DNA of 64,000 nt, taken from Aquimarina latercula DSM 2041. GTDB lineage: Bacteria > Bacteroidota > Bacteroidia > Flavobacteriales > Flavobacteriaceae. The stretch spans positions 283,780-347,779 of the forward strand of contig NZ_KE387185.1 in NCBI RefSeq assembly GCF_000430645.1. The letters run 5' to 3'. The position numbers and the translations under genes were made by a program. Each line of letters opens with the position of its first letter. Position 1 is the first letter of the stretch. A model generated the notes under the pieces. That model did not search any database and was not told the origin of the DNA. It was given only the letters and a program-made list of their open reading frames with translations. This document shows, piece after piece, positions 1-64,000 of the stretch.

Positions 1-1951
1 ATCTTTCTTCTTCAGCCAACCTTGCAGCTTCTTCTTCTTGTTTTAATCTCTCTTCTTCAGCTAATCTTGCAGCTTCTGCTTCTTGTTTTAATCTCTCTTC
101 TTCAGCTAATCTTGCAGCTTCTGCTTCCTGATCTTTTTGTACCGAAACTTCTCTTTCTAGTGTTTTCTGAGACTCTTCTCTTCTTCTCTGCTCTGCCATC
201 TCCAGCTCTAACTTCTTCTGAGCCGCTAATCTTTCTTCCTCAGCCTTTTGCTCAGCTATTTCAACTTCCAATCTCTTCTGAGCAGCCAATCTTTCTTCTT
301 CAGCTTTTTGTTCAGCTATTTCAACTTCCAATCTCTTCTGAGCAGCCAATCTTTCTTCTTCAGCTTTTTGTTCAGCCATTTCAACTTCCAATCTCTTCTG
401 AGCAGCTAATCTTTCTTCTTCCTCTCTAGCTGCTTGAGCTTCTGCTTGTTTTCTAGCTTCTTCTGCAGCTACTTCTTGTCTCTCAAGCTCAGCAGCTTGT
501 TGGGCAAGTCTAGTTGATTCTTCTGCTTTTCTTCTCTCTTCAGCTTCGGCTTCAGCAGCAGCTTCTTGTTGTTCTGCTTCGGCTTCTCTAGCAGCTTCTT
601 CTGCAGCTATTCTAGCCTCTTCTGCTTGTATTCCTGCAGCTTCTTCTGCTTTTCTTCTCTCTTCAATTTCTAATTCAAGATTTTTCTGAGCAGCTATTCT
701 TTCTTCCTCAGCCTTTTGCTCTGACATCTCACGCTCTAATTTCTTTTGAGCTGCTAAGTCTTCTGCTTGCTTATTGAGTAGTTTTACTTCTTCTTCTCTT
801 TGTAAAGCTAATTCTCTTGCTTTTCTAGCTTCTTCTTCTTTAGCTTCTTGAATAGATCTCTCTAATCTATTCATTGTTCTTTGTGCCTGACTCAGAGAAT
901 CTCCTCCTGTCCTCTGTAGTTCTCTTATTATTTTATTTTGATCTAAGATCTCTTTCTTAAGTCTTCTAATTTCAGAATCCCTCTGTAATGAACTTTTTGA
1001 AGAAATATTTCGTCTTTTCCTTCTACGTTCTTCTTTAGCAAAATTAAACGCCAGTCCAAATTCGTGTGTAGCTCCGAACTCAGCAGCCGTAGCATCTCCA
1101 CCGATACCTGGTTCAACAGTATAGCCTATAGAAACCACTTTTGTAATATTTGCTCCAATTCCTATAGAACCTCCATAAAAACTATTATAACCAAGTTGTG
1201 CCCATCCGTATTTTGGTATTTCGAATAACACATTACCTCCATATCTTAAATCCTGTTCACCTGGTTTAGAGGCATAAACCATTCCACGCAATTCATTATC
1301 AATTCTTCTCCAATCTAATTCTGTTGTGTACATTACATGACCTGAATATTCGAAATTATCAGTTAGTAATTCGCTCGCAGTAAGGTTATAAGTAACTAGG
1401 TTTCCAACGGATACACCAACATCGAAATTACCATAATTGAAGTTTACACCAGGACGTAATAAAAACACAGAGCTATTTTCGTAATTATTAATTATGTCAT
1501 CATTTACTTGTGCCTCATCAAGATTACTTTTTAAAGCACTTTGGGAATAACTTAAATTTACCCCAAACGTAAAATTCATGTCTCTGTTAAGTTCTATATT
1601 ATATGCATAATTTAATGTAGCGCCAAAAAACCTAAATATCCCGACATTCTGCTGAAACAAACCAATACCTATTCCTGTTTTTTCCTCGAATCTAGCAGAA
1701 TAATTAAGAAAATATGTCTGAGAATTATCACTAAAACTTGCTCTAGGGTTTCGATTATATATGTTTATTGAATTTTTATTTTCTCTTACCAAAGAAAAGG
1801 TAGGATTAAACATAAATCGATTATACTTAAGAGAATTATGTAACGGAATATCTGAAGGCAATATACCTGATGTATTAGATGATCCATCTTGTGAATGCAC
1901 AAGGTGTGAGCAAAAAATTAATGTGGATATATAAAGTATTTTTTTAATCAT
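1..1951 (-). CDS. PorP/SprF-family T9SS outer-membrane protein with long C-terminal coiled coil (partial, runs off left edge)
   Basis: The reading frame starts at 1951 and is still open at base 1 (650 codons seen). It begins with a signal peptide (MIKKILYISTLIFCSHLVHS, then QDG). Residues about 22-303 read like a PorP/SprF beta-barrel: alternating short strands and phrases such as YNRFMFNPTFSLV, GVNLSYSQSALKS and SIGYTVEPGIGG. SprF-type proteins help export or anchor T9SS cargo with type B C-terminal domains. After a basic linker (EERRRKRRN, about 305) the rest is an uninterrupted Ala/Glu/Gln/Lys/Arg coiled coil made of 20-residue repeats (core AAQKRLEVEIAEQKAEEER) and then 15-residue repeats (core AARLAEEERLKQE). 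Ordinary SprF proteins are about 300-350 residues, so the coil at least doubles the length. The start lies 3 bp after the stop of the upstream Ig-like gene, so the two are probably one operon. The barrel family call is fairly firm; the role of the coil is unknown, and a further domain may follow off-window. Confidence 0.85.
   Translation of the reverse strand, partial: MIKKILYISTLIFCSHLVHSQDGSSNTSGILPSDIPLHNSLKYNRFMFNPTFSLVRENKNSINIYNRNPRASFSDNSQTYFLNYSARFEEKTGIGIGLFQQNVGIFRFFGATLNYAYNIELNRDMNFTFGVNLSYSQSALKSNLDEAQVNDDIINNYENSSVFLLRPGVNFNYGNFDVGVSVGNLVTYNLTASELLTDNFEYSGHVMYTTELDWRRIDNELRGMVYASKPGEQDLRYGGNVLFEIPKYGWAQLGYNSFYGGSIGIGANITKVVSIGYTVEPGIGGDATAAEFGATHEFGLAFNFAKEERRRKRRNISSKSSLQRDSEIRRLKKEILDQNKIIRELQRTGGDSLSQAQRTMNRLERSIQEAKEEEARKARELALQREEEVKLLNKQAEDLAAQKKLEREMSEQKAEEERIAAQKNLELEIEERRKAEEAAGIQAEEARIAAEEAAREAEAEQQEAAAEAEAEERRKAEESTRLAQQAAELERQEVAAEEARKQAEAQAAREEEERLAAQKRLEVEMAEQKAEEERLAAQKRLEVEIAEQKAEEERLAAQKRLEVEIAEQKAEEERLAAQKKLELEMAEQRRREESQKTLEREVSVQKDQEAEAARLAEEERLKQEAEAARLAEEERLKQEEEAARLAEEER
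5..130. repeat. 45-bp tandem repeat inside the PorP-like gene
   Basis: Almost three copies of a 45-bp unit (core cttcagctaatcttgcagct) encode the 15-residue unit AARLAEEERLKQEAE on the minus strand. The array probably continues beyond the left edge. Confidence 0.8.
181..430. repeat. 60-bp tandem repeat inside the PorP-like gene
   Basis: Four consecutive copies of a 60-bp unit (about 181-240, 241-300, 301-360, 361-420) encode a 20-residue coiled-coil unit on the minus strand. The three copies from 241 to 420 differ at only a few bases; the copy at 181-240 is more diverged. Degenerate relatives of the unit reappear at about 680-760. Confidence 0.9.
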
Positions 1952-1954
1952 AAA

Positions 1955-4003
1955 TTATCTCATTACTGTAATTGTCCCCTTTTTAACGACTGTACTACTT
2001 CTAGAAATTATATAATAATAAATAAGTTCACTTGCTTGAGATGCAGAATCATTTGGCCAATCTGCATTATAGCCTCCAGTTTTTTGGAAATCTATTTTTC
2101 CATTCGATGAATAGATAGTAACTTCTACATCATTTTCACTGAATGAATTTGGTAAAACCCATGAATCATTTGCAACATTTCCTCCAGGTGTAATAACATT
2201 AGGGATTAATTCTGATAATGCCGCTGGTCCTCCAACCACGGCAGTTTGTGTATCAACCGTACATAAAGAAGTACTTATTCTGGCAAAGTAGTTTCCATCT
2301 TCTGTTACCGTTAACGTATTTGTTGTTTCGCCATCTATTAGAACTTCTTCTCCATTTTCAATTATATACCACTCATATGTAAAATTCGCATTTAATGGCG
2401 CTGTCAACACAACAGACTCTCCTGGTTCTAAAACCGGAGGCGTAATATCCAGTACTATATCACTAGATAAAAAATCAATAGGTAAATTGTTTGAAACAGC
2501 ATCTGGTAGACCTCCAGGTATAAAAATACCTCTTAATTCAAAACTTCCACCGCTATCCGAACGACTTACATCTAACGACAAAGAAGTCTCACCAGTTGAG
2601 ACTCCATCATTAAACCATTCGAAATCGAAAAAACCAAATTGTTCCGTTGTCAACGGAACCCGATCTCCTGTCGAGGTTATTCCCACCATTTCCGTCAATG
2701 TTATTGTAATTGGGTCCTGTTCACAATCAACGACTTCCTCAGGTGCTATTACAATATCAAATCTTTCTGCTGATCTTATTATAGTTTCTGAAGACAACAT
2801 TGTCATACATGGATCATCCGGAAATAATGCGTCAATCTCTATTCTATAATCCCCAACTCCATTTGCTGGTACATCAAAAGTAATTGTTGGACCTGTTGTA
2901 ATTCCTTGAATTAAAACATTCGTATCTCGTATCCATCTAAATGTACTACCGATTGGGGCATCAGTTTCTACCGTTAAAGTTAATATCTGTGTTGGTAACA
3001 ATATCAAACCTTCTGGAAGTGGAGCTGTAATGCTTGAGCCCTCATTAGTAACTGTTACTAGATCCGTAGTTAGCGTACAATCCTCACTTAATTCTATTCG
3101 TAAAGTATACTCTCCACCGAAATCATTATCGGGTAAAATTATGTTTGGAGAAATTTCTCCATCCAATTCTTCACCATCCTTTATCCACTGATAGTTATAT
3201 GAAAAATCTATTAAACTTGCTCTTAATTCTTTGAACTCATCAGGGCAAAACGAAAAATCATCATCCGTAACTATAGTAATATCATCAGGATTAATCAACG
3301 AAGCATCCACAGCATTCGATCTATTAAGGGGATTGAAAAAGTTATTACATAATCCTAGAGGAACTCTTGCTATATATCTTCCTACTTCTGTGATTATTAA
3401 AGATGGGCTATTTTCTCCGGGAATTATTGCTCCATCCTTTAACCACTCCCATTTCAATGTGTTTACATCTATCGAGTTGTCATTTTCATCTCTAACTTCA
3501 ACAGCTATCTCCTTAGCAAATGAGGCTACATTACAAAAAATTATCTCATCCCTTCCATTTAAAATTATTTCTAAATTATCATCAAAAAAATGAAATGCTA
3601 TTGCATCAGAAATTTCACTAATTATATCAACCTCTGAAGCTCGGACCCGTATTCTAAAATCATCACTGTTAGCATTAGTGGGTACCGATATATCTGTGAA
3701 ATTGATGTTAGAAGTCGCAGCGGTTCCATTATTTGGACCCGTAACTCTTCCTAATTCTGTTATGTCAGATTGATTTGCAAAACTTCCTGTAGGGTCTGAA
3801 AGTTCCAAAATAAACTCATTATTTGTTGGTAATGCATTACCAGGTGATAACTCCGCAGTAAAATCAAAACCATTAGTCAACGTACCACAGGCTTGTGGAG
3901 CCGAAGTAAGAGAAGGTGGACCTATATTACGCTGCGCTTTGGCAACATGGATTCCCATTGCCAAAACGATCATGACGATTAAGAGGTTAAGTCTTTTATT
4001 CAT
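1955..4003 (-). CDS. Secreted Ig-like repeat protein with gliding-motility type (CHU_C, type B) T9SS C-terminal domain
   Basis: About 682 residues. The frame is open to 4051, but the start at 4003 gives a proper signal peptide (MNKRLNLLIVMIVLAMGIHV, cleavage after AKAQ). The middle holds about five Ig/PKD-like beta-sandwich units, each with the pattern W-x-x-D-G ... G-x-Y-x-x-R (WEWLKDG, YQWIKDG, FRWIRDT, FEWFNDG, YEWYIIENG). The last about 85 residues (PNVITPGGNVANDSW ... GGYNADWPND ... YYYIISR ... KKGTITVMR) match the gliding motility-associated C-terminal domain used as a type B sorting signal by T9SS. It is followed directly by a PorP/SprF-like gene, the usual arrangement for this cargo class. 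Likely a cell-surface or released adhesin-like protein; the ligand is unknown. Confidence 0.85.
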   Translation of the reverse strand: MNKRLNLLIVMIVLAMGIHVAKAQRNIGPPSLTSAPQACGTLTNGFDFTAELSPGNALPTNNEFILELSDPTGSFANQSDITELGRVTGPNNGTAATSNINFTDISVPTNANSDDFRIRVRASEVDIISEISDAIAFHFFDDNLEIILNGRDEIIFCNVASFAKEIAVEVRDENDNSIDVNTLKWEWLKDGAIIPGENSPSLIITEVGRYIARVPLGLCNNFFNPLNRSNAVDASLINPDDITIVTDDDFSFCPDEFKELRASLIDFSYNYQWIKDGEELDGEISPNIILPDNDFGGEYTLRIELSEDCTLTTDLVTVTNEGSSITAPLPEGLILLPTQILTLTVETDAPIGSTFRWIRDTNVLIQGITTGPTITFDVPANGVGDYRIEIDALFPDDPCMTMLSSETIIRSAERFDIVIAPEEVVDCEQDPITITLTEMVGITSTGDRVPLTTEQFGFFDFEWFNDGVSTGETSLSLDVSRSDSGGSFELRGIFIPGGLPDAVSNNLPIDFLSSDIVLDITPPVLEPGESVVLTAPLNANFTYEWYIIENGEEVLIDGETTNTLTVTEDGNYFARISTSLCTVDTQTAVVGGPAALSELIPNVITPGGNVANDSWVLPNSFSENDVEVTIYSSNGKIDFQKTGGYNADWPNDSASQASELIYYYIISRSSTVVKKGTITVMR

Positions 4004-4610
4004 AGCTATCACATCAGTTAAATTTGTGTGAATATATGCAACATTAATCAAGCGATTTGGGGCGCTTGTTGATAATGTTGTTAATATAAATATTGTAAAG
4101 TCATAAAATTATGAATTAAAAATTTATATCAAACCAATTTTTCGTTTTTTTTTGTAATAATATTCTTACTTCGTTTTGAAGAGTATGATTACATCTCTAA
4201 AAACATAAAGTATTAGTAGTAATTATTTATATTAAAACATTGATTATCAATATTTTACATTAAAAAAATATACATTAAAAGTTGCTTAAAAAAGCAAGGT
4301 TTTACATTTTTTACCGACAAAAATCAAAAATTTTTTGAATGAAAAAGTGAAAAAAAAAATAATTTTTTGATGTTATGCGCACATCATAAACACCTAAAAA
4401 AGACAGTTTTTGCCGATTAAGTGTACTAATTTTATAGAATTATTAACCAAATTTAACGTTAATTATTACAGAAAAGCTTATCATAAATATCACAAACATG
4501 TTTGGAGAAAAAATTGCAATAATTTTCCTTAAATATTATCTAAAAAGGATATACTTTTTATTAACAAACGTTTAAATAAATATGAGGGAATATTCCCTGA
4601 AAATATACAT
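4004..4610. other. Gene-free AT-rich region upstream of the T9SS pair
   Basis: About 600 bases with no credible gene. It should hold the promoter of the minus-strand T9SS operon, but I see no convincing TTG/TAnnTTTG pair on that strand near 4003. It contains a 14-bp perfect palindrome AGGGAATATTCCCT (4585-4598) and a small hairpin with arms TGATGT (4369-4374) and ACATCA (4381-4386). Confidence 0.5.
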
Positions 4611-4637
4611 AAAAAAACCCCGAAATTAGTTCCGAGG
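4611..4637 (-). terminator. Rho-independent terminator of the OmpH-like gene
   Basis: On the minus strand an 8-bp stem (CCTCGGAA with TTTCGGGG, two G-U pairs) closes a CTAA loop and is followed by a T run. It lies 26 bp after the stop of the OmpH-like gene. Confidence 0.75.
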
Positions 4638-4662
4638 CTCTAAACTTTAAACTATCTAAATA

Positions 4663-5184
4663 TTACTCATTAGATGTCTTTTCTCCGTTAAGTTCTTCTA
4701 TAATTTTATCTGTAAGATCTAATTCTTCCTTAGCGTAAAACAAGTTTTTCACCTCTGTTTCTCCATAGATATAAGTATATCCATTTTTCTTACCATACTC
4801 TTTTATAAAACCTTCTACTTTTGAAATTATAGAATCTATTTCAGCTTGACTACCTTGCTGAATTTCTTGCATTCTTGTTTGCTGTTCTCTTTGTAAGCCC
4901 TGTTGTTTCACCATCAGCTCCTGTTCTTTCTTTTCTCTATTCGTTTGAGACATTGATTTCATAATATTTTGGTATCCCTGTACCTCAATCTGAAATTGTT
5001 TTGCTTTCTCTTCTAATTCTGCACGTACTTCATTATTCTTCTTAGTCCACTTTTCTTTAGCGGTCTTCATTTCATTAAAATCCGATACCACTTTTGTATT
5101 ATTTACAAAACCAGTTTTCTCAATTTGTTGATTGCAAGAAGTCAATCCAATTATCGCAACAGCAATCCATATAAAATTTCTCAT
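4663..5184 (-). CDS. OmpH/Skp-like periplasmic chaperone, predicted lipoprotein
   Basis: 173 residues. The N-terminus is a lipoprotein signal peptide with lipobox LTSC (Cys17). Residues about 30-125 form a long charged helix pair (EKWTKKNNEVRAELEEKAKQ ... KEQELMVKQQGLQREQQTRM), and the C-terminal part (VEGFIKEYGKKNGYTYIYGE) matches the closing strand region of the OmpH/Skp family, which shields outer-membrane proteins in the periplasm. Soluble Skp proteins are periplasmic; this one appears lipid-anchored, which is common in Bacteroidota. The gene is monocistronic, with a TAACTTTG element upstream and a terminator downstream. The family call is good; the client proteins cannot be read from the sequence. 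Confidence 0.8.
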   Translation of the reverse strand: MRNFIWIAVAIIGLTSCNQQIEKTGFVNNTKVVSDFNEMKTAKEKWTKKNNEVRAELEEKAKQFQIEVQGYQNIMKSMSQTNREKKEQELMVKQQGLQREQQTRMQEIQQGSQAEIDSIISKVEGFIKEYGKKNGYTYIYGETEVKNLFYAKEELDLTDKIIEELNGEKTSNE

Positions 5185-5215
5185 TATTCTAAAATTTAGT
5201 TCTGCGCAAAAATAT

Positions 5216-5223
5216 CAAAGTTA
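5216..5223 (-). promoter_or_regulatory. Candidate -7 promoter element for the OmpH-like gene
   Basis: The minus strand reads TAACTTTG, matching TAnnTTTG, 32-39 bp upstream of the start. No TTG lies at the ideal distance, so only the -7 half is supported. Confidence 0.45.
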
Positions 5224-5414
5224 GATTGATGTTATACCTATAAGTACATCAAATTACTCATGTATAAGAAAAAACAATAGCAAAAGAATTTACTATTACA
5301 AAAATCAATAATTTTTCATCGAAATTCTGCAATTTTAAGGAGTTTTTACAAAAAACAGAAGGGAATTACCTCAAAACACTAAAAAACATCCTTAAAAGCT
5401 CTTAAAAAAAGAAA

Positions 5415-6263
5415 TTATCCATTTTTAAGAATATAAACATGAGAAGAATATTCTTTTGATCGTTTTGCCTTAACATTCGAAAGAAAACCAATCCAAAATG
5501 CTCGAAAATAGTTCATCGCACCATTTTTATATTTCTCCGATAACAATGCAACATAAAACGAATCGAAAACCAACGGTACGATTTTCTTTAAATTAATATT
5601 TTCTTTTGTAAAAAGCTTTTCTATTGACGTTTTAGAAAAATGCCATAAATGCCTTGGTACATCATAAGCCGCCCAAAATGATTTATAATAACCAGCGTCA
5701 AATGACCTAAAATTAGGAACTGCTATTATTATATATCCACCAGGTTTTACCAATCTTTTTAATTCCTTTATCTGAATCTCTAAATCAGAAACATGTTCTA
5801 ATACATGCCACATAGTAACAACATCATAATTATGCGAAGGCAAATCAGTAGTATCTGGTTCTAAAATAATCTTCTTTTTTTGCGCAATTTCTCGAGCTTG
5901 TTCATTTGGCTCTACACCTTTTACCCGCCAACCTTTCAACCTAGCTTGCACTAAAAAATCTCCTGTTCCTCCACCTATATCTAAAAGAGTACCAGAACCT
6001 TGATTTAAATTTGAAATTAATTTAACCTTTTTATTAAGTGAATATTTCTTAACTAAGTGATAAAGTTTCTCAAAAAAGCTTCGTTTAGAATCCGTATGGG
6101 AAATGTAATCATCACTTTCGTAATATTTACCTAAGTTTTCAACATCAGGTTTAGGCAATGTTACTAACATATCAAGATCCTTATCTTTATATAGTTTAAA
6201 CTTTTCTCTAGAAACTGTAAAATCTTCACACTCTATATAAAAATCTAATTTTTCCTTATTCAT
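5415..6263 (-). CDS. Class I SAM-dependent methyltransferase
   Basis: 282 residues. Motif I for S-adenosylmethionine binding is LLDIGGGTGDFL (about 93-104), the acidic end of strand 2 is VEPN (E118), and MWHVLEHV (151-158) is the LEHV motif of the methyltransferase_11/12 group. The N-terminal segment (CEDFTVSREKF ... YYESDDYISHTDS) resembles a family that normally starts with a small zinc knuckle; here only one of the expected cysteines is present (C12), so metal binding is probably lost. Homologues often act on sugars, lipids or small metabolites; the substrate is unknown. The gene stands between an OmpH-like gene and the mnmG group on the same strand, without overlap. Confidence 0.8.
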   Translation of the reverse strand: MNKEKLDFYIECEDFTVSREKFKLYKDKDLDMLVTLPKPDVENLGKYYESDDYISHTDSKRSFFEKLYHLVKKYSLNKKVKLISNLNQGSGTLLDIGGGTGDFLVQARLKGWRVKGVEPNEQAREIAQKKKIILEPDTTDLPSHNYDVVTMWHVLEHVSDLEIQIKELKRLVKPGGYIIIAVPNFRSFDAGYYKSFWAAYDVPRHLWHFSKTSIEKLFTKENINLKKIVPLVFDSFYVALLSEKYKNGAMNYFRAFWIGFLSNVKAKRSKEYSSHVYILKNG

Positions 6264-6356
6264 TTTTAAATCGAAAACTATTTTCTTCTAATTACTAATG
6301 CTCTTTCGAAATTACACTATCTATTTACTAAACATTTTAAACTCTAATCTATCACA

Positions 6357-6372
6357 TGTTCCACGTGGAACT
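6357..6372. other. parS centromere-like site 1
   Basis: TGTTCCACGTGGAACT differs from the ParB-binding consensus TGTTnCACGTGnAACA only at the last base. It contains a 14-bp perfect palindrome (6358-6371) and starts at the stop codon of the small membrane protein gene. Confidence 0.8.
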
Positions 6373-6850
6373 ATAGTTTTGTAGCGTCATAAACTTCTAC
6401 ATCTAACATTTCACTTAACGAATTTGCAATGCCCAACGCTTTTTCATAGTTACTTGTTCTATACAACGTAACTTTTCTATTATCTGTAAAAAATCGTACA
6501 GCCAACTTATCATGTCTTTCTTTTGTTCCTATTCCACTCACAGCTCCCCATTCATTACTCGAACTTACGGAACCATAAAAAACAGATATATAACTAGGAA
6601 ATTCCAATTCCAGCTTAGTTTTAAACAAAACACAACCAAAAACAGAAAACAATTTTTGGTTATCAAAATCTTTATTTATTTTGTAAGATATAGAAAAACC
6701 AAAAATCAAGAATGAGCATATAAAAAAAAGTATTCTTCCTGATAATGGTTCAGAATCTAAAAACAATCCAAATACAGAAATAACAAGAACAATTGTGGTA
6801 AGAATTTTTCCTTTCAGTGCTCTTTCTTGTTTACATATTACACTTTTCAT
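6371..6850 (-). CDS. Small membrane protein of unknown function, coupled to mnmG
   Basis: 159 residues, not recognised as a named family. Two hydrophobic segments (about 15-31, ILTTIVLVISVFGLFL, and about 38-54, GRILFFICSFLIFGFSI) form a hairpin, followed by a soluble beta-rich tail (about 60-159). The layout resembles PH-like or photosystem-assembly-like small membrane proteins, but I cannot prove that. Its ATG shares one base with the mnmG stop (TAATG), so translation is probably coupled and the gene is the last member of the mnmG operon. A parS-like site overlaps its stop codon. Confidence 0.6.
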   Translation of the reverse strand: MKSVICKQERALKGKILTTIVLVISVFGLFLDSEPLSGRILFFICSFLIFGFSISYKINKDFDNQKLFSVFGCVLFKTKLELEFPSYISVFYGSVSSSNEWGAVSGIGTKERHDKLAVRFFTDNRKVTLYRTSNYEKALGIANSLSEMLDVEVYDATKL

Positions 6851-8721
6851 TATCTACCCATATACACTAATAAAACAGAAATATCACTAGGTGAAACTCC
6901 ACTAATTCTAGAAGCCTGAGAAATTGTAGCTGGTCTAATCTTACTCATTTTCTCACAAGCCTCGTAAGAAAGAGATTTTAACTTTGTATAATCAAAATCC
7001 TTTGGGATTTTAACATTCTCTAAACGATTAAGCTTATCAGCATTATTTTTTTCTTTTTCTATATAACCAGAATATTTAACCTGTATTTCTGTTTGTTCTA
7101 AAACCTCTTTGTCCAAATTATTTTCTTCAATATAGCTCGACACTTTACTAAAGCGTTTCATGTCATCTAATGTAATTTGAGGACGTGCAAATATTTTAAA
7201 CATCTTACCGCTTTGATTAATCGGTGAAGACTTTTTATCTTCTAAAACAGGATTTGCTTCAATAGGTCCAACACTAGTTTCTCTAAAAAAGTTAACAAAC
7301 GCTGTTGCCTGCTTTTCCTTCTGTTCCATTCTTTTTAATCGCTCATCTTTAGCTAAACCAATTTTATGAGACATCGGTGTTAATCTAAAATCAGCATTAT
7401 CTTGTCTTAATAACGTTCTATACTCAGCCCTAGAAGTAAACATACGATACGGCTCCTCTGTGCCCTTAGTAATCAAGTCATCAATAAGAACTCCTATATA
7501 CGCCTCGCTTCTTTTTAGTGTAAACTCGTCCTCTTCTCTTACCTTAAGAGCAGCATTTATACCCGCCATTAAACCTTGCGATGCTGCTTCTTCGTAACCA
7601 GTTGTACCGTTAATCTGTCCAGCAAAAAATAATCCTGAAACCAATTTAGTCTCTAATGTGTGCGTTAATTGCGTTGGTGGAAAATAATCATACTCTATTG
7701 CATATCCTGGTCTAAAAAACTTTACATTTTCAAATCCTACAACAGATCTTAACGCTTTAAACTGAACATCCTCTGGTAAAGATGTAGAAAAACCATTTAC
7801 ATAAACTTCGACTGTATTCCAACCTTCTGGTTCGATAAACATTTGATGTCTTTCTTTATCAGCAAATCTATTTATTTTATCCTCAATCGAAGGACAATAT
7901 CTTGGTCCAATACTTTTTATTCTACCATTAAACATCGGTGATCTATCAAAACCTTCTCTTAACAAATCATGCACTTCTGTTGAAGTATATGTCATATAAC
8001 AAGATCTTTGATTCACCAATGGTTTAGATAAATTAGAATAGCTAAACTTTTCAGGATTATCATCACCTGGCTGCTCTGTCATTTTAGAATAATCCAATGA
8101 CCTACCATCAACTCTGGGTGGTGTCCCAGTTTTCATTCTTCCTGAATCAAATCCTAAATCAACTAGCTGTTCTGTAATTCCTGTAGCCGCTCTTTCACCA
8201 GCTCTACCTCCACCAAATTGCTTTTCACCAATATGAATCAATCCATTCAAAAAAGTTCCATTAGTTAACACAACAGTCTTGGCTTTTACCTCAATTCCTA
8301 ACGAAGTTCTTACACCTTTGATTTTATCATTTTCTACAATAAGTCCACTTACCATATCCTGATAAAAATCTAAATTCGGCGTTTGTTCTAATAAAAGCCT
8401 CCACTCTTCTGCAAACCTCATTCGATCGCTTTGAACCCTTGGACTCCACATTGCTGGTCCTTTTGACTTATTCAACATTTTAAACTGAATGGCCGTTCGA
8501 TCACTTACGATACCACTGTATCCTCCTAACGCATCAATTTCTCTAACAATTTGTCCTTTTGCGATTCCTCCCATCGCAGGATTACAACTCATTTGAGCTA
8601 TATTCTGTAGGTTCATTGTTATCAACAACGTACTACATCCTAAATTTGCGGCTGACGCCGCAGCTTCGCTCCCAGCGTGCCCAGCACCAACTACTACTAC
8701 ATCATACTCTTTATCAAACAT
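6850..8721 (-). CDS. mnmG: tRNA uridine-5-carboxymethylaminomethyl modification enzyme MnmG (GidA)
   Basis: 623 residues, the normal family length. The FAD-binding Rossmann motif is VVVGAGHAGSEAA (9-21), and the conserved MnmG stretches SCNPAMGGIAKGQIVREIDA, MKTGTPPR, RPGYAIEYD and GLFFAGQINGTTGYEEAASQ are all present, as is the C-terminal helical domain (ASRISGVSPSDISVLLVYM). With MnmE it installs the cmnm5 group on wobble uridine 34 of several tRNAs, using FAD and methylene-tetrahydrofolate. parS sites lie just upstream and downstream; gidA lies near the replication origin in many bacteria. Confidence 0.97.
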   Translation of the reverse strand: MFDKEYDVVVVGAGHAGSEAAASAANLGCSTLLITMNLQNIAQMSCNPAMGGIAKGQIVREIDALGGYSGIVSDRTAIQFKMLNKSKGPAMWSPRVQSDRMRFAEEWRLLLEQTPNLDFYQDMVSGLIVENDKIKGVRTSLGIEVKAKTVVLTNGTFLNGLIHIGEKQFGGGRAGERAATGITEQLVDLGFDSGRMKTGTPPRVDGRSLDYSKMTEQPGDDNPEKFSYSNLSKPLVNQRSCYMTYTSTEVHDLLREGFDRSPMFNGRIKSIGPRYCPSIEDKINRFADKERHQMFIEPEGWNTVEVYVNGFSTSLPEDVQFKALRSVVGFENVKFFRPGYAIEYDYFPPTQLTHTLETKLVSGLFFAGQINGTTGYEEAASQGLMAGINAALKVREEDEFTLKRSEAYIGVLIDDLITKGTEEPYRMFTSRAEYRTLLRQDNADFRLTPMSHKIGLAKDERLKRMEQKEKQATAFVNFFRETSVGPIEANPVLEDKKSSPINQSGKMFKIFARPQITLDDMKRFSKVSSYIEENNLDKEVLEQTEIQVKYSGYIEKEKNNADKLNRLENVKIPKDFDYTKLKSLSYEACEKMSKIRPATISQASRISGVSPSDISVLLVYMGR

Positions 8722-8733
8722 AACACTATAATT

Positions 8734-8749
8734 TGTTCCACGTGGAACA
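8734..8749. other. parS site 2
   Basis: Exact TGTTCCACGTGGAACA, 12 bp upstream of the mnmG start codon. It is the first of three sites spaced exactly 38 bp start to start. Confidence 0.88.
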
Positions 8750-8771
8750 CTCTCTTTATTAAAAAATAAAA

Positions 8772-8787
8772 TGTTCCACGTGGAACA
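8772..8787. other. parS site 3
   Basis: Exact TGTTCCACGTGGAACA, extended to a 20-bp palindrome (8770-8789), in the mnmG-ybeY intergenic gap. Confidence 0.88.
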
Positions 8788-8792
8788 TTAAT

Positions 8793-8842
8793 AAATGAAA
8801 AACTAAAGATGTTCCACGTGGAACATCTTTAGTTTTTCATTT
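8793..8842. repeat. 50-bp perfect palindrome centred on parS site 4 and the ybeY stop
   Basis: Bases pair outward from the centre (8817/8818) without a mismatch for 25 bp on each side, ending at 8793 and 8842. As RNA it would be a very stable hairpin at the end of the ybeY message and may also act as a terminator or RNA stabiliser. Confidence 0.85.
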
Positions 8843-9225
8843 TCTTTTTGTCTCATAAGAATTTCCTCCTCCTTAGTTTTGTCCTTATATCCACAAAAAT
8901 GCAACACCCCATGAACAATCACTCTTCTCAATTCATCCACAAAACTTACACCATAATGGTCAGCATTTTCCGAAACTCTTTCCAAAGAAACAAAAATATC
9001 TCCAGCAACAATATTTCCCAAACCATTACCAAAACTAATTATATCGGTATATGTGTCATGGTTCAAAAAATCCTGATTTATTTGTAATAAATATTCATCA
9101 TCACAAAAAATATAATTGATCTCTCCAAGCTTCTTTTCTTCAGAAATTAAAACCTTTTCCAACCAAGAGCTTACAGCCCTCTCATCAACATCATAACCAG
9201 TAGTTTCGTAAAAATAATTAATCAT
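8803..9225 (-). CDS. ybeY: Endoribonuclease YbeY (rRNA maturation factor)
   Basis: 140 residues, normal length. The signature region is RRVIVHGVLHFCGYKDKT: the first two zinc-binding histidines (HGVLH) are present, while the third position of the usual H-x3-H-x5-H is Asp (FCGYKD), which I believe is usual in Bacteroidota and may still bind metal. YbeY is a single-strand endonuclease needed for 16S rRNA 3'-end maturation and ribosome quality control. Its ATG lies inside the end of the DUF4175 gene (8-bp overlap), showing translational coupling. The last residues, MFHVEHL, are encoded by a parS site, so the tail is shaped by DNA function rather than by protein function. Confidence 0.93.
   Translation of the reverse strand: MINYFYETTGYDVDERAVSSWLEKVLISEEKKLGEINYIFCDDEYLLQINQDFLNHDTYTDIISFGNGLGNIVAGDIFVSLERVSENADHYGVSFVDELRRVIVHGVLHFCGYKDKTKEEEILMRQKENEKLKMFHVEHL
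8810..8825. other. parS site 4, inside ybeY
   Basis: Exact TGTTCCACGTGGAACA. On the minus strand it encodes residues MFHVEH near the C-terminus of YbeY, so the site is part of a coding sequence. Confidence 0.88.
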
Positions 9226-12200
9226 TAGTCTTTCTAAAATATTCCTGCACTTTACGCTTATAATTCTCGCGCAAAGGTAATACTTGTCTGTTTAATATTT
9301 CCGTTGTATTAAAATATTGTTTCGCCTTCAATATTTGCTCATTATTATCATTACTGAATTTCTTGTTATTACTTCTACTTTCTCTCCTATCCTCTTCTCC
9401 TTGTTCTATAGTAGCATCCTCTAATTTGAGTAATTCATGTTTTAAATCCATCATCTTACTCAAGGTGTTGTTATTAAAACCTTTCTCCAACAACTCACCC
9501 TCAATCTGCTCCATTTTATTTAAAAGCCCACTTCCTTTTCCTTTTCCAATTCCTTCCTTCTTCAACTTGTCTTCTAATGCGTTACGCAATTGTTGTTGTT
9601 GCTTATATATTTCATATAACTCACCATTCATATCCTCTTTTTGCATCTCAGATTCACGTTGACCATCTTTTCCATTTTTTCCTTTCTCACCTTTTTCCTT
9701 TCCTTCTTTGCCACTTCCTTTACCTTTTCCCTTTTCTCCATCTTCACCAGATGATCCACTATTAGATTCCCCTTTCTGTTGACCTTCTTTTTTCCCTTTT
9801 CCCTTTTTAGCACCTTCCTTCATTTTCTCATTTAACTCACCCTGCTTTTTAATGATATCTGGTAATTGGAACCCTTTAGACTTATTCCCGCTTTTACCTT
9901 TTCCTTTAGCTGACATACTGTTTTGCATCTGATCCAAAATTATACTTAGAAAATACGCCAGATCATTAGAACCAGTTACCGCATACTGTTGATTAGCCGT
10001 TCCCTGAATCACTTGATTCTCCGCCAAACGCTCTAATGACTTGTCCAAATTAAACTCTATATCCGTAAGCTTACCTGTAACTTCATCAGATATTTTAGGC
10101 CTACGCAACGCTAATGCATACAAACTGTCATCTATATGTATAAAATTTTCTCTTAATACACTTTGCCTTTTCAATTTGCCAGAATATGTTGGGTTATCAT
10201 TATTAATTCCTTTAAATTCTTTCATCAATCCCTCCTGCTCAATTGAAAAATCGACCAAGTTGTCTAGAATTTGTCTCAACATTTCCATATCCTCTTGTTC
10301 CTGTTCTCCTCCACCCATCTGCATTTGCATCTGCATACCCTTGCTCATTTGCTTCATTTTTTCAGCTGCACTCTTTTGATTTTTTTTAGCCTCAGATTTA
10401 TTTTTCTTCTCCAAATTATCACTCGCATCTTCTTGTTCCTTTGTCACATCCTCCTCATCTTTTTTGTTTTCATCTAACTTCATTGGTTTCTGTAAATCCT
10501 CATTATCCTTTCTAAGATCCTCCATCTCTTCCTTAAACCTTTCAAACTCTTTGTTTAAATCCTCCTGCTTTTCTTTTGTGTTTTCCTCTCCCTTTTCAGA
10601 TAATTCCTCCTGCTTCTCAGCCATTTCCTTCAACTTATTAGCTAACTTTTCATGCTTTTCTATCACATAATACCTTTTGGTTAATTCTAATAATTGCTCC
10701 AAATTTTTCTTTAAATTCTTATTCTCCTTTGCCAGTTCCTCCAGCTTCTCCGTCAGCTCCTCCTTTTGCAATTTTTCTGCTATCTTATTTATTTCATCTA
10801 AAAGCTTTTCATTTTTCTTTAGCTTTTGTTCGTTGCGTTCTAACATTTCCTTTAATGCATCTTTAAAAGGTTCCTCTTTCTTTTTGTCTTCCATCTGCTC
10901 CAAATTATCCTTCAACTTTTTAGAGAAATTCTGCATCATCTTCTCCTGTTCCTTTTGCCTTTTTAAATAATCCTCGAGCTTCTTTTTGTCATTATAATCC
11001 AATTGCTTTTTCTCCTTCTGAAGCTTACTAATACTCTTTAAATCCTGTTCTTGAGACTTAAACTTTTTTAATGATTTATTTAATCCAGATATAGCCTGAT
11101 TCTGTTCATTAAGTCTTTTCTCCTCCTCTTCATTCGTGGTTAATTTTCTATAACTAAAAACCTGGCTTTTGGTGCTCTTACTTTTATTTATTTGGTCATT
11201 ATCAAAAACTTCGAAATAAAACTCGTAATTAACACCTTCCTTTAAATCCAAATTTCCAGGAAACACGTGTATAAATTCATCAAATACCGAAGAATTTATA
11301 CCTATACTTTTTGTTTCTTTATTTGATTCCTGATCGCTATCATAATACACCAACCTTAAACCATTAAGACCATAATCATCACTAACTCTACCAAAAAAAT
11401 ACATAGTATTATTATCTACAGTATCCTTTTCTGCTGTCAACTTAATCTCTGGATATTGATCTTTTATTACATTTACATTGAAGGAAATATTATCATAATC
11501 ATGCACATTTTTATTAGATGTTGTAATCCTATAATCCCAATTGCTATATAAAACATTTCTATATTTAAAGTTAGAATCACTCTTTTCGAAAACATACGAA
11601 GAATCCATAGTAACCATTTTTACTTTTTCTGTATTTCTAGTTCTAACTTTCCATTCCACTCTTGTTCCTTCCGGTACAATTGCATTACCCGAACTTTGTA
11701 AGGCTTCATCCTTTTTTCCGGTATATGAAGGATAATCCAATTGCATAACAAAATCTAATAATGTTGGTACTGGTACTACCTCTAATTCATAGTCCTTTGA
11801 AACAACATCGTTAGAAGACAAAACAAAATCTATAGAATTTTTTGGTTGCGTAAATATATATTCATAAGATCCAACGTCTGTATTCTTTAAAAAATAAATC
11901 TCATCGTTATATTTTATCTGCACCTCTTCAGGAAGAACCTCACCAACCGTTTTAACTTGTAATAAAAAATCCTTGTTTTCTAGAGCATTTAGGGATTTAT
12001 TAACCACGAAAAACTGAAACGGCGCTGGAGGTTCATATGCAGTTTCGTAATTAACTACACGTTTATAACTCTCCGAAAACCAACTACCACTATTAAAAAA
12101 ACTTACTAGTAAAAAAACTAAAACAGGAATCAAGGCATATTTTAAATATTTAGCATTTTTCTTAAAATCTATAGCTAATTTAAAAGGTATAGGTTTTAAT

Positions 12201-12601
12201 TCTAAAGACTTCTGTTCTATGCTTGCCAAGAGTAAAGATGAAGAAGAATCATCATTATTTAACTGTAGTAAGTTTAATAATTTATCATTAACATTTGGAA
12301 AATGATCACCTATAATCTTCGAAGCATTTTCATAATTAATTCCATTAGCTATTTTTAACAACTTAGCAGCTGGTATTAAAATAAATTTTATAAACAGGGA
12401 AATTTCCACAACAACAAACAACCAAAACAACACAGTTCTCCAAGTACTATTTAACCAAAAGGCATACTCTATTAACAACGTAATCAAAAAATATAATACT
12501 CCTATAGCAAAAAATAGTATAATCCCTTTTATCAATTCGTTGATATAGTATTTTCTAATAAACTGCTCTAATTTCTCCTTTATGAATTCAAAACTACCCA
12601 T
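9218..12601 (-). CDS. Large membrane-anchored coiled-coil protein, DUF4175 family
   Basis: 1127 residues. Three transmembrane segments sit in the N-terminal 170 residues (about 24-46, 53-78, 152-167). Residues about 180-490 are beta-rich, Ig-like and probably periplasmic (YPSYTGKKDEAL, FYFEVFDNDQINKSKST). From about 495 to 770 there is a very long Glu/Lys coiled coil, then a Met/Gln-rich stretch, and near 950-1000 a low-complexity Gly/Lys/Glu region (KGKGKGSGKEGKEKGEKGK). This layout matches the DUF4175 proteins of Bacteroidetes; their function is unknown, though envelope organisation is plausible. The stop overlaps the ybeY start, so it heads the DUF4175-ybeY operon. Three strong runs of shadow frames on the other strand are explained by its low complexity. 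Confidence 0.85.
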   Translation of the reverse strand: MGSFEFIKEKLEQFIRKYYINELIKGIILFFAIGVLYFLITLLIEYAFWLNSTWRTVLFWLFVVVEISLFIKFILIPAAKLLKIANGINYENASKIIGDHFPNVNDKLLNLLQLNNDDSSSSLLLASIEQKSLELKPIPFKLAIDFKKNAKYLKYALIPVLVFLLVSFFNSGSWFSESYKRVVNYETAYEPPAPFQFFVVNKSLNALENKDFLLQVKTVGEVLPEEVQIKYNDEIYFLKNTDVGSYEYIFTQPKNSIDFVLSSNDVVSKDYELEVVPVPTLLDFVMQLDYPSYTGKKDEALQSSGNAIVPEGTRVEWKVRTRNTEKVKMVTMDSSYVFEKSDSNFKYRNVLYSNWDYRITTSNKNVHDYDNISFNVNVIKDQYPEIKLTAEKDTVDNNTMYFFGRVSDDYGLNGLRLVYYDSDQESNKETKSIGINSSVFDEFIHVFPGNLDLKEGVNYEFYFEVFDNDQINKSKSTKSQVFSYRKLTTNEEEEKRLNEQNQAISGLNKSLKKFKSQEQDLKSISKLQKEKKQLDYNDKKKLEDYLKRQKEQEKMMQNFSKKLKDNLEQMEDKKKEEPFKDALKEMLERNEQKLKKNEKLLDEINKIAEKLQKEELTEKLEELAKENKNLKKNLEQLLELTKRYYVIEKHEKLANKLKEMAEKQEELSEKGEENTKEKQEDLNKEFERFKEEMEDLRKDNEDLQKPMKLDENKKDEEDVTKEQEDASDNLEKKNKSEAKKNQKSAAEKMKQMSKGMQMQMQMGGGEQEQEDMEMLRQILDNLVDFSIEQEGLMKEFKGINNDNPTYSGKLKRQSVLRENFIHIDDSLYALALRRPKISDEVTGKLTDIEFNLDKSLERLAENQVIQGTANQQYAVTGSNDLAYFLSIILDQMQNSMSAKGKGKSGNKSKGFQLPDIIKKQGELNEKMKEGAKKGKGKKEGQQKGESNSGSSGEDGEKGKGKGSGKEGKEKGEKGKNGKDGQRESEMQKEDMNGELYEIYKQQQQLRNALEDKLKKEGIGKGKGSGLLNKMEQIEGELLEKGFNNNTLSKMMDLKHELLKLEDATIEQGEEDRRESRSNNKKFSNDNNEQILKAKQYFNTTEILNRQVLPLRENYKRKVQEYFRKTND

Positions 12602-12654
12602 AACTCTCTCCTTTTCTATTTCAGTAATCTATAAAACTACAACTTTATTTCTTA

Positions 12655-12662
12655 TAGATTTG
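12655..12662 (+). promoter_or_regulatory. Candidate -7 element for the AlkB-like gene
   Basis: TAGATTTG matches TAnnTTTG 41 bp upstream of the start, in the 102-bp divergent gap. No clear TTG at the -33 distance. Confidence 0.4.
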
Positions 12663-12703
12663 TTATATTTATTATAATTCAAACCCCTATACAGTAACTT
12701 ATT

Positions 12704-13741
12704 ATGAAAGATTTAAAATATATATCCGCATACACCATTCCTGTTGTTGCATTTCTAAGCATATGGTTACAAGGAATCTATACTTATTTAACTCCTATAT
12801 ATGTATTTGGGCTAATTCCCTTTTTAGAATTATTTACATCCGCATCCAATGAAAACTTAGAAGAAGATCTTCGTTTATCTAAATCAAAAAAACGTCTTTT
12901 CGATTGGTTACTTTACATCAATCTTCCTCTTATATATTCCATTTTATTCTATGCCATATATACTATTACTAAGAATACCTTATCCCTCTATGAAATTATA
13001 GGTATCATAATATCAACAGGAATAGTTCTTGGAGCTAATGGTATTAACGTGGGTCACGAGCTAGGTCATCGTTTTACAAATGAAAGGTTTATAGCAAAAG
13101 CACTACTACTACCCTCCTTATATATGCATTTTTATATCGAACACAATTTTGGTCACCATCTAAAAGCAGCTACAACAGAAGATCCAGCTACCGCCAAATA
13201 TAACCAACCTGTATATTTATTCTGGATCACTTCTGTTATAGGTCAATATATAAGTGCTTGGAAAATTCAAACCAAATTATTAACCCAAAACAATCTCTCT
13301 TTTTTCTCAATCAAAAATGATATGTTTTGGTATCTAATTATTACAACACTATACCTAGGATCTATATACTTCTTTTTTGATCTTTACGGTTTTTACATCG
13401 CAATTTCTAGCGGAGTTATTGGATTCCTATTGTTAGAAACTATCAATTACATAGAACATTATGGTCTTAAACGAAACAAAAACAGTTCTGGTAGATATGA
13501 AAGAGTTAGAGAAATTCACTCCTGGAACTCTAATCACTTATTAGGACGTATACTACTTTTTGAACTTACAAGACATAGTGATCATCACTATCGCGCATCT
13601 AAAAAATACCAAATTCTTGATCATCATGATAAGAGCCCTCAGCTACCGTTTGGTTACCCAACTTCGATGGTAATTGCGCTTCTCCCTCCTCTTTGGTTTA
13701 TACTTATGAATAAAAGAGTACCGACCGAAATGAAACCATAA
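12704..13741 (+). CDS. alkB: AlkB-type membrane di-iron alkane 1-monooxygenase
   Basis: 345 residues with several membrane spans. All the histidine boxes of the AlkB family are visible in order: HELGHR (118-123), EHNFGHH (146-152), NYIEHYGL (248-255, the motif that separates alkane hydroxylases from desaturases) and RHSDHH (290-295). These bind the di-iron centre that hydroxylates a terminal methyl group using O2 and electrons from rubredoxin. No rubredoxin or rubredoxin reductase gene is adjacent, so electron transfer must come from elsewhere. In marine Flavobacteriaceae such enzymes may act on alkanes or on other alkyl chains; the substrate cannot be read here. It is divergent from the DUF4175 gene and sits alone. 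Confidence 0.88.
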   Translation: MKDLKYISAYTIPVVAFLSIWLQGIYTYLTPIYVFGLIPFLELFTSASNENLEEDLRLSKSKKRLFDWLLYINLPLIYSILFYAIYTITKNTLSLYEIIGIIISTGIVLGANGINVGHELGHRFTNERFIAKALLLPSLYMHFYIEHNFGHHLKAATTEDPATAKYNQPVYLFWITSVIGQYISAWKIQTKLLTQNNLSFFSIKNDMFWYLIITTLYLGSIYFFFDLYGFYIAISSGVIGFLLLETINYIEHYGLKRNKNSSGRYERVREIHSWNSNHLLGRILLFELTRHSDHHYRASKKYQILDHHDKSPQLPFGYPTSMVIALLPPLWFILMNKRVPTEMKP

Positions 13742-13806
13742 ATTATTTATAGTTTTTTATATATATTTATTAGATAAAATCTTTTTTAAACACTTATTTT
13801 AGATCG

Positions 13807-13814
13807 TATCTTTG
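13807..13814 (+). promoter_or_regulatory. -7 promoter element for gltX
   Basis: TATCTTTG matches TAnnTTTG 42 bp upstream of the gltX start. A TTG at -33 is not obvious; a T-rich tract takes its place. Confidence 0.55.
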
Positions 13815-13855
13815 CCATCACTTTTGCACGTCTTATTCAGCAAAAAACAAAGATT

Positions 13856-15367
13856 ATGACAAAAAACATCAGGGTACGATTTGCCCCAAGTCCAACTGGA
13901 CCTCTTCATATAGGTGGAGTAAGAACTGCTCTATTTAATTATCTTTTTGCAAAAAAAAACAAAGGAACATTTGTTCTTAGAATAGAAGATACTGATCAAA
14001 ATAGATATGTTGCAGGTGCTGAAAATTATATAACTGAATCATTAAACTGGTGTAATATTCCATTTGACGAAGGCCCAGGTAAAGAAGGTAATTTTGGTCC
14101 ATATAAACAAAGTGAAAGAAAGCACTTATATAAACAATATGCTGATCAATTAATAAAAAATGGTCATGCTTATTATGCCTTTGATACATCCGATGAGCTT
14201 ACTGAACACAGAAAAAATCATGAAGCAAAAGGTAAAACCTTTATATATAATTGGCATAACAGATCCAAGTTAAATAATTCGTTGTCGCTCTCAGATAACG
14301 AAACAAAACTAAAAATTGAATCTGGTGATCCATATGTAATACGTTTTAAATGTCCTAAAGATGAAACTTTACATTTAACTGATGAAGTACGTGGAGATAT
14401 TACTATAGATACTAATATATTAGATGATAAAATATTATTTAAAAGTGATGGAATGCCAACGTATCATCTTGCCAATATAGTAGATGATCACTTAATGCAA
14501 ATCACTCATGTTATTCGCGGGGAGGAATGGTTACCTTCTTTAGCTCTGCATGTATTATTGTATAGATCTCTAGAATGGAAAGCTCCTAGCTTCTCTCATC
14601 TACCTCTCATACTAAAACCAACAGGCAAAGGAAAATTAGGTAAAAGAGATGGAATCACCGGGGGGTTTCCTGTTTTTCCTTTACAATGGACAGATCCTAA
14701 AACTAATGAAGAAGCCTCTGGATATCGTGAAGATGGATATTTACCAGAAGCAGTCATTAACATGCTTGCTTTTCTTGGTTGGAATCCTGGAACAGAGCAA
14801 GAACTTTTTTCTTTAGAACAATTAATAAATGAGTTTGATCTAACCAGAGTTAACAAAGCCGGAGCAAAATTTGATCCTGAAAAAACTAAGTGGTTCCAAC
14901 AACAACATTTTCAGCTAGCTCAGAACTCGGTACACGTGGAACAATTGCAACAAATACTTTCTGAAAATAATATTTCTACTTCTTATGATCTAAATGAAGT
15001 AATTGAACTAATAAAAGAACGAGCTGTTTTTTCTAAAGACCTCTGGGATCTCAGTAAGTTTCTGTTCATTGCTCCTTCAGAATATGATGAAAAAGCAACT
15101 AAAAAAGCCTGGAAACAAGAAACTCCTGATTTAATGCACGAGCTCACCAGAATAATTAGTGATATTCATGATTTCAACGCGGAAAACATTTCTAATACAG
15201 TTAAAAGCTGGATAAAATCTAAAGAAATTGGATTTGGTAAAATTATGATGCCTTTACGAATTGCGTTAGTAGGATCATTACAAGGTCCTGACATCTTCAA
15301 AATTATAGAAATTATAGGTAAGGACGAAACTATAAAACGAATCGAAGCTATTATAGAAAAACTATAA
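13856..15367 (+). CDS. gltX: Glutamyl-tRNA synthetase
   Basis: 503 residues, typical for bacterial GluRS. The class I HIGH motif is in RFAPSPTGPLHIGGVRTALF (HIGG 18-21) and the KMSKS equivalent is KLGKRDG at about 260. It charges tRNA-Glu with glutamate in the cytoplasm. Because a separate glutaminyl-tRNA synthetase gene lies 2 kb away, this enzyme is probably the discriminating type. The gene ends in a strong hairpin terminator. A degenerate parS-like sequence lies inside the coding region at 14928-14943 (residues SVHVEQ). Confidence 0.97.
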   Translation: MTKNIRVRFAPSPTGPLHIGGVRTALFNYLFAKKNKGTFVLRIEDTDQNRYVAGAENYITESLNWCNIPFDEGPGKEGNFGPYKQSERKHLYKQYADQLIKNGHAYYAFDTSDELTEHRKNHEAKGKTFIYNWHNRSKLNNSLSLSDNETKLKIESGDPYVIRFKCPKDETLHLTDEVRGDITIDTNILDDKILFKSDGMPTYHLANIVDDHLMQITHVIRGEEWLPSLALHVLLYRSLEWKAPSFSHLPLILKPTGKGKLGKRDGITGGFPVFPLQWTDPKTNEEASGYREDGYLPEAVINMLAFLGWNPGTEQELFSLEQLINEFDLTRVNKAGAKFDPEKTKWFQQQHFQLAQNSVHVEQLQQILSENNISTSYDLNEVIELIKERAVFSKDLWDLSKFLFIAPSEYDEKATKKAWKQETPDLMHELTRIISDIHDFNAENISNTVKSWIKSKEIGFGKIMMPLRIALVGSLQGPDIFKIIEIIGKDETIKRIEAIIEKL

Positions 15368-15395
15368 TATTTATAAATTTCTAAACTATAAAAAC

Positions 15396-15427
15396 ACCCC
15401 TCTATCTAAATTAGATAGAGGGGTTTT
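15396..15427 (+). terminator. Rho-independent terminator of gltX
   Basis: Perfect 13-bp stem, arms CCCCTCTATCTAA and TTAGATAGAGGGG, followed by TTTT, 29 bp after the gltX stop. Confidence 0.92.
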
Positions 15428-15487
15428 ATCTTATTAGTTGTAACAATTTACAATAAATATATACTGATATAATATATATTATAAATA

Positions 15488-15676
15488 ATGTCAACAATGG
15501 GAAAGCAATATAAAGTTCTTAAATTATCAAATTTATGGTCAACCGAAAAACTACGAAAGCAAGCTGAAGATACTCTAAACAAAGCTTCTCAAGAAGGATG
15601 GGAAATTATCTCAGTCGCCTTCGGAACTTCTAGTAGTTCAGGCATGTCTACCGCAATGATAACTATAGCAAAATAA
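15488..15676 (+). CDS. Small DUF4177-like protein
   Basis: 62 residues. The pattern QYKVLKLS ... LEDTLNKASQEGWEIISV-type (here AEDTLNKASQEGWEIISVAF) is that of DUF4177, a small alpha/beta family in which a strand, a helix and the GWE turn recur. No function is known. The protein has no signal peptide or membrane span. It begins 60 bp after the gltX terminator and ends 63 bp before the SPFH gene, so it may be co-transcribed with the latter. The start could also be the second Met (residue 4). Confidence 0.65.
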   Translation: MSTMGKQYKVLKLSNLWSTEKLRKQAEDTLNKASQEGWEIISVAFGTSSSSGMSTAMITIAK

Positions 15677-15739
15677 TATGCAATGATTTACAATTAATTA
15701 GTAACTTCATTTCAACTATTAACTTTTAATATAAAAACA

Positions 15740-16684
15740 ATGGGACTATATTTAATACCGCTAGTGATATTCGGTTTTATAATTCTTATATCAGGAATAT
15801 TCACAGTAAGACAACAGACCTCAGCTGTCGTGGAACGCTTTGGTAAATTTTTAAGCATTAGAAATTCTGGACTACATTTCAAAATTCCAGTTTTTGATCG
15901 AATAGCAGGTAGAATAAATCTAAAAATTCAACAGTTAGACGTTCTAGTAGAAACGAAAACTAAAGATGATGTATTTGTTCGTTTAAAAATATCAGTACAG
16001 TTCCAAGTAATTAAAGCTAAAGTATATGATGCTTTTTATAAATTAGAAAATCCACATGATCAAATTACCTCATATGTGTTTGATGTAGTTCGTGCAGAAG
16101 TTCCTAAAATGAAGTTAGATGATGTATTTGAAAGAAAAGATGATATTGCTATTGCCGTAAAACAAGAGCTTAATGAAGCTATGGTGAACTATGGTTATGA
16201 TATTATTAAAACATTAGTTACCGATATCGATCCCGATCTTCAAGTAAAAGAAGCTATGAATAGAATTAACGCTGCCGAACGTGAAAAAGTTGCAGCAGAA
16301 TATGAGGCTGAAGCTGAACGTATTAAAATAGTAGCTAAAGCTCGCGCAGAAGCCGAGAGTAAACGATTACAGGGTCAAGGTATTGCAGATCAAAGGAGAG
16401 AAATTGCTAGAGGATTAGAAGAAAGTGTTGATGTTCTAAATAACGTGGGTATCAACTCTCAAGAAGCCTCTGCTCTTATCGTAGTAACACAGCACTATGA
16501 TACGTTACAGTCTATAGGAGAAGAAACTAATAGTAACTTAATATTATTACCCAATTCTCCACAAGCAGGAAGTGACATGTTAAATAATATGATTGCTTCT
16601 TTTACTGCTTCTAATCAAATAGGAGAAGAAATGAAAAGACAAAATGCTAAAAAAGGTATCGGTGGAAAAAAACCAGATGCATAG
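15740..16684 (+). CDS. SPFH/band 7 domain membrane protein (stomatin-like)
   Basis: 314 residues. One N-terminal membrane segment (about 3-21, LYLIPLVIFGFIILISGIF) is followed by the band 7 domain: QQTSAVVERFGKF, GLHFKIPVFDRI, VFVRLKISVQFQV, YVFDVVRAEVPKMKLDDVFE and the helical AAEREKVAAEYEAEAERIKI, ending with a flexible tail. Proteins of this type form large oligomeric rings in the membrane and organise proteases or membrane microdomains. Compared with HflK/HflC it lacks a neighbouring partner gene, so the stomatin/prohibitin-like subgroup fits better. A hairpin terminator follows. Confidence 0.9.
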   Translation: MGLYLIPLVIFGFIILISGIFTVRQQTSAVVERFGKFLSIRNSGLHFKIPVFDRIAGRINLKIQQLDVLVETKTKDDVFVRLKISVQFQVIKAKVYDAFYKLENPHDQITSYVFDVVRAEVPKMKLDDVFERKDDIAIAVKQELNEAMVNYGYDIIKTLVTDIDPDLQVKEAMNRINAAEREKVAAEYEAEAERIKIVAKARAEAESKRLQGQGIADQRREIARGLEESVDVLNNVGINSQEASALIVVTQHYDTLQSIGEETNSNLILLPNSPQAGSDMLNNMIASFTASNQIGEEMKRQNAKKGIGGKKPDA

Positions 16685-16703
16685 AATTATCTTATAAAAT
16701 AAC

Positions 16704-16738
16704 AAAACCCGATCACATATTATGATCGGGTTTTATTT
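16704..16738 (+). terminator. Rho-independent terminator after the SPFH gene
   Basis: Arms AAAACCCGATCA and TGATCGGGTTTT with a short AT loop, followed by a T-rich tract. Confidence 0.9.
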
Positions 16739-16968
16739 TTTATAAGTTTAATAATAATCTCTGTATACAAATCACTAATTTTGCTAAAAACTGAATTGGA
16801 CGGTTTTAAGAGCATTTTTATGGCAAAGAGATAAGATTATATTATGCAACTTTTATTTTCCCTTACAGTCTTTAATATAAACCCATTTTTAATAAGGAAA
16901 AACTATATAAAAACTAATGATATAGTTTTTTCTGATATAACAAAAAATAGTTTTTACAACAAACAAAA

Positions 16969-17481
16969 ATGAAAAATTACCTATTTGTACTTCTTTTGAT
17001 TTCCGGAAGCATTTTTTCCCAAAATGTTAACACATTAAAAAAACAAGCAATCCGAGATGCAAAAGCTATTTCTGAAGCTTCCCTTAAAAAAGATGTAAAT
17101 ACTCTTTTGGACTATACACATCCAAAAATTTTTAAAAAATATGGTGAAGAGCAATTAAAAAATGATATTGAGCAAGTATTTAGAACAATGACTGCTCAAA
17201 AGATTAAAATTGTTAGCTCAAAAATTAATGGTGTATCAGATATAAAAAAAGAAAAAAAAGAATACCGATGTCTAGTTAAGAATACTATAAAAATGGATTT
17301 TAATGGACGCGATGTAACATTAAAAAGTTCTTTATTTGGTTTTTATGACAAAAAGAAAGAAAAATGGTACTTTATAGAATCTAATAAATTACTTGATGAT
17401 GAGGAAACAAAAAAAATATTTAAAAATTTCGAAACAGAAATTGAAATACCTCAAGATGAGCATATAGCTGCAGATTATTAG
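16969..17481 (+). CDS. Exported protein of unknown function
   Basis: 170 residues with a signal peptide (MKNYLFVLLLISGSIFSQ). The mature part starts with a helix (LKKQAIRDAKAISEASLKKD), then DVNTLLDYTHPKIFKKYGEE and a set of beta strands ending in KEKWYFIESNKLL. The helix-plus-curved-sheet order, and the phrase 'WYFIE' near the end, look like an NTF2/SnoaL-type fold, but I do not recognise the exact family. It is monocistronic, with its own terminator, in a flavobacterial setting; likely periplasmic. Base composition is like its neighbours. Confidence 0.7.
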   Translation: MKNYLFVLLLISGSIFSQNVNTLKKQAIRDAKAISEASLKKDVNTLLDYTHPKIFKKYGEEQLKNDIEQVFRTMTAQKIKIVSSKINGVSDIKKEKKEYRCLVKNTIKMDFNGRDVTLKSSLFGFYDKKKEKWYFIESNKLLDDEETKKIFKNFETEIEIPQDEHIAADY

Positions 17482-17483
17482 AT

Positions 17484-17528
17484 AAAAAAAAGAGATGAAA
17501 ATAATATTCATCTCTTTTTTTTATCTAA
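17484..17528. terminator. Bidirectional terminator between convergent genes
   Basis: Inverted repeat with core arms AGAGATGAA and TTCATCTCT, extended by A-rich and T-rich flanks and by ATTAGATA/TATCTAAT. It can stop transcription from both the exported-protein gene and glnS. Confidence 0.88.
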
Positions 17529-17538
17529 TAATATACTT

Positions 17539-19593
17539 CTATCCAATATTATATCTACTAGCTAAAATTTGTGCTTCTTTACTTAAAAGTTCATTAGTAT
17601 CTTCTTTTCCTTTTAATAGAAAATCCACAGCTTCTTTATTTGGCTTTATATTTTTAGTTTCTAGAACAACACCTAATGCCAAAGTTACTACAATACGAGT
17701 ACCTATCTTTTTAGCGGCAGTACCATAGAGTGGAACCAATTCGTCTATTTCTATTTTTTTCGCAGCTTCTAAAATCTTTATTTTAAGCGCTTCTCGCTTC
17801 TCTTCAGGTAAATTAGTATACTTCTTCCCTGCTCTCTTAATTTCATCTATTGCAAGTACTTCTCGTTGCTTATTAGGTTGTGGTTTGTTGCCGTTATTCG
17901 CTTGTTTATTCGAAACAGGTTTAACTTTAGCCCAAGTATCCCTAAGACCTACCGTTTTATTAAAAACTAAAGCATCCGATTTACTATCTGGGTCTACATT
18001 AAAATAACCTAACCTTTGAAATTGAAATTGTTCTAATAGATTGACCTCTTTAAGACTTGGTTCTACATAACCTGTAATAACATTTAAAGAACTTGGATTA
18101 ATAAAATCCATAAAATCTTTTTCCCTATGACTATCAGGAGCTTCATCATTAAACAAACGATCATATAACCTAATCTCCGCTTTAATAGCGTGTTTTATAG
18201 ATACCCAATGCAATGTTCCTTTAACATTACGCTTGGATTCCTCTGTACCACTACCCGACTTACTTTTAGGATCATATGTACAATGAATCTCTATAAGATT
18301 TCCTTGATCATCTTTAACAACGTTTTCTCCTTTAATTATGAATGCATTTTTTAGACGAACTTCTTTTCCTAACGTCAATCTAAAATATTTTCGACCTGCT
18401 TCCTCCTTAAAATCGTCTCTTTCTATATATAATTCTTTAGAAAAAGGAATTTTTCGAGAACCTGCCGTTTCATCTTCAGGATTATTCTCTGCTTCTAACC
18501 ATTCTTCTTCATTATCAGGATAATTAGTAATTACTAATTTTACTGGATCCAACACCGCCATTACTCTAGGAGCTGTTTTATTAAGATCTTCTCTCACACA
18601 AAATTCTAATAAAGAAACATCTATAACATTTTCTCTTTTAGCTACACCTACAGTTTCTACAAACTTTCTTATGGAAGCAGGAGTATATCCTCTTCTCCTT
18701 AAACCCGAAATAGTCGGCATTCTTGGATCATCCCAACCTTTTACTATATCATCATTAACTAGTCGCAACAACTTACGTTTACTCATTATTGTATAACTCA
18801 AATTAAGTCGTGCAAATTCTCTCTGTTTAGGTCTTATGCTCTCATTATTATAAATTTGATCCAAAAACCAATCATATAATTTTCTATGTGGTTTAAACTC
18901 TAAAGAACACAATGAATGTGAAATATTTTCAATATAATCACTTTCTCCATGAGTCCAATCATACATAGGGTATATACACCACTCATCACCTGTTCTATGA
19001 TGAGACTTCTTTAATATTCTATACATCAACGGATCCCTCATCAACATATTAGGATCTGCCATATCAATTTTGGCTCTTACCACATGTGCTCCTTCATCAA
19101 ATTCACCTGCTTTCATTTTACCAAATAAATCCAAATTTTCCTCTACCGATCTATCTCTAAAAGGACTATTAATACCTGGTTCTGTAGTCGTTCCTTTTTG
19201 TTCCGCAATTTTTTCTGAAGACTGGCTATCCACATATGCTTTTCCCTCTTTAATCAAGGTTACAGTCCAATCGTATAATTGCTGAAAATAATCAGAAGAA
19301 TAACATTCTTTATCCCATTGATATCCCAACCAAGAAATATCCTTTTTAATAGCATCTACATACTCTTGCTCCTCTTTTGCTGGATTTGTATCATCAAAAC
19401 GAAGATTTACAGGTGCATCATAAGTCAAACCTAAACCAAAACTAATTCCTATAGCTTTAGTGTGACCAATATGTAGATATCCATTGGGTTCTGGAGGAAA
19501 ACGAAAACGTAAATCCTTTGGATTCATTCCATTCGCTAAATCTTCTTCTACAATATGTTCTAAAAAATTGAGTGATTTTTTTTCTTCTGTCAT
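17539..19593 (-). CDS. glnS: Glutaminyl-tRNA synthetase with C-terminal extension
   Basis: 684 residues. The class I signature is FRFPPEPNGYLHIGHTKAI (HIGH 39-42) and the KMSKS equivalent is MSKRK (about 270-274); GlnRS hallmarks such as YPMYDWTHGESDYIENISHS and HWVSIKHAIKAEIRLYDRLF are present. It charges tRNA-Gln directly. Standard GlnRS is about 550 residues; here a Gln/Asn/Pro/Lys linker (KQANNGNKPQPNKQ) joins an extra about 110-residue helical module (EEKREALKIKILEAAKK ... TNELLSKEAQILASRYNIG). This position is where some bacteria carry a YqeY-like tRNA-binding domain, which is a reasonable but unproven reading. A TTG-N21-TAGTTTTG promoter lies upstream. Confidence 0.95.
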   Translation of the reverse strand: MTEEKKSLNFLEHIVEEDLANGMNPKDLRFRFPPEPNGYLHIGHTKAIGISFGLGLTYDAPVNLRFDDTNPAKEEQEYVDAIKKDISWLGYQWDKECYSSDYFQQLYDWTVTLIKEGKAYVDSQSSEKIAEQKGTTTEPGINSPFRDRSVEENLDLFGKMKAGEFDEGAHVVRAKIDMADPNMLMRDPLMYRILKKSHHRTGDEWCIYPMYDWTHGESDYIENISHSLCSLEFKPHRKLYDWFLDQIYNNESIRPKQREFARLNLSYTIMSKRKLLRLVNDDIVKGWDDPRMPTISGLRRRGYTPASIRKFVETVGVAKRENVIDVSLLEFCVREDLNKTAPRVMAVLDPVKLVITNYPDNEEEWLEAENNPEDETAGSRKIPFSKELYIERDDFKEEAGRKYFRLTLGKEVRLKNAFIIKGENVVKDDQGNLIEIHCTYDPKSKSGSGTEESKRNVKGTLHWVSIKHAIKAEIRLYDRLFNDEAPDSHREKDFMDFINPSSLNVITGYVEPSLKEVNLLEQFQFQRLGYFNVDPDSKSDALVFNKTVGLRDTWAKVKPVSNKQANNGNKPQPNKQREVLAIDEIKRAGKKYTNLPEEKREALKIKILEAAKKIEIDELVPLYGTAAKKIGTRIVVTLALGVVLETKNIKPNKEAVDFLLKGKEDTNELLSKEAQILASRYNIG

Positions 19594-19610
19594 TGGATAA
19601 AAATAAAATA

Positions 19611-19642
19611 CAAAACTACCTAATATTTCTAATGATACACAA
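19611..19642 (-). promoter_or_regulatory. Promoter of glnS
   Basis: The minus strand reads TTG (19642-19640), 21 bp, then TAGTTTTG (19618-19611), both halves of the Bacteroidota consensus at acceptable spacing, 18 bp before the start codon. Confidence 0.6.
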
Positions 19643-19725
19643 CAATTGTTTCATATCTATTTCAATGTTACACTATCAATACATAAAAGGGTTATTTTCC
19701 TGTAAATTCTTTTGAAAGATTCTAT

Positions 19726-19733
19726 TACCTTTG
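19726..19733 (+). promoter_or_regulatory. -7 promoter element of folB
   Basis: TACCTTTG matches TAnnTTTG. It overlaps the TTG codon that would open the longest folB frame, which argues for a later start. Confidence 0.5.
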
Positions 19734-19745
19734 AAAAAAAAATTT

Positions 19746-20102
19746 GTGGGTTTAATTACGCTTAAAAACATCAAGATATATGCATATCACGGATGTCTGG
19801 TTGAAGAAAAAAAAATTGGTTCTGATTATAGAGTTGATTTAAAAATTAAAGCTAATTTAAATACATCTGCCAAATCAGATAATCTTTCTGATACTGTTGA
19901 TTATGTGCATCTTAATCACATTGTAAAAGAAGAAATGGCTATTCGTTCTAAACTATTAGAACATGCTGCAGAACGAATTTTAACTCGTATATTAAAAGAG
20001 TTACCTTTAGTGAATAAAGCGACCGTTGATGTTTCTAAAATTAACCCACCTATAGGCGGTAATGTACAAATGGTTACAATTACTAGGAGTAAAAAAAGAT
20101 AA
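19746..20102 (+). CDS. folB: Dihydroneopterin aldolase
   Basis: 118 residues from the GTG at 19746; the frame is open from a TTG at 19731, but that codon lies inside a TACCTTTG promoter element, and FolB proteins normally begin just before the KNIKIYAYHG strand. Family motifs are LKNIKIYAYHGCLVEEKKIG, the SDTVDYVHL segment with the substrate tyrosine, LLEHAAERI (catalytic Glu) and the closing INPPIGGNVQMVTITRSKK. It converts dihydroneopterin to hydroxymethyl-dihydropterin and glycolaldehyde in folate synthesis. It is divergent from glnS and lies 53 bp before tRNA-Cys. Confidence 0.9.
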   Translation: MGLITLKNIKIYAYHGCLVEEKKIGSDYRVDLKIKANLNTSAKSDNLSDTVDYVHLNHIVKEEMAIRSKLLEHAAERILTRILKELPLVNKATVDVSKINPPIGGNVQMVTITRSKKR

Positions 20103-20130
20103 ATAAATCTGAAGTAACCATAAATTTTTT

Positions 20131-20138
20131 TACATTTG
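20131..20138 (+). promoter_or_regulatory. -7 promoter element of tRNA-Cys
   Basis: TACATTTG matches TAnnTTTG, 17 bp before the mature 5' end of the tRNA. Confidence 0.55.
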
Positions 20139-20155
20139 CCCTCGAAGATGAAAAG

Positions 20156-20226
20156 GGTGTCGTGGCCGAGTGGCTAGGCAGTGGTCTGCAACACCATCTA
20201 CAGCGGTTCGAATCCGCTCGACACCT
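20156..20226 (+). tRNA. tRNA-Cys (anticodon GCA)
   Basis: The acceptor arms GGTGTCG (20156-20162) and CGACACC (20219-20225) pair fully; the anticodon loop is CTGCAAC with GCA, the T arm is GCGGTTCGAATCCGC, and the discriminator base is T, as expected for tRNA-Cys. The D arm GCCGAGTGGCTAGGC is present. The CCA end is not encoded. Confidence 0.97.
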
Positions 20227-20230
20227 CAAA

Positions 20231-20267
20231 AAAAAGTCCTGTAAAAATTACAGGACTTTTTTTATTA
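20231..20267. terminator. Bidirectional terminator after tRNA-Cys
   Basis: Arms AAGTCCTGTAA and TTACAGGACTT around a short A loop, flanked by A and T runs, so it can serve both tRNA-Cys and the convergent LysE-family gene. Confidence 0.92.
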
Positions 20268-20957
20268 AAAACCGGATTCCGGTTTAATTTTTTCGATCTT
20301 ATCTTGAATTCTTTTTTCCATCGTTTCTGGCAAAACCCCTTTTATGATAAGAAAAACTCCAAAAACAACCATAATAATACTAATAGTTCTTTTTATTAAA
20401 TAAGTACGTTTAGGTGTTAATTTTCTTTTTAAACGTTTTGCTAACAACATTTTAAGCACATCTATAAATAAATATGTCCCTAAAACCATAGCAAAAAAGA
20501 TAAAAATCCTATTGGTATTCATATCCATCTGAGGTCCTGCAACCACAATAATTCCTATCCAAAAACCTAAAACTCCAATATTTATGAAATTCAATAAAAA
20601 TCCTTTAAAAAAAAGCACAAAATAATTGTGCTTATTAATAATCTCAACTGATGTATCTCTAAGTTTATTATAATTTTTTCTTTCCTTAATAAATGATATT
20701 GCACCATAGGTAGCTAATAACATGCCTCCAAAAACGAACAAAGCAGGATCATCTTTTATTTTTTCTAAAATCTGATTCGTACTAAAATATGCTATTAAAA
20801 TAAAAACAATATCAGCAAATATCACTCCTAGATCGACTGCTAAAGCTGCTCTAAATCCTTTTATAGCGGCGGTTTCTAGTAATACAAAGAATACTGGCCC
20901 AATTAAAAAGGCTAATATAAATCCTAAAAATATTGCTGCTTGAGCGTCTTGAAACAT
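20265..20957 (-). CDS. LysE/RhtB-family transporter
   Basis: 230 residues, strongly hydrophobic with about six membrane helices. The N-terminal LysE signature is FLGFILAFLIGPVFFVLLETA, followed by AAIKGFRAALAVDLGVIFADIVFI, and the second half has FFKGFLLNFINIGVLGFWIGI, the repeat expected for this family. Members export amino acids or related metabolites; the substrate cannot be read here. The gene is followed by the bidirectional terminator shared with tRNA-Cys, and a TAACTTTG element lies 22-29 bp upstream in a 40-bp gap after the DUF2807 gene, so it may have its own promoter. Confidence 0.88.
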   Translation of the reverse strand: MFQDAQAAIFLGFILAFLIGPVFFVLLETAAIKGFRAALAVDLGVIFADIVFILIAYFSTNQILEKIKDDPALFVFGGMLLATYGAISFIKERKNYNKLRDTSVEIINKHNYFVLFFKGFLLNFINIGVLGFWIGIIVVAGPQMDMNTNRIFIFFAMVLGTYLFIDVLKMLLAKRLKRKLTPKRTYLIKRTISIIMVVFGVFLIIKGVLPETMEKRIQDKIEKIKPESGF

Positions 20958-20978
20958 AAAATGTAAGCGTATTTCTTA

Positions 20979-20986
20979 CAAAGTTA
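20979..20986 (-). promoter_or_regulatory. Candidate -7 element for the LysE-family gene
   Basis: The minus strand reads TAACTTTG, matching TAnnTTTG, in the 40-bp gap before the gene. Confidence 0.45.
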
Positions 20987-20997
20987 GAAAATACTAC

Positions 20998-21672
20998 TTA
21001 GTTTACCTCTATAATCTTACCACCAAAAACTTTTTTTCCATCCACTTCTTTTGGATTTCCATAAATTCTAATCGTACCTCCTGCAGCTGTATTTGCTTTT
21101 ACATAATCACTAGCATTTACATTTGCTCTTCCTCCAGCACTAATTTTAACCTGTGTGCTTCTAGTTTTTAAATCTTCTGCAATAAATTGTCCTCCTGCTT
21201 TTACGGTAACTTCTTGTTCATCTACTTTTCCTTCTAAATGCAATCCACCGCCACTTACAGCTCGTGCTAATAATTTTTCTGCTTCAATCTCTGCATATAT
21301 ATCACCACCTTCTTGAGCTCGTAAATCTAATTCACCGCCAATAAGTACTTCTTTAACTATTATTTTTGCCCCTTCATTTACATCTAACTTCTTAATATCA
21401 GTATAATAAACAATAACCTTTGTATCATTATTATCCCAAGTATTACTTAAAGACATCTTAATTTTAAGTACGTTATCCTTAATAACAACATCCACTTCTT
21501 TTCTACTAATTCCTGAAACTTCTACTTTATTTTCAGATCCCTTAATGAGTTTCACTTCTATTTTATCAAAGACTTTAAGTTCATTAAAATCTCCAACATT
21601 TTTTGTTATAACCTTTTGTGCGTTTAATAAGGATACCACAAATAATAACGAAAGAAATATTACTTTTTTCAT
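20998..21672 (-). CDS. Exported DUF2807 (head GIN domain) beta-helix protein
   Basis: 224 residues with a signal peptide (MKKVIFLSLLFVVSLLNA). The mature protein opens with the family start VITKNVGDFNELKVFDKIEVKLIKG and continues as regular short strands (KLDVNEGAKIIVKE, LDLRAQEGGDIYAEIEAEKL, VSGGGLHLEGKVDEQEVTVK, GGQFIAEDLKTRSTQVKISAG), which is the right-handed beta-helix pattern of DUF2807 'putative auto-transporter adhesin, head GIN' proteins. These are common periplasmic or surface proteins in Bacteroidota and their function is unknown. It lies downstream of rnr on the same strand with a 66-bp gap. Confidence 0.88.
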   Translation of the reverse strand: MKKVIFLSLLFVVSLLNAQKVITKNVGDFNELKVFDKIEVKLIKGSENKVEVSGISRKEVDVVIKDNVLKIKMSLSNTWDNNDTKVIVYYTDIKKLDVNEGAKIIVKEVLIGGELDLRAQEGGDIYAEIEAEKLLARAVSGGGLHLEGKVDEQEVTVKAGGQFIAEDLKTRSTQVKISAGGRANVNASDYVKANTAAGGTIRIYGNPKEVDGKKVFGGKIIEVN

Positions 21673-21738
21673 TTCCTAAATAAATTTAAAATTGATAAAT
21701 GTGTGATTTATATTTTGATTAACGATTACTATTATTCT

Positions 21739-23937
21739 TTATTCTATTTCTTGTTTACTTCCTAATAGTGTAAAATCCAAATGCCTTTTTACAAGGTCTG
21801 CATTTTTCACTTTCACATATACTTCATCGCCTAATTGATAAGTTTTTTTAGAATTTTGACCAACTACAGCATATTCATCTTGATCAAATATGTAATGATC
21901 ATCATTCATATCTTTTAGTCTAATCATTCCTTCACATTTATTGCTAATAATTTCTACATAAATACCCCATTCAGTTACACCAGAAATTACTCCAATAAAT
22001 TCCTCATTTTCATGATCTTTCATGAACTTAATCTGCATATATTTTATAGAATCTCTTTCTGCACTTGCAGCTAAATTTTCCATAGAACTACTATGATTAC
22101 ATCGTTCTTCATATTCCTCTTCTGAAGCTGATTTTCCACTATCTAAATAATGTTGTAGCAAACGATGTGCCATAACATCAGGATAACGTCTTATTGGTGA
22201 AGTAAAATGAGAATAATAATCAAAAGCTAATCCATAATGTCCAATATTATGAGTTGTATACTCCGCCTTACTCATACTTCGTATTGCTAATGTATCTACT
22301 AGATTTTGTTCTTTTTTACCTTGAACATCCTTTAATAAACCATTTAATGAACTTGTAGTAGTCTTACGATCTCTTAAATCTAATTTATAACCAAAGCGAC
22401 CAATTACATTCTGCAATGCAGCAAGTTTTTCGTCATTAGGTTCATCATGGACTCTATATACGAAAGTTTTCTTTGGATTTTGTTTTCCGATGTATTCTGC
22501 AACCTTTTTATTAGCAAGTAACATAAACTCTTCAATAAGCTTATTAGCGTCCTTAGAAGTCTTAAAAAACACTCCTACGGGATTGTTTTCTTCATTTAAG
22601 TTAAACTTTACTTCTACTTTATCAAAGGAAATAGCTCCTTGTCCCATTCGTTTAGCACGCATTATTTTAGCTAACTCATCCATTTTTAATACTGCTTCTG
22701 CTATTTTTTGATCTGCTTTATATTCTTTTCCAGTTAAAGAAATATCTTTTGGTATAACATTATCATTGGTTTCTATGATATGCTGAGCCTCTTCGTAAGC
22801 AAAACGTGCATCTGAATAAGTAACAGTTCTTCCGAACCATTGATTTTTAATTTCTGCTTTATCGTTTAATTCAAAAACAGCAGAAAATGTATACTTCTCT
22901 TCATGAGGTCTTAAGGAACAAGCATTGTTAGATAAAACTTCTGGTAACATAGGCACTACCCTATCCACTAAATAAACAGATGTTGCTCTTTCGTAAGCTT
23001 CATCATCTAATATCGTTCCTGGTTTTACGTAATGCGATACATCTGCAATATGTATTCCTATTTCATAATTACCGTTTTCTAAAACTTCAAACGATAATGC
23101 ATCATCAAAATCTTTCGCATCTTTAGGATCAATTGTAAACGTTAATATTTTACGCATATCCCTACGCTTTTCAATCTCAGCATCCTGAATTGAAGTATCT
23201 AAATCATTAGCAAAAGTTTCTACTTCTTCTGGGAACTCATACGGTAATCCGTATTGCGCTAAAATTGAATGAATTTCTGTATTATGTTCTCCAGGCTTAC
23301 CTAGAACTTTTATTACTTTACCAAATGGAGAATCTGCTTTTTCTGGCCAATCCTCTAATTTAACCAATACTTTATCTCCATTTTCGGCATTTTTTATTTT
23401 ATTCTTTGGAATAAAAATATCCGTATACATTTTACCATCTTGCATATTTACAAATGCATAATTTTTCTGTATCTCGATAACGCCAACAAATTCATCTTTC
23501 TTTCTAGAAATTATTCTAGAAATTTCTCCTTCACTCTTACCTCTTCTTTTTCTTTTGTAAACATACACTTCTACCTCATCACCATTAAGAGCTTTATTAA
23601 GGTTATTATTTGGAATAAAAATATCATCTTCTAAATCTTCCACTATCACATATCCAGTTCCTTTTGATGTAATTTCTAATACTCCAGAATATGTATTGAT
23701 ATTGGGTACAATTTTAAATTTACCTCGATCAATTTCCTCTATTTCCTTTTTTGCCGCAAGCTGTGCTAGTTTTTTAATAATTTGATTTCGACTACTAGGG
23801 TCATCTACACCAAATTTAGCTGCAATCTGTTTATAATTAAATGTTTTAGTAGGTTCTGCTTTAAGTATTTTTAGTATTCCTCTGGTAATATTTTCTATTT
23901 TAGGAGACTTTTTTCCTCTTCTTCTTTTTCTTTTCAT
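21739..23937 (-). CDS. rnr: Ribonuclease R
   Basis: 732 residues. The N-terminal winged-helix part (TFNYKQIAAKFGVDDPSSRNQIIKKL) is followed by cold-shock OB folds (about 75-210), the RNB catalytic domain with the acidic cluster TIDPKDAKDFDDALSFE (about 272-288), the conserved FDYYSHFTSPIRRYPDVMAHR stretch, and a C-terminal S1 domain (FIGVISGVTEWGIYVEI). It degrades structured RNA 3' to 5' and acts in RNA quality control. The basic N-terminal tip (MKRKRRRGKK) may help RNA binding; no long lysine-rich C-terminal tail is present. Non-coding DNA with a possible origin signal lies 0.7 kb upstream. Confidence 0.96.
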   Translation of the reverse strand: MKRKRRRGKKSPKIENITRGILKILKAEPTKTFNYKQIAAKFGVDDPSSRNQIIKKLAQLAAKKEIEEIDRGKFKIVPNINTYSGVLEITSKGTGYVIVEDLEDDIFIPNNNLNKALNGDEVEVYVYKRKRRGKSEGEISRIISRKKDEFVGVIEIQKNYAFVNMQDGKMYTDIFIPKNKIKNAENGDKVLVKLEDWPEKADSPFGKVIKVLGKPGEHNTEIHSILAQYGLPYEFPEEVETFANDLDTSIQDAEIEKRRDMRKILTFTIDPKDAKDFDDALSFEVLENGNYEIGIHIADVSHYVKPGTILDDEAYERATSVYLVDRVVPMLPEVLSNNACSLRPHEEKYTFSAVFELNDKAEIKNQWFGRTVTYSDARFAYEEAQHIIETNDNVIPKDISLTGKEYKADQKIAEAVLKMDELAKIMRAKRMGQGAISFDKVEVKFNLNEENNPVGVFFKTSKDANKLIEEFMLLANKKVAEYIGKQNPKKTFVYRVHDEPNDEKLAALQNVIGRFGYKLDLRDRKTTTSSLNGLLKDVQGKKEQNLVDTLAIRSMSKAEYTTHNIGHYGLAFDYYSHFTSPIRRYPDVMAHRLLQHYLDSGKSASEEEYEERCNHSSSMENLAASAERDSIKYMQIKFMKDHENEEFIGVISGVTEWGIYVEIISNKCEGMIRLKDMNDDHYIFDQDEYAVVGQNSKKTYQLGDEVYVKVKNADLVKRHLDFTLLGSKQEIE

Positions 23938-24172
23938 TAATGTCTTTTAAATAATATCATATAAAATTACAGCTTATCTTTTAACATATCTTGTTTTCTA
24001 TATAAACTTTTATTAAATATTGAATTTTGTTATTGTTTATAGTTAAAAAAATATATTATCTGTAAATCAATAGATTACAAATAATTAATATCAACAAATC
24101 TTGTTGTTTTTCTTAAAATTTACTTAATTTTAATATACCAAGATTGTTATTTATTCGTTTGGGGTTAAGTAT

Positions 24173-24355
24173 ATGACATATAAAATCAAAAAAATTCATA
24201 AGATTATATTCCTATTCTTACTAATATTTTTAGTGGGTATATATTATTCTACGGTTTATATAGGAAATACAATGGATCAAAAAACAGATACCGACGAAAA
24301 ATCAGAAATCAATGGAGGTATACATTCTGATAAGGAAGCTACACAAATCAACTAA
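24173..24355 (+). CDS. Possible small membrane protein
   Basis: 60 residues, no family recognised. The N-terminus is basic (KIKKIHK), one hydrophobic span follows (IIFLFLLIFLVGIYYSTVYIG, read in two parts: IIFLFLLIFLVGIYY and STVYIG), and the tail is polar (MDQKTDTDEKSEINGG). This is a plausible single-span protein, but the length and AT-rich setting leave real doubt. It lies between divergent rnr and the DUF2007 gene. Confidence 0.4.
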   Translation: MTYKIKKIHKIIFLFLLIFLVGIYYSTVYIGNTMDQKTDTDEKSEINGGIHSDKEATQIN

Positions 24356-24409
24356 TTGTTTTTTTAGATAATTTGTATATTTAGATAATCTATTACCTGG
24401 ATTATTTCT

Positions 24410-24649
24410 ATGAAAGATTTTATTACAATTGCCACCTTTACTTATCCAAACGATTATGCAATATTACGACTTCTTTTGGAAAGAGAAGGAATTTCTTATT
24501 TTTTTGAGAATGAAACAATGATAGGAGTTTTTCCATTTTACTCCAATGCATTAGGAGGAATCAATCTAAAAATTCATTCCAAAGATAAAATAAGAGTTCA
24601 AGAAATAATAGATGATCTTAATTCTAATTCTCATCTAAGAATTATCTAA
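24410..24649 (+). CDS. DUF2007 (putative signal-transducing) small protein
   Basis: 79 residues. The sequence ATFTYPNDYAILRLLLEREGI followed by SYFFENE, GGINLKIHSKD and VQEIIDDL has the order of DUF2007: a helix after a strand ('yp.e..ilr..Le..gI'), a short central sheet, and a closing helix. The domain is PII-like and its role is unknown in Bacteroidota. It is cytosolic with no signal peptide. Its start is 54 bp after the small membrane ORF, so the two may share a transcript. Confidence 0.7.
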   Translation: MKDFITIATFTYPNDYAILRLLLEREGISYFFENETMIGVFPFYSNALGGINLKIHSKDKIRVQEIIDDLNSNSHLRII

Positions 24650-25229
24650 GAATCATAAATTCTATTTTAAAGTAGTTTTCAACATATATTATATATAATA
24701 CTTTTTCTTTCTTTAAATTTAAAAAATAAAATAGTGATTATTATGTAGTGTTGATAGCGGTATAACTTTTGTAAATTTTAGTTGCTTATTAAGTTAGTTT
24801 AATTTTTCAAAACTATATTAACAACATATGAAATGGTTAAGTTGTTGAGAATCTTATAAAACTAGATTTTAATTAACAGCTGTTCATAGTTTATAAACAC
24901 ATGTTTTTATTAATATTTTTACGGAAAAACCATAGTTGATAACAATGAATTAATGTTTAAAAACTTCACAAGAAAAAGATGCTAATAAATTTTGATTTGT
25001 GATAACTAACCTTGTATTCTAATAATAATTAAAAGAACCAAAAAAAGTTTCTCAATTTTAGGAACTATTTATCCACATCTAATGTTAACACACTATAAGG
25101 AGTTATTAACATTGAGGTAACATTAAGGTAATTTATTGATTTTTTGAACTTTACTTTTTTTCTTTGAATTATCTTTGTTATTAATAAATAATCTGAAAAA
25201 ATCAATAAATAATTTAAAACTTAAAAGTT
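24650..25229. other. AT-rich non-coding region with a DnaA box; possible replication origin
   Basis: 580 bp without a gene between the DUF2007 gene and rpiB. It contains one perfect DnaA box TTATCCACA (25069-25077) and two sequences one base from TTWTnCACA: TTTTCAACA (24676-24684) and TTATAAACA (24891-24899), plus weaker forms (AGTTGATAA at 24934-24942). The flanks are extremely AT-rich (for example 24685-24735 and 25125-25220), as a DNA unwinding element would be. Its length and content are unusual for this gene-dense window. Calling it oriC is inference. Confidence 0.4.
25144..25177 (+). promoter_or_regulatory. Promoter of rpiB
   Basis: TTG (25144-25146), a 23-bp spacer, then TATCTTTG (25170-25177), matching TTG/TAnnTTTG at the long end of the usual spacing, 53 bp before the GTG start. 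Confidence 0.5.
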
Positions 25230-25661
25230 GTGAAAATAGCTATCGGAAATGATCACGCAGGAACCGAGTATAAATTCGAAATAATAACTTACCTAGAATC
25301 TCAAGGTATAGAGGTTATAAATTATGGTACTGATGAAAATAGCAGTGTAGATTACCCAGATTTTGTTCATCCCGTTGCAAAAGATGTGGATGGTAGTGTA
25401 GTTGATTTTGGAATATTAATATGTGGTAGTGGGAACGGTGTTTCTATGACAGCTAATAAATACAAAAATGTACGTGCTGGTTTATGTTGGACTAAAGAAA
25501 TAACAGAATTAACACGATTACATAACAATGCTAATATAATAAGTATTCCAGCTAGATTTACATCATTACCACAAGCTATAGAAATGGTAAAAACATTTTT
25601 AGGAACTGAATTTGAAGGAGGTAGACATCAAAATAGAGTAGAAAAAATATCTATGTGCTAA
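25230..25661 (+). CDS. rpiB: Ribose 5-phosphate isomerase B
   Basis: 143 residues with a GTG start that matches the usual N-terminus (KIAIGNDHAGTEYK). Key features are the DYPDF motif (41-45), the catalytic cysteine and phosphate loop ILICGSGNGVSMTANK (Cys65), and RAGLCWT followed by HNNANIISIPAR. It interconverts ribose 5-phosphate and ribulose 5-phosphate in the pentose phosphate pathway. The GNAT gene follows after 10 bp, so the two are an operon ending in a terminator. Confidence 0.95.
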   Translation: MKIAIGNDHAGTEYKFEIITYLESQGIEVINYGTDENSSVDYPDFVHPVAKDVDGSVVDFGILICGSGNGVSMTANKYKNVRAGLCWTKEITELTRLHNNANIISIPARFTSLPQAIEMVKTFLGTEFEGGRHQNRVEKISMC

Positions 25662-25671
25662 AACTTTTGCT

Positions 25672-26121
25672 ATGAGTGATATTTTGTTTCAAGTAAAAAG
25701 TTTTGAAGAACTTTCTACATCTGAATTATATAAGATTTTGCGCTTACGTGCTGAGGTTTTTGTTGTAGAACAAGATTGTGTTTATCAAGACGTTGATAAT
25801 AAAGATCAAAAAGCACTTCATGTTATTGGTTATAAAAACAATAATATTGTTGCGTATACTAGAATTTTTGACGCTGGTGATTATTTTGAAAAAGCGAGTA
25901 TCGGCAGGGTTGTAGTGTCAGAAACTGAAAGAAAATATGGTTATGGTCACGATCTGATAAATCAAAGCATAATAGCAATAAAAGATCAATATACGAAAGA
26001 CGAGATTAAGATATCGGCACAGTGTTATCTTAAAAATTTTTATAAAAAACACAATTTTAAACAAATAGGAGAAGAATATTTAGAAGATGGTATTCCCCAT
26101 ATTGCTATGGTAAAATCATAA
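25672..26121 (+). CDS. ElaA-like GNAT N-acetyltransferase
   Basis: 149 residues. The N-terminal phrase FEELSTSELYKILRLRAEVFVVEQDCVYQDVDNKDQ, read in parts, is the ElaA-type opening (LRAEVFVVEQ, YQDVD). The acetyl-CoA motif is present as IGRVVVSETERKYGYGHDLI, though the canonical Q/R-x-x-G-x-G/A is modified to RKYGYG. It closes with YKKHNFKQIGEEYLEDGIPH, complete for the fold. The substrate is unknown. It is second in the rpiB operon. Confidence 0.85.
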   Translation: MSDILFQVKSFEELSTSELYKILRLRAEVFVVEQDCVYQDVDNKDQKALHVIGYKNNNIVAYTRIFDAGDYFEKASIGRVVVSETERKYGYGHDLINQSIIAIKDQYTKDEIKISAQCYLKNFYKKHNFKQIGEEYLEDGIPHIAMVKS

Positions 26122-26151
26122 AAAACCAGTCTTAAGACTGGTTTTTTGTTT
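26120..26151. terminator. Bidirectional terminator between the GNAT and S41 peptidase genes
   Basis: Perfect stem with arms AAAAACCAGTCTT and AAGACTGGTTTTT, with A and T runs on both sides. Confidence 0.9.
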
Positions 26152-26167
26152 TAAAATAGGAATTTAT

Positions 26168-27790
26168 TTATTCTAAGATTTTATCATATTTGGTTTTATT
26201 TCCTAAAATTTCCTTGCTTTTTTTAATTTCTGGATTATGTGTAATATAATAGTCATATAATCCTTCTCGATATGTGTAACGTTTTACAATTTCATCTGTA
26301 AGTAAGTTTTTAATTTCAGTTTTATAGATATCTAATCCTTTTTCTTTAGAAGTTTTTATAGTTGCAAGTAATGCATTATAACTTTCAGAGATATCGGTAT
26401 CTAATTTTTCTTTTTTAGCAACTTGTAATGATTTTCTAAGCGATTTTTCTGTATCTGTTTCATAATTAAATCCACTTTTTTTGACAAAATTTTTAAAATC
26501 TTCGTAATCTTTATCTGTGAATTTAAAATTGCTAACATCCATATTTTGATGATTATAGTAGTATTTTGTTCCATAGTCAAATATAGCATCTGACTGAAGT
26601 AATGATGTTGTAATATTACTAAACTTAGATGTTTCCATTTCTATGTCTGGTTGAATTCCACCACCATCATATACAGTCCTTCCGTTTTTTGTTTTAAACG
26701 CTTTAAAATCTTGTTCATTAATTCTTACAGCTTTATTGTTTTCATCACGATTCCAATAATCTAAAGCTTGTATACATCTTCCACTTGGTGTGTAATAACG
26801 TGATATTGTTATTTTTAACTGTGTACCATAAGTTAATTTTTTAGGACGTTGTACTAATCCTTTTCCAAAACTTCTTGCACCTATAACAACTCCTCTATCT
26901 AAATCCTGTATGCTTCCTGCAACAATTTCGCTAGCAGAGGCGCTTCTACCGTTTACTAAAACTACTAAAGGAATATCGGTGTCAATAGGTGTTTTTTTAG
27001 TGAAATACTCTTTATTATATTTCTTTACAACGGATTTAGTAGTTGTAATTAATTCTCCTTTTGGAACAAATATGTTGGTAACATTAATAGCTTCACTAAG
27101 TAATCCTCCTGGATTACCTCTAAGGTCTAGAATTATTTTATCAGCACCTTTTGCTTTTAGGTCTTTTAATGCAGCTATGGTTTCTAATGATGCTTTGTTA
27201 TTAAATTTAGATAAAACAATATATCCTGTATTATCATCAAGTAAAGTAGAAAATGGAACCGCTTTTACTTCAATTTCTTCACGACTTAGGATTGTATTTT
27301 TTGTTTGATTTTGTCTTTTGTATGTAATTTCTACTTTAGTTCCACTAGCTCCTTTAAGAAGCTCTCCCGCATCTTCTTCGAAATCTGACACAACTACATC
27401 ACCAATCTTAATGATTTCATCTCCGGCTTTAAGACCAGCTTTATCAGCAGGATAATCTTTATAAGGTTCTACAATAATTATTTTGTCCTTTACTGTTTTT
27501 ACAGAAGCTCCAATTCCAGTATATTCTCCAGCGTTTCTAATTTTAGAAGCTTCTACATCTTGTTCATTCCAGTATTTAGTATATGGATCAAGATCGTCTA
27601 ACATCGCCTTAATCGCAGTATCCATAAGTTCTGCAGGATTTGTTTCATCCACATAATTCATGTTTAATTCTTTAAACATGGTAGTGAAAATTTCAATCTG
27701 TTTAGCAATTTCGAAAAAATCAGATTTAAAACTTACTGTTGATAGTAGTATAACAAGTGCAAGAGTAGGATAAAGAATTTTCTTTTTCAT
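26168..27790 (-). CDS. S41 family C-terminal processing peptidase
   Basis: 540 residues with an N-terminal signal or anchor segment (ILYPTLALVILLSTVSF). A PDZ domain follows (EYTGIGASVKTVKDKIIIVEP, DKAGLKAGDEIIKIGDV), then the protease core with GYIVLSKFNNKA and DLRGNPGGLLSEAI. The catalytic serine lies in NGRSASASEIVAGS (about 285) and the lysine in GARSFGKGLVQ about 25 residues later, the Ser-Lys dyad of CtpA/Prc. A C-terminal helical domain of about 150 residues completes it. It acts in the periplasm on protein C-termini. It lies 38 bp after rnpA on the same strand and is probably co-transcribed with it, an arrangement common in Flavobacteriia. Confidence 0.93.
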   Translation of the reverse strand: MKKKILYPTLALVILLSTVSFKSDFFEIAKQIEIFTTMFKELNMNYVDETNPAELMDTAIKAMLDDLDPYTKYWNEQDVEASKIRNAGEYTGIGASVKTVKDKIIIVEPYKDYPADKAGLKAGDEIIKIGDVVVSDFEEDAGELLKGASGTKVEITYKRQNQTKNTILSREEIEVKAVPFSTLLDDNTGYIVLSKFNNKASLETIAALKDLKAKGADKIILDLRGNPGGLLSEAINVTNIFVPKGELITTTKSVVKKYNKEYFTKKTPIDTDIPLVVLVNGRSASASEIVAGSIQDLDRGVVIGARSFGKGLVQRPKKLTYGTQLKITISRYYTPSGRCIQALDYWNRDENNKAVRINEQDFKAFKTKNGRTVYDGGGIQPDIEMETSKFSNITTSLLQSDAIFDYGTKYYYNHQNMDVSNFKFTDKDYEDFKNFVKKSGFNYETDTEKSLRKSLQVAKKEKLDTDISESYNALLATIKTSKEKGLDIYKTEIKNLLTDEIVKRYTYREGLYDYYITHNPEIKKSKEILGNKTKYDKILE

Positions 27791-27828
27791 ATTATGGATC
27801 TTTATTACTAGTAATAATAGGTTGAAAA

Positions 27829-28209
27829 TTATTGGTTTTCAATTTCTTTACTACTGAACTTTTGTAATATTTCTTTTATTTTAGATTCAACAATTATAGA
27901 ATCCGGCATTTTATTGCCGGTGTATAAAAACATAAAAGTAAAGTGATGGGTAGTGTTCTTGTCTACAAGATACTTATTTTTTCTATAATTTTCTCTTAAT
28001 AAACGTTTAATACGATTACGATCCACTGCTTTTTTAAAATTTCGTTTACTAACGGAAACAGTTGCTTGAATTGGTAAGTTTTTTTCTGAAATAGATTTTC
28101 TATAAATAAGTCGAATAGGATATTTACCAATTGATTTACCTTCAGAAAAAAGGAGCTCTATTTCCTTTTTACTTTTAAGTTTTTCATTTGTACTAAAAGT
28201 CGCTTTCAT
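27829..28209 (-). CDS. rnpA: Ribonuclease P protein component
   Basis: 126 residues. The N-terminal start FSTNEKLKSKKEIELLFSEG and the RNA-binding signature KAVDRNRIKRLLRENYR (60-76) are those of RnpA. With the RNase P RNA it removes 5' leaders from pre-tRNAs. In many bacteria rnpA stands next to rpmH and the origin; here it is followed by the S41 peptidase gene and rpmH is not adjacent. Confidence 0.95.
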   Translation of the reverse strand: MKATFSTNEKLKSKKEIELLFSEGKSIGKYPIRLIYRKSISEKNLPIQATVSVSKRNFKKAVDRNRIKRLLRENYRKNKYLVDKNTTHHFTFMFLYTGNKMPDSIIVESKIKEILQKFSSKEIENQ

Positions 28210-28257
28210 GAGGCAGTAAAAGTACAGATAAGATTTGAAATGAATATTTTATAAACA

Positions 28258-28295
28258 GAAAATCCGGTACTATTGGTTTAGCACCGGATTTTAAT
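28258..28295 (-). terminator. Terminator of the BNR-repeat T9SS protein gene
   Basis: Arms AAAATCCGGT and ACCGGATTTT around a loop of about 14 bases, with T-rich ends, 19 bp after the stop. Confidence 0.85.
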
Positions 28296-28313
28296 ATTAA
28301 AAATTTAAGTAAT

Positions 28314-31046
28314 CTATTTTTTGATAAAAACGATTGCTTTTTGTTCAGAAGCAGAGTTTAATTGTAAAATATAATTACCTTGAGCTAAATCACTTACATT
28401 AATTTGTTTATCATTATTTAGCACACCATTTTTTAATTGTTTTCCGTTAATACTGAAAACTTTATAGTCCAAGCGATTTTCTAAAAGTGAATTTTCTACT
28501 ACTACATTTAATACATTATTAGCAGGATTAGGCCAAGCTAATATGCTAGAATCTAAAGGATCGGTATCATCTACAGAAAGTGTTGATGTTTCTATAGTTG
28601 CTTCGTACATACCATTACCATGAGTACCTATTAAAAGTTTATTATCCGCTGGTCGATAAGCCATTGCACTAACAACAGCAAAACCAATTTGATTCGGTGC
28701 TTCTATTTCCCAATCTTCGTTAACTGGATCAGTAGAACTATATAAACCTCTAGCTGTACCTACAAAATATCTTGTTTCATTATTAACTTCTGTAATACTG
28801 ACAGATCGTATAGAAAAATCTGCTAAATTTCTTTCAGCTATAGTCCATAATGGGGTCGCAGAAGTTGCATTGTTAGTTATGTATATATTCGTTATACCAT
28901 AATTAGAATAAGTAACCATTACTATATCTCTATTGTTTGGATGAACTGCTATACCACTAACAGAACCACGGTCGGTTCTTGCTTGAGCTGGTGTAATATC
29001 TACAGTACTACCTAATCCAAAAGCACCTTGAGGGTTATCTAATCTAACCAAACTTCCTGAACTACCTCCCATTAATAAATAACTTGTTGAAGCATCATAT
29101 GCACCCCAAGTAACAGAAAATTGTGTAATATTTTCATTTGCAGGACCGCTTGAATTGGTAGCTGAACTCATAGTACCCATATTTGCCCAACTATCTGATG
29201 CAACCGCACTGGATTCTGTAGTTCTATAAAGATTTTGTCTACCAGCGTAATATAACGCATTATTATTGCTTGGATCTAAATAAAAATACGTGACAAACTG
29301 GCTATTAGATCCATCAGGTGTAATTTCTTGTCCATTAGGACAATCTCTAAACATTCTCCCATTTTGAAAACCATAAAAGAATGGAAGACAGGTGTCATCA
29401 TTAGAAATAGCTACCGCAACACCATCACCACCTGCTACACTAGACATGGATGTAAGATCAGGTCTTCCAAAATCAGTACCACCTGCTGTAGTTCCATTAT
29501 CTTGCGCACCACCTATAACAATATCGGATCCACTATTCGGGGTTATTGCTACATTATAGTATTGATATGTTTGATAGTTGTTATTTAAGTTTGTCCATCC
29601 AACGGTTGCTACAGTGGCGTCAGCTCTATGAATTCCTCCATCGGTACCACTAAATAAAATATCTGGATTATTAGGATCAAAAACAAGTGCGTGAATATCT
29701 GGATGGTGTTGGGCTCCTCCTCCTAAATTATACAAACTATAACCCGAATTATCTCTGTAACCACCTATTCTAGTAAATTGGACAAAATCAGTAATATTTG
29801 ATGCTCTATATGCATTAGTTCCACCTATAACTACAAAATTTTCATCATCTGGTTTTACGCTGACAACAAGGTCATATCCACCTTGTACTGCAATTGGATC
29901 ATTTCCGGATGAATCACCACCTGGTTCATCTGGCATTCGAGTAGAAAAATCAGTCCAAGTTCCTGTACCACTATCATTCCATCTCCATAGACCAGCTTCT
30001 ATTAATGATCCCGATACCGTAAATAGAGTATATACGATATTTTCATTAGATGGTGCAATTGCAAGAACTGTTCTACCACTTGCACCAAAACCAGGGTCAG
30101 TATTAGAACCAATTCTTGTAAAAGTATCAGTTCCATTTTCTGATCTCCATACACCACCAGTGCTCGAAGAAGATCCGGAAAATGCAGCATATACAATTCC
30201 AGTACTGGTAATTGCTAAATCAGAAAAGAAATTACCACCAGAATCTAATTCAACATTCCAAGTGCTGCCATCAAATCTTCTAATTGCCCCACCAGCTCCA
30301 GCATATAAATCACCAGTAATTGGATGTACGGCAATTTTATACATAAAATCAAAAGGAGAATCATTTGCTTCTTGAGTTGAGGCAGTACTAGGCATTTGAT
30401 TCCAAGTTATACCATTATCTGTAGATTGCCAAATTCCTTGACCTAAAAAAGTAGCTCCGTTTCCGGAAGCACTATTACCTTGACTTTCTCCTGTTCCATA
30501 GTACCAAATATTTTCAAACCCAGTTCTTGGATCTTGAGCAATAGTAGTTACATTATGAATTTCATTATTTGAAGAAACCTTAGTCCAACTTGCTCCTCCA
30601 TCAGTAGTTCTAAAAACTCCACTACTTACTCCACCAGCGATTATTGTATTACTTGTTGCATCGCCTCTATCAATTACTAAAGAACGTGTTCTACCTCCTA
30701 GATTAGAAGGGCCTCTGGATATGTAAGAAGCATTACTAGCTGCTTTAGAGTTTTTAGATTGAATCGAGAGATCACTAGAAATAACTATTTCTTTTTGCTT
30801 TTCTTCAGCAGGTATTATACCTGTTGAAGGATTTGCTTGAATATTAAATTCATGTTTCCATCTTTCTTCTGCAAAACGACGCCTTTCTTCCATCGTTTTT
30901 CCTTTCTTTTTTCCTTCTTTTTTAAAAGGGACAAATTCCTTAACAGCTTGATTTTTGTTAATTTCATCTTTACTAAAATAAGTAAGAAATACAACAAGGG
31001 AAATCAAAATTACTGAAATAGGTATTAGTAATTTTCTTTTTTTCAT
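28314..31046 (-). CDS. Secreted BNR/sialidase-like beta-propeller protein with type A T9SS sorting domain
   Basis: 910 residues. The N-terminus is a signal segment (LLIPISVILISLVVFLTYF) preceded by KKRK. A charged pro-region follows (EERRRFAEERWKHEFNIQAN, then PSTGIIPAEE), known in flavobacterial proteins of this layout. The body has BNR/Asp-box-like repeats (SSGVFRTTDGGASWTKV, GQGIWQSTDNGITWNQM, GVWRSENGTDTFTRI, GIHRADATVATVGWTN), indicating one or two beta-propellers like sialidase or VPS10-type proteins. The last about 75 residues (WPNPANNVLNVVVEN ... YKVFSINGKQL ... LAQGNYILQL) are a type A T9SS sorting domain, so it is exported and surface-bound or released. No catalytic sialidase Arg triad was confirmed; enzymatic function is uncertain. 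Confidence 0.88.
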   Translation of the reverse strand: MKKRKLLIPISVILISLVVFLTYFSKDEINKNQAVKEFVPFKKEGKKKGKTMEERRRFAEERWKHEFNIQANPSTGIIPAEEKQKEIVISSDLSIQSKNSKAASNASYISRGPSNLGGRTRSLVIDRGDATSNTIIAGGVSSGVFRTTDGGASWTKVSSNNEIHNVTTIAQDPRTGFENIWYYGTGESQGNSASGNGATFLGQGIWQSTDNGITWNQMPSTASTQEANDSPFDFMYKIAVHPITGDLYAGAGGAIRRFDGSTWNVELDSGGNFFSDLAITSTGIVYAAFSGSSSSTGGVWRSENGTDTFTRIGSNTDPGFGASGRTVLAIAPSNENIVYTLFTVSGSLIEAGLWRWNDSGTGTWTDFSTRMPDEPGGDSSGNDPIAVQGGYDLVVSVKPDDENFVVIGGTNAYRASNITDFVQFTRIGGYRDNSGYSLYNLGGGAQHHPDIHALVFDPNNPDILFSGTDGGIHRADATVATVGWTNLNNNYQTYQYYNVAITPNSGSDIVIGGAQDNGTTAGGTDFGRPDLTSMSSVAGGDGVAVAISNDDTCLPFFYGFQNGRMFRDCPNGQEITPDGSNSQFVTYFYLDPSNNNALYYAGRQNLYRTTESSAVASDSWANMGTMSSATNSSGPANENITQFSVTWGAYDASTSYLLMGGSSGSLVRLDNPQGAFGLGSTVDITPAQARTDRGSVSGIAVHPNNRDIVMVTYSNYGITNIYITNNATSATPLWTIAERNLADFSIRSVSITEVNNETRYFVGTARGLYSSTDPVNEDWEIEAPNQIGFAVVSAMAYRPADNKLLIGTHGNGMYEATIETSTLSVDDTDPLDSSILAWPNPANNVLNVVVENSLLENRLDYKVFSINGKQLKNGVLNNDKQINVSDLAQGNYILQLNSASEQKAIVFIKK

Positions 31047-31240
31047 ACGTAATAGTTTAATTATTCTGACAATTTTTATTTAAATAATACTTTCTAACAT
31101 TTTATATATAACAGTTAAGCAATATAAAACCCTAAAAAATCATAATAAAACATTAAAGATAGCCAAAATAAGGGCTTTTTTAACAAAAAAACAATGATCT
31201 CATTTATTTAACACTAAATGAGTTAAGATCATATTCAAAA

Positions 31241-31280
31241 AAAAAGACCCTCTATATATATAATTATATAAGGGTCTTTA
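31241..31280 (-). terminator. Terminator of the M1 peptidase gene
   Basis: Arms AAAGACCCT and AGGGTCTTT around an AT-rich loop, with a T run on the minus strand after the second arm. Confidence 0.85.
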
Positions 31281-31302
31281 TAATATTTTAGGGAATTATT
31301 AT

Positions 31303-33135
31303 TTATTGAGAGAAATTATTATTGTTGATATTTATATCTGCCATTTGTTTAGTAATGTCAATTTCAATTGACTTTATACTAGATTTATATTTAGATATTT
31401 CCAGTGAATAGTTCGGGTGGGTCCAAGTCCAATCAGATAAAATTGTACGATTCATTTTAGGAAATGGATTAGTTTTATTTTTCCTCATCATTCTTAGTGG
31501 GATATAGAAGGATTCTTTGGTTCCATCCATATACTCTATATACAAATCAACAGGCATTGGCATTAGTCCAATACGCTCTAATGTAATTGAAGTGGTATTC
31601 CCTTTTTCCGAAACTTCTTTTATTCCATAGTCTACTGTATTTGTAGTTTGGGTCCAATCTGTAAGATACCAATCTAGTTGTATTCCTGATACTTTTTCTG
31701 CTATTCGTTTAAAATCATTAGGCGTAGGGTGCTTAAATTTCCATTCATCAAAATATCTATGGATTGTTTTTGATAAATTTTCTTCTCCTATTACATAACC
31801 AAGTTGTGCCATAAAAACCGCCCCTTTAGCATATGCAGACGCTCCATATGCTCCATTTCTTGTATAACGGTCAGCATGTGTGGATTGAGGTTGTTCTATA
31901 CCAGAAGTAGCCAATTGAAAATATCCTCGATACATTCCTGTCATTGGATTATTTTTGTTTTGTTCCATTACTTTATCCATTGCTAATGTAGAAATGTAGC
32001 TCGTAAAACCTTCGTCCATCCATTCATGTTTGGCTTCGTTTGTAGCTAATATGTGTTGAAACCAAGCATGAGCCATTTCGTGAGCTGTAACTCCTACTAA
32101 ACTTCCAAAGCTTCTTCCTCCTGTAATCAAAGTACACATTGCGTATTCCATTCCTCCATCTCCTCCTTGAATAATAGAATATTGGTCATATGGATACTTT
32201 CCAATTGTAGTACTAAAATATTTCATTAAGTCTACAGACTTAGGTTGTAATTTTTTCCAGTTTTCTAGATATTCCTCTTTGTTTTTGTATAAAAAATGAA
32301 GTACTGGTCCATCAGGAACTTGAACTGTATCATGGATATATTCTGGGTCTGCTGCCCAGGTAAAGTCGTGGACATTAGGAGCTATAAAGTGCCAAGAAAG
32401 TTTTTTTCCTTTGCGTTTTATTTTAGTCCCTGGTTTTTCATAACCATATCCTATTTCTTGAGGGTTCTGTAAATATCCAGATCCTCCTAAAATGTAATTC
32501 TTATCAATGTTTATAGTAACATCAAAGTTACCCCACACTCCATGGAATTCTCTAGCTATATAAGGGTCTGCGTGCCAGCCTTCAAAGTCATACTCAGCCA
32601 TTTTAGGATACCATTGAGTCATTGATAATGCTACGCCCTCACTACTATTGCGTCCAGAACGACGTATTTGATTTGGAACTTGGCCATCAAAATTCATGGA
32701 AAAAGTAACTTTTTTTCCAGGAGCAATAGGTTCATTGAGTTCTACTTCTAAGACAGTTCCGGCTATTTCATAAGTTACTTCTTTTCCGTTTTGTTTTAAA
32801 GAAGATATTTTTAAGTATCCTATTTCTTCTGGAGTAAGTTTACTAATTCTATCCATTACTCTAGGATCTGGATCCTCAATATTTCTAGAGCGAACATCCA
32901 TCTCACTTCCTGGTTGGAATGCATTGAAATAAAGATGATAAAAGACCTGATATAATGAATCAGGTGAATTATTTGTATATACAAGTTCTTGTGTTCCTTT
33001 ATACTGGAAATTTTCTACATTCATATCCACGTTCATTTTGTAATCAACGTGTTGTTGCCAATAACTTGTATTGTTTTGTGCTGAAACACCTAAAACGGAT
33101 ATTAAGAATCCAATTGAAATTATTTTAGAGATCAT
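31303..33135 (-). CDS. M1 family metallopeptidase
   Basis: 610 residues with a signal peptide (MISKIISIGFLISVLGVSAQ). The zinc site is HEMAH (about 350) followed after 18 residues by the third ligand Glu (HEXXH-X18-E, in EWMDEGF), and the GGMEYAM exopeptidase motif (here GGDGGMEYAM) binds the substrate N-terminus. N-terminal beta-sheet and C-terminal helical parts match M1 aminopeptidases. It should cleave N-terminal residues from peptides in the periplasm or outside. It follows the S8 peptidase gene after a 6-bp gap and shares its strand with the MBL-fold gene, so these three form an operon. Confidence 0.94.
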   Translation of the reverse strand: MISKIISIGFLISVLGVSAQNNTSYWQQHVDYKMNVDMNVENFQYKGTQELVYTNNSPDSLYQVFYHLYFNAFQPGSEMDVRSRNIEDPDPRVMDRISKLTPEEIGYLKISSLKQNGKEVTYEIAGTVLEVELNEPIAPGKKVTFSMNFDGQVPNQIRRSGRNSSEGVALSMTQWYPKMAEYDFEGWHADPYIAREFHGVWGNFDVTINIDKNYILGGSGYLQNPQEIGYGYEKPGTKIKRKGKKLSWHFIAPNVHDFTWAADPEYIHDTVQVPDGPVLHFLYKNKEEYLENWKKLQPKSVDLMKYFSTTIGKYPYDQYSIIQGGDGGMEYAMCTLITGGRSFGSLVGVTAHEMAHAWFQHILATNEAKHEWMDEGFTSYISTLAMDKVMEQNKNNPMTGMYRGYFQLATSGIEQPQSTHADRYTRNGAYGASAYAKGAVFMAQLGYVIGEENLSKTIHRYFDEWKFKHPTPNDFKRIAEKVSGIQLDWYLTDWTQTTNTVDYGIKEVSEKGNTTSITLERIGLMPMPVDLYIEYMDGTKESFYIPLRMMRKNKTNPFPKMNRTILSDWTWTHPNYSLEISKYKSSIKSIEIDITKQMADININNNNFSQ

Positions 33136-33141
33136 TTTGTT

Positions 33142-34821
33142 TTATTTTGATAGTTTTTCCGCCAAAATCAAAGCGTTATATAAATTTACCATTTTTCCGG
33201 ATTTAGATAATTCTGTAAATTTATTAGATTTAGTTTCATCACCCCCTATTATTACGGTGGCAGTTGTACTTAATCCACTATCCATTAATATTTGTTTTAC
33301 TTGAGAAGCCTTTAATTTTGGATAATAAGATCGAATAAGAGCGGCAACACCAGAAACTGCAGGTGCAGCCATAGATGTTCCTTGAAGATATTCGTATGTA
33401 TTAGATGGGGTTGTGGCCCATATTTTAACCCCAGGTGCAAATGCATCTACATTGTTTTTTCCATAATTAGAGAAATTCGCTACAAGATTAGATCCGTATT
33501 TATAATTTAAAGCTCCTATTGTAATAAAATTATTAGAAATTTCAGATGAATTATCAATTTGATCATTTGGATATACAAGTTTTTGATCTAAATCTAACCC
33601 TTCATTACCAGCAGCATTAACAATCAACACATCATTTTCCCCAGCATATTTAATAGCGTCTCTAACCCATTCTGGGTGTGTAGAATAGTATTTTCCAAAG
33701 CTTGTATTAATAACTTTCGCTCCATTGTCTACAGCATATCGAATCGCTAAAGCAATATCTTTGTCATATTCATCACCGTTAGGAACTGCTCTAATTGCCA
33801 TTATTTCTACATTTTTGGCGATACCATTAACTCCTTTCCCATTATTTCGCTCAGATGCTATAATTCCAGAGACGTGAGTTCCGTGTTTTATCCCTTCTTT
33901 ATCGGGATTAGGACCCATAACATTATTATTTCCATAATTAGTATCAGTTATATCATCTACATTATCACCAACTTTAGTTCTACCATCAAATTCTACATTG
34001 ATATGATAGTTTAATTGTTCCGTAAAATGATCTACACCACCACTTAGGTTTTCGATAAAATCTGGTATGGTCTCTCCTTCTTCTAAAAACCCAAACATAT
34101 GAGAAAGCAAAGCAATGTATTGTTGCATTTCTGGTGTATCCGCTTTTACGGCAAGAAGTTCCTGTTGCGAATAATTTTCTTTACCAATTACTTCGCTAAT
34201 CTTTTTATGAGAAGGTTTTACTTGTTGTAAAATCTGTTCGTATTGGTTTTTACTACCAAGAGCTTGTTGATACTCTTTTTCTAAATCGGCTTTAGCTTCT
34301 ATATACATTTGGTATTCTTCTTTATCAGAAGAAGCAACAGAAGCTAGATTTTTCCCTTCATATTTTGGTTTTAATTTTTTAACGATTCTGGTATATTCAA
34401 GATTCTCATTTTCAGAATCTCCTAAAAAATTCCAACCGTGGATGTCATCGATATATCCATTTTGATCATCGTCTTTTCCATTATTTTTGATTTCCTTAGG
34501 ATTAGTCCAGATCACATCGTCTAAATCTTCGTGTTCAATGTCAACACCACTATCAATAACTCCAACGATAACCGTTTGACCAACTTTATTTTTGATTAGT
34601 TCATTATACGCCCTGTTAACACTCATTCCGGGTATTGTATCTTTTATTAAATCACTAGCATTCCAATTTTTTAATTGAGTCTCGGTTAATACTATATTTT
34701 TTAATGGAATAGAATCAATATTTTCTATAGGAGTGGACACTATAGCTGGAGTTCCACAACTACTTAATATAATGGATGATGTTATTGAAGCAATTAGTAA
34801 TTTATTAGACTTGGGAATCAT
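33142..34821 (-). CDS. Subtilisin-like S8 serine peptidase lipoprotein with a large insert
   Basis: 559 residues from the ATG at 34821; longer frames (34845, 34875) would overlap the upstream MBL-fold gene, while this start leaves a 7-bp gap and gives a clean lipoprotein signal (MIPKSNKLLIASITSSIILS, then SCG). The catalytic triad is visible: Asp90 in VIGVIDSGVDIEHEDLDD-type sequence (IVGVIDSGVD), His313 in HGTHVSGIIAS and Ser483 in GTSMAAPAVSGVAAL, with the oxyanion Asn in VNAAGNEG (406). The Asp and His are 223 residues apart, against about 30-60 in ordinary subtilases; the insert contains a helical charged stretch (EEYQMYIEAKADLEKEYQQA). It acts on proteins in the envelope. Confidence 0.92.
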   Translation of the reverse strand: MIPKSNKLLIASITSSIILSSCGTPAIVSTPIENIDSIPLKNIVLTETQLKNWNASDLIKDTIPGMSVNRAYNELIKNKVGQTVIVGVIDSGVDIEHEDLDDVIWTNPKEIKNNGKDDDQNGYIDDIHGWNFLGDSENENLEYTRIVKKLKPKYEGKNLASVASSDKEEYQMYIEAKADLEKEYQQALGSKNQYEQILQQVKPSHKKISEVIGKENYSQQELLAVKADTPEMQQYIALLSHMFGFLEEGETIPDFIENLSGGVDHFTEQLNYHINVEFDGRTKVGDNVDDITDTNYGNNNVMGPNPDKEGIKHGTHVSGIIASERNNGKGVNGIAKNVEIMAIRAVPNGDEYDKDIALAIRYAVDNGAKVINTSFGKYYSTHPEWVRDAIKYAGENDVLIVNAAGNEGLDLDQKLVYPNDQIDNSSEISNNFITIGALNYKYGSNLVANFSNYGKNNVDAFAPGVKIWATTPSNTYEYLQGTSMAAPAVSGVAALIRSYYPKLKASQVKQILMDSGLSTTATVIIGGDETKSNKFTELSKSGKMVNLYNALILAEKLSK

Positions 34822-34828
34822 AGAATTT

Positions 34829-35689
34829 TTAATTAAATATTTCATTACAAGTAAAAGTTTCTTTGTATCGTACACCTTTATCGGTTTGTTGTACAGTAAT
34901 TATTTCATTATGTGCATCGTGTTCCATAAACAAATACCAATTATTTAAGGCCGCATTTTCCAAAAATAATTTTTTCTCCGGTAATGTTAATAATGGTCTA
35001 GTATCATATCCCATAACATAAGGTAATGGAATGTGACCAGCTGTAGGCAATAAGTCTGCCATAAACACAATTGTTTTTTCTTTATATTTTATGTTCGGGA
35101 TCATTTGTTTTTCTGTGTGACCATCTACAAATAATACGCCAAACCCTAATTCAGTGTTTTTTTGAAATGTTTCTCCTGTTCTAGAAATAAAATGAAGGTG
35201 TCCACTTTCTTGAATAGGAAGAATATTTTCTTTTAAGAAAGAAGCTTTTTCTCTGACATTAGGTTCTGTAGCCCAACTCCAGTGATTTTCATTACTCCAT
35301 ACTTTAGCATTTTTAAATGCTAATTCATAACCAGTTTTATTTTTATTCCATTGTACCACACCTCCGCAATGATCAAAATGTAAATGAGTAATAAAAACAT
35401 CTGTAATATCATCTCTATTGAACCCTTTTTCTTTTAGAGACTTATCTAAATTATCATCTCCCCAAAGAGAATAGTATCCAAAAAATTTATCTGATTGTTT
35501 ATCTCCCATTCCAGAATCAATGAGAATCAGACGATCTCCATCTTCAATTAATAGGCATCTTGCAGCAATATCTATTAGATTATTAGCATCAGCTGGATTT
35601 GTTTTGTTCCACAGGACTTTGGGAACGACGCCGAACATGGCGCCACCATCAAGTTTAAAGTTTCCTGCTTTTACAGCATGTAATTTCAT
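34829..35689 (-). CDS. MBL-fold metallohydrolase (lactonase-like)
   Basis: 286 residues without a signal peptide. The metal site is THLHFDHCGG (101-110, H-x-H-x-D-H), with later ligands in FVDGHTEKQMI and FMADLLPTAGHIP. Overall length and the opening (GAMFGVVPKVLWNKTNPADANNLIDIA) fit the AHL-lactonase-like or MBL hydrolases that have the long N-terminal segment. The substrate is unknown: lactones, esters and other compounds are possible. It is the first gene of the MBL-S8-M1 operon. Confidence 0.87.
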   Translation of the reverse strand: MKLHAVKAGNFKLDGGAMFGVVPKVLWNKTNPADANNLIDIAARCLLIEDGDRLILIDSGMGDKQSDKFFGYYSLWGDDNLDKSLKEKGFNRDDITDVFITHLHFDHCGGVVQWNKNKTGYELAFKNAKVWSNENHWSWATEPNVREKASFLKENILPIQESGHLHFISRTGETFQKNTELGFGVLFVDGHTEKQMIPNIKYKEKTIVFMADLLPTAGHIPLPYVMGYDTRPLLTLPEKKLFLENAALNNWYLFMEHDAHNEIITVQQTDKGVRYKETFTCNEIFN

Positions 35690-36104
35690 AATTGGTATAA
35701 AAATCTTTGCAAAATAGAAAAAATGCTAAGGATCAGGATTTAATTTGTAGACTTTTTAACAATATTTCATCAGAATTGATCCGATAAATAATTTTTTCTA
35801 ACGCAATAATATATTAAATAGAACTTTATTTTCTTTTACTTTGACGTGGATAAGGATTAAATGGTAATCAAAGAAATCTATCATTATCATAGATCGGTAA
35901 CTGTTATTATTACTATTATCAGAAAATGAAACTGCGATAAGTAGCGATTTTAAACTTATAATCTAAAAGTTTGTTCAATACAGTTATGTCTAAAAAATAA
36001 GAACGGAACAGATTGTTAATTTTCCTAATTATAAAATTGATGAGAGATATGCATTTCTAAAAAAAATCTCATATTTTGCTAATCATTATAATTATAGTAA
36101 AAGC
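35690..36104. other. Gene-free divergent region
   Basis: 415 bp between the divergent MBL-fold and antiporter genes. It must hold two promoters, but I could not find a TAnnTTTG element with a TTG partner on either strand. No repeat, RNA gene or hairpin stands out. Confidence 0.4.
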
Positions 36105-37940
36105 ATGGTAGAATTAGCGGGTATAATCATATTAGGAATTTTAGCACAATGGGTGGCTTGGAAATTTAAAATCCCAGCAATTTTACCTCTTATCTTAATT
36201 GGACTTTTGGTAGGACCGGTTGCAACTTTATACACAGTAGATGGCACTAAATTAATACAACCTATTTATAACGGAGTAGAAGGATTATTTCCTGGAGAAA
36301 GTTTATTTTACTTCGTTTCTTTAGCCATTAGCATTATTCTTTTTGAAGGAGGTTTAACTTTAAGAAGAGATGAAATCCTAAATGTTGGCCCCGTAATTCT
36401 TAAATTAATAACAGTAGCCGTTGTGGTAACCTTTTTTGGAGCTGGATTGGCAGCTCATTTTATTTTCGGCTTAAGTTGGCCAATATCATTTTTATTTTCT
36501 TCTTTAATTATTGTAACAGGCCCTACGGTAATAACCCCTATTTTAAGAAATATACCATTAAAAAAAGACATTTCTGCTGTATTAAAGTGGGAAGGAATTC
36601 TTATTGATCCAATTGGAGCATTAGTGGCTGTTTTGGTTTTTGAATTTATAAGTGTTGGAGAAGGAGAGGCATTTACGAAAAAAGCTTTTATAGAATTCGG
36701 TAAAATAGTTTTATTTGGTTTCACTTTTGGTTTCACTTTTGCTTATGGCTTAGCTTTTGGAATTAAGAAAAAAATAATCCCACATTATTTATTAAATGTT
36801 TTCACCCTTGCAGTAGTGTTAGGTGTTTTCGTATTATCAGATGTATTTGCGCATGAATCAGGTTTATTATCCGTAGTGGTAATGGGTATGGTATTAGGTA
36901 ATATTAACCTTCCGAACTTTGAAGAGTTATTATATTTTAAGGAATCATTGAGTGTGTTGTTAATTTCGATATTATTTATTCTTCTGTCGGCCAATATCAA
37001 TATTGAAGAATTACAGTTAATATTCAATTGGAATGCTATTTTACTTTTTGCAGCTGTCGTCTTTATTGTCCGACCTTTAGGTGTTTTTCTGAGTTCAATT
37101 AATTCGGGACTTAAGATTAATGAAAAATTATTTATTAGCTGGGTAGGACCGAGAGGAATTGTAGCGGCAGGTATTGCCTCATTATTTGGTCTAAAACTTG
37201 CTAAAAATGGAGTGCCAGAGGCAGAGTATATTACACCATTAGTTTTTATGATTGTATTAGGAACGGTTCTTCTAAATGCAACAACGGCAAGATTGTTTGC
37301 TAAAGTTGCTGGGGTATTTCTTACAAAATCTGAAGGGATTTTAATTATTGGAGCATCAAAAGTTTCACGATTAATAGCCACATATCTTAAGAGTAATCAA
37401 AGACACGTAGTATTAGTAGACAGTAATCGAGAAAATATTAAAAAGGCCAAAAGTTTAGGTTTAGACGCATTAGAAGGAAGTATTTATAATGATCAATTAA
37501 AAAACAATATAGAATTAAACGATATAGGCTTTTTAATGGCACTTACAGGAAATAGTGATATTAATAAGTTTGCTATTAATCAATTTAAAGATCAATTTGG
37601 AGAAAATGGGTCTTTTAGGTTGGTTAGTTCTGAAGAAATGAATGATCCAGAAAATAACCCTAATGAAGGTTTGTTTTCTCATACGGATGATTATGATAAG
37701 TTAATGAATTTAGCCGAAAAGTATCCAGGTATCCAGGAAATTAATATTGATGATAAATCTCATTACGATTCATTAATCAATTTAATTAAACAAGATGAAG
37801 ATATTATTCCTTTGTTTATCAAAGATTCCGCTAATACAATTAGAATTATATCTGCATATAGCGAAAAGATGGAGGAAATTAATGGGGATAGTTTTTTAGT
37901 TTATATTGGGAAGCCTATTGACGTGGAAGAGATCAATTAA
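36105..37940 (+). CDS. CPA-type cation:proton antiporter with C-terminal TrkA-N (RCK) domain
   Basis: 611 residues. Twelve or so membrane spans fill the first about 395 residues, with conserved transporter phrases IILFEGGLTLRRDEI, TVITPILRNIPLKKDISAVLKWEGILIDPIGAL (read in parts, TVITPILRNIP and LKWEGILIDPIGA) and FISWVGPRGIVAAGIASLFG. The Asp in the ILIDP segment fits the CPA1 ion site. After about 405 a Rossmann-type TrkA-N domain begins (GILIIGASKVSRLIATYLKS, VLVDSNRENI, LEGSIYND), which gates such carriers in response to nucleotides. It exchanges Na+ or K+ for H+ in the inner membrane. The gene is alone on its strand. Confidence 0.9.
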   Translation: MVELAGIIILGILAQWVAWKFKIPAILPLILIGLLVGPVATLYTVDGTKLIQPIYNGVEGLFPGESLFYFVSLAISIILFEGGLTLRRDEILNVGPVILKLITVAVVVTFFGAGLAAHFIFGLSWPISFLFSSLIIVTGPTVITPILRNIPLKKDISAVLKWEGILIDPIGALVAVLVFEFISVGEGEAFTKKAFIEFGKIVLFGFTFGFTFAYGLAFGIKKKIIPHYLLNVFTLAVVLGVFVLSDVFAHESGLLSVVVMGMVLGNINLPNFEELLYFKESLSVLLISILFILLSANINIEELQLIFNWNAILLFAAVVFIVRPLGVFLSSINSGLKINEKLFISWVGPRGIVAAGIASLFGLKLAKNGVPEAEYITPLVFMIVLGTVLLNATTARLFAKVAGVFLTKSEGILIIGASKVSRLIATYLKSNQRHVVLVDSNRENIKKAKSLGLDALEGSIYNDQLKNNIELNDIGFLMALTGNSDINKFAINQFKDQFGENGSFRLVSSEEMNDPENNPNEGLFSHTDDYDKLMNLAEKYPGIQEINIDDKSHYDSLINLIKQDEDIIPLFIKDSANTIRIISAYSEKMEEINGDSFLVYIGKPIDVEEIN

Positions 37941-38057
37941 CTCGATGAAAAGTAAGAATTTTCGTCAAACAACACAAATTTAACAGAATTTTTTGTTAAT
38001 AATAAATTAATACTCTATATTCGACTTTTTAAAATTTAAATTTTTAAAACCCAAATT

Positions 38058-38339
38058 ATGAAAAAACTTATGTTTGTTGCCGTTTTTGGAATGGCTTTAG
38101 GATTAACTTCTTGTGGAGAAGATGATGTAGTAGATTTTGCTTGTGATGCAGCTAGAGATAGTTTGCGTGCTACAGTACAAGTTTCTATTGATGCCTATGA
38201 AGCTAATACATCTTCTACATCTTTATGTGAAGCTGCAAGAACTGCAATCGAATCTTATAAAAGTAACGAATGTGGAGATGATGCTTTCGATGGAATTTTA
38301 GCTGATTTACCAGATTGTTCTACTCTAGATAACGACTAG
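38058..38339 (+). CDS. Small cysteine-containing lipoprotein of unknown function
   Basis: 93 residues, family not recognised. A lipoprotein signal peptide ends in LTSC (Cys19). The acidic mature part (about 74 residues) has four further cysteines (DFACD, SLCEAA, NECGDD, PDCSTL), an even number that would suit two disulfide bonds in the periplasm. The rest is helical (AARDSLRATVQVSIDAYEA; CEAARTAIESYKS), suggesting a small two-helix repeat. It has its own terminator and no linked gene. Confidence 0.72.
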   Translation: MKKLMFVAVFGMALGLTSCGEDDVVDFACDAARDSLRATVQVSIDAYEANTSSTSLCEAARTAIESYKSNECGDDAFDGILADLPDCSTLDND

Positions 38340-38355
38340 TATTAAAAGAGTTATA

Positions 38356-38388
38356 AAAAAAAAGAGGCTTAATAGCCTCTTTTTTTAT
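38356..38388. terminator. Bidirectional terminator between the small lipoprotein and EEP genes
   Basis: Arms AAAAAGAGGCT and AGCCTCTTTTT with a short TAAT loop. Confidence 0.9.
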
Positions 38389-38393
38389 AATCG

Positions 38394-39452
38394 TTATTTA
38401 TTGTTTTCCTTTATGAGATACACATAAACAGGAAAGTGGTCACTATAACCTCCAGTATATGCTCCGTTTGCAAAACTTCGATACGGATATCCTTTATACC
38501 TACCTCTTGGATTAGCCAGATAGTTTTTATTATAAACTCCTGCTTTATAGTATTTATAGGAACTATAATCTTTATCAAGTAATCCCTTAGATATAATAAT
38601 TTGATCAAATAAATTCCAACTATCTCTCCAAGCAAGAGATCCTATTCCCTTTTTAGACATGTTATACATTGGATTATATAATCCTTTTAGTTTCACATCC
38701 TCTTTTTCGGCTTTAGCTGCCAGTACTTTTTTTACACTAGAGTTATCAGGATCATCATTAAGATCTCCCATAGTTATAACTTTGGCATAAGGATCTATAT
38801 CAAAAAGTGAATCAATAATTTTCTTATTTAATTCAGCAGCCTTTTCTCTTTTACGTCGGCTTCTAGCTTCACCTCCACTTCTTGATGGCCAATGATTTAC
38901 AATAACATGTATTAAATCCCCATCAAGGTATCCACTAACTAATAATTGATCTCTGGTATATACTCTTTTAGTAGGATCATTTGAGCTATAGATCAATAAC
39001 TCGTGTTTACTGGTATTGATTGGTCTAAATAATGCTTTTTGATATAATAGCGCAACATCTATACCTCTTCGATCTGGAGAATCAAACTGAACAATACCAT
39101 AATCTTTTGGTAAAAGCACAGGTTCATTAGCTAAGTCTTCAAGTACCTTTCTGTTTTCTATTTCTGCTACTCCTAAAATTACAGGTGCATTTTTTGTTAC
39201 ATCGGCACCTATTTCAGAAATTACCTTAGCCATATTTTTTAGCTTATCTTTATAGATGTCTTCAGTCCAATGATCTTTTCCATTAGGTGTTCTATCATCG
39301 TCATAGGTTATAGGATCATCTTCGGTATCAAAAAGATTTTCAACATTATAAAAAGCAATTGTGTTAACTTTGTACGTTTTCTTTTCTTGACAAAAAATAA
39401 CAAGCAAAGGACATAATAAGAATGTTATGGTAAGCAAATATTTTAATTTCAT
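38394..39452 (-). CDS. Secreted endonuclease/exonuclease/phosphatase (EEP) family protein
   Basis: 352 residues with a signal peptide (LLTITFLLCPLLVIFC, then QEKK). The EEP-fold motifs are complete: FYNVENLFDTEDD (metal-binding N and E), LGVAEIENRK (Glu), VNHWPSR, TMGDLNDDPD (Asp-Asn pair) and YSDHFPVY (the Asp-His pair). Proteins of this type cleave phosphodiester or phosphomonoester bonds. Signal peptide and fold suggest extracytoplasmic action. It is divergent from the TonB receptor gene by 126 bp, and a closely related cytosolic-type paralogue lies on the other side of that receptor (45182-46156). A joint role is likely but not proven. Confidence 0.88.
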   Translation of the reverse strand: MKLKYLLTITFLLCPLLVIFCQEKKTYKVNTIAFYNVENLFDTEDDPITYDDDRTPNGKDHWTEDIYKDKLKNMAKVISEIGADVTKNAPVILGVAEIENRKVLEDLANEPVLLPKDYGIVQFDSPDRRGIDVALLYQKALFRPINTSKHELLIYSSNDPTKRVYTRDQLLVSGYLDGDLIHVIVNHWPSRSGGEARSRRKREKAAELNKKIIDSLFDIDPYAKVITMGDLNDDPDNSSVKKVLAAKAEKEDVKLKGLYNPMYNMSKKGIGSLAWRDSWNLFDQIIISKGLLDKDYSSYKYYKAGVYNKNYLANPRGRYKGYPYRSFANGAYTGGYSDHFPVYVYLIKENNK

Positions 39453-39529
39453 TATCTAATTGATTATTAACTTATTGTAAAATGTAATCCAAATTTTAAG
39501 CCAAAATTAGCTTTTCTATTTAAAACATG

Positions 39530-39537
39530 TACTTTTG
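39530..39537 (+). promoter_or_regulatory. -7 promoter element for the TonB-receptor operon
   Basis: TACTTTTG matches TAnnTTTG 41 bp upstream of the start. No clear TTG at -33. Confidence 0.5.
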
Positions 39538-39577
39538 CGCGGCAGAAATGTTAATTTTTTAACTAAAACAACTATTA

Positions 39578-42532
39578 ATGAAAGTGTCACAACTCAAAAA
39601 GAATCTTTTCTTTTTAATGATTTTTTTAAGTTCTGTTGGGATGTCTTATGGACAACAAACAGGATTGAAAGGTAAAATTGTTGACGCATCTTCAAATGAA
39701 AATCTTTCGGAAGTGTTAGTTATTATTGAAGGAACAGAGGTTTCTACTATGACTGATATTTCAGGAGAGTTTAATTTTGGGAGTGTTCAATTACCTTTGG
39801 GAGAACAAATTGCGGTTTTATCTAAAAATGGATATATCACAAAACGTTATCCTATTGTTATTAATGAAGGCAGTGTTTTAGATCTAAAAACGATAGATCT
39901 AGATTATGATGTAAATCAAGAACAAATCCAAATAGGTACCATTAGCCTTACGGATAATGAACTAGATGAAGGCGATGATGATGCGTCTGCGAATGTATCA
40001 GGTTTATTACAAGCATCAAGAGATGTATTTCTTAGTGCAGCAGCATTTGATTTTAGTGCTACATTTTTTCGCCCAAGAGGTCTTGGAAATGAAAACGCAA
40101 AAGTCCTTATAAATGGGATTGAGATGAATAAACTTAACGATGGTAGACCTCAATGGGGTAATTGGGGTGGATTGAATGATGTACAGCGTAATCAGGAGTT
40201 TTCTATGGGAATTTCTGCTAACGACTATACATTTGGAGATCTTGCTGGAGCAACAAATATTATTATGAGAGCTTCTCAATATCGTCAGGGAGGTAGAATA
40301 TCTTATGCCGCTTCTAACAGAAGTTATACTGGTAGAATGATGGCTAGTTATAGCTCTGGATTAATGAGTAATGGTTGGGCATATACGGTTTCATTAGCGC
40401 GTAGAATGGGTAATGAAGGCTATATTGAAGGAACTTTGTATGATGCGAATTCTATCTTTGCTTCTGTTGAGAAAAAGATTAATAATAAACATAGTATAAA
40501 CCTTACCAGTTTTTATACACCTAATCGAAGAGGAAGGTCTACTGCAATAACTGAAGAAGTATTTAGGTTAAAAGGAAGACAATATAACCCAAATTGGGGG
40601 TATTTTGATGGAGAAAAGAAGAACTCCAGAGTACGTGAAATCGAGGAACCAGTATTTATGTTAAATCATTACTGGAATATCACTGATAAAACTACTTTGA
40701 ACACCAATGTAGGGTACCAAACAGGTAAAATAGGAAATAGCCGTTTGGACAATGGAGGAACCGACTTGGTTAATTTTAATGGACAGGAAACATATACAGG
40801 AGCTGGAGCTAGTAGAGATACGAATCCAATTCATCAAAGTTACTTACCTAGTTCTTTCTTGAGTGATCCAAATCCGACACCACTTGATTTTCAAAATGCT
40901 TTCTTAGCACAGCAAGCATTTGTAAGAGATGGGCAGTTAAATTGGAATCAGTTAATAGAAGCAAATCAATTAAATGCGCAACAAGGACTTAATGCTACTT
41001 ATATTTTATACGAAGATAGAATTGACGATACACAATGGAGTTTCAATTCTATTTTAAATAGTCAAATTACAGACAATATAAGTATAAATGGAGCTATTAA
41101 TTATAGAACCTTAAAGAGTGAAAACTTTGCCGAAGTTCTTGACCTATTAGGAGGAACGACATTTTTAGATGTAGATTCTTTTGGGACAAATATTGATAAT
41201 GATGTTCCGATAGATCTTGGTTTTACACCAGAAGAATTGGCGGATAGAGCACAAAGTGATTTACGTAATCGTAACCGTACAGTTGGTGTAGGTGATAGGT
41301 ATGATTATAATTATGAGATTGATGCAGATGTTGTAAGCGGTTTTGCGCAGGCTCAGTTTAAAACTAATAAAATCGATTTCTTTTTAGGAGGAAATATTTC
41401 TCAAACTACTTACCAGAGAACAGGGTTGTTTGAAAATGGATATTTTCCTGGCGAAGGGCGTTTAGGTTCTTTCGGAAAAAGTGACAAATTAGATTTCACT
41501 AATTATGGTGCTAAAGGAGGTTTTACTTATAAAATTAATGGACGAAATCTAATAGATGTTCACGGAACTTATTTTACAAAAGCTCCAACCATTCGTAACT
41601 CTTTTGCTAATTCAAGACAAAACAATAGAACAATTGCGCAATTAATAGAGGCAGAAGAATCTATTGCAGGAACACAGGAAAGTGAAAAGGTACAATCTAT
41701 TGATGTTGGTTATATCTTAAGAACTCCTAAATTGAAAGCAAGATTGACAGGATATTATACTAAAATAGAAGATGCTACTGATATATCTTTCTTTTTTACT
41801 CAAGCAATTTCTGGTTCTGATGTAGGTTTTGTTCAGGAGATTCTTACAGGAATAGATAAACAACACTTTGGAGCAGAATTAGGAATAGAATATCAAATAA
41901 CACCAACGATTAAATTAAAAGGAGCTGCGGCAATAGGTCAATTTACTTATGCTAATAATCCTGACTTATTTTTAGCAAGTACCAGTAGTTCATTTTTAGG
42001 AGAGTCAATCACCGAAGGGTTGAATGGTACACGTTACGAGGGTAAATCAGCGTTAAAAGATTATCGTATTGCTGGTGGTCCACAGAATGCAGCACAATTA
42101 GGTTTTGAGTATAGAGATCCTAATTTCTGGTGGTTTGGTACTACAGCTAATTACTTTTCTAATGCTTATATAGATGTTAGCCCTTTTGCAAGAACATCAA
42201 ACTTTAATCAAGATGTGGATGGATTACCATTTAATGACTATGATGATAGTATTGCAAGAGATTTATTAAGACAAGAGCAGTTTGATGATTATATATTAGT
42301 TAATGCAGTAGGAGGTAAGTCTTGGAGAGTAAAAGATTATTACATAGGGTTCTTTGCAACGATTAATAACATTTTTGATAAGCAATACAGAACAGGTGGT
42401 TTTGAGCAAGCTAGAAATGCAAATTATAGATTGGCTGTAGAAGAATCTCAGAGAGAAACTCCTGTTTTTGGACCTAGATACTTTTATGGATTTGGTACTT
42501 CGTATTACCTTAATGTATACGTAAGATTTTAA
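39578..42532 (+). CDS. TonB-dependent outer-membrane receptor
   Basis: 984 residues. The signal peptide is KKNLFFLMIFLSSVGMSYGQ. Next comes an Ig-like carboxypeptidase-regulatory domain (TGLKGKIVDASSNENLSEVLV to about residue 110), then a plug region with NVSGLLQASRDVFLSAAAFDF, RPRGLGNENAKVLINGIEMN and GDLAGATNIIMR, and a 22-strand-type barrel ending in the usual aromatic C-terminus (YYLNVYVRF). It imports a ligand across the outer membrane using TonB energy. The plug and length resemble flavobacterial receptors that pair with lipoproteins rather than classical SusC, and the next gene is such a lipoprotein. The stop overlaps an ATG (TAATG). Confidence 0.9.
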   Translation: MKVSQLKKNLFFLMIFLSSVGMSYGQQTGLKGKIVDASSNENLSEVLVIIEGTEVSTMTDISGEFNFGSVQLPLGEQIAVLSKNGYITKRYPIVINEGSVLDLKTIDLDYDVNQEQIQIGTISLTDNELDEGDDDASANVSGLLQASRDVFLSAAAFDFSATFFRPRGLGNENAKVLINGIEMNKLNDGRPQWGNWGGLNDVQRNQEFSMGISANDYTFGDLAGATNIIMRASQYRQGGRISYAASNRSYTGRMMASYSSGLMSNGWAYTVSLARRMGNEGYIEGTLYDANSIFASVEKKINNKHSINLTSFYTPNRRGRSTAITEEVFRLKGRQYNPNWGYFDGEKKNSRVREIEEPVFMLNHYWNITDKTTLNTNVGYQTGKIGNSRLDNGGTDLVNFNGQETYTGAGASRDTNPIHQSYLPSSFLSDPNPTPLDFQNAFLAQQAFVRDGQLNWNQLIEANQLNAQQGLNATYILYEDRIDDTQWSFNSILNSQITDNISINGAINYRTLKSENFAEVLDLLGGTTFLDVDSFGTNIDNDVPIDLGFTPEELADRAQSDLRNRNRTVGVGDRYDYNYEIDADVVSGFAQAQFKTNKIDFFLGGNISQTTYQRTGLFENGYFPGEGRLGSFGKSDKLDFTNYGAKGGFTYKINGRNLIDVHGTYFTKAPTIRNSFANSRQNNRTIAQLIEAEESIAGTQESEKVQSIDVGYILRTPKLKARLTGYYTKIEDATDISFFFTQAISGSDVGFVQEILTGIDKQHFGAELGIEYQITPTIKLKGAAAIGQFTYANNPDLFLASTSSSFLGESITEGLNGTRYEGKSALKDYRIAGGPQNAAQLGFEYRDPNFWWFGTTANYFSNAYIDVSPFARTSNFNQDVDGLPFNDYDDSIARDLLRQEQFDDYILVNAVGGKSWRVKDYYIGFFATINNIFDKQYRTGGFEQARNANYRLAVEESQRETPVFGPRYFYGFGTSYYLNVYVRF

Positions 42533-42561
42533 TGATGAACACAACAAAAAAATATTATAAA

Positions 42562-43971
42562 ATGAATTCAAATAATTTAAAGAAACTAATAAGCATTTTG
42601 GTTTTGGCGGTTACGTTTACTGCTTGTGTACAAGATGATGATTTTAATACTCCGGGATTGGTCATAGAGGAACCAACATTTCCTGCAAATAGTACATTTG
42701 TTCAAATAGGTGGTATTTTAGGAGATTTAGCACAAGCGCAAAATGATGATGGGCCAGAAGCCAAAGTTACCTTTGAAGTCGAAAATCAGTATTTAGAAGG
42801 ATATGTAGTATCAAGTGATAAAGCGGGTAACTTTTTTGAAGAGTTAGTTATTCAGAATTCACCAACTACTCCAACAGCAGGGTTAAGAGTATTAATAGAT
42901 GTAAACCCTTTATTTACAAGTTATGAGTTTGGTCGTAAAGTATATATTGACTTAGAAGGTTTATCAATAGGTACAGAAAATGGAGTAGCAACTCTTGGAG
43001 TACTTTCTAGTGATGAGGTAGATCAAATACCTTCTTTTTCTCAGGAAGATGTAATTTTAAGATCAGCAGAGATGTCTGAAATTACCCCTTTAGAGATTAC
43101 TTTCGAAGATTTTTCTGATGATCTTACTAACCTATATGTTAAGATTAATAATTTACAGTTTAATAGAAATGATGTTTTAGGAGATGACCCTCTTACGTTT
43201 GCAGGAGAACCAAGTGATGATTTTGATGGAGAGAGAAATATAGAAAGTTGTGATAATGGAGCTACAGCAGTTTTAAGCACAAGTACTTTTGCTGATTTTA
43301 AATCATTAACCTTACCAACTCAACAAGGAAGTTTTGAAGGTGTTTTAACTAAAAATTTCTTCGGAGATACTTTTAACTTAGTGTTGAATGACCCTACAGG
43401 ATTAGTTTTTGACAATGAAAACCGATGTGATCCTGACGTATTAGAATGTACTGGAACTAGTGGAGGAGCAAATGTAATTTTTACTGAAGATTTTACAGGA
43501 GTAAGTATTAGTGATCTAGAAAATTCTGGATGGTTAAATGTAAATACTACAGGTGGAACTTTAGATTATGTAGTAGGAAGCTTTAGTGGTAATCAATATG
43601 CACAGATTACTGGGTTTAGTTCTGGAGAAAATCCATTTGAGGTTTGGTTAGTAACACCAGAAATCGATTTAACTGCTTCTACAGCAGAAGAATTATCTTT
43701 TGATATTCAGGCTAATTTTGACAATGGAAATATCCTTACTGCTTTTATTACAGATAACTTTACAGGTGATGTAACAACTACAGAATGGTCACAATTAGAT
43801 GCTTCTATTCCAACAGGACCAAGTGGAACATTTGGAAGTTTTGAAGGAGTAGGACCAATTAATATTTCTTGTGTTGAGGGTAATGTAAGAATAGCGTTCC
43901 GTTACGCAGGTGCAGATCCAGGACCAACTACTAGATATCATATTGATAATATAGAGATTTCAGGAAACTAA
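42562..43971 (+). CDS. DUF5689 plus choice-of-anchor J lipoprotein
   Basis: 469 residues from the ATG at 42562, which gives a lipoprotein signal (NLKKLISILVLAVTFTAC, Cys22). The frame also opens at 42532, overlapping the receptor stop, but that would add ten residues before the signal. Residues about 40-260 match DUF5689 in order (EGYVVSSDKAGNFFEELVIQ, RKVYIDLEGLSIG, FKSLTLPTQQGSFEGVLTKN), an OB-like region often linked to nucleases. The last part (FTEDFTGVSISDLENSGWLNV ... DIQANFDNGNILTAFI ... RYHIDNIEISG) is a choice-of-anchor J/cleaved-adhesin-type beta-sandwich. It lies on the outer membrane as the partner of the TonB receptor. Confidence 0.85.
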   Translation: MNSNNLKKLISILVLAVTFTACVQDDDFNTPGLVIEEPTFPANSTFVQIGGILGDLAQAQNDDGPEAKVTFEVENQYLEGYVVSSDKAGNFFEELVIQNSPTTPTAGLRVLIDVNPLFTSYEFGRKVYIDLEGLSIGTENGVATLGVLSSDEVDQIPSFSQEDVILRSAEMSEITPLEITFEDFSDDLTNLYVKINNLQFNRNDVLGDDPLTFAGEPSDDFDGERNIESCDNGATAVLSTSTFADFKSLTLPTQQGSFEGVLTKNFFGDTFNLVLNDPTGLVFDNENRCDPDVLECTGTSGGANVIFTEDFTGVSISDLENSGWLNVNTTGGTLDYVVGSFSGNQYAQITGFSSGENPFEVWLVTPEIDLTASTAEELSFDIQANFDNGNILTAFITDNFTGDVTTTEWSQLDASIPTGPSGTFGSFEGVGPINISCVEGNVRIAFRYAGADPGPTTRYHIDNIEISGN

Positions 43972-43993
43972 GAACTTCTGTATTTTATAATAG

Positions 43994-44030
43994 CAAAAGC
44001 TCTCTAAAAATTCTTTAGAGAGCTTTTTTT
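43994..44030. terminator. Terminator after the DUF5689 gene
   Basis: Arms AAAAGCTCTCTAAA and TTTAGAGAGCTTTT around a 5-base loop, followed by T residues; also usable from the other strand. Confidence 0.92.
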
Positions 44031-44050
44031 ATTGGTTTTAGAGTATATTA

Positions 44051-44779
44051 TTAATAGTCGAAAGTAACCGAGTAAGCGCTATTCTTTTTTGTTTTTACTC
44101 GCATTCTAAATTGGTAACAAGGATTCTTTGTATGTGAAAAACTCTGATTGTTGTTTATTTTTTTCCACTCATTTTGAATCGTAGCCCAACTACTTCCGCT
44201 GTAAGCTTTGTATTTAAGACCATAATAAACTCTTCTCCAAACAGAATGTCTTGCAATTTCTGCAATCTGTGACTCTCCAACAGAGCTATAGTGGGTATAA
44301 TATTGCCAGCTAGCTTTTGAAGTGTTGGTTTGTGGATGATTAAAGTTAATTGCGTATTTCGAGGTTGGATTCGCTCTAGTAAGTTGTATTAACTCAAAAG
44401 CAATATCATTACCGGATTCTTCATAAGAGACATTTTTTTGATCATCAGTTTCTTGATCCACATCTGGCTGAGTTAGATCCATTTTATTATGACGAACTAA
44501 ACTTTGTTTTAAAGTTTCATTAGCATTGATTTCCATTAGACTAAGGTTTATACTAGAATAGTTGATTAATGCTGTTTCATTATTCGCATGAATTCTTATA
44601 ATTCCTGTACTACCCTCTTCTGATGTCACAGTAACATCTTTATGAAAATCATAAACGCTATTTAAAGAAAATTCGGTTTCTAAAGCTGATTCTTCCATGA
44701 TTTCATTTGACTCATCTCTATCGCAGGAAATAAAAAATAATAACCCTATGATTGGTAATGCATAAAATAATTTCTTCAT
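44051..44779 (-). CDS. Lipoprotein of unknown function
   Basis: 242 residues, family not recognised. A lipoprotein signal peptide ends in FISC (Cys19). The mature N-terminal half is acidic and loosely structured (DESNEIMEESALETE, DQETDDQKNVSYEE); the C-terminal half is basic and aromatic (WQYYTHYSSVGESQ, HSVWRRVYYGLKYKAYSGSS, CYQFRMRVKTKKNSAYSV), so the two halves differ strongly in charge. A beta-sandwich is possible. Unlike the neighbouring genes it is on the minus strand with a long gene-free region (44780-45181) upstream. Confidence 0.7.
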   Translation of the reverse strand: MKKLFYALPIIGLLFFISCDRDESNEIMEESALETEFSLNSVYDFHKDVTVTSEEGSTGIIRIHANNETALINYSSINLSLMEINANETLKQSLVRHNKMDLTQPDVDQETDDQKNVSYEESGNDIAFELIQLTRANPTSKYAINFNHPQTNTSKASWQYYTHYSSVGESQIAEIARHSVWRRVYYGLKYKAYSGSSWATIQNEWKKINNNQSFSHTKNPCYQFRMRVKTKKNSAYSVTFDY

Positions 44780-45181
44780 TTGTTTGGTTTTTAAGAATAA
44801 TTAAATTGATTTGTTTAGTTTTTTGGATACAATAAATCCTTTTTCTTCACTGTATAGGATTAATAAATTATTTTTTTAGAAACTATTCTTGGCGCCTTTG
44901 GTGTTTCTAATCCAATAGATGGTTGATCTTTATAATTTAGTTTATCGTAATTAGTGAGATTAGAATTATAAATCCTGAGTCAAAAGTATGTCGGGGGTAA
45001 TGACTGACAAAAACAAAAATTAATTTAGCGGAATTTTCCGCAAATTAATTTACTGAAAAACAGTTGGTTGCGGTTTGGTTAAGGGTTAGTTCCCATTAAA
45101 AAAAGGGTTATATAACCCTTTACCATAAGGTGATTTCACGTTATGGTATAAAGGTATTTATGGGTTTTTTTGTTGTGGGAA
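44780..45181. other. Gene-free region with three hairpins
   Basis: About 400 bp. It contains the inverted repeat AGAAAC/GTTTCT around a GGCGCC palindrome (about 44878-44918), the terminator at 45097-45121, and a near-perfect hairpin formed by TACCATAA (45121-45128) and TTATGGTA (45141-45148) with GTGA/TCAC inside. The rest is unstructured; a promoter for the lipoprotein gene at 44779 must lie here but was not found. Confidence 0.5.
45097..45121 (-). terminator. Terminator of the second EEP gene
   Basis: On the minus strand AAAGGGTTATATAACCCTTT is a perfect palindrome followed by a T run, 61 bp after the stop. Confidence 0.8.
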
Positions 45182-46156
45182 TTACGTATTATGTTTTAGG
45201 CATATATATACAGGAAAGTGATCGCTATAACCTCCTTTATATTTTCTTCCCGCGTAGGTTCTATATGGATTTCCTTTATATCTCCCTTTATAGATTTTTA
45301 GAAAACTATCATCAAAAATATTGGCTTCAGAAAAGCTATGAGTATTTTCTTCATACCTATGGAAGTTATTACTAAAAATGATTTGATCAAATAAATTCCA
45401 TTGACGTTTATAAGTTAAGGTACCACGATGTCTTGTGTGTAGACGCTCCATTGGATTATAAAGATCCTGTAATACTAGATGTTTTTTTACACTTTCACTA
45501 TCAGGGTCGTCATTAAAATCACCCATAACGATAATTTTTGCTTCGGGATCTTCTTCTGTAATTTGATTTATTATTTCTCGATTTTTATCAGCTGCAGCTA
45601 TACGCTTATAAGAGGTAAGTTCTGCTCCATCTCTTCTAGAAGGCCAATGATTAACCAATATGTGAATTTTTTCGGTATGCAAAGTTCCCGTTACCCATAG
45701 AATATCACGGGTAAAATCTCTTTCACCGAATTCATTATTCACCAAGACTTGAATACTTTCGGAATAAGTAACTGTAAAAATTTCTTTTTGGTATAGAAAT
45801 CCAACATCGATTCCTCGTTCATCAGGAGACTCGTAATGTATTACACCATAGTTTTTATTGATTAGGTGTTTAGTTCTTGCAAGATCTTCTAAAACGGCTT
45901 TATTTTCGACTTCTGCAACACCTAAAATAACCGGAGCTTTTCCAGTTTTTGGAAATCCAATATTAGAAATAGCAGTTCCTAGTTTGAACAACTTTTTTTG
46001 ATATCTTTTTTTATTCCATTTCTTTTCTGAGTCTGGTAAAAAATCATTATCCAACGTATTAGGATCATCTTTCGTGTCAAATAAGTTTTCTAAGTTGTAA
46101 AAAGCAATTGTATGTAGATTTGTATGTTTCTTTTTAAAATAAAGCTTTGAAGACAT
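45182..46156 (-). CDS. EEP-family nuclease/phosphatase, non-secreted paralogue
   Basis: 324 residues. It shares the whole catalytic set with the gene at 38394-39452: FYNLENLFDTKDDP, LGVAEVENKA, VNHWPSRR, VMGDFNDDPD and YSDHFPVYI. It differs by having no signal peptide: the N-terminus is MSSKLYFKKKHTNLHTIAFY, which starts almost directly with the first catalytic strand, so it is expected to act in the cytoplasm. The two paralogues bracket the TonB receptor, DUF5689 and orphan lipoprotein genes. Whether it cleaves nucleotides, inositol-type substrates or DNA cannot be told from the sequence. Confidence 0.87.
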   Translation of the reverse strand: MSSKLYFKKKHTNLHTIAFYNLENLFDTKDDPNTLDNDFLPDSEKKWNKKRYQKKLFKLGTAISNIGFPKTGKAPVILGVAEVENKAVLEDLARTKHLINKNYGVIHYESPDERGIDVGFLYQKEIFTVTYSESIQVLVNNEFGERDFTRDILWVTGTLHTEKIHILVNHWPSRRDGAELTSYKRIAAADKNREIINQITEEDPEAKIIVMGDFNDDPDSESVKKHLVLQDLYNPMERLHTRHRGTLTYKRQWNLFDQIIFSNNFHRYEENTHSFSEANIFDDSFLKIYKGRYKGNPYRTYAGRKYKGGYSDHFPVYICLKHNT

Positions 46157-46213
46157 GCAATTAAAAATTTATTGTAAACGCCTAATGTACAAATTCAAAT
46201 GCATACAATATTG

Positions 46214-46221
46214 TACCTTTG
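46214..46221 (+). promoter_or_regulatory. -7 promoter element of hflX
   Basis: TACCTTTG matches TAnnTTTG 56 bp upstream of the hflX start. Confidence 0.5.
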
Positions 46222-46276
46222 TATATTAATTATAGAAATAAAGAATAGAAGAATATCGCTAGATAAATAGGCGCGG

Positions 46277-47485
46277 ATGATAGAAAAGGAAAAAACAGTA
46301 TACGAAAAAGCAATTTTAATAGGAATAATCACCAAAAATCAGAATGAAGATAAGTTAACTGAGTTTTTGGATGAATTAGAATTTCTAACATATACAGCAG
46401 GTGGTGAGGTGGTAAAACGTTTTACCCAAAAAATGGATATACCCAATTCTAAAACCTTTATAGGTTCTGGTAAGATGGAAGAGGTATTGGCATATGTAGA
46501 ACAACATGATATAGGGACCGTAGTTTTTGATGATGAGCTTACACCAGCTCAGCAACGTAATATAGAACGAATTTTAAAGGCAAAAATCATAGATCGTACT
46601 AATTTGATTCTTGATATTTTTGCGCAACGTGCGCAAACTAGTTATGCCAGAACTCAAGTAGAACTTGCTCAGTATCAATATCTATTACCTAGATTAACGG
46701 GTTTATGGACACACTTAGAGCGCCAGCGAGGAGGTATTGGAATGCGAGGACCTGGTGAAACTGAGATAGAAACAGATAGAAGGATTGTAAGAGATCGTAT
46801 TTCTTTATTAAAGAAAAAGCTACTTACAATTGATAAACAAATGGCTACGCAACGCGGTAATCGTGGTAAGATGGTTAGGGTAGCTTTAGTTGGGTATACC
46901 AATGTGGGTAAGTCTACCTTGATGAACGTGATTGCTAAAAGTGATGTTTTTGCAGAGAATAAACTTTTTGCAACCCTAGACACTACAGTAAGAAAGGTTG
47001 TTATTGGCAATCTTCCATTTTTATTAAGTGATACAGTAGGTTTTATCAGAAAATTACCGACCCAATTGGTGGAAAGCTTCAAAAGTACATTAGATGAGGT
47101 TAGAGAAGCTGATTTGTTGCTTCACGTGGTAGATATATCACATCCTCAATTCGAGGATCATATAGATTCTGTAAGCAGGATTTTAGAAGAAATTGATAGT
47201 GTTGATAAACCAGTAATTATGGTTTTTAATAAGATTGATGCTTATGAACACGAAACCATTGATGAAGATGACTTAACTACAGAAAAAACAGAAATTCACT
47301 ATACGTTAGATGAATGGAAACAAACCTGGATGAGTAGGATAGGAGATAACGCTTTGTTTATATCTGCAATTAATAAAGAGAACATAGATACTTTTAGAAA
47401 AAGAGTATATAAAGAGGTGAGAGATATACATGTAACTCGTTTTCCTTATAATAACTTTTTGTATCCTGAATTTGTGGAGGAGTAG
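46277..47485 (+). CDS. hflX: GTPase HflX
   Basis: 402 residues. The N-terminal HflX domain has AYVEQHDIGTVVFDDELTPAQ, and the family signature RLTGLWTHLERQRGGIGMRGPGE (read in two parts, RLTGLWTHLERQ and GGIGMRGPGETEIE) precedes the G domain with VALVGYTNVGKSTL (P-loop), DTVGF (G3), FNKID (G4) and SAIN (G5). HflX splits stalled or stressed ribosomes in a GTP-dependent way. The gene is convergent with a DUF3078 gene after only 10 bp, and has its own TAnnTTTG promoter in the divergent gap with the second EEP gene. Confidence 0.96.
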   Translation: MIEKEKTVYEKAILIGIITKNQNEDKLTEFLDELEFLTYTAGGEVVKRFTQKMDIPNSKTFIGSGKMEEVLAYVEQHDIGTVVFDDELTPAQQRNIERILKAKIIDRTNLILDIFAQRAQTSYARTQVELAQYQYLLPRLTGLWTHLERQRGGIGMRGPGETEIETDRRIVRDRISLLKKKLLTIDKQMATQRGNRGKMVRVALVGYTNVGKSTLMNVIAKSDVFAENKLFATLDTTVRKVVIGNLPFLLSDTVGFIRKLPTQLVESFKSTLDEVREADLLLHVVDISHPQFEDHIDSVSRILEEIDSVDKPVIMVFNKIDAYEHETIDEDDLTTEKTEIHYTLDEWKQTWMSRIGDNALFISAINKENIDTFRKRVYKEVRDIHVTRFPYNNFLYPEFVEE

Positions 47486-47495
47486 CATTAGTTAA

Positions 47496-48521
47496 TTAAA
47501 ACTCATAATTAAGCCCTAATCCAATCACTTCGCGTATCTGGAATCCGCTTGTAGCATTATCATCGTATATTGCTTGAAAAGCGAAGCTCCCAGATATGTA
47601 TTTGTTGACTACTAAGTTTAAGTTTAGTGTATAATCAATATCTACATTATAAGGGTCTTCGATGTAATTAGAATACAGATTAAGAATGTTTTCTACAGTT
47701 ACATTTTTAATGACCTTAAATTTAGCGTAAGCAGCCAAGGATCCACCAAATTCAAATCTGGAACTTTTGCCTGCATCTACTCCAAAATAATCACCATCTA
47801 CGTAATCAGGAGTAGTTGTAAATTGATCATCTACAAAAATCATACGAGAAGTAACAGGAGCAATATTAAAGTTAAAATCATCACTCTTTTTCCAAAGTAA
47901 TCCAGGACCAATCTGTATAAAAGCTGGAGAAAAGAAATGAGTTTCTTCAGTACGTATGGTTTCGTCAGTATCAGGATCTTTGGTAAAACTATATCCTTTT
48001 GCAAATTGAGATCTAAAATTAATAAATAAAGAATAGTTCCAGTTGGTCTCTCCAATTCTTTGCCCTAATCGTGAGTTTAGTTCTATTCTATCATTCGTTT
48101 TTCGAGCAAAATTTTCTCCTTTTAGAAATGTAAGACCATAATCCGCTAAAATTTTGTTGTCCCAAGTAAGGCTGTTTTTTTTGTAATTGAATTCATAATT
48201 TAGAGCAGTATTACCTGCAATATTAGAAGTTCCACCTCCTTGCCAATCAAAATTAAAGGCAGATTGATTAAAGAAAAATGAAAATTTACCAAATGATTTC
48301 CATCCCACATGTGGTTTTTTGACAGGCTTAGGGTTTAATTTTTTTAAGAGATTGTTTAAAACAATAATATTAAGTTCTTTAGTAGTGTTTTGGAGTAAAC
48401 TGTCTAACGACCTGGTCAAACGAACCTGGATAGAATCCAGTTGTTTTATTTCTTTCTTCTCTTGTCCACTGATATTGGAAAGAGAAACAAACAAAAAAAT
48501 AAATAAAACAATCCTTCGCAT
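47496..48521 (-). CDS. DUF3078 outer-membrane protein
   Basis: 341 residues from the ATG at 48521; the frame is open to 48542, but the promoter element lies there and this start yields a clean signal peptide (RRIVLFIFLFVSLSNISGQ). DUF3078 phrases are FSFFFNQSAFNFDWQGGGTSNIAGN, ALNYEFNYKKNSLTWDNKI and the closing VIGLGLNYEF, with repeating amphipathic strands that suggest an outer-membrane barrel. A short charged helix (KQLDSIQVRLTRSLDSLLQN) precedes the barrel. Function is unknown in the family. A second DUF3078 gene lies 0.5 kb away (49073-50020), only distantly similar. Confidence 0.82.
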   Translation of the reverse strand: MRRIVLFIFLFVSLSNISGQEKKEIKQLDSIQVRLTRSLDSLLQNTTKELNIIVLNNLLKKLNPKPVKKPHVGWKSFGKFSFFFNQSAFNFDWQGGGTSNIAGNTALNYEFNYKKNSLTWDNKILADYGLTFLKGENFARKTNDRIELNSRLGQRIGETNWNYSLFINFRSQFAKGYSFTKDPDTDETIRTEETHFFSPAFIQIGPGLLWKKSDDFNFNIAPVTSRMIFVDDQFTTTPDYVDGDYFGVDAGKSSRFEFGGSLAAYAKFKVIKNVTVENILNLYSNYIEDPYNVDIDYTLNLNLVVNKYISGSFAFQAIYDDNATSGFQIREVIGLGLNYEF

Positions 48522-48541
48522 GGTATACATATAAATGGGCA

Positions 48542-48573
48542 CAAATATACTTTATGCATATAGCTTATTCAAA
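48542..48573 (-). promoter_or_regulatory. Promoter of the first DUF3078 gene
   Basis: The minus strand reads TTTG (48573-48570), 20 bp, then TATATTTG (48549-48542), a strong match to the Bacteroidota consensus, 21 bp upstream of the chosen start at 48521. Confidence 0.65.
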
Positions 48574-48686
48574 TATGAATAATTTGAATTAAAAAACGTA
48601 TTTCGTAATGGTGATTGTTATGATTAAAAAACTATTATTTATTTAGATTAGTATATTTATTTAAAAAATTATAGTAATCTACTAAG

Positions 48687-49055
48687 ATGAACATAAAACT
48701 TATCAAAGCTAAAGACGTAGATATTGCTTTTTTGTTGCAATTAAGAAAGCAAACAATGATTGAACATTTAGAAAAAGCAGGAGTGTTTTTATCAGAAGAT
48801 GGACATGTATCTAGAGTGAAATTTCATTTTGATAGTTCACATGTAATATGTCTAAATGAAGCAAGAGTAGGTGTGCTTAAATACATCGAAACAAATAATA
48901 GTATAGAAATTCTTCAGTTTCAAATACTACCGAAATATCAAGGAAAAGGAATTGGAAATTATTTACTCAGTTATATTATACAATTGTCTAGAGATGCAAA
49001 TAAAAATATATTCACAAAAAAGGATCATCTAGTAATAGATGATCCTTTTTTGTGA
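48687..49055 (+). CDS. GNAT acetyltransferase, apparently truncated at the C-terminus
   Basis: 122 residues. The N-terminal half reads normally (KLIKAKDVDIAFLLQLRKQT; YIETNNSIEILQFQILPKYQGKGIGNYLLSYII), including the acetyl-CoA motif Q-G-K-G-I-G (residues about 91-96). In full-length GNATs about 30-50 more residues (the final strands and helix, N-x-x-A/x-x-L/F-Y-x-K-x-G-F) follow; here the frame ends right after motif A, in RDANKNIFTKKDHLVIDDPFL, and these last codons lie inside a perfect 33-bp-arm inverted repeat. It may be a remnant or a very short family member. It faces the second DUF3078 gene. Confidence 0.6.
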   Translation: MNIKLIKAKDVDIAFLLQLRKQTMIEHLEKAGVFLSEDGHVSRVKFHFDSSHVICLNEARVGVLKYIETNNSIEILQFQILPKYQGKGIGNYLLSYIIQLSRDANKNIFTKKDHLVIDDPFL

Positions 49056-49069
49056 ATATATTTTTATTT
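48998..49069. terminator. 33-bp-arm inverted repeat, bidirectional terminator between GNAT and DUF3078 genes
   Basis: The left arm 48998-49030 and right arm 49037-49069 pair without a mismatch around the loop AGTAAT; core arms are AAAAAAGGATCATCT and AGATGATCCTTTTTT. A and T runs flank the core on both strands, so it can stop transcription from both sides. It is much longer than the other terminators here, and the GNAT reading frame enters it. Confidence 0.85.
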
Positions 49070-49072
49070 ACT

Positions 49073-50020
49073 CTAGAAAGAGTAACTCAATCCAAGATTC
49101 CAGAAAGATTGTAATTCGTTATCAGTATTTTCTAAAGTAGGAGTAACAGTTGGAGGAGGAACAGCTAAAGCTGCTTGTCCTAAAGCATAATTAAATGCTT
49201 CTTGTTTGTTTCCTCTAAGACCAAAATCAAATCCTACACCAATAGATTTCCATAAAGTATAAGAAAAAGAATTGGTCCAAGTCCAGTTAGAGTAATCTCC
49301 ATCTTCATAACTTAAGAAAGCGGATAGGTTAGTTTTAAAATTAATTGCTCCTATCTTACGAGTATAATCAGCAACTATTTTTGCACCAAGAGAAGACTCA
49401 TATTCTGCTGCACCTTTACTAAACACAAAGTTATAGTTTAAAGGATGTACAACAACAATTAAATTACTAATAGGAGTCCAAGTGATACCGACACCAAGAT
49501 CTAAATATCCAGGGTCATTAAAATTATTTAAAACTGTAGTTCTGTATTCTCCTAAAGTAGAAACTGCAAGAGTTTCTGTTAATTTATATCCAAATAAAGA
49601 AGAAATATTAAATACATCGGTTGATTCTCTAAAGCTATCATCGTCAGTTGGATCATCTCTATCATCTAATTTTACCCAAGCAAGATTAACGTTAGCGCTA
49701 TTTCTCCAGAAATATTTATCTTGTAATAAGTTAGCGTATGCATTTACGGTAACACCAATAGTACCTGCATCATTATTAGGAATTCCTTGCGAGAACCAGT
49801 TATTAAATCCAGAAAGGCTTCCTCCGATGGTACCAAAAGCTCCGATTTTCCATCCTGGTAAAGCATCTATTTGTGCTTGGATAGCATTAGCTCTTCCCTG
49901 GATAGCGGCAATAGAATCTTTTTTAGCTGATAATGTTGTTTTCAATTCTTCTTCTGTTTGTGCAAGACCAATTTGGATACCTGCTAATAGAAAGATAAAT
50001 GTGAATACGATTTTTTTCAT
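49073..50020 (-). CDS. DUF3078 outer-membrane protein, second copy
   Basis: 315 residues with a signal peptide (KKIVFTFIFLLAGIQIGLAQ). A short coiled stretch (EEELKTTLSAKKDSIAAIQG) is followed by WKIGAFGTIGGSLSGFNNWFSQG, NLAWVKLDDRDDPTDDDSFRES-type strands (read in parts), and YLDLGVGITWTPISNLIVVV, ending in SFWNLGLSYSF, the aromatic end of a barrel. The overall order is that of DUF3078 proteins. It is likely in the outer membrane, function unknown. The two DUF3078 genes here are not close copies. Confidence 0.82.
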   Translation of the reverse strand: MKKIVFTFIFLLAGIQIGLAQTEEELKTTLSAKKDSIAAIQGRANAIQAQIDALPGWKIGAFGTIGGSLSGFNNWFSQGIPNNDAGTIGVTVNAYANLLQDKYFWRNSANVNLAWVKLDDRDDPTDDDSFRESTDVFNISSLFGYKLTETLAVSTLGEYRTTVLNNFNDPGYLDLGVGITWTPISNLIVVVHPLNYNFVFSKGAAEYESSLGAKIVADYTRKIGAINFKTNLSAFLSYEDGDYSNWTWTNSFSYTLWKSIGVGFDFGLRGNKQEAFNYALGQAALAVPPPTVTPTLENTDNELQSFWNLGLSYSF

Positions 50021-50051
50021 GATTAATAGTTTTAAGTAGATTGTTATATAA

Positions 50052-50059
50052 CAAAAGTA
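50052..50059 (-). promoter_or_regulatory. Candidate -7 element for the second DUF3078 gene
   Basis: The minus strand reads TACTTTTG, matching TAnnTTTG, 32 bp upstream of the start. Confidence 0.5.
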
Positions 50060-50213
50060 TTCTAAATTTATGAATTAACTTTTGTAAAACAAGTTCAAGG
50101 TTTATGCAAAATTTTGCGTTGGCAAATATAAGTGAAGTAACGTTTTTCGATTTAATTCAATACAATTGGATATATAATTTTCGATGAACAACCAATTTTA
50201 GCGACGAAATGAA

Positions 50214-50723
50214 TTATTTTCGTTTAAAAAGGGGTACAGATGAACAGGCTTCCCCATACATGATACTTTTGGCAACTGGTTGTAATTTTTGAATAAGTTC
50301 AATGTATGCGCTCTCAGGAACCGGTTTATTAGAACAACCTTTAATGATTAGTAATTTGTCTTGATATTCTGAAACATCAAGTTCATTAATAATATGAGTA
50401 AAAAGGATAGTCTCTAGATTCTCTAATGAGCCAACAACGACTTTTTTTGCAAATGGAATTAACCTAGTTGTTAATAGTAAATAAGCCCAACCTGGAATGA
50501 TGGCGTCAGTGGAACAATGTAAGGCAACATATTTATTCTGATATTGACTCCAATCATGATTAGATACGCTTTCTCTAAAATCTTTTTCTTTGAGAATAAA
50601 ACCTTCAAAAAGCCAATCTTTTATATCAAACAAGAAACGATCACCTTCTGGATAATAGTCTTCCAAATCAATGGTGATTAGTTTAGTGTTGTTAGCGACT
50701 CTATTGATAATTTCTTCTGCCAT
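50214..50723 (-). CDS. DUF2480 family protein
   Basis: 169 residues, no signal peptide. Characteristic phrases are TIDLEDYYPEGDRFLFDIKDWLFEG, FRESVSNHDWSQYQNKYVAL, CSTDAIIPGWAYLLLTTRL and KGCSNKPVPESAYIELIQKLQP, with two conserved cysteines (C in HCSTDAIIP and KGCSNKPVP). DUF2480 genes lie in or beside the suf operon in Bacteroidetes, and here it is the last gene after the SufT-like gene (20-bp gap), so a role in iron-sulfur metabolism is a fair inference. Its enzymatic activity is unknown. Confidence 0.85.
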   Translation of the reverse strand: MAEEIINRVANNTKLITIDLEDYYPEGDRFLFDIKDWLFEGFILKEKDFRESVSNHDWSQYQNKYVALHCSTDAIIPGWAYLLLTTRLIPFAKKVVVGSLENLETILFTHIINELDVSEYQDKLLIIKGCSNKPVPESAYIELIQKLQPVAKSIMYGEACSSVPLFKRK

Positions 50724-50743
50724 GGGTTAAAAGTTATTTGTTT

Positions 50744-51070
50744 TTAAAGCATGCCTAGTTCTAATTTTGCTTCTTCACTCATTAAATCTTGCGTCCAAGT
50801 AGGTTCGAATGTTAGTTCTAGTTCTACATCATTAACAGCGTCTAATGATTTTACTTTTTCTTTTACTTCCTCAGGAAGTGATTCTGCAACTGGGCAGTTA
50901 GGAGAGGTTAATGTCATAAGAATCTTAACATCATAGTCTTCATTTACGAAAACATCATATATTAATCCTAATTCGTATATATCAACAGGAATTTCTGGGT
51001 CATAAATTGTTTTAAGTACTCTTACAATTTTTTCTCCAAGCTCTGTGGTATCTATATTAGTATCACTCAT
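50744..51070 (-). CDS. sufT: SufT-like DUF59 (MIP18) iron-sulfur assembly factor
   Basis: 108 residues. The DUF59 hallmark is TIYDPEIPVDIYELGLIYDV (21-40), and the conserved cysteine is in LTSPNCPVAESLPEEV (Cys59). Such proteins help deliver or assemble iron-sulfur clusters on apoproteins in the cytosol. It is located between sufE and DUF2480 in the same direction, in the second half of the SUF cluster. The symbol sufT follows usual practice for suf-linked DUF59 genes. Confidence 0.85.
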   Translation of the reverse strand: MSDTNIDTTELGEKIVRVLKTIYDPEIPVDIYELGLIYDVFVNEDYDVKILMTLTSPNCPVAESLPEEVKEKVKSLDAVNDVELELTFEPTWTQDLMSEEAKLELGML

Positions 51071-51121
51071 AGTATATCTTTAGTCGATTTCGACAGGCTA
51101 AACCTGACGGTAAAAGACGAA

Positions 51122-51544
51122 TTAATTTAGTTGTGTTTGGTATGCGATAGCATACATTTTTAATTGTTTGATCATGCTCACCAATCCGTTTGCTCTAGTT
51201 GGTGATAAATGCTCTTTTAAACCAATTTCATCAATAAATGCAGTATCGGCTTCTATAATATCTTTAGGGTGCTGACCAGAAAATACTCTAATAAGAATTG
51301 CGATAATACCTTTGGTGATAATGGCATCGCTATCTGCAGTAAATTCGATTTTTTCATCATTCATTTCTGCATGAACCCAAACCTTACTCTGACAGCCTTT
51401 TATGATGTTTTCATCAATTTTATATTTTTCTTCAATCAATGGAAGCGATTTGCCTAGATCTATCATATACTCATAGCGTTGCATCCAATCATCAAACATA
51501 CTAAACTCATCAACAATCTCTTCCTGAAGTTTTTGTATTGACAT
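51122..51544 (-). CDS. sufE: SufE sulfur acceptor
   Basis: 140 residues from the ATG at 51544; a longer frame reaches 51595 but lies over the promoter. Landmarks are QEEIVDEFSMFDDWMQRYEY, LIEEKYKIDENIIKGCQSKVW (catalytic Cys51) and a C-terminal GLKEHLSPTRANGLVSMIKQ. SufE takes persulfide sulfur from SufS and passes it to the SufBCD scaffold. It has its own promoter 18 bp upstream and precedes the DUF59 gene by 51 bp. Confidence 0.92.
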   Translation of the reverse strand: MSIQKLQEEIVDEFSMFDDWMQRYEYMIDLGKSLPLIEEKYKIDENIIKGCQSKVWVHAEMNDEKIEFTADSDAIITKGIIAILIRVFSGQHPKDIIEADTAFIDEIGLKEHLSPTRANGLVSMIKQLKMYAIAYQTQLN

Positions 51545-51561
51545 ATACTTACAATTTTTTA

Positions 51562-51592
51562 CAAAAATACAACAAGAATCCTTGCTATTCAA
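51562..51592 (-). promoter_or_regulatory. Promoter of sufE
   Basis: The minus strand reads TTG (51592-51590), 20 bp, then TATTTTTG (51569-51562). It would give sufE expression independent of sufS. Confidence 0.5.
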
Positions 51593-51638
51593 CACTTTCG
51601 GTTAATGATAAGATAGTATTAACTTAATAAGTCAATTT

Positions 51639-52853
51639 TTAAGACAACATCATTTTTGCTTTTTTCACTGCTGCTACCAGAATATCAATTTCTTCTTTGG
51701 TATTATAAAAAGAGAAAGAAGCTCGAATGGTTCCTGGTATTTTGTAAAAATCCATGATAGGTTGTGCACAATGATGACCTGTACGAACGGCTACCCCTAG
51801 TTTATCCACAATGGATCCAATATCATATGGATGAATATCATCTATATTAAAGGAAATAACGGATGTTTTGTTTTTAGAAGTTCCATAAATTTTGAGCCCT
51901 TCTATTTCTAGAAGTTTCTGAGTTCCGTAAGCTAATAATTCATTTTCATATTCGGCAATATTATCAAAACCGATATTATTCATATAGTCTAAAGCAACGC
52001 CAAAAGCTATACCACCACAAATATTTGGTGTTCCGGCTTCGAATTTATGAGGAAGACCTGCATAGGTAGTTTTTTCAAATGTAACTTGATCAATCATTTC
52101 TCCTCCACCTTGGTAAGGAGGTAATTTAGTAAGCCATTCTTCTTTTCCGTATAACAATCCAACGCCTGTAGGTCCACAAAGTTTATGAGCAGAAGCTACA
52201 TAAAAATCTACATCAAGATCCTGAACATCGGGCTTGATATGCGGGCAAGATTGCGCACCATCTATTAATACTGCTGCGCCTACTTTATGTGCTTTTTCTA
52301 TGATTTCTTCTATAGGATTAATAGTTCCTAAAGCGTTAGAAATATGATTGGTAAATACAAGTTTTGTTTTGTTAGAAAGTAATTGATCGTAAACATCCAT
52401 TAACAATTCGCCTTCTTGATTCATTGGAATCACTTTTAGAACAGCTCCTGTTCTTTCACAAAGCATTTGCCAGGGAACTATATTCGAGTGATGCTCCAGA
52501 GCAGAAACAATAATTTCATCTCCTTTGGTAAGTAGATTAGTAAATCCAGTAGCTACAATATTAATACTGTGCGTTGTTCCAGATGTTAGAATGATTTCAT
52601 GAGGATGTGCAGCGTTAAAATGGTTTTGTACTTTTTTACGAGCAATCTCATATGCATCCGTGGCTTCTTGTGATAATGTATGTACGCCACGATGAATATT
52701 TGCATTGTAATTACTGTAATAATCTACAATAGCATCAATCACAATTTGAGGAGTTTGTGATGTGGCTGCATTATCAAAATATACTAAGGGTTTTCCGTTT
52801 ACTTCTCTTTTCAGGATAGGAAAATCTTCACGTATCTTATGTACATCTAGCAT
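51639..52853 (-). CDS. sufS: Cysteine desulfurase SufS
   Basis: 404 residues from the ATG at 52853 (MLDVHKIREDFPIL, the usual start); the frame opens at 52871, but a TATTTTTG element sits there. PLP binding is through the lysine in YVASAHKLCGPTGVGLLYG, and the catalytic cysteine is in VRTGHHCAQPIM. It is a class V aminotransferase-like enzyme that removes sulfur from cysteine for iron-sulfur assembly; the length and RTGHHC loop place it in group II. It is followed by sufE. Confidence 0.95.
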   Translation of the reverse strand: MLDVHKIREDFPILKREVNGKPLVYFDNAATSQTPQIVIDAIVDYYSNYNANIHRGVHTLSQEATDAYEIARKKVQNHFNAAHPHEIILTSGTTHSINIVATGFTNLLTKGDEIIVSALEHHSNIVPWQMLCERTGAVLKVIPMNQEGELLMDVYDQLLSNKTKLVFTNHISNALGTINPIEEIIEKAHKVGAAVLIDGAQSCPHIKPDVQDLDVDFYVASAHKLCGPTGVGLLYGKEEWLTKLPPYQGGGEMIDQVTFEKTTYAGLPHKFEAGTPNICGGIAFGVALDYMNNIGFDNIAEYENELLAYGTQKLLEIEGLKIYGTSKNKTSVISFNIDDIHPYDIGSIVDKLGVAVRTGHHCAQPIMDFYKIPGTIRASFSFYNTKEEIDILVAAVKKAKMMLS

Positions 52854-52870
52854 ATCAATTTCTTTCTGCA

Positions 52871-52878
52871 AAAATAGG
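52871..52878 (-). promoter_or_regulatory. -7 promoter element of sufS
   Basis: The minus strand reads TATTTTTG, matching TAnnTTTG, 18 bp upstream of the chosen start; no TTG partner is obvious. Confidence 0.45.
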
Positions 52879-52931
52879 AACTATTTCTAAGTGATATTGT
52901 TTATTTTTAAAAGGATTTAACACTTTACACA

Positions 52932-54284
52932 ATGAAGCGATTTAAAAAGATTTTAGGATATGGATTTATAGTAATAATTGGACTATTAGTTGTTGCTATA
53001 TTTTGGAATTACCCAAAACTTACAATACTTTCTGGATACTCTGCTAAGAATATGGCTTCTTCTGTTTTTATAGGGAATCGTAGTGTGGAGTTTACAGATA
53101 TCAATGATAATAATTTTGCTCCTGTTAATTTAGCAGAGGATCAGGTGAATATGACTAAAAAATCGGCAGTGGCTTCGGTTTTTGGGCTTAATGAACGAAA
53201 GGCTATTTATAGAGAAGGATTAGGAAGTGTAGTGATTGATGATGATTTTGATGAGAACGCTTCCTATTTAATCCCTAATAGAAGCAAGATTAAAACGAAT
53301 TTACCATTTCCTTATGGAGATTTACCTCAAAAGGACACTGTTTTTAGTGCCGTTGATTATCAAAAGATAGCGAATATGGTTTCATCTGTTTTTGATAAAG
53401 AAGGAGAAAGCATACAAAAGACTAGAGCTGTTTTGGTAATACATAAAGATCAGATAATAGCAGAGAAGTATGCAGATGGATTGGATGAGAATTCCGTTTT
53501 ATTAGGATGGTCAATGACTAAAAGTATTTTAGCTACTAATTATGGAATATTACAAAAACAAGGTAAAATAGATATTAATGATAAAGCTCCAATCAAGGAA
53601 TGGGAAGATGATGAACGAAAAGAAATTACAATTAGTAACCTATTACAAATGAATTGTGGATTGGAGTGGGATGAAGATTATGGATCGATTTCTGACGCAA
53701 CTACCATGTTGTATCTTGATAAGGATATGACTAAGCCTCAGATTTATAAAGAAGCAATTCATAAACCGAATGAATATTGGTATTATTCATCAGGTGTTTC
53801 TAATTTGTTGTCTGGGGTTTTAAGAGGACACTTTGATAGTTACCAAGAGTATCTTGATTTTCCGTACCGTGAATTTATTGATAAAATAGGTATGCATTCT
53901 ATGCTTATAGAAACTGATATGGCGGGTAATTATGTGGGTTCTTCCTATGCGTGGGCGACAGTTAGAGATTGGGCAAAATTTGGTTTGTTATATCTTCATA
54001 GAGGGAACTGGAATGGGGAACAAATTTTTAATCCTGAATGGGTTGATTATGTTACCACTCCAACTGCAACTTCCGAAGGTGATTATGGAGGCCATTTTTG
54101 GTTGAATGCTGGAGGTTTTTATCCAGATGCTCCAAAAGACATGTATTCTGCCAATGGATTTCAGGGGCAACGAGTATTTATAATTCCTTCTAAAGACCTA
54201 GTAATTGTTCGTTTTGGATTGGTTGGAGATGCAGGTATGGATTTTAATAGGTTTATAAAGGAAATTACCGAAGCCGTGAAATAA
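52932..54284 (+). CDS. Serine hydrolase of the beta-lactamase/6-aminohexanoate-dimer hydrolase type
   Basis: 450 residues. An N-terminal membrane segment (GYGFIVIIGLLVVAIFW) precedes a soluble enzyme domain. The active serine is in the SxxK motif GWSMTKSILATNYGIL (Ser193, Lys196), the tyrosine motif is YYSSGVSNLLSG (about 281-292) and a C-terminal GGHFWLN stretch holds the third box. This fits class C-like serine hydrolases acting on amides or esters, possibly 6-aminohexanoate-dimer hydrolase-like. It acts in the periplasm facing from the inner membrane. It is on the plus strand inside the otherwise minus-strand SUF cluster, splitting sufS from sufD. Confidence 0.86.
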   Translation: MKRFKKILGYGFIVIIGLLVVAIFWNYPKLTILSGYSAKNMASSVFIGNRSVEFTDINDNNFAPVNLAEDQVNMTKKSAVASVFGLNERKAIYREGLGSVVIDDDFDENASYLIPNRSKIKTNLPFPYGDLPQKDTVFSAVDYQKIANMVSSVFDKEGESIQKTRAVLVIHKDQIIAEKYADGLDENSVLLGWSMTKSILATNYGILQKQGKIDINDKAPIKEWEDDERKEITISNLLQMNCGLEWDEDYGSISDATTMLYLDKDMTKPQIYKEAIHKPNEYWYYSSGVSNLLSGVLRGHFDSYQEYLDFPYREFIDKIGMHSMLIETDMAGNYVGSSYAWATVRDWAKFGLLYLHRGNWNGEQIFNPEWVDYVTTPTATSEGDYGGHFWLNAGGFYPDAPKDMYSANGFQGQRVFIIPSKDLVIVRFGLVGDAGMDFNRFIKEITEAVK

Positions 54285-54286
54285 AA

Positions 54287-54314
54287 AAACCTCAACAAAT
54301 ATATGAAGAGGTTT
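54287..54314. terminator. Bidirectional terminator between the serine hydrolase and sufD genes
   Basis: Arms AAACCTC and GAGGTTT around a 14-base loop, with A and T tracts on both sides. Confidence 0.7.
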
Positions 54315-54338
54315 AGTAAATTTTATAATTCTTTATTG

Positions 54339-55652
54339 TTACAAATCGAAACCAATGTCAACTCCAAGCTTGTTAGCTATTAGTTTATTGATTCGTTGTT
54401 TTAGTTGAGGTATTTTTACACTTTCTAAAACATTGTTAGCAAACGCATACATAAGTAGCGCTCTTGCTTCTTTCTCTCCAATTCCTCTAGATCTCATATA
54501 AAATAGGGCTTGATCATCTAACTGACCAATAGTACAGCCGTGAGAACATTTTACGTCATCCGCAAAAATCTCTAGCTGAGGTTTAGAGTTAATCGTTGCT
54601 TTATCACTTAATAAGATATTATTATTAGATTGAAAAGCATTCGTTTTCTGTGCTTCTTTGTTTACAATGATTTTACCATTAAAAACACCAGTAGCTTTTT
54701 CGTCAAAAATACCTTTATAATCCTGATGACTTTCACAATTAGGCTCTGTATGATGCACTAATGTATTGTGATCTACATGTTGTTTGCCTTCAATAATTGT
54801 AACTCCATTAAGTATAGAGTCAATACCTTCTCCGTATTGATAGAAATTTAGATTATTTCTAGTAATATTACCTCCAAAAGCAAATGTATGCACAGAAGCA
54901 ATACTTTGTGCTTGCTGCTTTATAAATGTGTTATCTATTAAAGAAGCAGATTCATTATCGTTTTGTATTTTGTAATAATCAACAATAGCTCTTTTGTCTA
55001 CAAAGATTTCTGTTACAGAATTTGTAAGTACAGGATTAGGTGTTAAACTTTGGTGGCGTTCAATAATCTGTACATGTGAATTTTCTTCTACAACGATTAG
55101 ATTACGAGGTTGTAAAAGTTGAGTTGATTCTTTTCCTGTAGAAAAATGAATTATTTGTATGGGCTTATCTGCAAGCTTATTTTTAGGAATATATATATAA
55201 GCTCCTTCTTTAGAAAAAGCAGTGTTCAATGAAGTTAAACCATCTTTTGGTGCAACTTTATTAAAATAGTTGTCGACTATCGGTTTATACTTATCATGAT
55301 TTAGAGCAGATGACATTAAACATACATCAATCTTATCGTGTGTAGTCTCTGATAAATGAGAAGAATATTTACCATCAATAAATACTATTTTATATGTATC
55401 TAAATCATAAAGAAAGTATTTTTTTACATCTTTAAATTCTAGTGCATTTTCTTCTTTAGGGAAAATACTGTAATCGTGTTTCAGTATAGAATTTAGTGAA
55501 GTATATTTCCAAGCTTCTTCTTTTTTCGTAGGGAAGCCTTTTTCTTCAAATACCTTTATAGCTTGGCTTCTGATATCATGAATAGGCGCATCTACATCTA
55601 CCGTGTTTTCAAAAGCAAGAAAAGAAGATACTAATTTTTCTTTCAGCTCCAT
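54339..55652 (-). CDS. sufD: SufD component of the SUF scaffold
   Basis: 437 residues. The C-terminal conserved core reads HNTLVHHTEPNCESHQDYKGIF, GKIIVNKEAQKTNAFQSNNNILLS and KPQLEIFADDVKCSHGCTIGQLDD, which carries the SufB/SufD-type cysteine-histidine segment, and the N-terminal domain has the KKEEAWKYTSL phrase. SufD forms a heterodimer with SufB and binds SufC. It starts 2 bp after sufC, so the two are coupled. Confidence 0.95.
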   Translation of the reverse strand: MELKEKLVSSFLAFENTVDVDAPIHDIRSQAIKVFEEKGFPTKKEEAWKYTSLNSILKHDYSIFPKEENALEFKDVKKYFLYDLDTYKIVFIDGKYSSHLSETTHDKIDVCLMSSALNHDKYKPIVDNYFNKVAPKDGLTSLNTAFSKEGAYIYIPKNKLADKPIQIIHFSTGKESTQLLQPRNLIVVEENSHVQIIERHQSLTPNPVLTNSVTEIFVDKRAIVDYYKIQNDNESASLIDNTFIKQQAQSIASVHTFAFGGNITRNNLNFYQYGEGIDSILNGVTIIEGKQHVDHNTLVHHTEPNCESHQDYKGIFDEKATGVFNGKIIVNKEAQKTNAFQSNNNILLSDKATINSKPQLEIFADDVKCSHGCTIGQLDDQALFYMRSRGIGEKEARALLMYAFANNVLESVKIPQLKQRINKLIANKLGVDIGFDL

Positions 55653-55654
55653 AA

Positions 55655-56407
55655 TTATGCGTTTATCTCTTCTTTAATCCAATCGTACCCTTTTTCTTCT
55701 AATTCTAAAGCAAGTTCTTTAGTTCCAGATTTTACAATTTTACCATCATATAAAACGTGTACATAATCTGGTACAATATAATCTAATAGTCTTTGGTAGT
55801 GGGTAATGACAATAACAGCATTGTCCTTACTTTTTAATTTATTTACTCCATTAGCTACAATTCGTAATGCATCAATATCTAAACCAGAATCTGTTTCATC
55901 CAAAATAGCAAGTTTAGGCTCCATCATTGCCATTTGGAATATCTCATTACGTTTTTTCTCTCCACCAGAGAAACCTTGGTTAAGCGAACGAGATAAAAAT
56001 TTACGATCAATATCTAATAGTTCAGATTTTTCTCGAATTTTCTTTAACATATCCTTTGCGGGCATTTCTTCTAACCCTTGTGCTTTTCTAGTCTCGTTAA
56101 TTGCAGTTTTCATAAAGTTAGTAACCGTAACTCCAGGAATTTCTACAGGGTATTGAAATGAAAGAAATACACCTTTATGGGCTCTTTCTTCTGCAGCTAA
56201 CTCTTCTATATCTTCACCATCTAAAAGAATATTACCTTCTGTTACTTCATATTCTTCTTTTCCTGCAACAATACTTGCTAATGTACTTTTACCAGCACCA
56301 TTAGGACCCATTATTGCGTGTACTTCTCCTGCTTTTACATTTAGGTTAAGACCTTTTAAAATCTCTTTATCTTCAACGCTAGCGTGTAAATCCTTAATTT
56401 CTAACAT
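55655..56407 (-). CDS. sufC: Fe-S assembly ATPase SufC
   Basis: 250 residues, an ABC-type ATPase. Walker A is GPNGAGKSTL, the signature loop is LSRSLNQGFSGGEKKRNEI, and Walker B is PKLAILDETDSGLDIDAL. The GFSGGEKKRNEI form is specific to SufC. It drives the SufBCD complex in the cytosol. It is flanked by an odd lipoprotein gene on the 5' side (31-bp gap) and sufD on the 3' side (2 bp). Confidence 0.97.
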   Translation of the reverse strand: MLEIKDLHASVEDKEILKGLNLNVKAGEVHAIMGPNGAGKSTLASIVAGKEEYEVTEGNILLDGEDIEELAAEERAHKGVFLSFQYPVEIPGVTVTNFMKTAINETRKAQGLEEMPAKDMLKKIREKSELLDIDRKFLSRSLNQGFSGGEKKRNEIFQMAMMEPKLAILDETDSGLDIDALRIVANGVNKLKSKDNAVIVITHYQRLLDYIVPDYVHVLYDGKIVKSGTKELALELEEKGYDWIKEEINA

Positions 56408-56438
56408 CTTGTATTTTTGTTTCTTTTAAATAATTTTT

Positions 56439-56849
56439 TTAATGATTATGACCTTCATGTCCTGATGCATCAGGCTGTAATGTCGAATCCGAAGACTTTA
56501 TTTTAGTAGGCAATTCTGAAGTTGGTTCACTAACACCAACAATTTCTTTTATTTCTACAACTTCTGGCCAGCCATCTTCTGTGTTTTTCTTCACGACTCC
56601 TTTAATTACCACGGGAACCATATCATATTCTTCTCTTTGTAAAGGCTTTATTTTTTCGTTTAATTCATTAGCTAAATCGTCAATGATTACACCATAAATA
56701 AAATCTTTACCTTTTATAACACCTGCATTATCAATCAATATAAACTCTCCACGTATTAAAGTGGTTTCGGAACCTGATGATTGAGATTTTTCGTTTTTAC
56801 ACGAAAAAATTAATAAGCTTACGATGACAAGGAGAAATGATTTTTTCAT
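56439..56849 (-). CDS. Small lipoprotein inserted between sufB and sufC
   Basis: 136 residues, family not recognised. A lipoprotein signal peptide ends in IFSC (Cys17). The mature part (LIRGEFILIDNAGVIKGKDFIYGVI, read in parts; EEYDMVPVVIKGVVKKNTEDGWPEVVEIKEIV) is a small beta-sheet protein, and the tail (DSTLQPDASGHEGHNH) carries three histidines that could bind a metal ion. It has the same strand and 26- to 31-bp gaps to both neighbours, so it is very likely part of the suf transcript even though SUF work is cytosolic and a lipoprotein faces the periplasm. Confidence 0.78.
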   Translation of the reverse strand: MKKSFLLVIVSLLIFSCKNEKSQSSGSETTLIRGEFILIDNAGVIKGKDFIYGVIIDDLANELNEKIKPLQREEYDMVPVVIKGVVKKNTEDGWPEVVEIKEIVGVSEPTSELPTKIKSSDSTLQPDASGHEGHNH

Positions 56850-56875
56850 TTGTGTGAATTAGTTAGTTATACGCT

Positions 56876-58321
56876 TTATCCAACAGAACCTTCAAGAGAA
56901 ATTTCTAGAAGTTTTTGAGCTTCTACCGCAAATTCCATAGGAAGTTTATTTAATACTTCTTTACTGAAACCGTTAACGATTAGAGCAATTGCTTTTTCTG
57001 TATCAATACCTCTTTGATTACAGTAAAATATTTGATCTTCTCCAATCTTACTTGTAGTTGCTTCGTGTTCTATTTGAGCAGTTTTATTCTTTGCTTCAAT
57101 ATATGGAAACGTATGAGCTCCACATTCATTGCCCATTAGTAAAGAATCGCATTGAGAAAAGTTTCGAGCATTGGTTGCTCTACTATTAATTTGTACCAAT
57201 CCTCGATAACTATTTTGGGATTTTCCAGCAGAAATTCCTTTTGATATGATGGTACTTTTAGTGTTCTTTCCTAAGTGGATCATCTTGGTTCCTGTATCTG
57301 CTTGCTGAAAGTTATTAGTTACAGCAATAGAATAAAATTCACCAACAGAATGATCTCCTTTAAGAATACAGGATGGATATTTCCAAGTTACAGCTGAACC
57401 AGTTTCTACTTGAGTCCAAGAAATTTTAGCATTTGTTTCGCAAATCCCTCGTTTAGTAACGAAATTGTAAACACCACCTTTTCCTTCTGCATTACCAGGA
57501 TACCAGTTTTGCACTGTAGAATATTTGATTTCTGCATCATCCAACGCGATTAATTCTACAACTGCAGCGTGTAGTTGATTTTCATCCCGTGAAGGAGCAG
57601 TACAACCTTCTAAATAACTTACATAGCTACCTTGGTCAGCTATTACTAAAGTACGCTCGAATTGACCTGTTCCCGCTTGATTAATCCTAAAATAGGTAGA
57701 TAGTTCCATTGGGCATCTCACACCTTTTGGGATATAACAAAAAGATCCATCGCTAAAAACAGCAGAGTTTAGAGCGGCATAAAAGTTATCTTTTTGAGGA
57801 ACAACAGATCCGATATGTTTACGTACTAGTTCTGGATGTTCTTGTATTGCTTCAGAAATAGAACAAAATATAATGCCTTTTTCTGCAAGAGTATCTTTAA
57901 AAGTGGTGGCTACAGAAACAGAATCCATAACAATGTCTACTGCCACACCTGCTAATTTCTTTTGTTCATCTAAAGAGATACCTAATCTTTTGAATGTATC
58001 CAGTAATTCTGGATCTACTTCATCAAGACTGTCATATTTTGGCTTTTTATTAGGTGCCGAGTAATAAGAAATATCTTGAAAATTAGGTTTTTCGTAATTT
58101 ACGTTTGCCCATTCAGGCTCTTCCATTTGTTCCCACACTTTAAATGCCTCAAGTCTCCAGTCAGTCATCCATTGAGGTTCATTTTTTTTCTTTGAAATCG
58201 CACGAACAATATCTTCATTTAGACCAACAGGAAATGTTTCAGATTCTATATCGGTATAAAATCCGTACTCATATTCTTTGGTTTCTAATTCTTTTTTTAA
58301 GTCGTCTTCAGTATATGCCAT
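56876..58321 (-). CDS. sufB: SufB component of the SUF scaffold
   Basis: 481 residues, normal length. Phrases are [48 protein letters not shown]-type (here [20 protein letters not shown]), [40 protein letters not shown] and [22 protein letters not shown], all of the SufB family. SufB is the cluster-assembly scaffold of the SufBCD complex. It precedes the small lipoprotein and sufC. Confidence 0.97.
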
Positions 58322-58365
58322 CTTGCTAAGTCTTAAGGGGTAGCTTAAGATCTTTTTTTAAATTT

Positions 58366-58695
58366 TTAAAGGGAAAAACTTTCTCCGCAACCGCAAGTTC
58401 TGTTTGCGTTTGGGTTATTAAAAACGAAACCGGTTCCGTTAAGACCTCCGGAATATTCTAGGGTAGTACCAATAAGGTATAAAAAGCTTTTTTTATCAAC
58501 AATTATTTTTACACCGTTGTCTTCAAAAACTTTATCTCCTTCTTCTTGAGTTTTATCAAATTTTAAGTCATATGATAAACCGGAACAACCTCCACTTTTA
58601 ACACCTACACGGACGTAGTCTGAAGAAGCGTCATAACCGTCATCACTCATCAATTCTACGACTTTCTTTTTAGCTGTGTCTGATACCTTAATCAT
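58366..58695 (-). CDS. sufA: SufA/IscA-type iron-sulfur carrier
   Basis: 109 residues. The three conserved cysteines of the HesB/IscA family are present: Cys37 in GVKSGGCSGLSYDLKF and Cys101/Cys103 in the tail RTCGCGESF. It carries or transfers clusters to target proteins. It is the first gene of the suf cluster, with a -7 element (TATATTTG) 33 bp upstream, so the operon is sufA-sufB-lipoprotein-sufC-sufD. Confidence 0.93.
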   Translation of the reverse strand: MIKVSDTAKKKVVELMSDDGYDASSDYVRVGVKSGGCSGLSYDLKFDKTQEEGDKVFEDNGVKIIVDKKSFLYLIGTTLEYSGGLNGTGFVFNNPNANRTCGCGESFSL

Positions 58696-58727
58696 ATTTT
58701 ATAGATAGATTAATTCTAAATTGAATG

Positions 58728-58735
58728 CAAATATA
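58728..58735 (-). promoter_or_regulatory. -7 promoter element of the suf operon
   Basis: The minus strand reads TATATTTG, an exact TAnnTTTG match, 33-40 bp upstream of sufA. Confidence 0.55.
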
Positions 58736-59028
58736 CTACATAAGTAGGTTTTATTTACATAACCTAACATTTATCTAACATATATTGGAATAGGTATAAT
58801 CTATAATCAATATACTTATGCGTGTGTTTAGTATTTATTTGTAAAATTTAATATTGATTTAAATCAAAAATGAGATTTGATTTTCTAACTGTGATCAATA
58901 CTTTTTCACAAAACTATAATATTATAATAACATTTTTTTATGACGTGTAATAACAATTTTAACGTTCCTTGAACTAAGGAAATCAATAGAGGAGAGTTGC
59001 TTTTTTTGGAATCGTAAATTTTTTTGAA
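58736..59028. other. AT-rich divergent intergenic region
   Basis: About 290 bp between the suf promoter element and the LytTR regulator gene (333 bp from sufA to the regulator). No gene; no TAnnTTTG seen in front of the regulator, whose promoter is therefore undefined. No repeat stands out. Confidence 0.35.
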
Positions 59029-59733
59029 ATGAATTCAATTAAGTCAATTTTAATCGATGACGAGGAAGATGCTATCCAATCATTAGAATGGAAAATTTGT
59101 CGATATTGTCCGTATATTGAAATTGTTGAGACAATTTCTAATCCTTTAGAGGCTATAAAAATCATAGAAAACACAAATCTTGATTGTGTTTTTATAGATA
59201 TAAAGATGCCAAATCTTACTGGCTTTGATATTTTAGAGGCATTACACCAAAGAGACTTCTTTGTTGTGATTACATCAGCTTTTGAGAATTATGCTTTAAA
59301 AGCGATACAATTTTCTGTGTTTGATTATTTATTGAAACCTATTGATAAGGATGATCTAATGCGCATCTATAAAAAACTTTGTCAGCATATTAATATTAAT
59401 AACCCTTCTCAATCAACTATAGTAAAACTTTGTGTAAATGGAGTAATTCATTTTTTAAAAAAAGATGAGATTATAATGTTAAAAGCAGAAGGAAATTATA
59501 CTAAGGTATTTTTAATTGATGACCGTAAGTTGTTTTTATCAAAAACCTTAAAAGAGGTTACAGAGGTATTGCCAGAAAGTTGCTTTTTTAGGGTACATAA
59601 TTCTTATTGTATTAATCTACGTCATGTACAGGAATACAGAAAGAATCAAGGAGGCATTATAATTATGAGTAATGGTCAGCATGCTAGTATTAGTAGAAAT
59701 CGAAAAAATGAATTTCTAATAAAGATGCACTAA
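59029..59733 (+). CDS. LytTR-family response regulator
   Basis: 234 residues. The receiver domain has the acidic pocket (SILIDDEEDAI, residues 7-15), the phosphoacceptor Asp57 in CVFIDIKMPNLTGFDILEA and the lysine in FDYLLKPIDKDDL (about 104). Residues about 137-234 form a LytTR DNA-binding domain (VNGVIHFLKKDEIIMLKAEGNYTKVF, FFRVHNSYCINLRHVQEY). Such regulators bind DNA direct repeats and control envelope or peptide-related genes. It is transcribed with the kinase gene 12 bp downstream. Confidence 0.94.
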   Translation: MNSIKSILIDDEEDAIQSLEWKICRYCPYIEIVETISNPLEAIKIIENTNLDCVFIDIKMPNLTGFDILEALHQRDFFVVITSAFENYALKAIQFSVFDYLLKPIDKDDLMRIYKKLCQHININNPSQSTIVKLCVNGVIHFLKKDEIIMLKAEGNYTKVFLIDDRKLFLSKTLKEVTEVLPESCFFRVHNSYCINLRHVQEYRKNQGGIIIMSNGQHASISRNRKNEFLIKMH

Positions 59734-59745
59734 ACCTTTTTTTGT

Positions 59746-61050
59746 TTGGATTTTCAAAACTTCAACATATGGTTACAAGGAGTATTATTTGTGATTTCTT
59801 TATATCCTTTATTGATATACTTTAGAAGCAAAAACAAAATATTTCTTTTTTATAGTCTTTATGTAATTTGCCTTCTTTTTTATTTTTCATATTACGGATC
59901 CATTGTTTTTTACGAATTGTTTTTTTCTTATAGAAAGCCAATTATATTCTATGGAGTACAGTTTTTGGCATATTCTTTTTACATCTCATTCATGCGAGAA
60001 TTGTTAGAAACTAAAAAATATATTCCTAAATGGGATTACATTTTAAACGTTACAAGATGGGTTTTTATAGGTTGTATTTTCTTGATAGGAATATTAGACG
60101 TTTTAGTATCATCAAAAGAACTTTTTGTATTTGTTGCTCTGGTTCTGGTTTTAATGACGGTTTTTGCTTTTGTAAGCTATTTTAAAGTATATAAAATTGA
60201 AGCTTCACAAGTCAAATTACTTATTGCAGGGTCTTGTATTTACGTGATTATGGCGAACATAAGCCTCTACTTTTCTTATGCTGGGTATAATGAATCATTT
60301 GATTCTATAATTTTTATGGAAATAGGAGCAATTCTAGAAGTTTTGATTTTTGCTTTGGCAATTGGCAATAAGATTAAGAAGATCTCCGATGATAAAAAAG
60401 AAACTCAATTGAGACTAATGAGGAGTTCGTTAGAAGCTTCTGAACTTAAAATAATAGCGCTTAAAGCACAGATGAACCCACATTTTATCTTCAATGTTCT
60501 TAATTCAATAAACAATTATATTCTTAGAAATGATATCGAGAAAGCGTCAGATTATTTAACTAAATTTTCTAAGCTAATTAGAAAAGTATTAAAAAATTCT
60601 ACCGAAAGAACAATTCCATTATCACAGGAGATTGAAGTTGTTAGAAGTTATGTCGAATTGGAAAGACTAAGAATTAAAAGTGATTTTTCCTTTTGTATAG
60701 AAAAAACAACAGATCTCTCTAAAATAAAGATTCCTCCGCTTTGTTTACAACCGTTTGTTGAAAATGCTATTTGGCATGGTCTACAATCCAAAAAAACAGA
60801 AAAACTATTACAAATTGAAATTAAACAACCTGACAAGGAAAGTGTGGAAATAGTAATTTTAGATAATGGCATTGGAAGAAAAAACGCGTCAGAATTAAAA
60901 AACACTTCGGATAACAGCTCGTTTGGATCAAAGGTCACAAGGGAAAGAATTCTTGCGATACACCCTAAAAACAGATTGTTTATTGAGGATTTTGAAAAAG
61001 AAAACATATTAGAACCGGGAACTAAGGTTACTATTCATTTACATAAATAA
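59746..61050 (+). CDS. LytS-type membrane sensor histidine kinase
   Basis: 434 residues from a TTG start at 59746; no ATG fits near the start of the first membrane span. The first about 210 residues hold about seven membrane spans (VLFVISLYPLLIYF, FLFYSLYVICLLFYFSYY, VFIGCIFLIGILDVLV, FVFVALVLVLMTVFAFV and others), a 7TMR-like sensor. The kinase core of the HisKA_3-like LytS type has the histidine box KAQMNPHFIFNVLNSINNYI (His246), the N box PFVENAIWHGL and a G box LDNGIGRKNA. It should phosphorylate the LytTR regulator upstream. The pair is close, so it is almost surely a two-component system. Confidence 0.93.
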   Translation: MDFQNFNIWLQGVLFVISLYPLLIYFRSKNKIFLFYSLYVICLLFYFSYYGSIVFYELFFSYRKPIIFYGVQFLAYSFYISFMRELLETKKYIPKWDYILNVTRWVFIGCIFLIGILDVLVSSKELFVFVALVLVLMTVFAFVSYFKVYKIEASQVKLLIAGSCIYVIMANISLYFSYAGYNESFDSIIFMEIGAILEVLIFALAIGNKIKKISDDKKETQLRLMRSSLEASELKIIALKAQMNPHFIFNVLNSINNYILRNDIEKASDYLTKFSKLIRKVLKNSTERTIPLSQEIEVVRSYVELERLRIKSDFSFCIEKTTDLSKIKIPPLCLQPFVENAIWHGLQSKKTEKLLQIEIKQPDKESVEIVILDNGIGRKNASELKNTSDNSSFGSKVTRERILAIHPKNRLFIEDFEKENILEPGTKVTIHLHK

Positions 61051-61247
61051 CGAGCTATCATTCTTTATGAACCATCTACTAAATATTTTAAACCATTTAC
61101 TAATATTTAGAACTCTGTAGTAATTAACTTCTATAACTTTGATAGTGTGTCTATTTTGAATACGAAGGTATTTAAACACAAAATTGATTTTGCGCAAATC
61201 GAGAAACCTAAGAACTATATTGTTCACTAACTCTTAAAACAATTTTT

Positions 61248-62195
61248 ATGAAAACCGTAAACAAAGCTATCGTTAAAATGATGCAGATTGCATTGGTTTT
61301 AATGTTTGTATTTTCTTGTACAAAAGATGAAACAACAGAGGTGTATCAAGAACCGGATGCACTGGTGGAATCTGAATATGGACTAGAAGCTATTTCTGAT
61401 AAAGAAATTCCTCAAGAAGTTCTAAATCAGCTAGAAACAATTAAAGATAATTTGGAAAAATACATGAGTGATGTATTACAAATTGTTGATTATACCATCA
61501 TAGGAAAAGTTCCTAATGCGAAAAGTTTAAATATGACTTTTGAAGCAATATCAAAATCTTCTTCGACTGTAGCTTATGGTAATATTATGGATCCCGAAAC
61601 AGTTGTTGTTGGGAATTTAAACAAGTTGCTTCCTAGTAAAACGCAGGAAGGAACTGATCTTTTAAAAGAATATGCATCAGATCAAATTAAAGTAGGAGAT
61701 AAAGCAATCGAATTGACTTGGAACTATAAAGGAGAAACTTTCAAAACAATAACATTTTATAATGATGAAGGTATTACTTGGGATAATCTTATGATAGGTC
61801 TTATTATGATGAATCCTGAACCTGAAATGGAACTTAAGAATAATGCTAATGAAAAAGCTGGCGTTAGGTGGAATTCATACAAAAGAAGCTGGTATGGAAA
61901 TTGGCTTTGGGGTTCTAGAAGAGGAACTATTTATTATGAAATTACAGTGTATCATACTAATGGTACAGTCAGTAATACTGATATTACTGATTATGGACAT
62001 ATGAATATTGGATCTGCTAAATCAGAAAGTAGAGTGTTAAAAGAAACAGGGAGTTATGGTAGAGGTCAATATGCCTTAGGTCTTTGTACACCAATCGCTT
62101 CATTAAAATTTAACGAAGACAATTTTGAGGTTTCCGTAAGCGGAGTAGGAAGCAATATTATTTCCAATGGAACTAAGTCTCTTTATCCAAATTAG
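61248..62195 (+). CDS. Lipoprotein of unknown function
   Basis: 315 residues, family not recognised. A lipoprotein signal peptide ends in VFSC (Cys24). The acidic N-terminal region (ESEYGLEAISDKEIPQEVLN, then LETIKDNLEKYMSDVLQI) is followed by a beta-rich body with WNYKGETFKTITFYNDEGITWDNLM, and a Trp/Arg-rich stretch (WNSYKRSWYGNWLWGSRRGTIYYE), ending in aromatic strands. It lies about 200 bp after the kinase gene and shares its strand, so it may be a target of the LytTR system; no direct evidence exists. Terminator downstream. Confidence 0.7.
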   Translation: MKTVNKAIVKMMQIALVLMFVFSCTKDETTEVYQEPDALVESEYGLEAISDKEIPQEVLNQLETIKDNLEKYMSDVLQIVDYTIIGKVPNAKSLNMTFEAISKSSSTVAYGNIMDPETVVVGNLNKLLPSKTQEGTDLLKEYASDQIKVGDKAIELTWNYKGETFKTITFYNDEGITWDNLMIGLIMMNPEPEMELKNNANEKAGVRWNSYKRSWYGNWLWGSRRGTIYYEITVYHTNGTVSNTDITDYGHMNIGSAKSESRVLKETGSYGRGQYALGLCTPIASLKFNEDNFEVSVSGVGSNIISNGTKSLYPN

Positions 62196-62229
62196 ATAGG
62201 GTTAGAATATTAAAATTAAGATATAAAAA

Positions 62230-62268
62230 GAAAGCTGTGAATAAATACTATTTGTCCACAGCTTTTTT
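62230..62268. terminator. Terminator after the orphan lipoprotein gene
   Basis: Arms AAAGCTGTG and CACAGCTTT around an AT-rich loop with a T run; it also overlaps the end of the convergent di-heme enzyme gene. Confidence 0.82.
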
Positions 62269-63319
62269 AGAATTCAGAAAAACGATTATCGTTTACAAAA
62301 TTATCATCCGTTAATGTTTTTAAAAAGGAGATAATTTGATTTTTTTCTTCTGCAGTCATAGGAATTCCTATAATTGTTCCATCAGTATTTTTAAAAATAG
62401 GATCTATTGTTTCTGAGTCAACCATACCGTCACTATAATGATCTAGTACATCATTTAATGTTTTTAACCTACCATCGTGCATGTAAGGAAAGGTTAATTC
62501 GATATTTCTTAACGTAGGCACCTTAAACTTATGTAGATCAGAAGCAAGACCAGTAACACGGTTTCGGCCTATATCATTATATTCTGGATCCACTGGTAAT
62601 CCGTTATTACGATATGATTGATCTGTCGATAGTGTTCCAGAATGGCAAGAAGCACATTTAGAGGTGAATAATTCAAAACCAGCAGCTTCATCATCAGTAA
62701 AAACAGACCCTTCGTTTCTCTCAATTTTATCGTATTTAGAGTTTGATGAAATCATCATAATCATAAATTGTGATAACGCTTTGAGTAAATTTTCAGAGTT
62801 GATTTTTTGATCTTCAAATGCCTCGGCAAACAGCGTTACATATTCGGGTTGTTCTTCGAGTTTTTTAATAATACCTGAAAAAGACTCATTCATTTCTACT
62901 TCTGCGGTAATAGGAATAATAGGTTGTAGATCTAAATGTATGGCAGCACCATCCCAAGTAAATTCTTTCATAAATGCGAGGTTGTGCAATGGTTGTGCAT
63001 TGCGTGTACCAAGGGCCCCATTTACTCCATGACTTACGATATGTGTATGATGTGTAAAAGCAAAATCTTGAATATGACAGAATCCACAGGATATAACACC
63101 ATCAGAAGATAAGCGACCATCATAAAATAGTTTTTTACCTAATTCGAATCCTTTTTCTGTAGGAGGATTAAGAGTTACATTATACGTTGGTTCTGGGAAG
63201 TTGGACGGAATTGTAAATTCCAGCTCCGGATTTTGATTAATAGGTACATAGTCTTCTTTATCAGAACCACATGCGACTCCAAGAAGAATTAAGACTATGT
63301 AACCTATTTTTTTTATCAT
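62267..63319 (-). CDS. MbnH-like di-heme cytochrome-c peroxidase family enzyme
   Basis: 350 residues, probable lipoprotein (VAC, Cys17). Two c-type heme sites are visible: CGFCH (78-82, ISCGFCHIQDFAFTHH) and CASCH (about 220, FELFTSKCASCHSG), and the SCGFCH ... RNAQPLHNLAFMKEFTWDGA order matches the MauG/CcpA-like di-heme family. Its upstream partner gene, on the same strand and directly adjacent, encodes an MbnP-like protein. In the known MbnP/MbnH pair the di-heme enzyme oxidises a tryptophan of MbnP to kynurenine as part of copper binding, so a copper role is inferred rather than hydrogen-peroxide detoxification. Confidence 0.82.
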   Translation of the reverse strand: MIKKIGYIVLILLGVACGSDKEDYVPINQNPELEFTIPSNFPEPTYNVTLNPPTEKGFELGKKLFYDGRLSSDGVISCGFCHIQDFAFTHHTHIVSHGVNGALGTRNAQPLHNLAFMKEFTWDGAAIHLDLQPIIPITAEVEMNESFSGIIKKLEEQPEYVTLFAEAFEDQKINSENLLKALSQFMIMMISSNSKYDKIERNEGSVFTDDEAAGFELFTSKCASCHSGTLSTDQSYRNNGLPVDPEYNDIGRNRVTGLASDLHKFKVPTLRNIELTFPYMHDGRLKTLNDVLDHYSDGMVDSETIDPIFKNTDGTIIGIPMTAEEKNQIISFLKTLTDDNFVNDNRFSEF

Positions 63320-64000
63320 TTAATTAGAACTGTTTATAGTAAACATTGTGCTTATATTTTCTGCTAAAATAGGTGCATTTATAGGATCTACTTGAACATC
63401 ACTTTTTTGCTGAAGAGAATGAGTATTTGTACTGTCAAAAATTTTAGAAACATCTGTATCAATTGATAAGTTAGAAGTAACCTGATCTTCAATGGTAATA
63501 GTATTGGATATATTTAATGTAATTTCTTTATAATTATCCAAAACTTCTCCATGACTTCCTATATGTAATAAAAAATCACTTGCAGTTCCTCCTTGAGGAG
63601 TAAACGAACCTTCGAACTTAACAAACTTGTAACCAGCGGACCAAGACCATAACATTCCTTCTTCTTCTGCTGTTGGAATAAAATTAGCAACTCCGTTTAA
63701 AGGATAATTGGATTGATCAACTCCAACACCAAATTTGATTTTGGTATATTCACCAACATCAATATTACTAAGTGAAATTTGCTTGCTCGATGATACCTCT
63801 TCATTAATTAAGAAATAACTATCTGCAACTGGATATATAAATTCATCTCCGTTTTCTTTTATTAAAACAATATTACTAATGATATATTTTAGTTCAGAAA
63901 CGGTATAATTTTCATTGCTCTGGTTATTGTAAGATTCTGTATTTAGTATTAAAAGTTCAGTACCAACTTTATTAATGAAATCTATATCTAATGCGCCAAA
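63320..64000 (-). CDS. MbnP-like copper-binding protein (partial, runs off right edge)
   Basis: 227 codons are seen and the frame stays open to the right edge, so the N-terminus and signal peptide are missing. Phrases follow the MbnP order: LDIDFINKVG, YTVSELKYIISNIVLIKENG, KIKFGVGVDQSNYP, the key segment GMLWSWSAGYKFVKFEGSF and FLLHIGSHGEV. In characterised MbnP proteins this Trp-rich region holds the oxidised tryptophan of the copper site. The stop is immediately followed by the MbnH-like start (no gap), so translation is coupled. An internal ATG at 63655 should not be taken as the start. Confidence 0.82.
   Translation of the reverse strand, partial: FGALDIDFINKVGTELLILNTESYNNQSNENYTVSELKYIISNIVLIKENGDEFIYPVADSYFLINEEVSSSKQISLSNIDVGEYTKIKFGVGVDQSNYPLNGVANFIPTAEEEGMLWSWSAGYKFVKFEGSFTPQGGTASDFLLHIGSHGEVLDNYKEITLNISNTITIEDQVTSNLSIDTDVSKIFDSTNTHSLQQKSDVQVDPINAPILAENISTMFTINSSN

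Follow-up and report, generated by a model that had tools for sequence, protein, structure and literature searches.

The stretch of DNA analysed here (the window, 64,000 nucleotides of Aquimarina latercula DSM 2041, G000:C1:283780-347779) starts inside a gene that joins a PorP/SprF-type barrel to a long repeat-built helix, and the question arises which protein this is, how it ends and what its extension might hold on to. The first-pass annotation had read it as a SprF-like barrel fused to a coiled coil that extends beyond the window, had suggested that the coil might link the T9SS cargo through the periplasm to the peptidoglycan or the gliding machinery (an OmpA-like domain at the end would support the former), and had known no described protein of such a layout. 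The features of this locus are as follows.

2..1951, minus strand: N-terminal part of sprD, 650 codons, a single open frame that runs off the window start
1046..1849, minus strand: PorP/SprF beta-barrel domain, residues 35-302 (Pfam PF11751, TIGR03519)
2..1021, minus strand: long charged helix, residues 311-650, going on outside the window (from composition and the largely helical model of the L122 ortholog)
214..421, minus strand: 60-bp tandem array, 3.5 copies (Tandem Repeats Finder, 95% matches, score 367)
1..127, minus strand: 45-bp tandem array, 2.8 copies in the window (Tandem Repeats Finder, 95% matches, score 226)
1955..4051, minus strand: sprC-like gene for a T9SS type B cargo (698 aa if read from the first TTG) that ends in a CHU_C sorting domain; located 3 bp upstream of sprD
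G000:C1:282297-283295: remainder of sprD, past a run of 484 N, outside the window

The N-terminal part is a PorP/SprF barrel, as had been proposed. It scored 143.3 bits with Pfam PorP_SprF PF11751 (cut-off 22.3) over residues 35-302, and 133.3 bits with NCBIfam TIGR03519 (cut-off 90.55) over residues 2-304. A search of PDB sequences with the barrel profile A1 returned no chain at E 0.01, and the search with P0001 returned three matches at E 0.28-0.84 with unrelated titles. Matches of both sprD pieces to Pfam DUF4070, KaiA and TraF_2 and to NCBIfam PRK12935.1 were below cut-off and were discarded. The long repeat-built C-terminal helix was also confirmed, with at least 340 residues and both the 60-bp and the 45-bp arrays, and it stands in a T9SS and gliding setting. 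Residues 311-650 (340 aa) contain no proline and 3 glycines, and the fractions of E, R and A are 0.26, 0.13 and 0.19, respectively. The hydrophobic periodicity of this part is weak and fits a coiled coil or a single charged helix alike; judging from the sequence, "long charged helix" appears to be the safer wording than "coiled coil".

That the gene continues outside the window was correctly foreseen, and we followed it past the 484 N to a TAG stop. The N run (L009 9297-9780) interrupts sprD; beyond it the 15-residue repeat restarts and a 332-residue end follows, the end piece consisting of a linker and then two domains of ∼75 residues before the stop. As counted, the run breaks the reading frame, and therefore its length is presumably an estimate. 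The 484 N inside the gene, and the failure of the frame to close across them as counted, would both be expected if the assembly had wrongly joined the barrel, the helix and the SPOR-type end described below. However, all 19 congeners fetched (picked for long frames) have sprD in one frame, frames of 990-1666 aa occur in 36 of the 43 genus genomes having the tail, and of the 68 complete genes at named loci (best 80 of at least 552) 67 have both ends. One of these congeners, L102, has an uninterrupted sprD of 1157 aa in one frame with no N; its barrel is 98% and its tail 99% identical to those of our gene, and in this intact gene the 45-bp array reaches 18.4 copies. We therefore rejected a chimera across the N run, since the congeners have barrel, helix and tail in one frame, and consider an artefact of this kind to be extremely improbable.

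The neighbourhood identifies the gene. The protein encoded upstream scored 30.1 bits with Pfam CHU_C (cut-off 27) and 16.5 bits with TIGR04131, under its cut-off of 35. Downstream of sprD, a giant adhesin is encoded that combines a PA domain with SprB repeats and terminates in CHU_C/TIGR04131; the next gene is that of a 325-aa PorP/SprF protein (SprF) with CGC and two further residues at its end. Thus, the order is sprC-sprD-sprB-sprF, on one strand and with small gaps. The giant sprB-like gene has one in-frame stop in the present assembly. The title of Rhodes et al. 2011 reportedly implies a sprCDBF operon. Elsewhere, sprCDBF is given as an operon, in which sprC and sprD support SprB function (PMC5879114). 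We concluded that the window gene is sprD of the Flavobacteriaceae sprC-sprD-sprB-sprF gliding operon, so that the earlier remark about the absence of any described protein of this layout has to be withdrawn on the ground of operon position. The passages that name sprD as required for gliding (PMC11885536) and as supporting SprB (PMC5879114) do so without domain detail, and SprD together with SPOR was not found in the open-access literature searched. As a gliding gene sprD is known; its architecture is under-described, and its helix with the repeats is unusually long.

A link to the C-terminus of the F. johnsoniae protein comes from a deletion primer that starts 33 bp ahead of the sprD stop and reads GKMAIVK (PMC9870892). 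At least three of these seven residues were found near the stop (register 0-2) in 65 of 67 named fusions versus 14 of the 527 remaining ORFs in these loci (best 80 of at least 552). For the tail of our own gene, 3/7 matches to the heptamer require a shift of one residue; registers 0-2 give 0. The published primer itself had no exact match in genome_contigs, and 0 of 397 family genomes matched it at two or fewer mismatches.

We searched genome_contigs with a profile made of the barrels of 15 SprD-type proteins. Among the matches listed, at least 552 of 594 candidate stretches encode barrel relatives, not necessarily all SprD, and the idea of a unique protein was rejected on this count. The best 80 of these at least 552 include Hyunsoonleella, Winogradskyella, Lacinutrix, Psychroserpens, Algibacter, Tamlana and Gelidibacter. 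A barrel ORF was parsed in 75 of the 80 (L143, L166, L172, L181 and L196 were left out, no barrel ORF being parsed there); 68 of them have a stop inside the locus, and 7 are cut by the locus end. The fusion that the first-pass annotation had advised looking for in related genomes is indeed common there: 67 of the 68 complete genes end in a SPOR-type domain, and the sole complete frame without it (L187) contains N. A CHU_C gene lies within 400 bp upstream in 73 of the 75 parsed loci, and a gene of more than 600 aa within 900 bp downstream in 64 of the 68 (all from the best 80 of at least 552).

In our own genus, the tail is present in 43 of 52 genomes, from which the 19 congeners were chosen for long frames; frames under 500 aa were found in 7 of the 43, our own included. 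At foreign loci, barrel and SPOR lie in one frame in 28 of 29, the remaining one (L032) having no barrel match. Other families of the order have a short form with frames of 483-527 aa (sample of 99 order genomes); all ten fetched (L221-L230) consist of the barrel, 78-144 residues and one SPOR-type domain. In one set of 15 loci, a single frame clearly contains both barrel and SPOR in 13 cases; that of L231 combines SPOR with a partial barrel, and in L234 the two lie in separate frames, a split also present in L076. The barrel, the long charged helix and the SPOR units together make a definite SprD architecture that is present in several families of the order. GldJ was over cut-off in 25 of 25 SprD-bearing genomes versus 38 of 74 others among the 99 order genomes, as raw counts that ignore kinship and with the SprD-bearing set hand-picked (frames of at least 450 aa; G476 and G486 left out). 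GldJ is also present in genomes without SprD. G476 and G486 have partial barrel matches in frames of 481 and 557 aa, and GldJ is over cut-off in both.

The end of the protein is not of the OmpA type that would have supported peptidoglycan anchoring in the first-pass annotation. P0001 gave no match to the OmpA domain, and the 21 OmpA places of the genome are all outside sprD; an OmpA-type wall anchor at the C-terminus was therefore rejected in favour of a SPOR-type end. The SPOR units of our own SprD score 14.7 bits with Pfam SPOR, below the cut-off of 21, and the scan of our own genome with this family listed three other places and not the sprD end. In 4 of 10 genomes scanned, the fusions scored over cut-off (26.9, 25.6, 22.0 and 21.2 bits). 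Four whole fusions were also scanned: L073 and L228 reached 43.2 and 28.8 bits, and L102 and L122 gave no Pfam SPOR match. The fold evidence comes from the end domain of the L122 ortholog, not from the window gene's own end; this domain is predicted, with an alignment of 44 end domains (named loci, best 80 of at least 552), to be beta-alpha-beta-beta-alpha-beta, with pLDDT 88.6. Its best solved Foldseek match was the DamX SPOR domain (E 0.17, probability 0.82), next to which came CwlC, and a second structure comparison gave Z 6.0 for DamX, 5.7 for RlpA and 5.7 for DedD; the Foldseek E-values are weak and Z values of 5.5-6 are middling. In the second comparison, a Burkholderia exported protein with a non-SPOR title ranked first (Z 7.2). 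The end of our own SprD is best described as two putative SPOR-type domains, an assignment that rests on the other orthologs and on the predicted fold.

Binding of denuded glycan is a property of the SPOR class, and the residue making the glycan contact in RlpA, glutamine Q270, is highly conserved across SPOR domains (PMC6895207). Counting four neighbouring columns of the alignment, we found no such glutamine in 139 of 140 SprD SPOR units, both of our own included; these 140 units are 135 distinct sequences, some genes standing in two sets (e.g. L079, L122). The single glutamine-bearing unit is that of L233. Ordinary SPOR domains of the studied genomes have the glutamine in 5 of 13 cases and lack it in 8 of 13; the alignment used 9 of these 13 segments, and in 3 of the 5 glutamine-bearing ones the residue sits one column off. 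Since 8 of 13 ordinary domains are also without it, the loss of glutamine is a hint and not a proof of lost binding.

The SPOR-tailed barrels also group apart from SprF on a well-supported branch in both trees that we made. In the tree of 51 barrels, in which one gene was entered both as SprF and as "other", a 100/99 branch has 27 SprD-type barrels on one side, opposite 11 SprF and 13 others. In that of 58 barrels, a 100/99 branch splits 14 without the SPOR tail from all 44 with it; this tree took 27 of the 28 foreign one-frame loci, by barrel length, and several of its genes duplicate other rows. Both trees carry long-branch warnings, and the sample of barrels without a SPOR tail is small. 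A coil in many characterised SprF proteins, which the first-pass annotation had named as refuting its view, was in the literal sense not seen: within our set of barrels, the tail belongs to the SprD type and not to SprF.

The helix is the changeable part of SprD, and the tail of the congeners is constant. The distance from the barrel to the first SPOR domain is 508-1152 residues in the 19 congeners, and the tail from the first SPOR domain to the stop is exactly 191 aa in 19 of 19. In the 67 named fusions, the spacer measures 363-550 residues and once 1050 (best 80 of at least 552). Tandem arrays make up ∼1.1 kb of the L102 spacer and, in L119, only ∼0.4 kb out of 3.5 kb; repeat growth is thus plain in the former and only partly visible in the latter. 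The 595-residue stretch of L102 would be ∼88 nm long if straight and helical. The periplasm is roughly 20-30 nm wide. A helix longer than this width must run along the envelope or fold back. The full-length model of the L122 ortholog (mean pLDDT 70.3, pTM 0.39, the helix region partly below 50) has low confidence in the middle and was used solely for the layout of barrel, helices and SPOR.

What such a protein may do is suggested by its relatives. Type B cargoes remain bound to their own PorP/SprF carrier (PMC12635249; PMC9143113), and in F. johnsoniae 9 of 12 type B genes adjoin a sprF-like gene (PMC12618676). Taken together, this binding and this adjacency make SprD most simply the carrier of SprC; from the family and the gene order, we infer that the SprD barrel would receive SprC, a type B cargo, from the translocon and retain it on the cell surface. 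In F. johnsoniae, a Cys-X-Cys disulfide links SprF to GldK, a part of the moving track (PMC12635249). This C-terminal motif is absent from our own SprD, in its window part as well as in the end piece. In the sequence outside the N run its single cysteine is Cys14, at the signal peptide, and the end piece has none; 64 of the 67 named fusions are free of cysteine after residue 30 (best 80 of at least 552). As SprD is without mature cysteines, some other hold would be needed, and the tail is the obvious candidate.

On balance, we lean towards the view that SprD is a T9SS carrier that holds SprC and, inside the envelope, uses its tail for a non-covalent coupling of the pair, more likely to the moving track. 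The periplasmic tail, i.e. the helix and the SPOR-type domains, would connect SprC-SprD to a structure below the outer membrane without a covalent bond and would take the place of the Cys-X-Cys disulfide hook of SprF. The helix would serve as a spacer, the length of which seems to shift fast, probably in part through turnover of the 45-bp and 60-bp repeats. As to the target, the moving gliding track would be more likely than a fixed peptidoglycan strand. SprC of F. johnsoniae is stated to move on the gliding track, in a sentence that cites a thesis (Kjaer 2022) (PMC12635249). Such movement opposes a fixed wall anchor, and along with the missing glycan glutamine it favours the track, or a partner on the track, over peptidoglycan. 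It would bear on SprD only if SprC is the cargo of SprD, which is itself drawn from adjacency. A more specific version, to which we would commit only tentatively, makes SprD a cysteine-free rider of the track, in which a SPOR fold without glycan binding attaches non-covalently to the GldJ-GldK-GldN track, or to a partner that has SPOR, and the helix acts as a tow bar of variable length along the track. If so, one operon would yield two adhesin complexes on the same track, one with a covalent clutch (SprB-SprF) and the other with a non-covalent one (SprC-SprD).

It is possible, though in our judgement doubtful, that SprD is instead a peptidoglycan anchor, in which the SPOR domains bind glycan with the helix as a leash, so that SprC, or the outer membrane beside the track, would be fixed or steadied to the wall. 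The fold and the family, together with the binding of denuded glycan by the SPOR class (PMC6895207), are consistent with this. PorP pairs with the wall-binding PorE (PMC9143113; PMC12618676), and PorE-like proteins of related genomes join SPOR units akin to those of SprD to an OmpA domain; SprD would then combine in one protein the role proposed for PorP and PorE of P. gingivalis. However, the contact glutamine is missing from all but one of the 140 SprD units, SprC is reported to move (PMC12635249, citing the thesis), and spacers of 508-1152 residues, if helical, far exceed a radial leash. SprD might also be a structural helper of SprB or of the track rather than the carrier of SprC, with the tail organising the track or the SprB-SprF complexes and the barrel being a mere membrane anchor. 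The description of sprC and sprD as supporting SprB function (PMC5879114) agrees with such a role, as does the fall of both SprD and SprF in a lolA1 mutant (PMC11885536); both lolA1 and lolB1 have less SprB and SprD, although the significance set by the authors is not reached in both (PMC11885536). We consider this role improbable, because the entire barrel is conserved as PorP/SprF, a type B cargo gene lies directly upstream in 73 of 75 loci (best 80 of at least 552), and a cargo gene beside its carrier gene is the usual layout, as in 9 of 12 cases in F. johnsoniae (PMC12618676). For SprD as the SprC carrier, which we prefer, the SPOR tail suggests a concrete and testable grip on the inner side of the cell envelope.

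The SprD described here can be compared with four known systems. With the SPOR domains of DamX, RlpA, DedD and CwlC, its end shares the predicted fold and, in some orthologs, the Pfam family score, whereas its own copies are below the Pfam cut-off and without the conserved glycan-contact glutamine. The PorE-like OmpA proteins of related genomes have SPOR-type units akin to those of SprD, but the two that were scanned consist of beta-propeller repeats and an OmpA end, with no barrel. F. johnsoniae SprD of sprCDBF has the same position as our gene, which is flanked by a type B cargo gene on one side and by the sprB-like gene on the other, and its seven primer-readable residues match the C-terminal strand of related fusions; the spacer in our genus (508-1152 residues) is mostly longer than in the named fusions (363-550, one of 1050; best 80 of at least 552). 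SprF and the other PorP-type carriers of type B cargo belong to the same barrel family as SprD over the full length of the barrel. The SprF of our own operon, however, is a 325-aa protein without coil or SPOR, whereas SprD has both the helix and SPOR; SprF falls on the opposite side of the 100/99 branch, and in F. johnsoniae it has the Cys-X-Cys hook to GldK, unlike SprD, which is without mature cysteines. This contrast with the disulfide hook of SprF makes the coupling of different adhesins to one track directly testable.

The following gene is located upstream of the sprC-like gene:

Window 4663-5184, same strand as the sprC-like gene: periplasmic protein of the OmpH/Skp type (E 5.3e-29 to Pfam OmpH).

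In the congener stretches L108 and L112, sprD is preceded by two successive type B cargo genes, not one.

The palindrome TGTTCCACGTGGAACA occurs in the window as three exact copies spaced 38 bp apart, together with a fourth that carries a single mismatch (8734-8825 and 6357-6372); four matches were observed where zero were expected. These palindromes, which resemble parS sites, adjoin a gene of 623 aa, presumably mnmG/gidA-like.

We observed that the giant SprB-like adhesin of the own genome is separated into two halves by an in-frame stop at ∼852 of L009, an own-genome stretch extending beyond the window (G000:C1 ∼274851). This stop may reflect a real inactivation or a sequencing error. In one congener, the corresponding open frame has at least 4787 aa and runs to the edge of stretch L103, and stretch L102 contains a 237-aa start.

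A SPOR-type unit was also observed on another contig (C8) of the own genome (G000):

L069 9782-11887 (G000:C8): M56 peptidase + PPIase + TonB_C protein of 702 aa with a C-terminal SPOR-type unit.

This terminal unit is 59% identical to the second SPOR-type unit of SprD, and a second match of this kind is present in a number of congeners. It seems that the SPOR-type module has been copied onto another membrane protein.

Loci of related genomes (L049-L064 and L081) encode proteins of ∼800-1130 aa having one to three N-terminal SPOR-type units and no barrel. We scanned two of them, L049 and L061; Pfam SPOR was above the cut-off in L049 (46.9 bits) and not in L061. Both combine beta-propeller repeats with a terminal OmpA domain, an arrangement like that of PorE.
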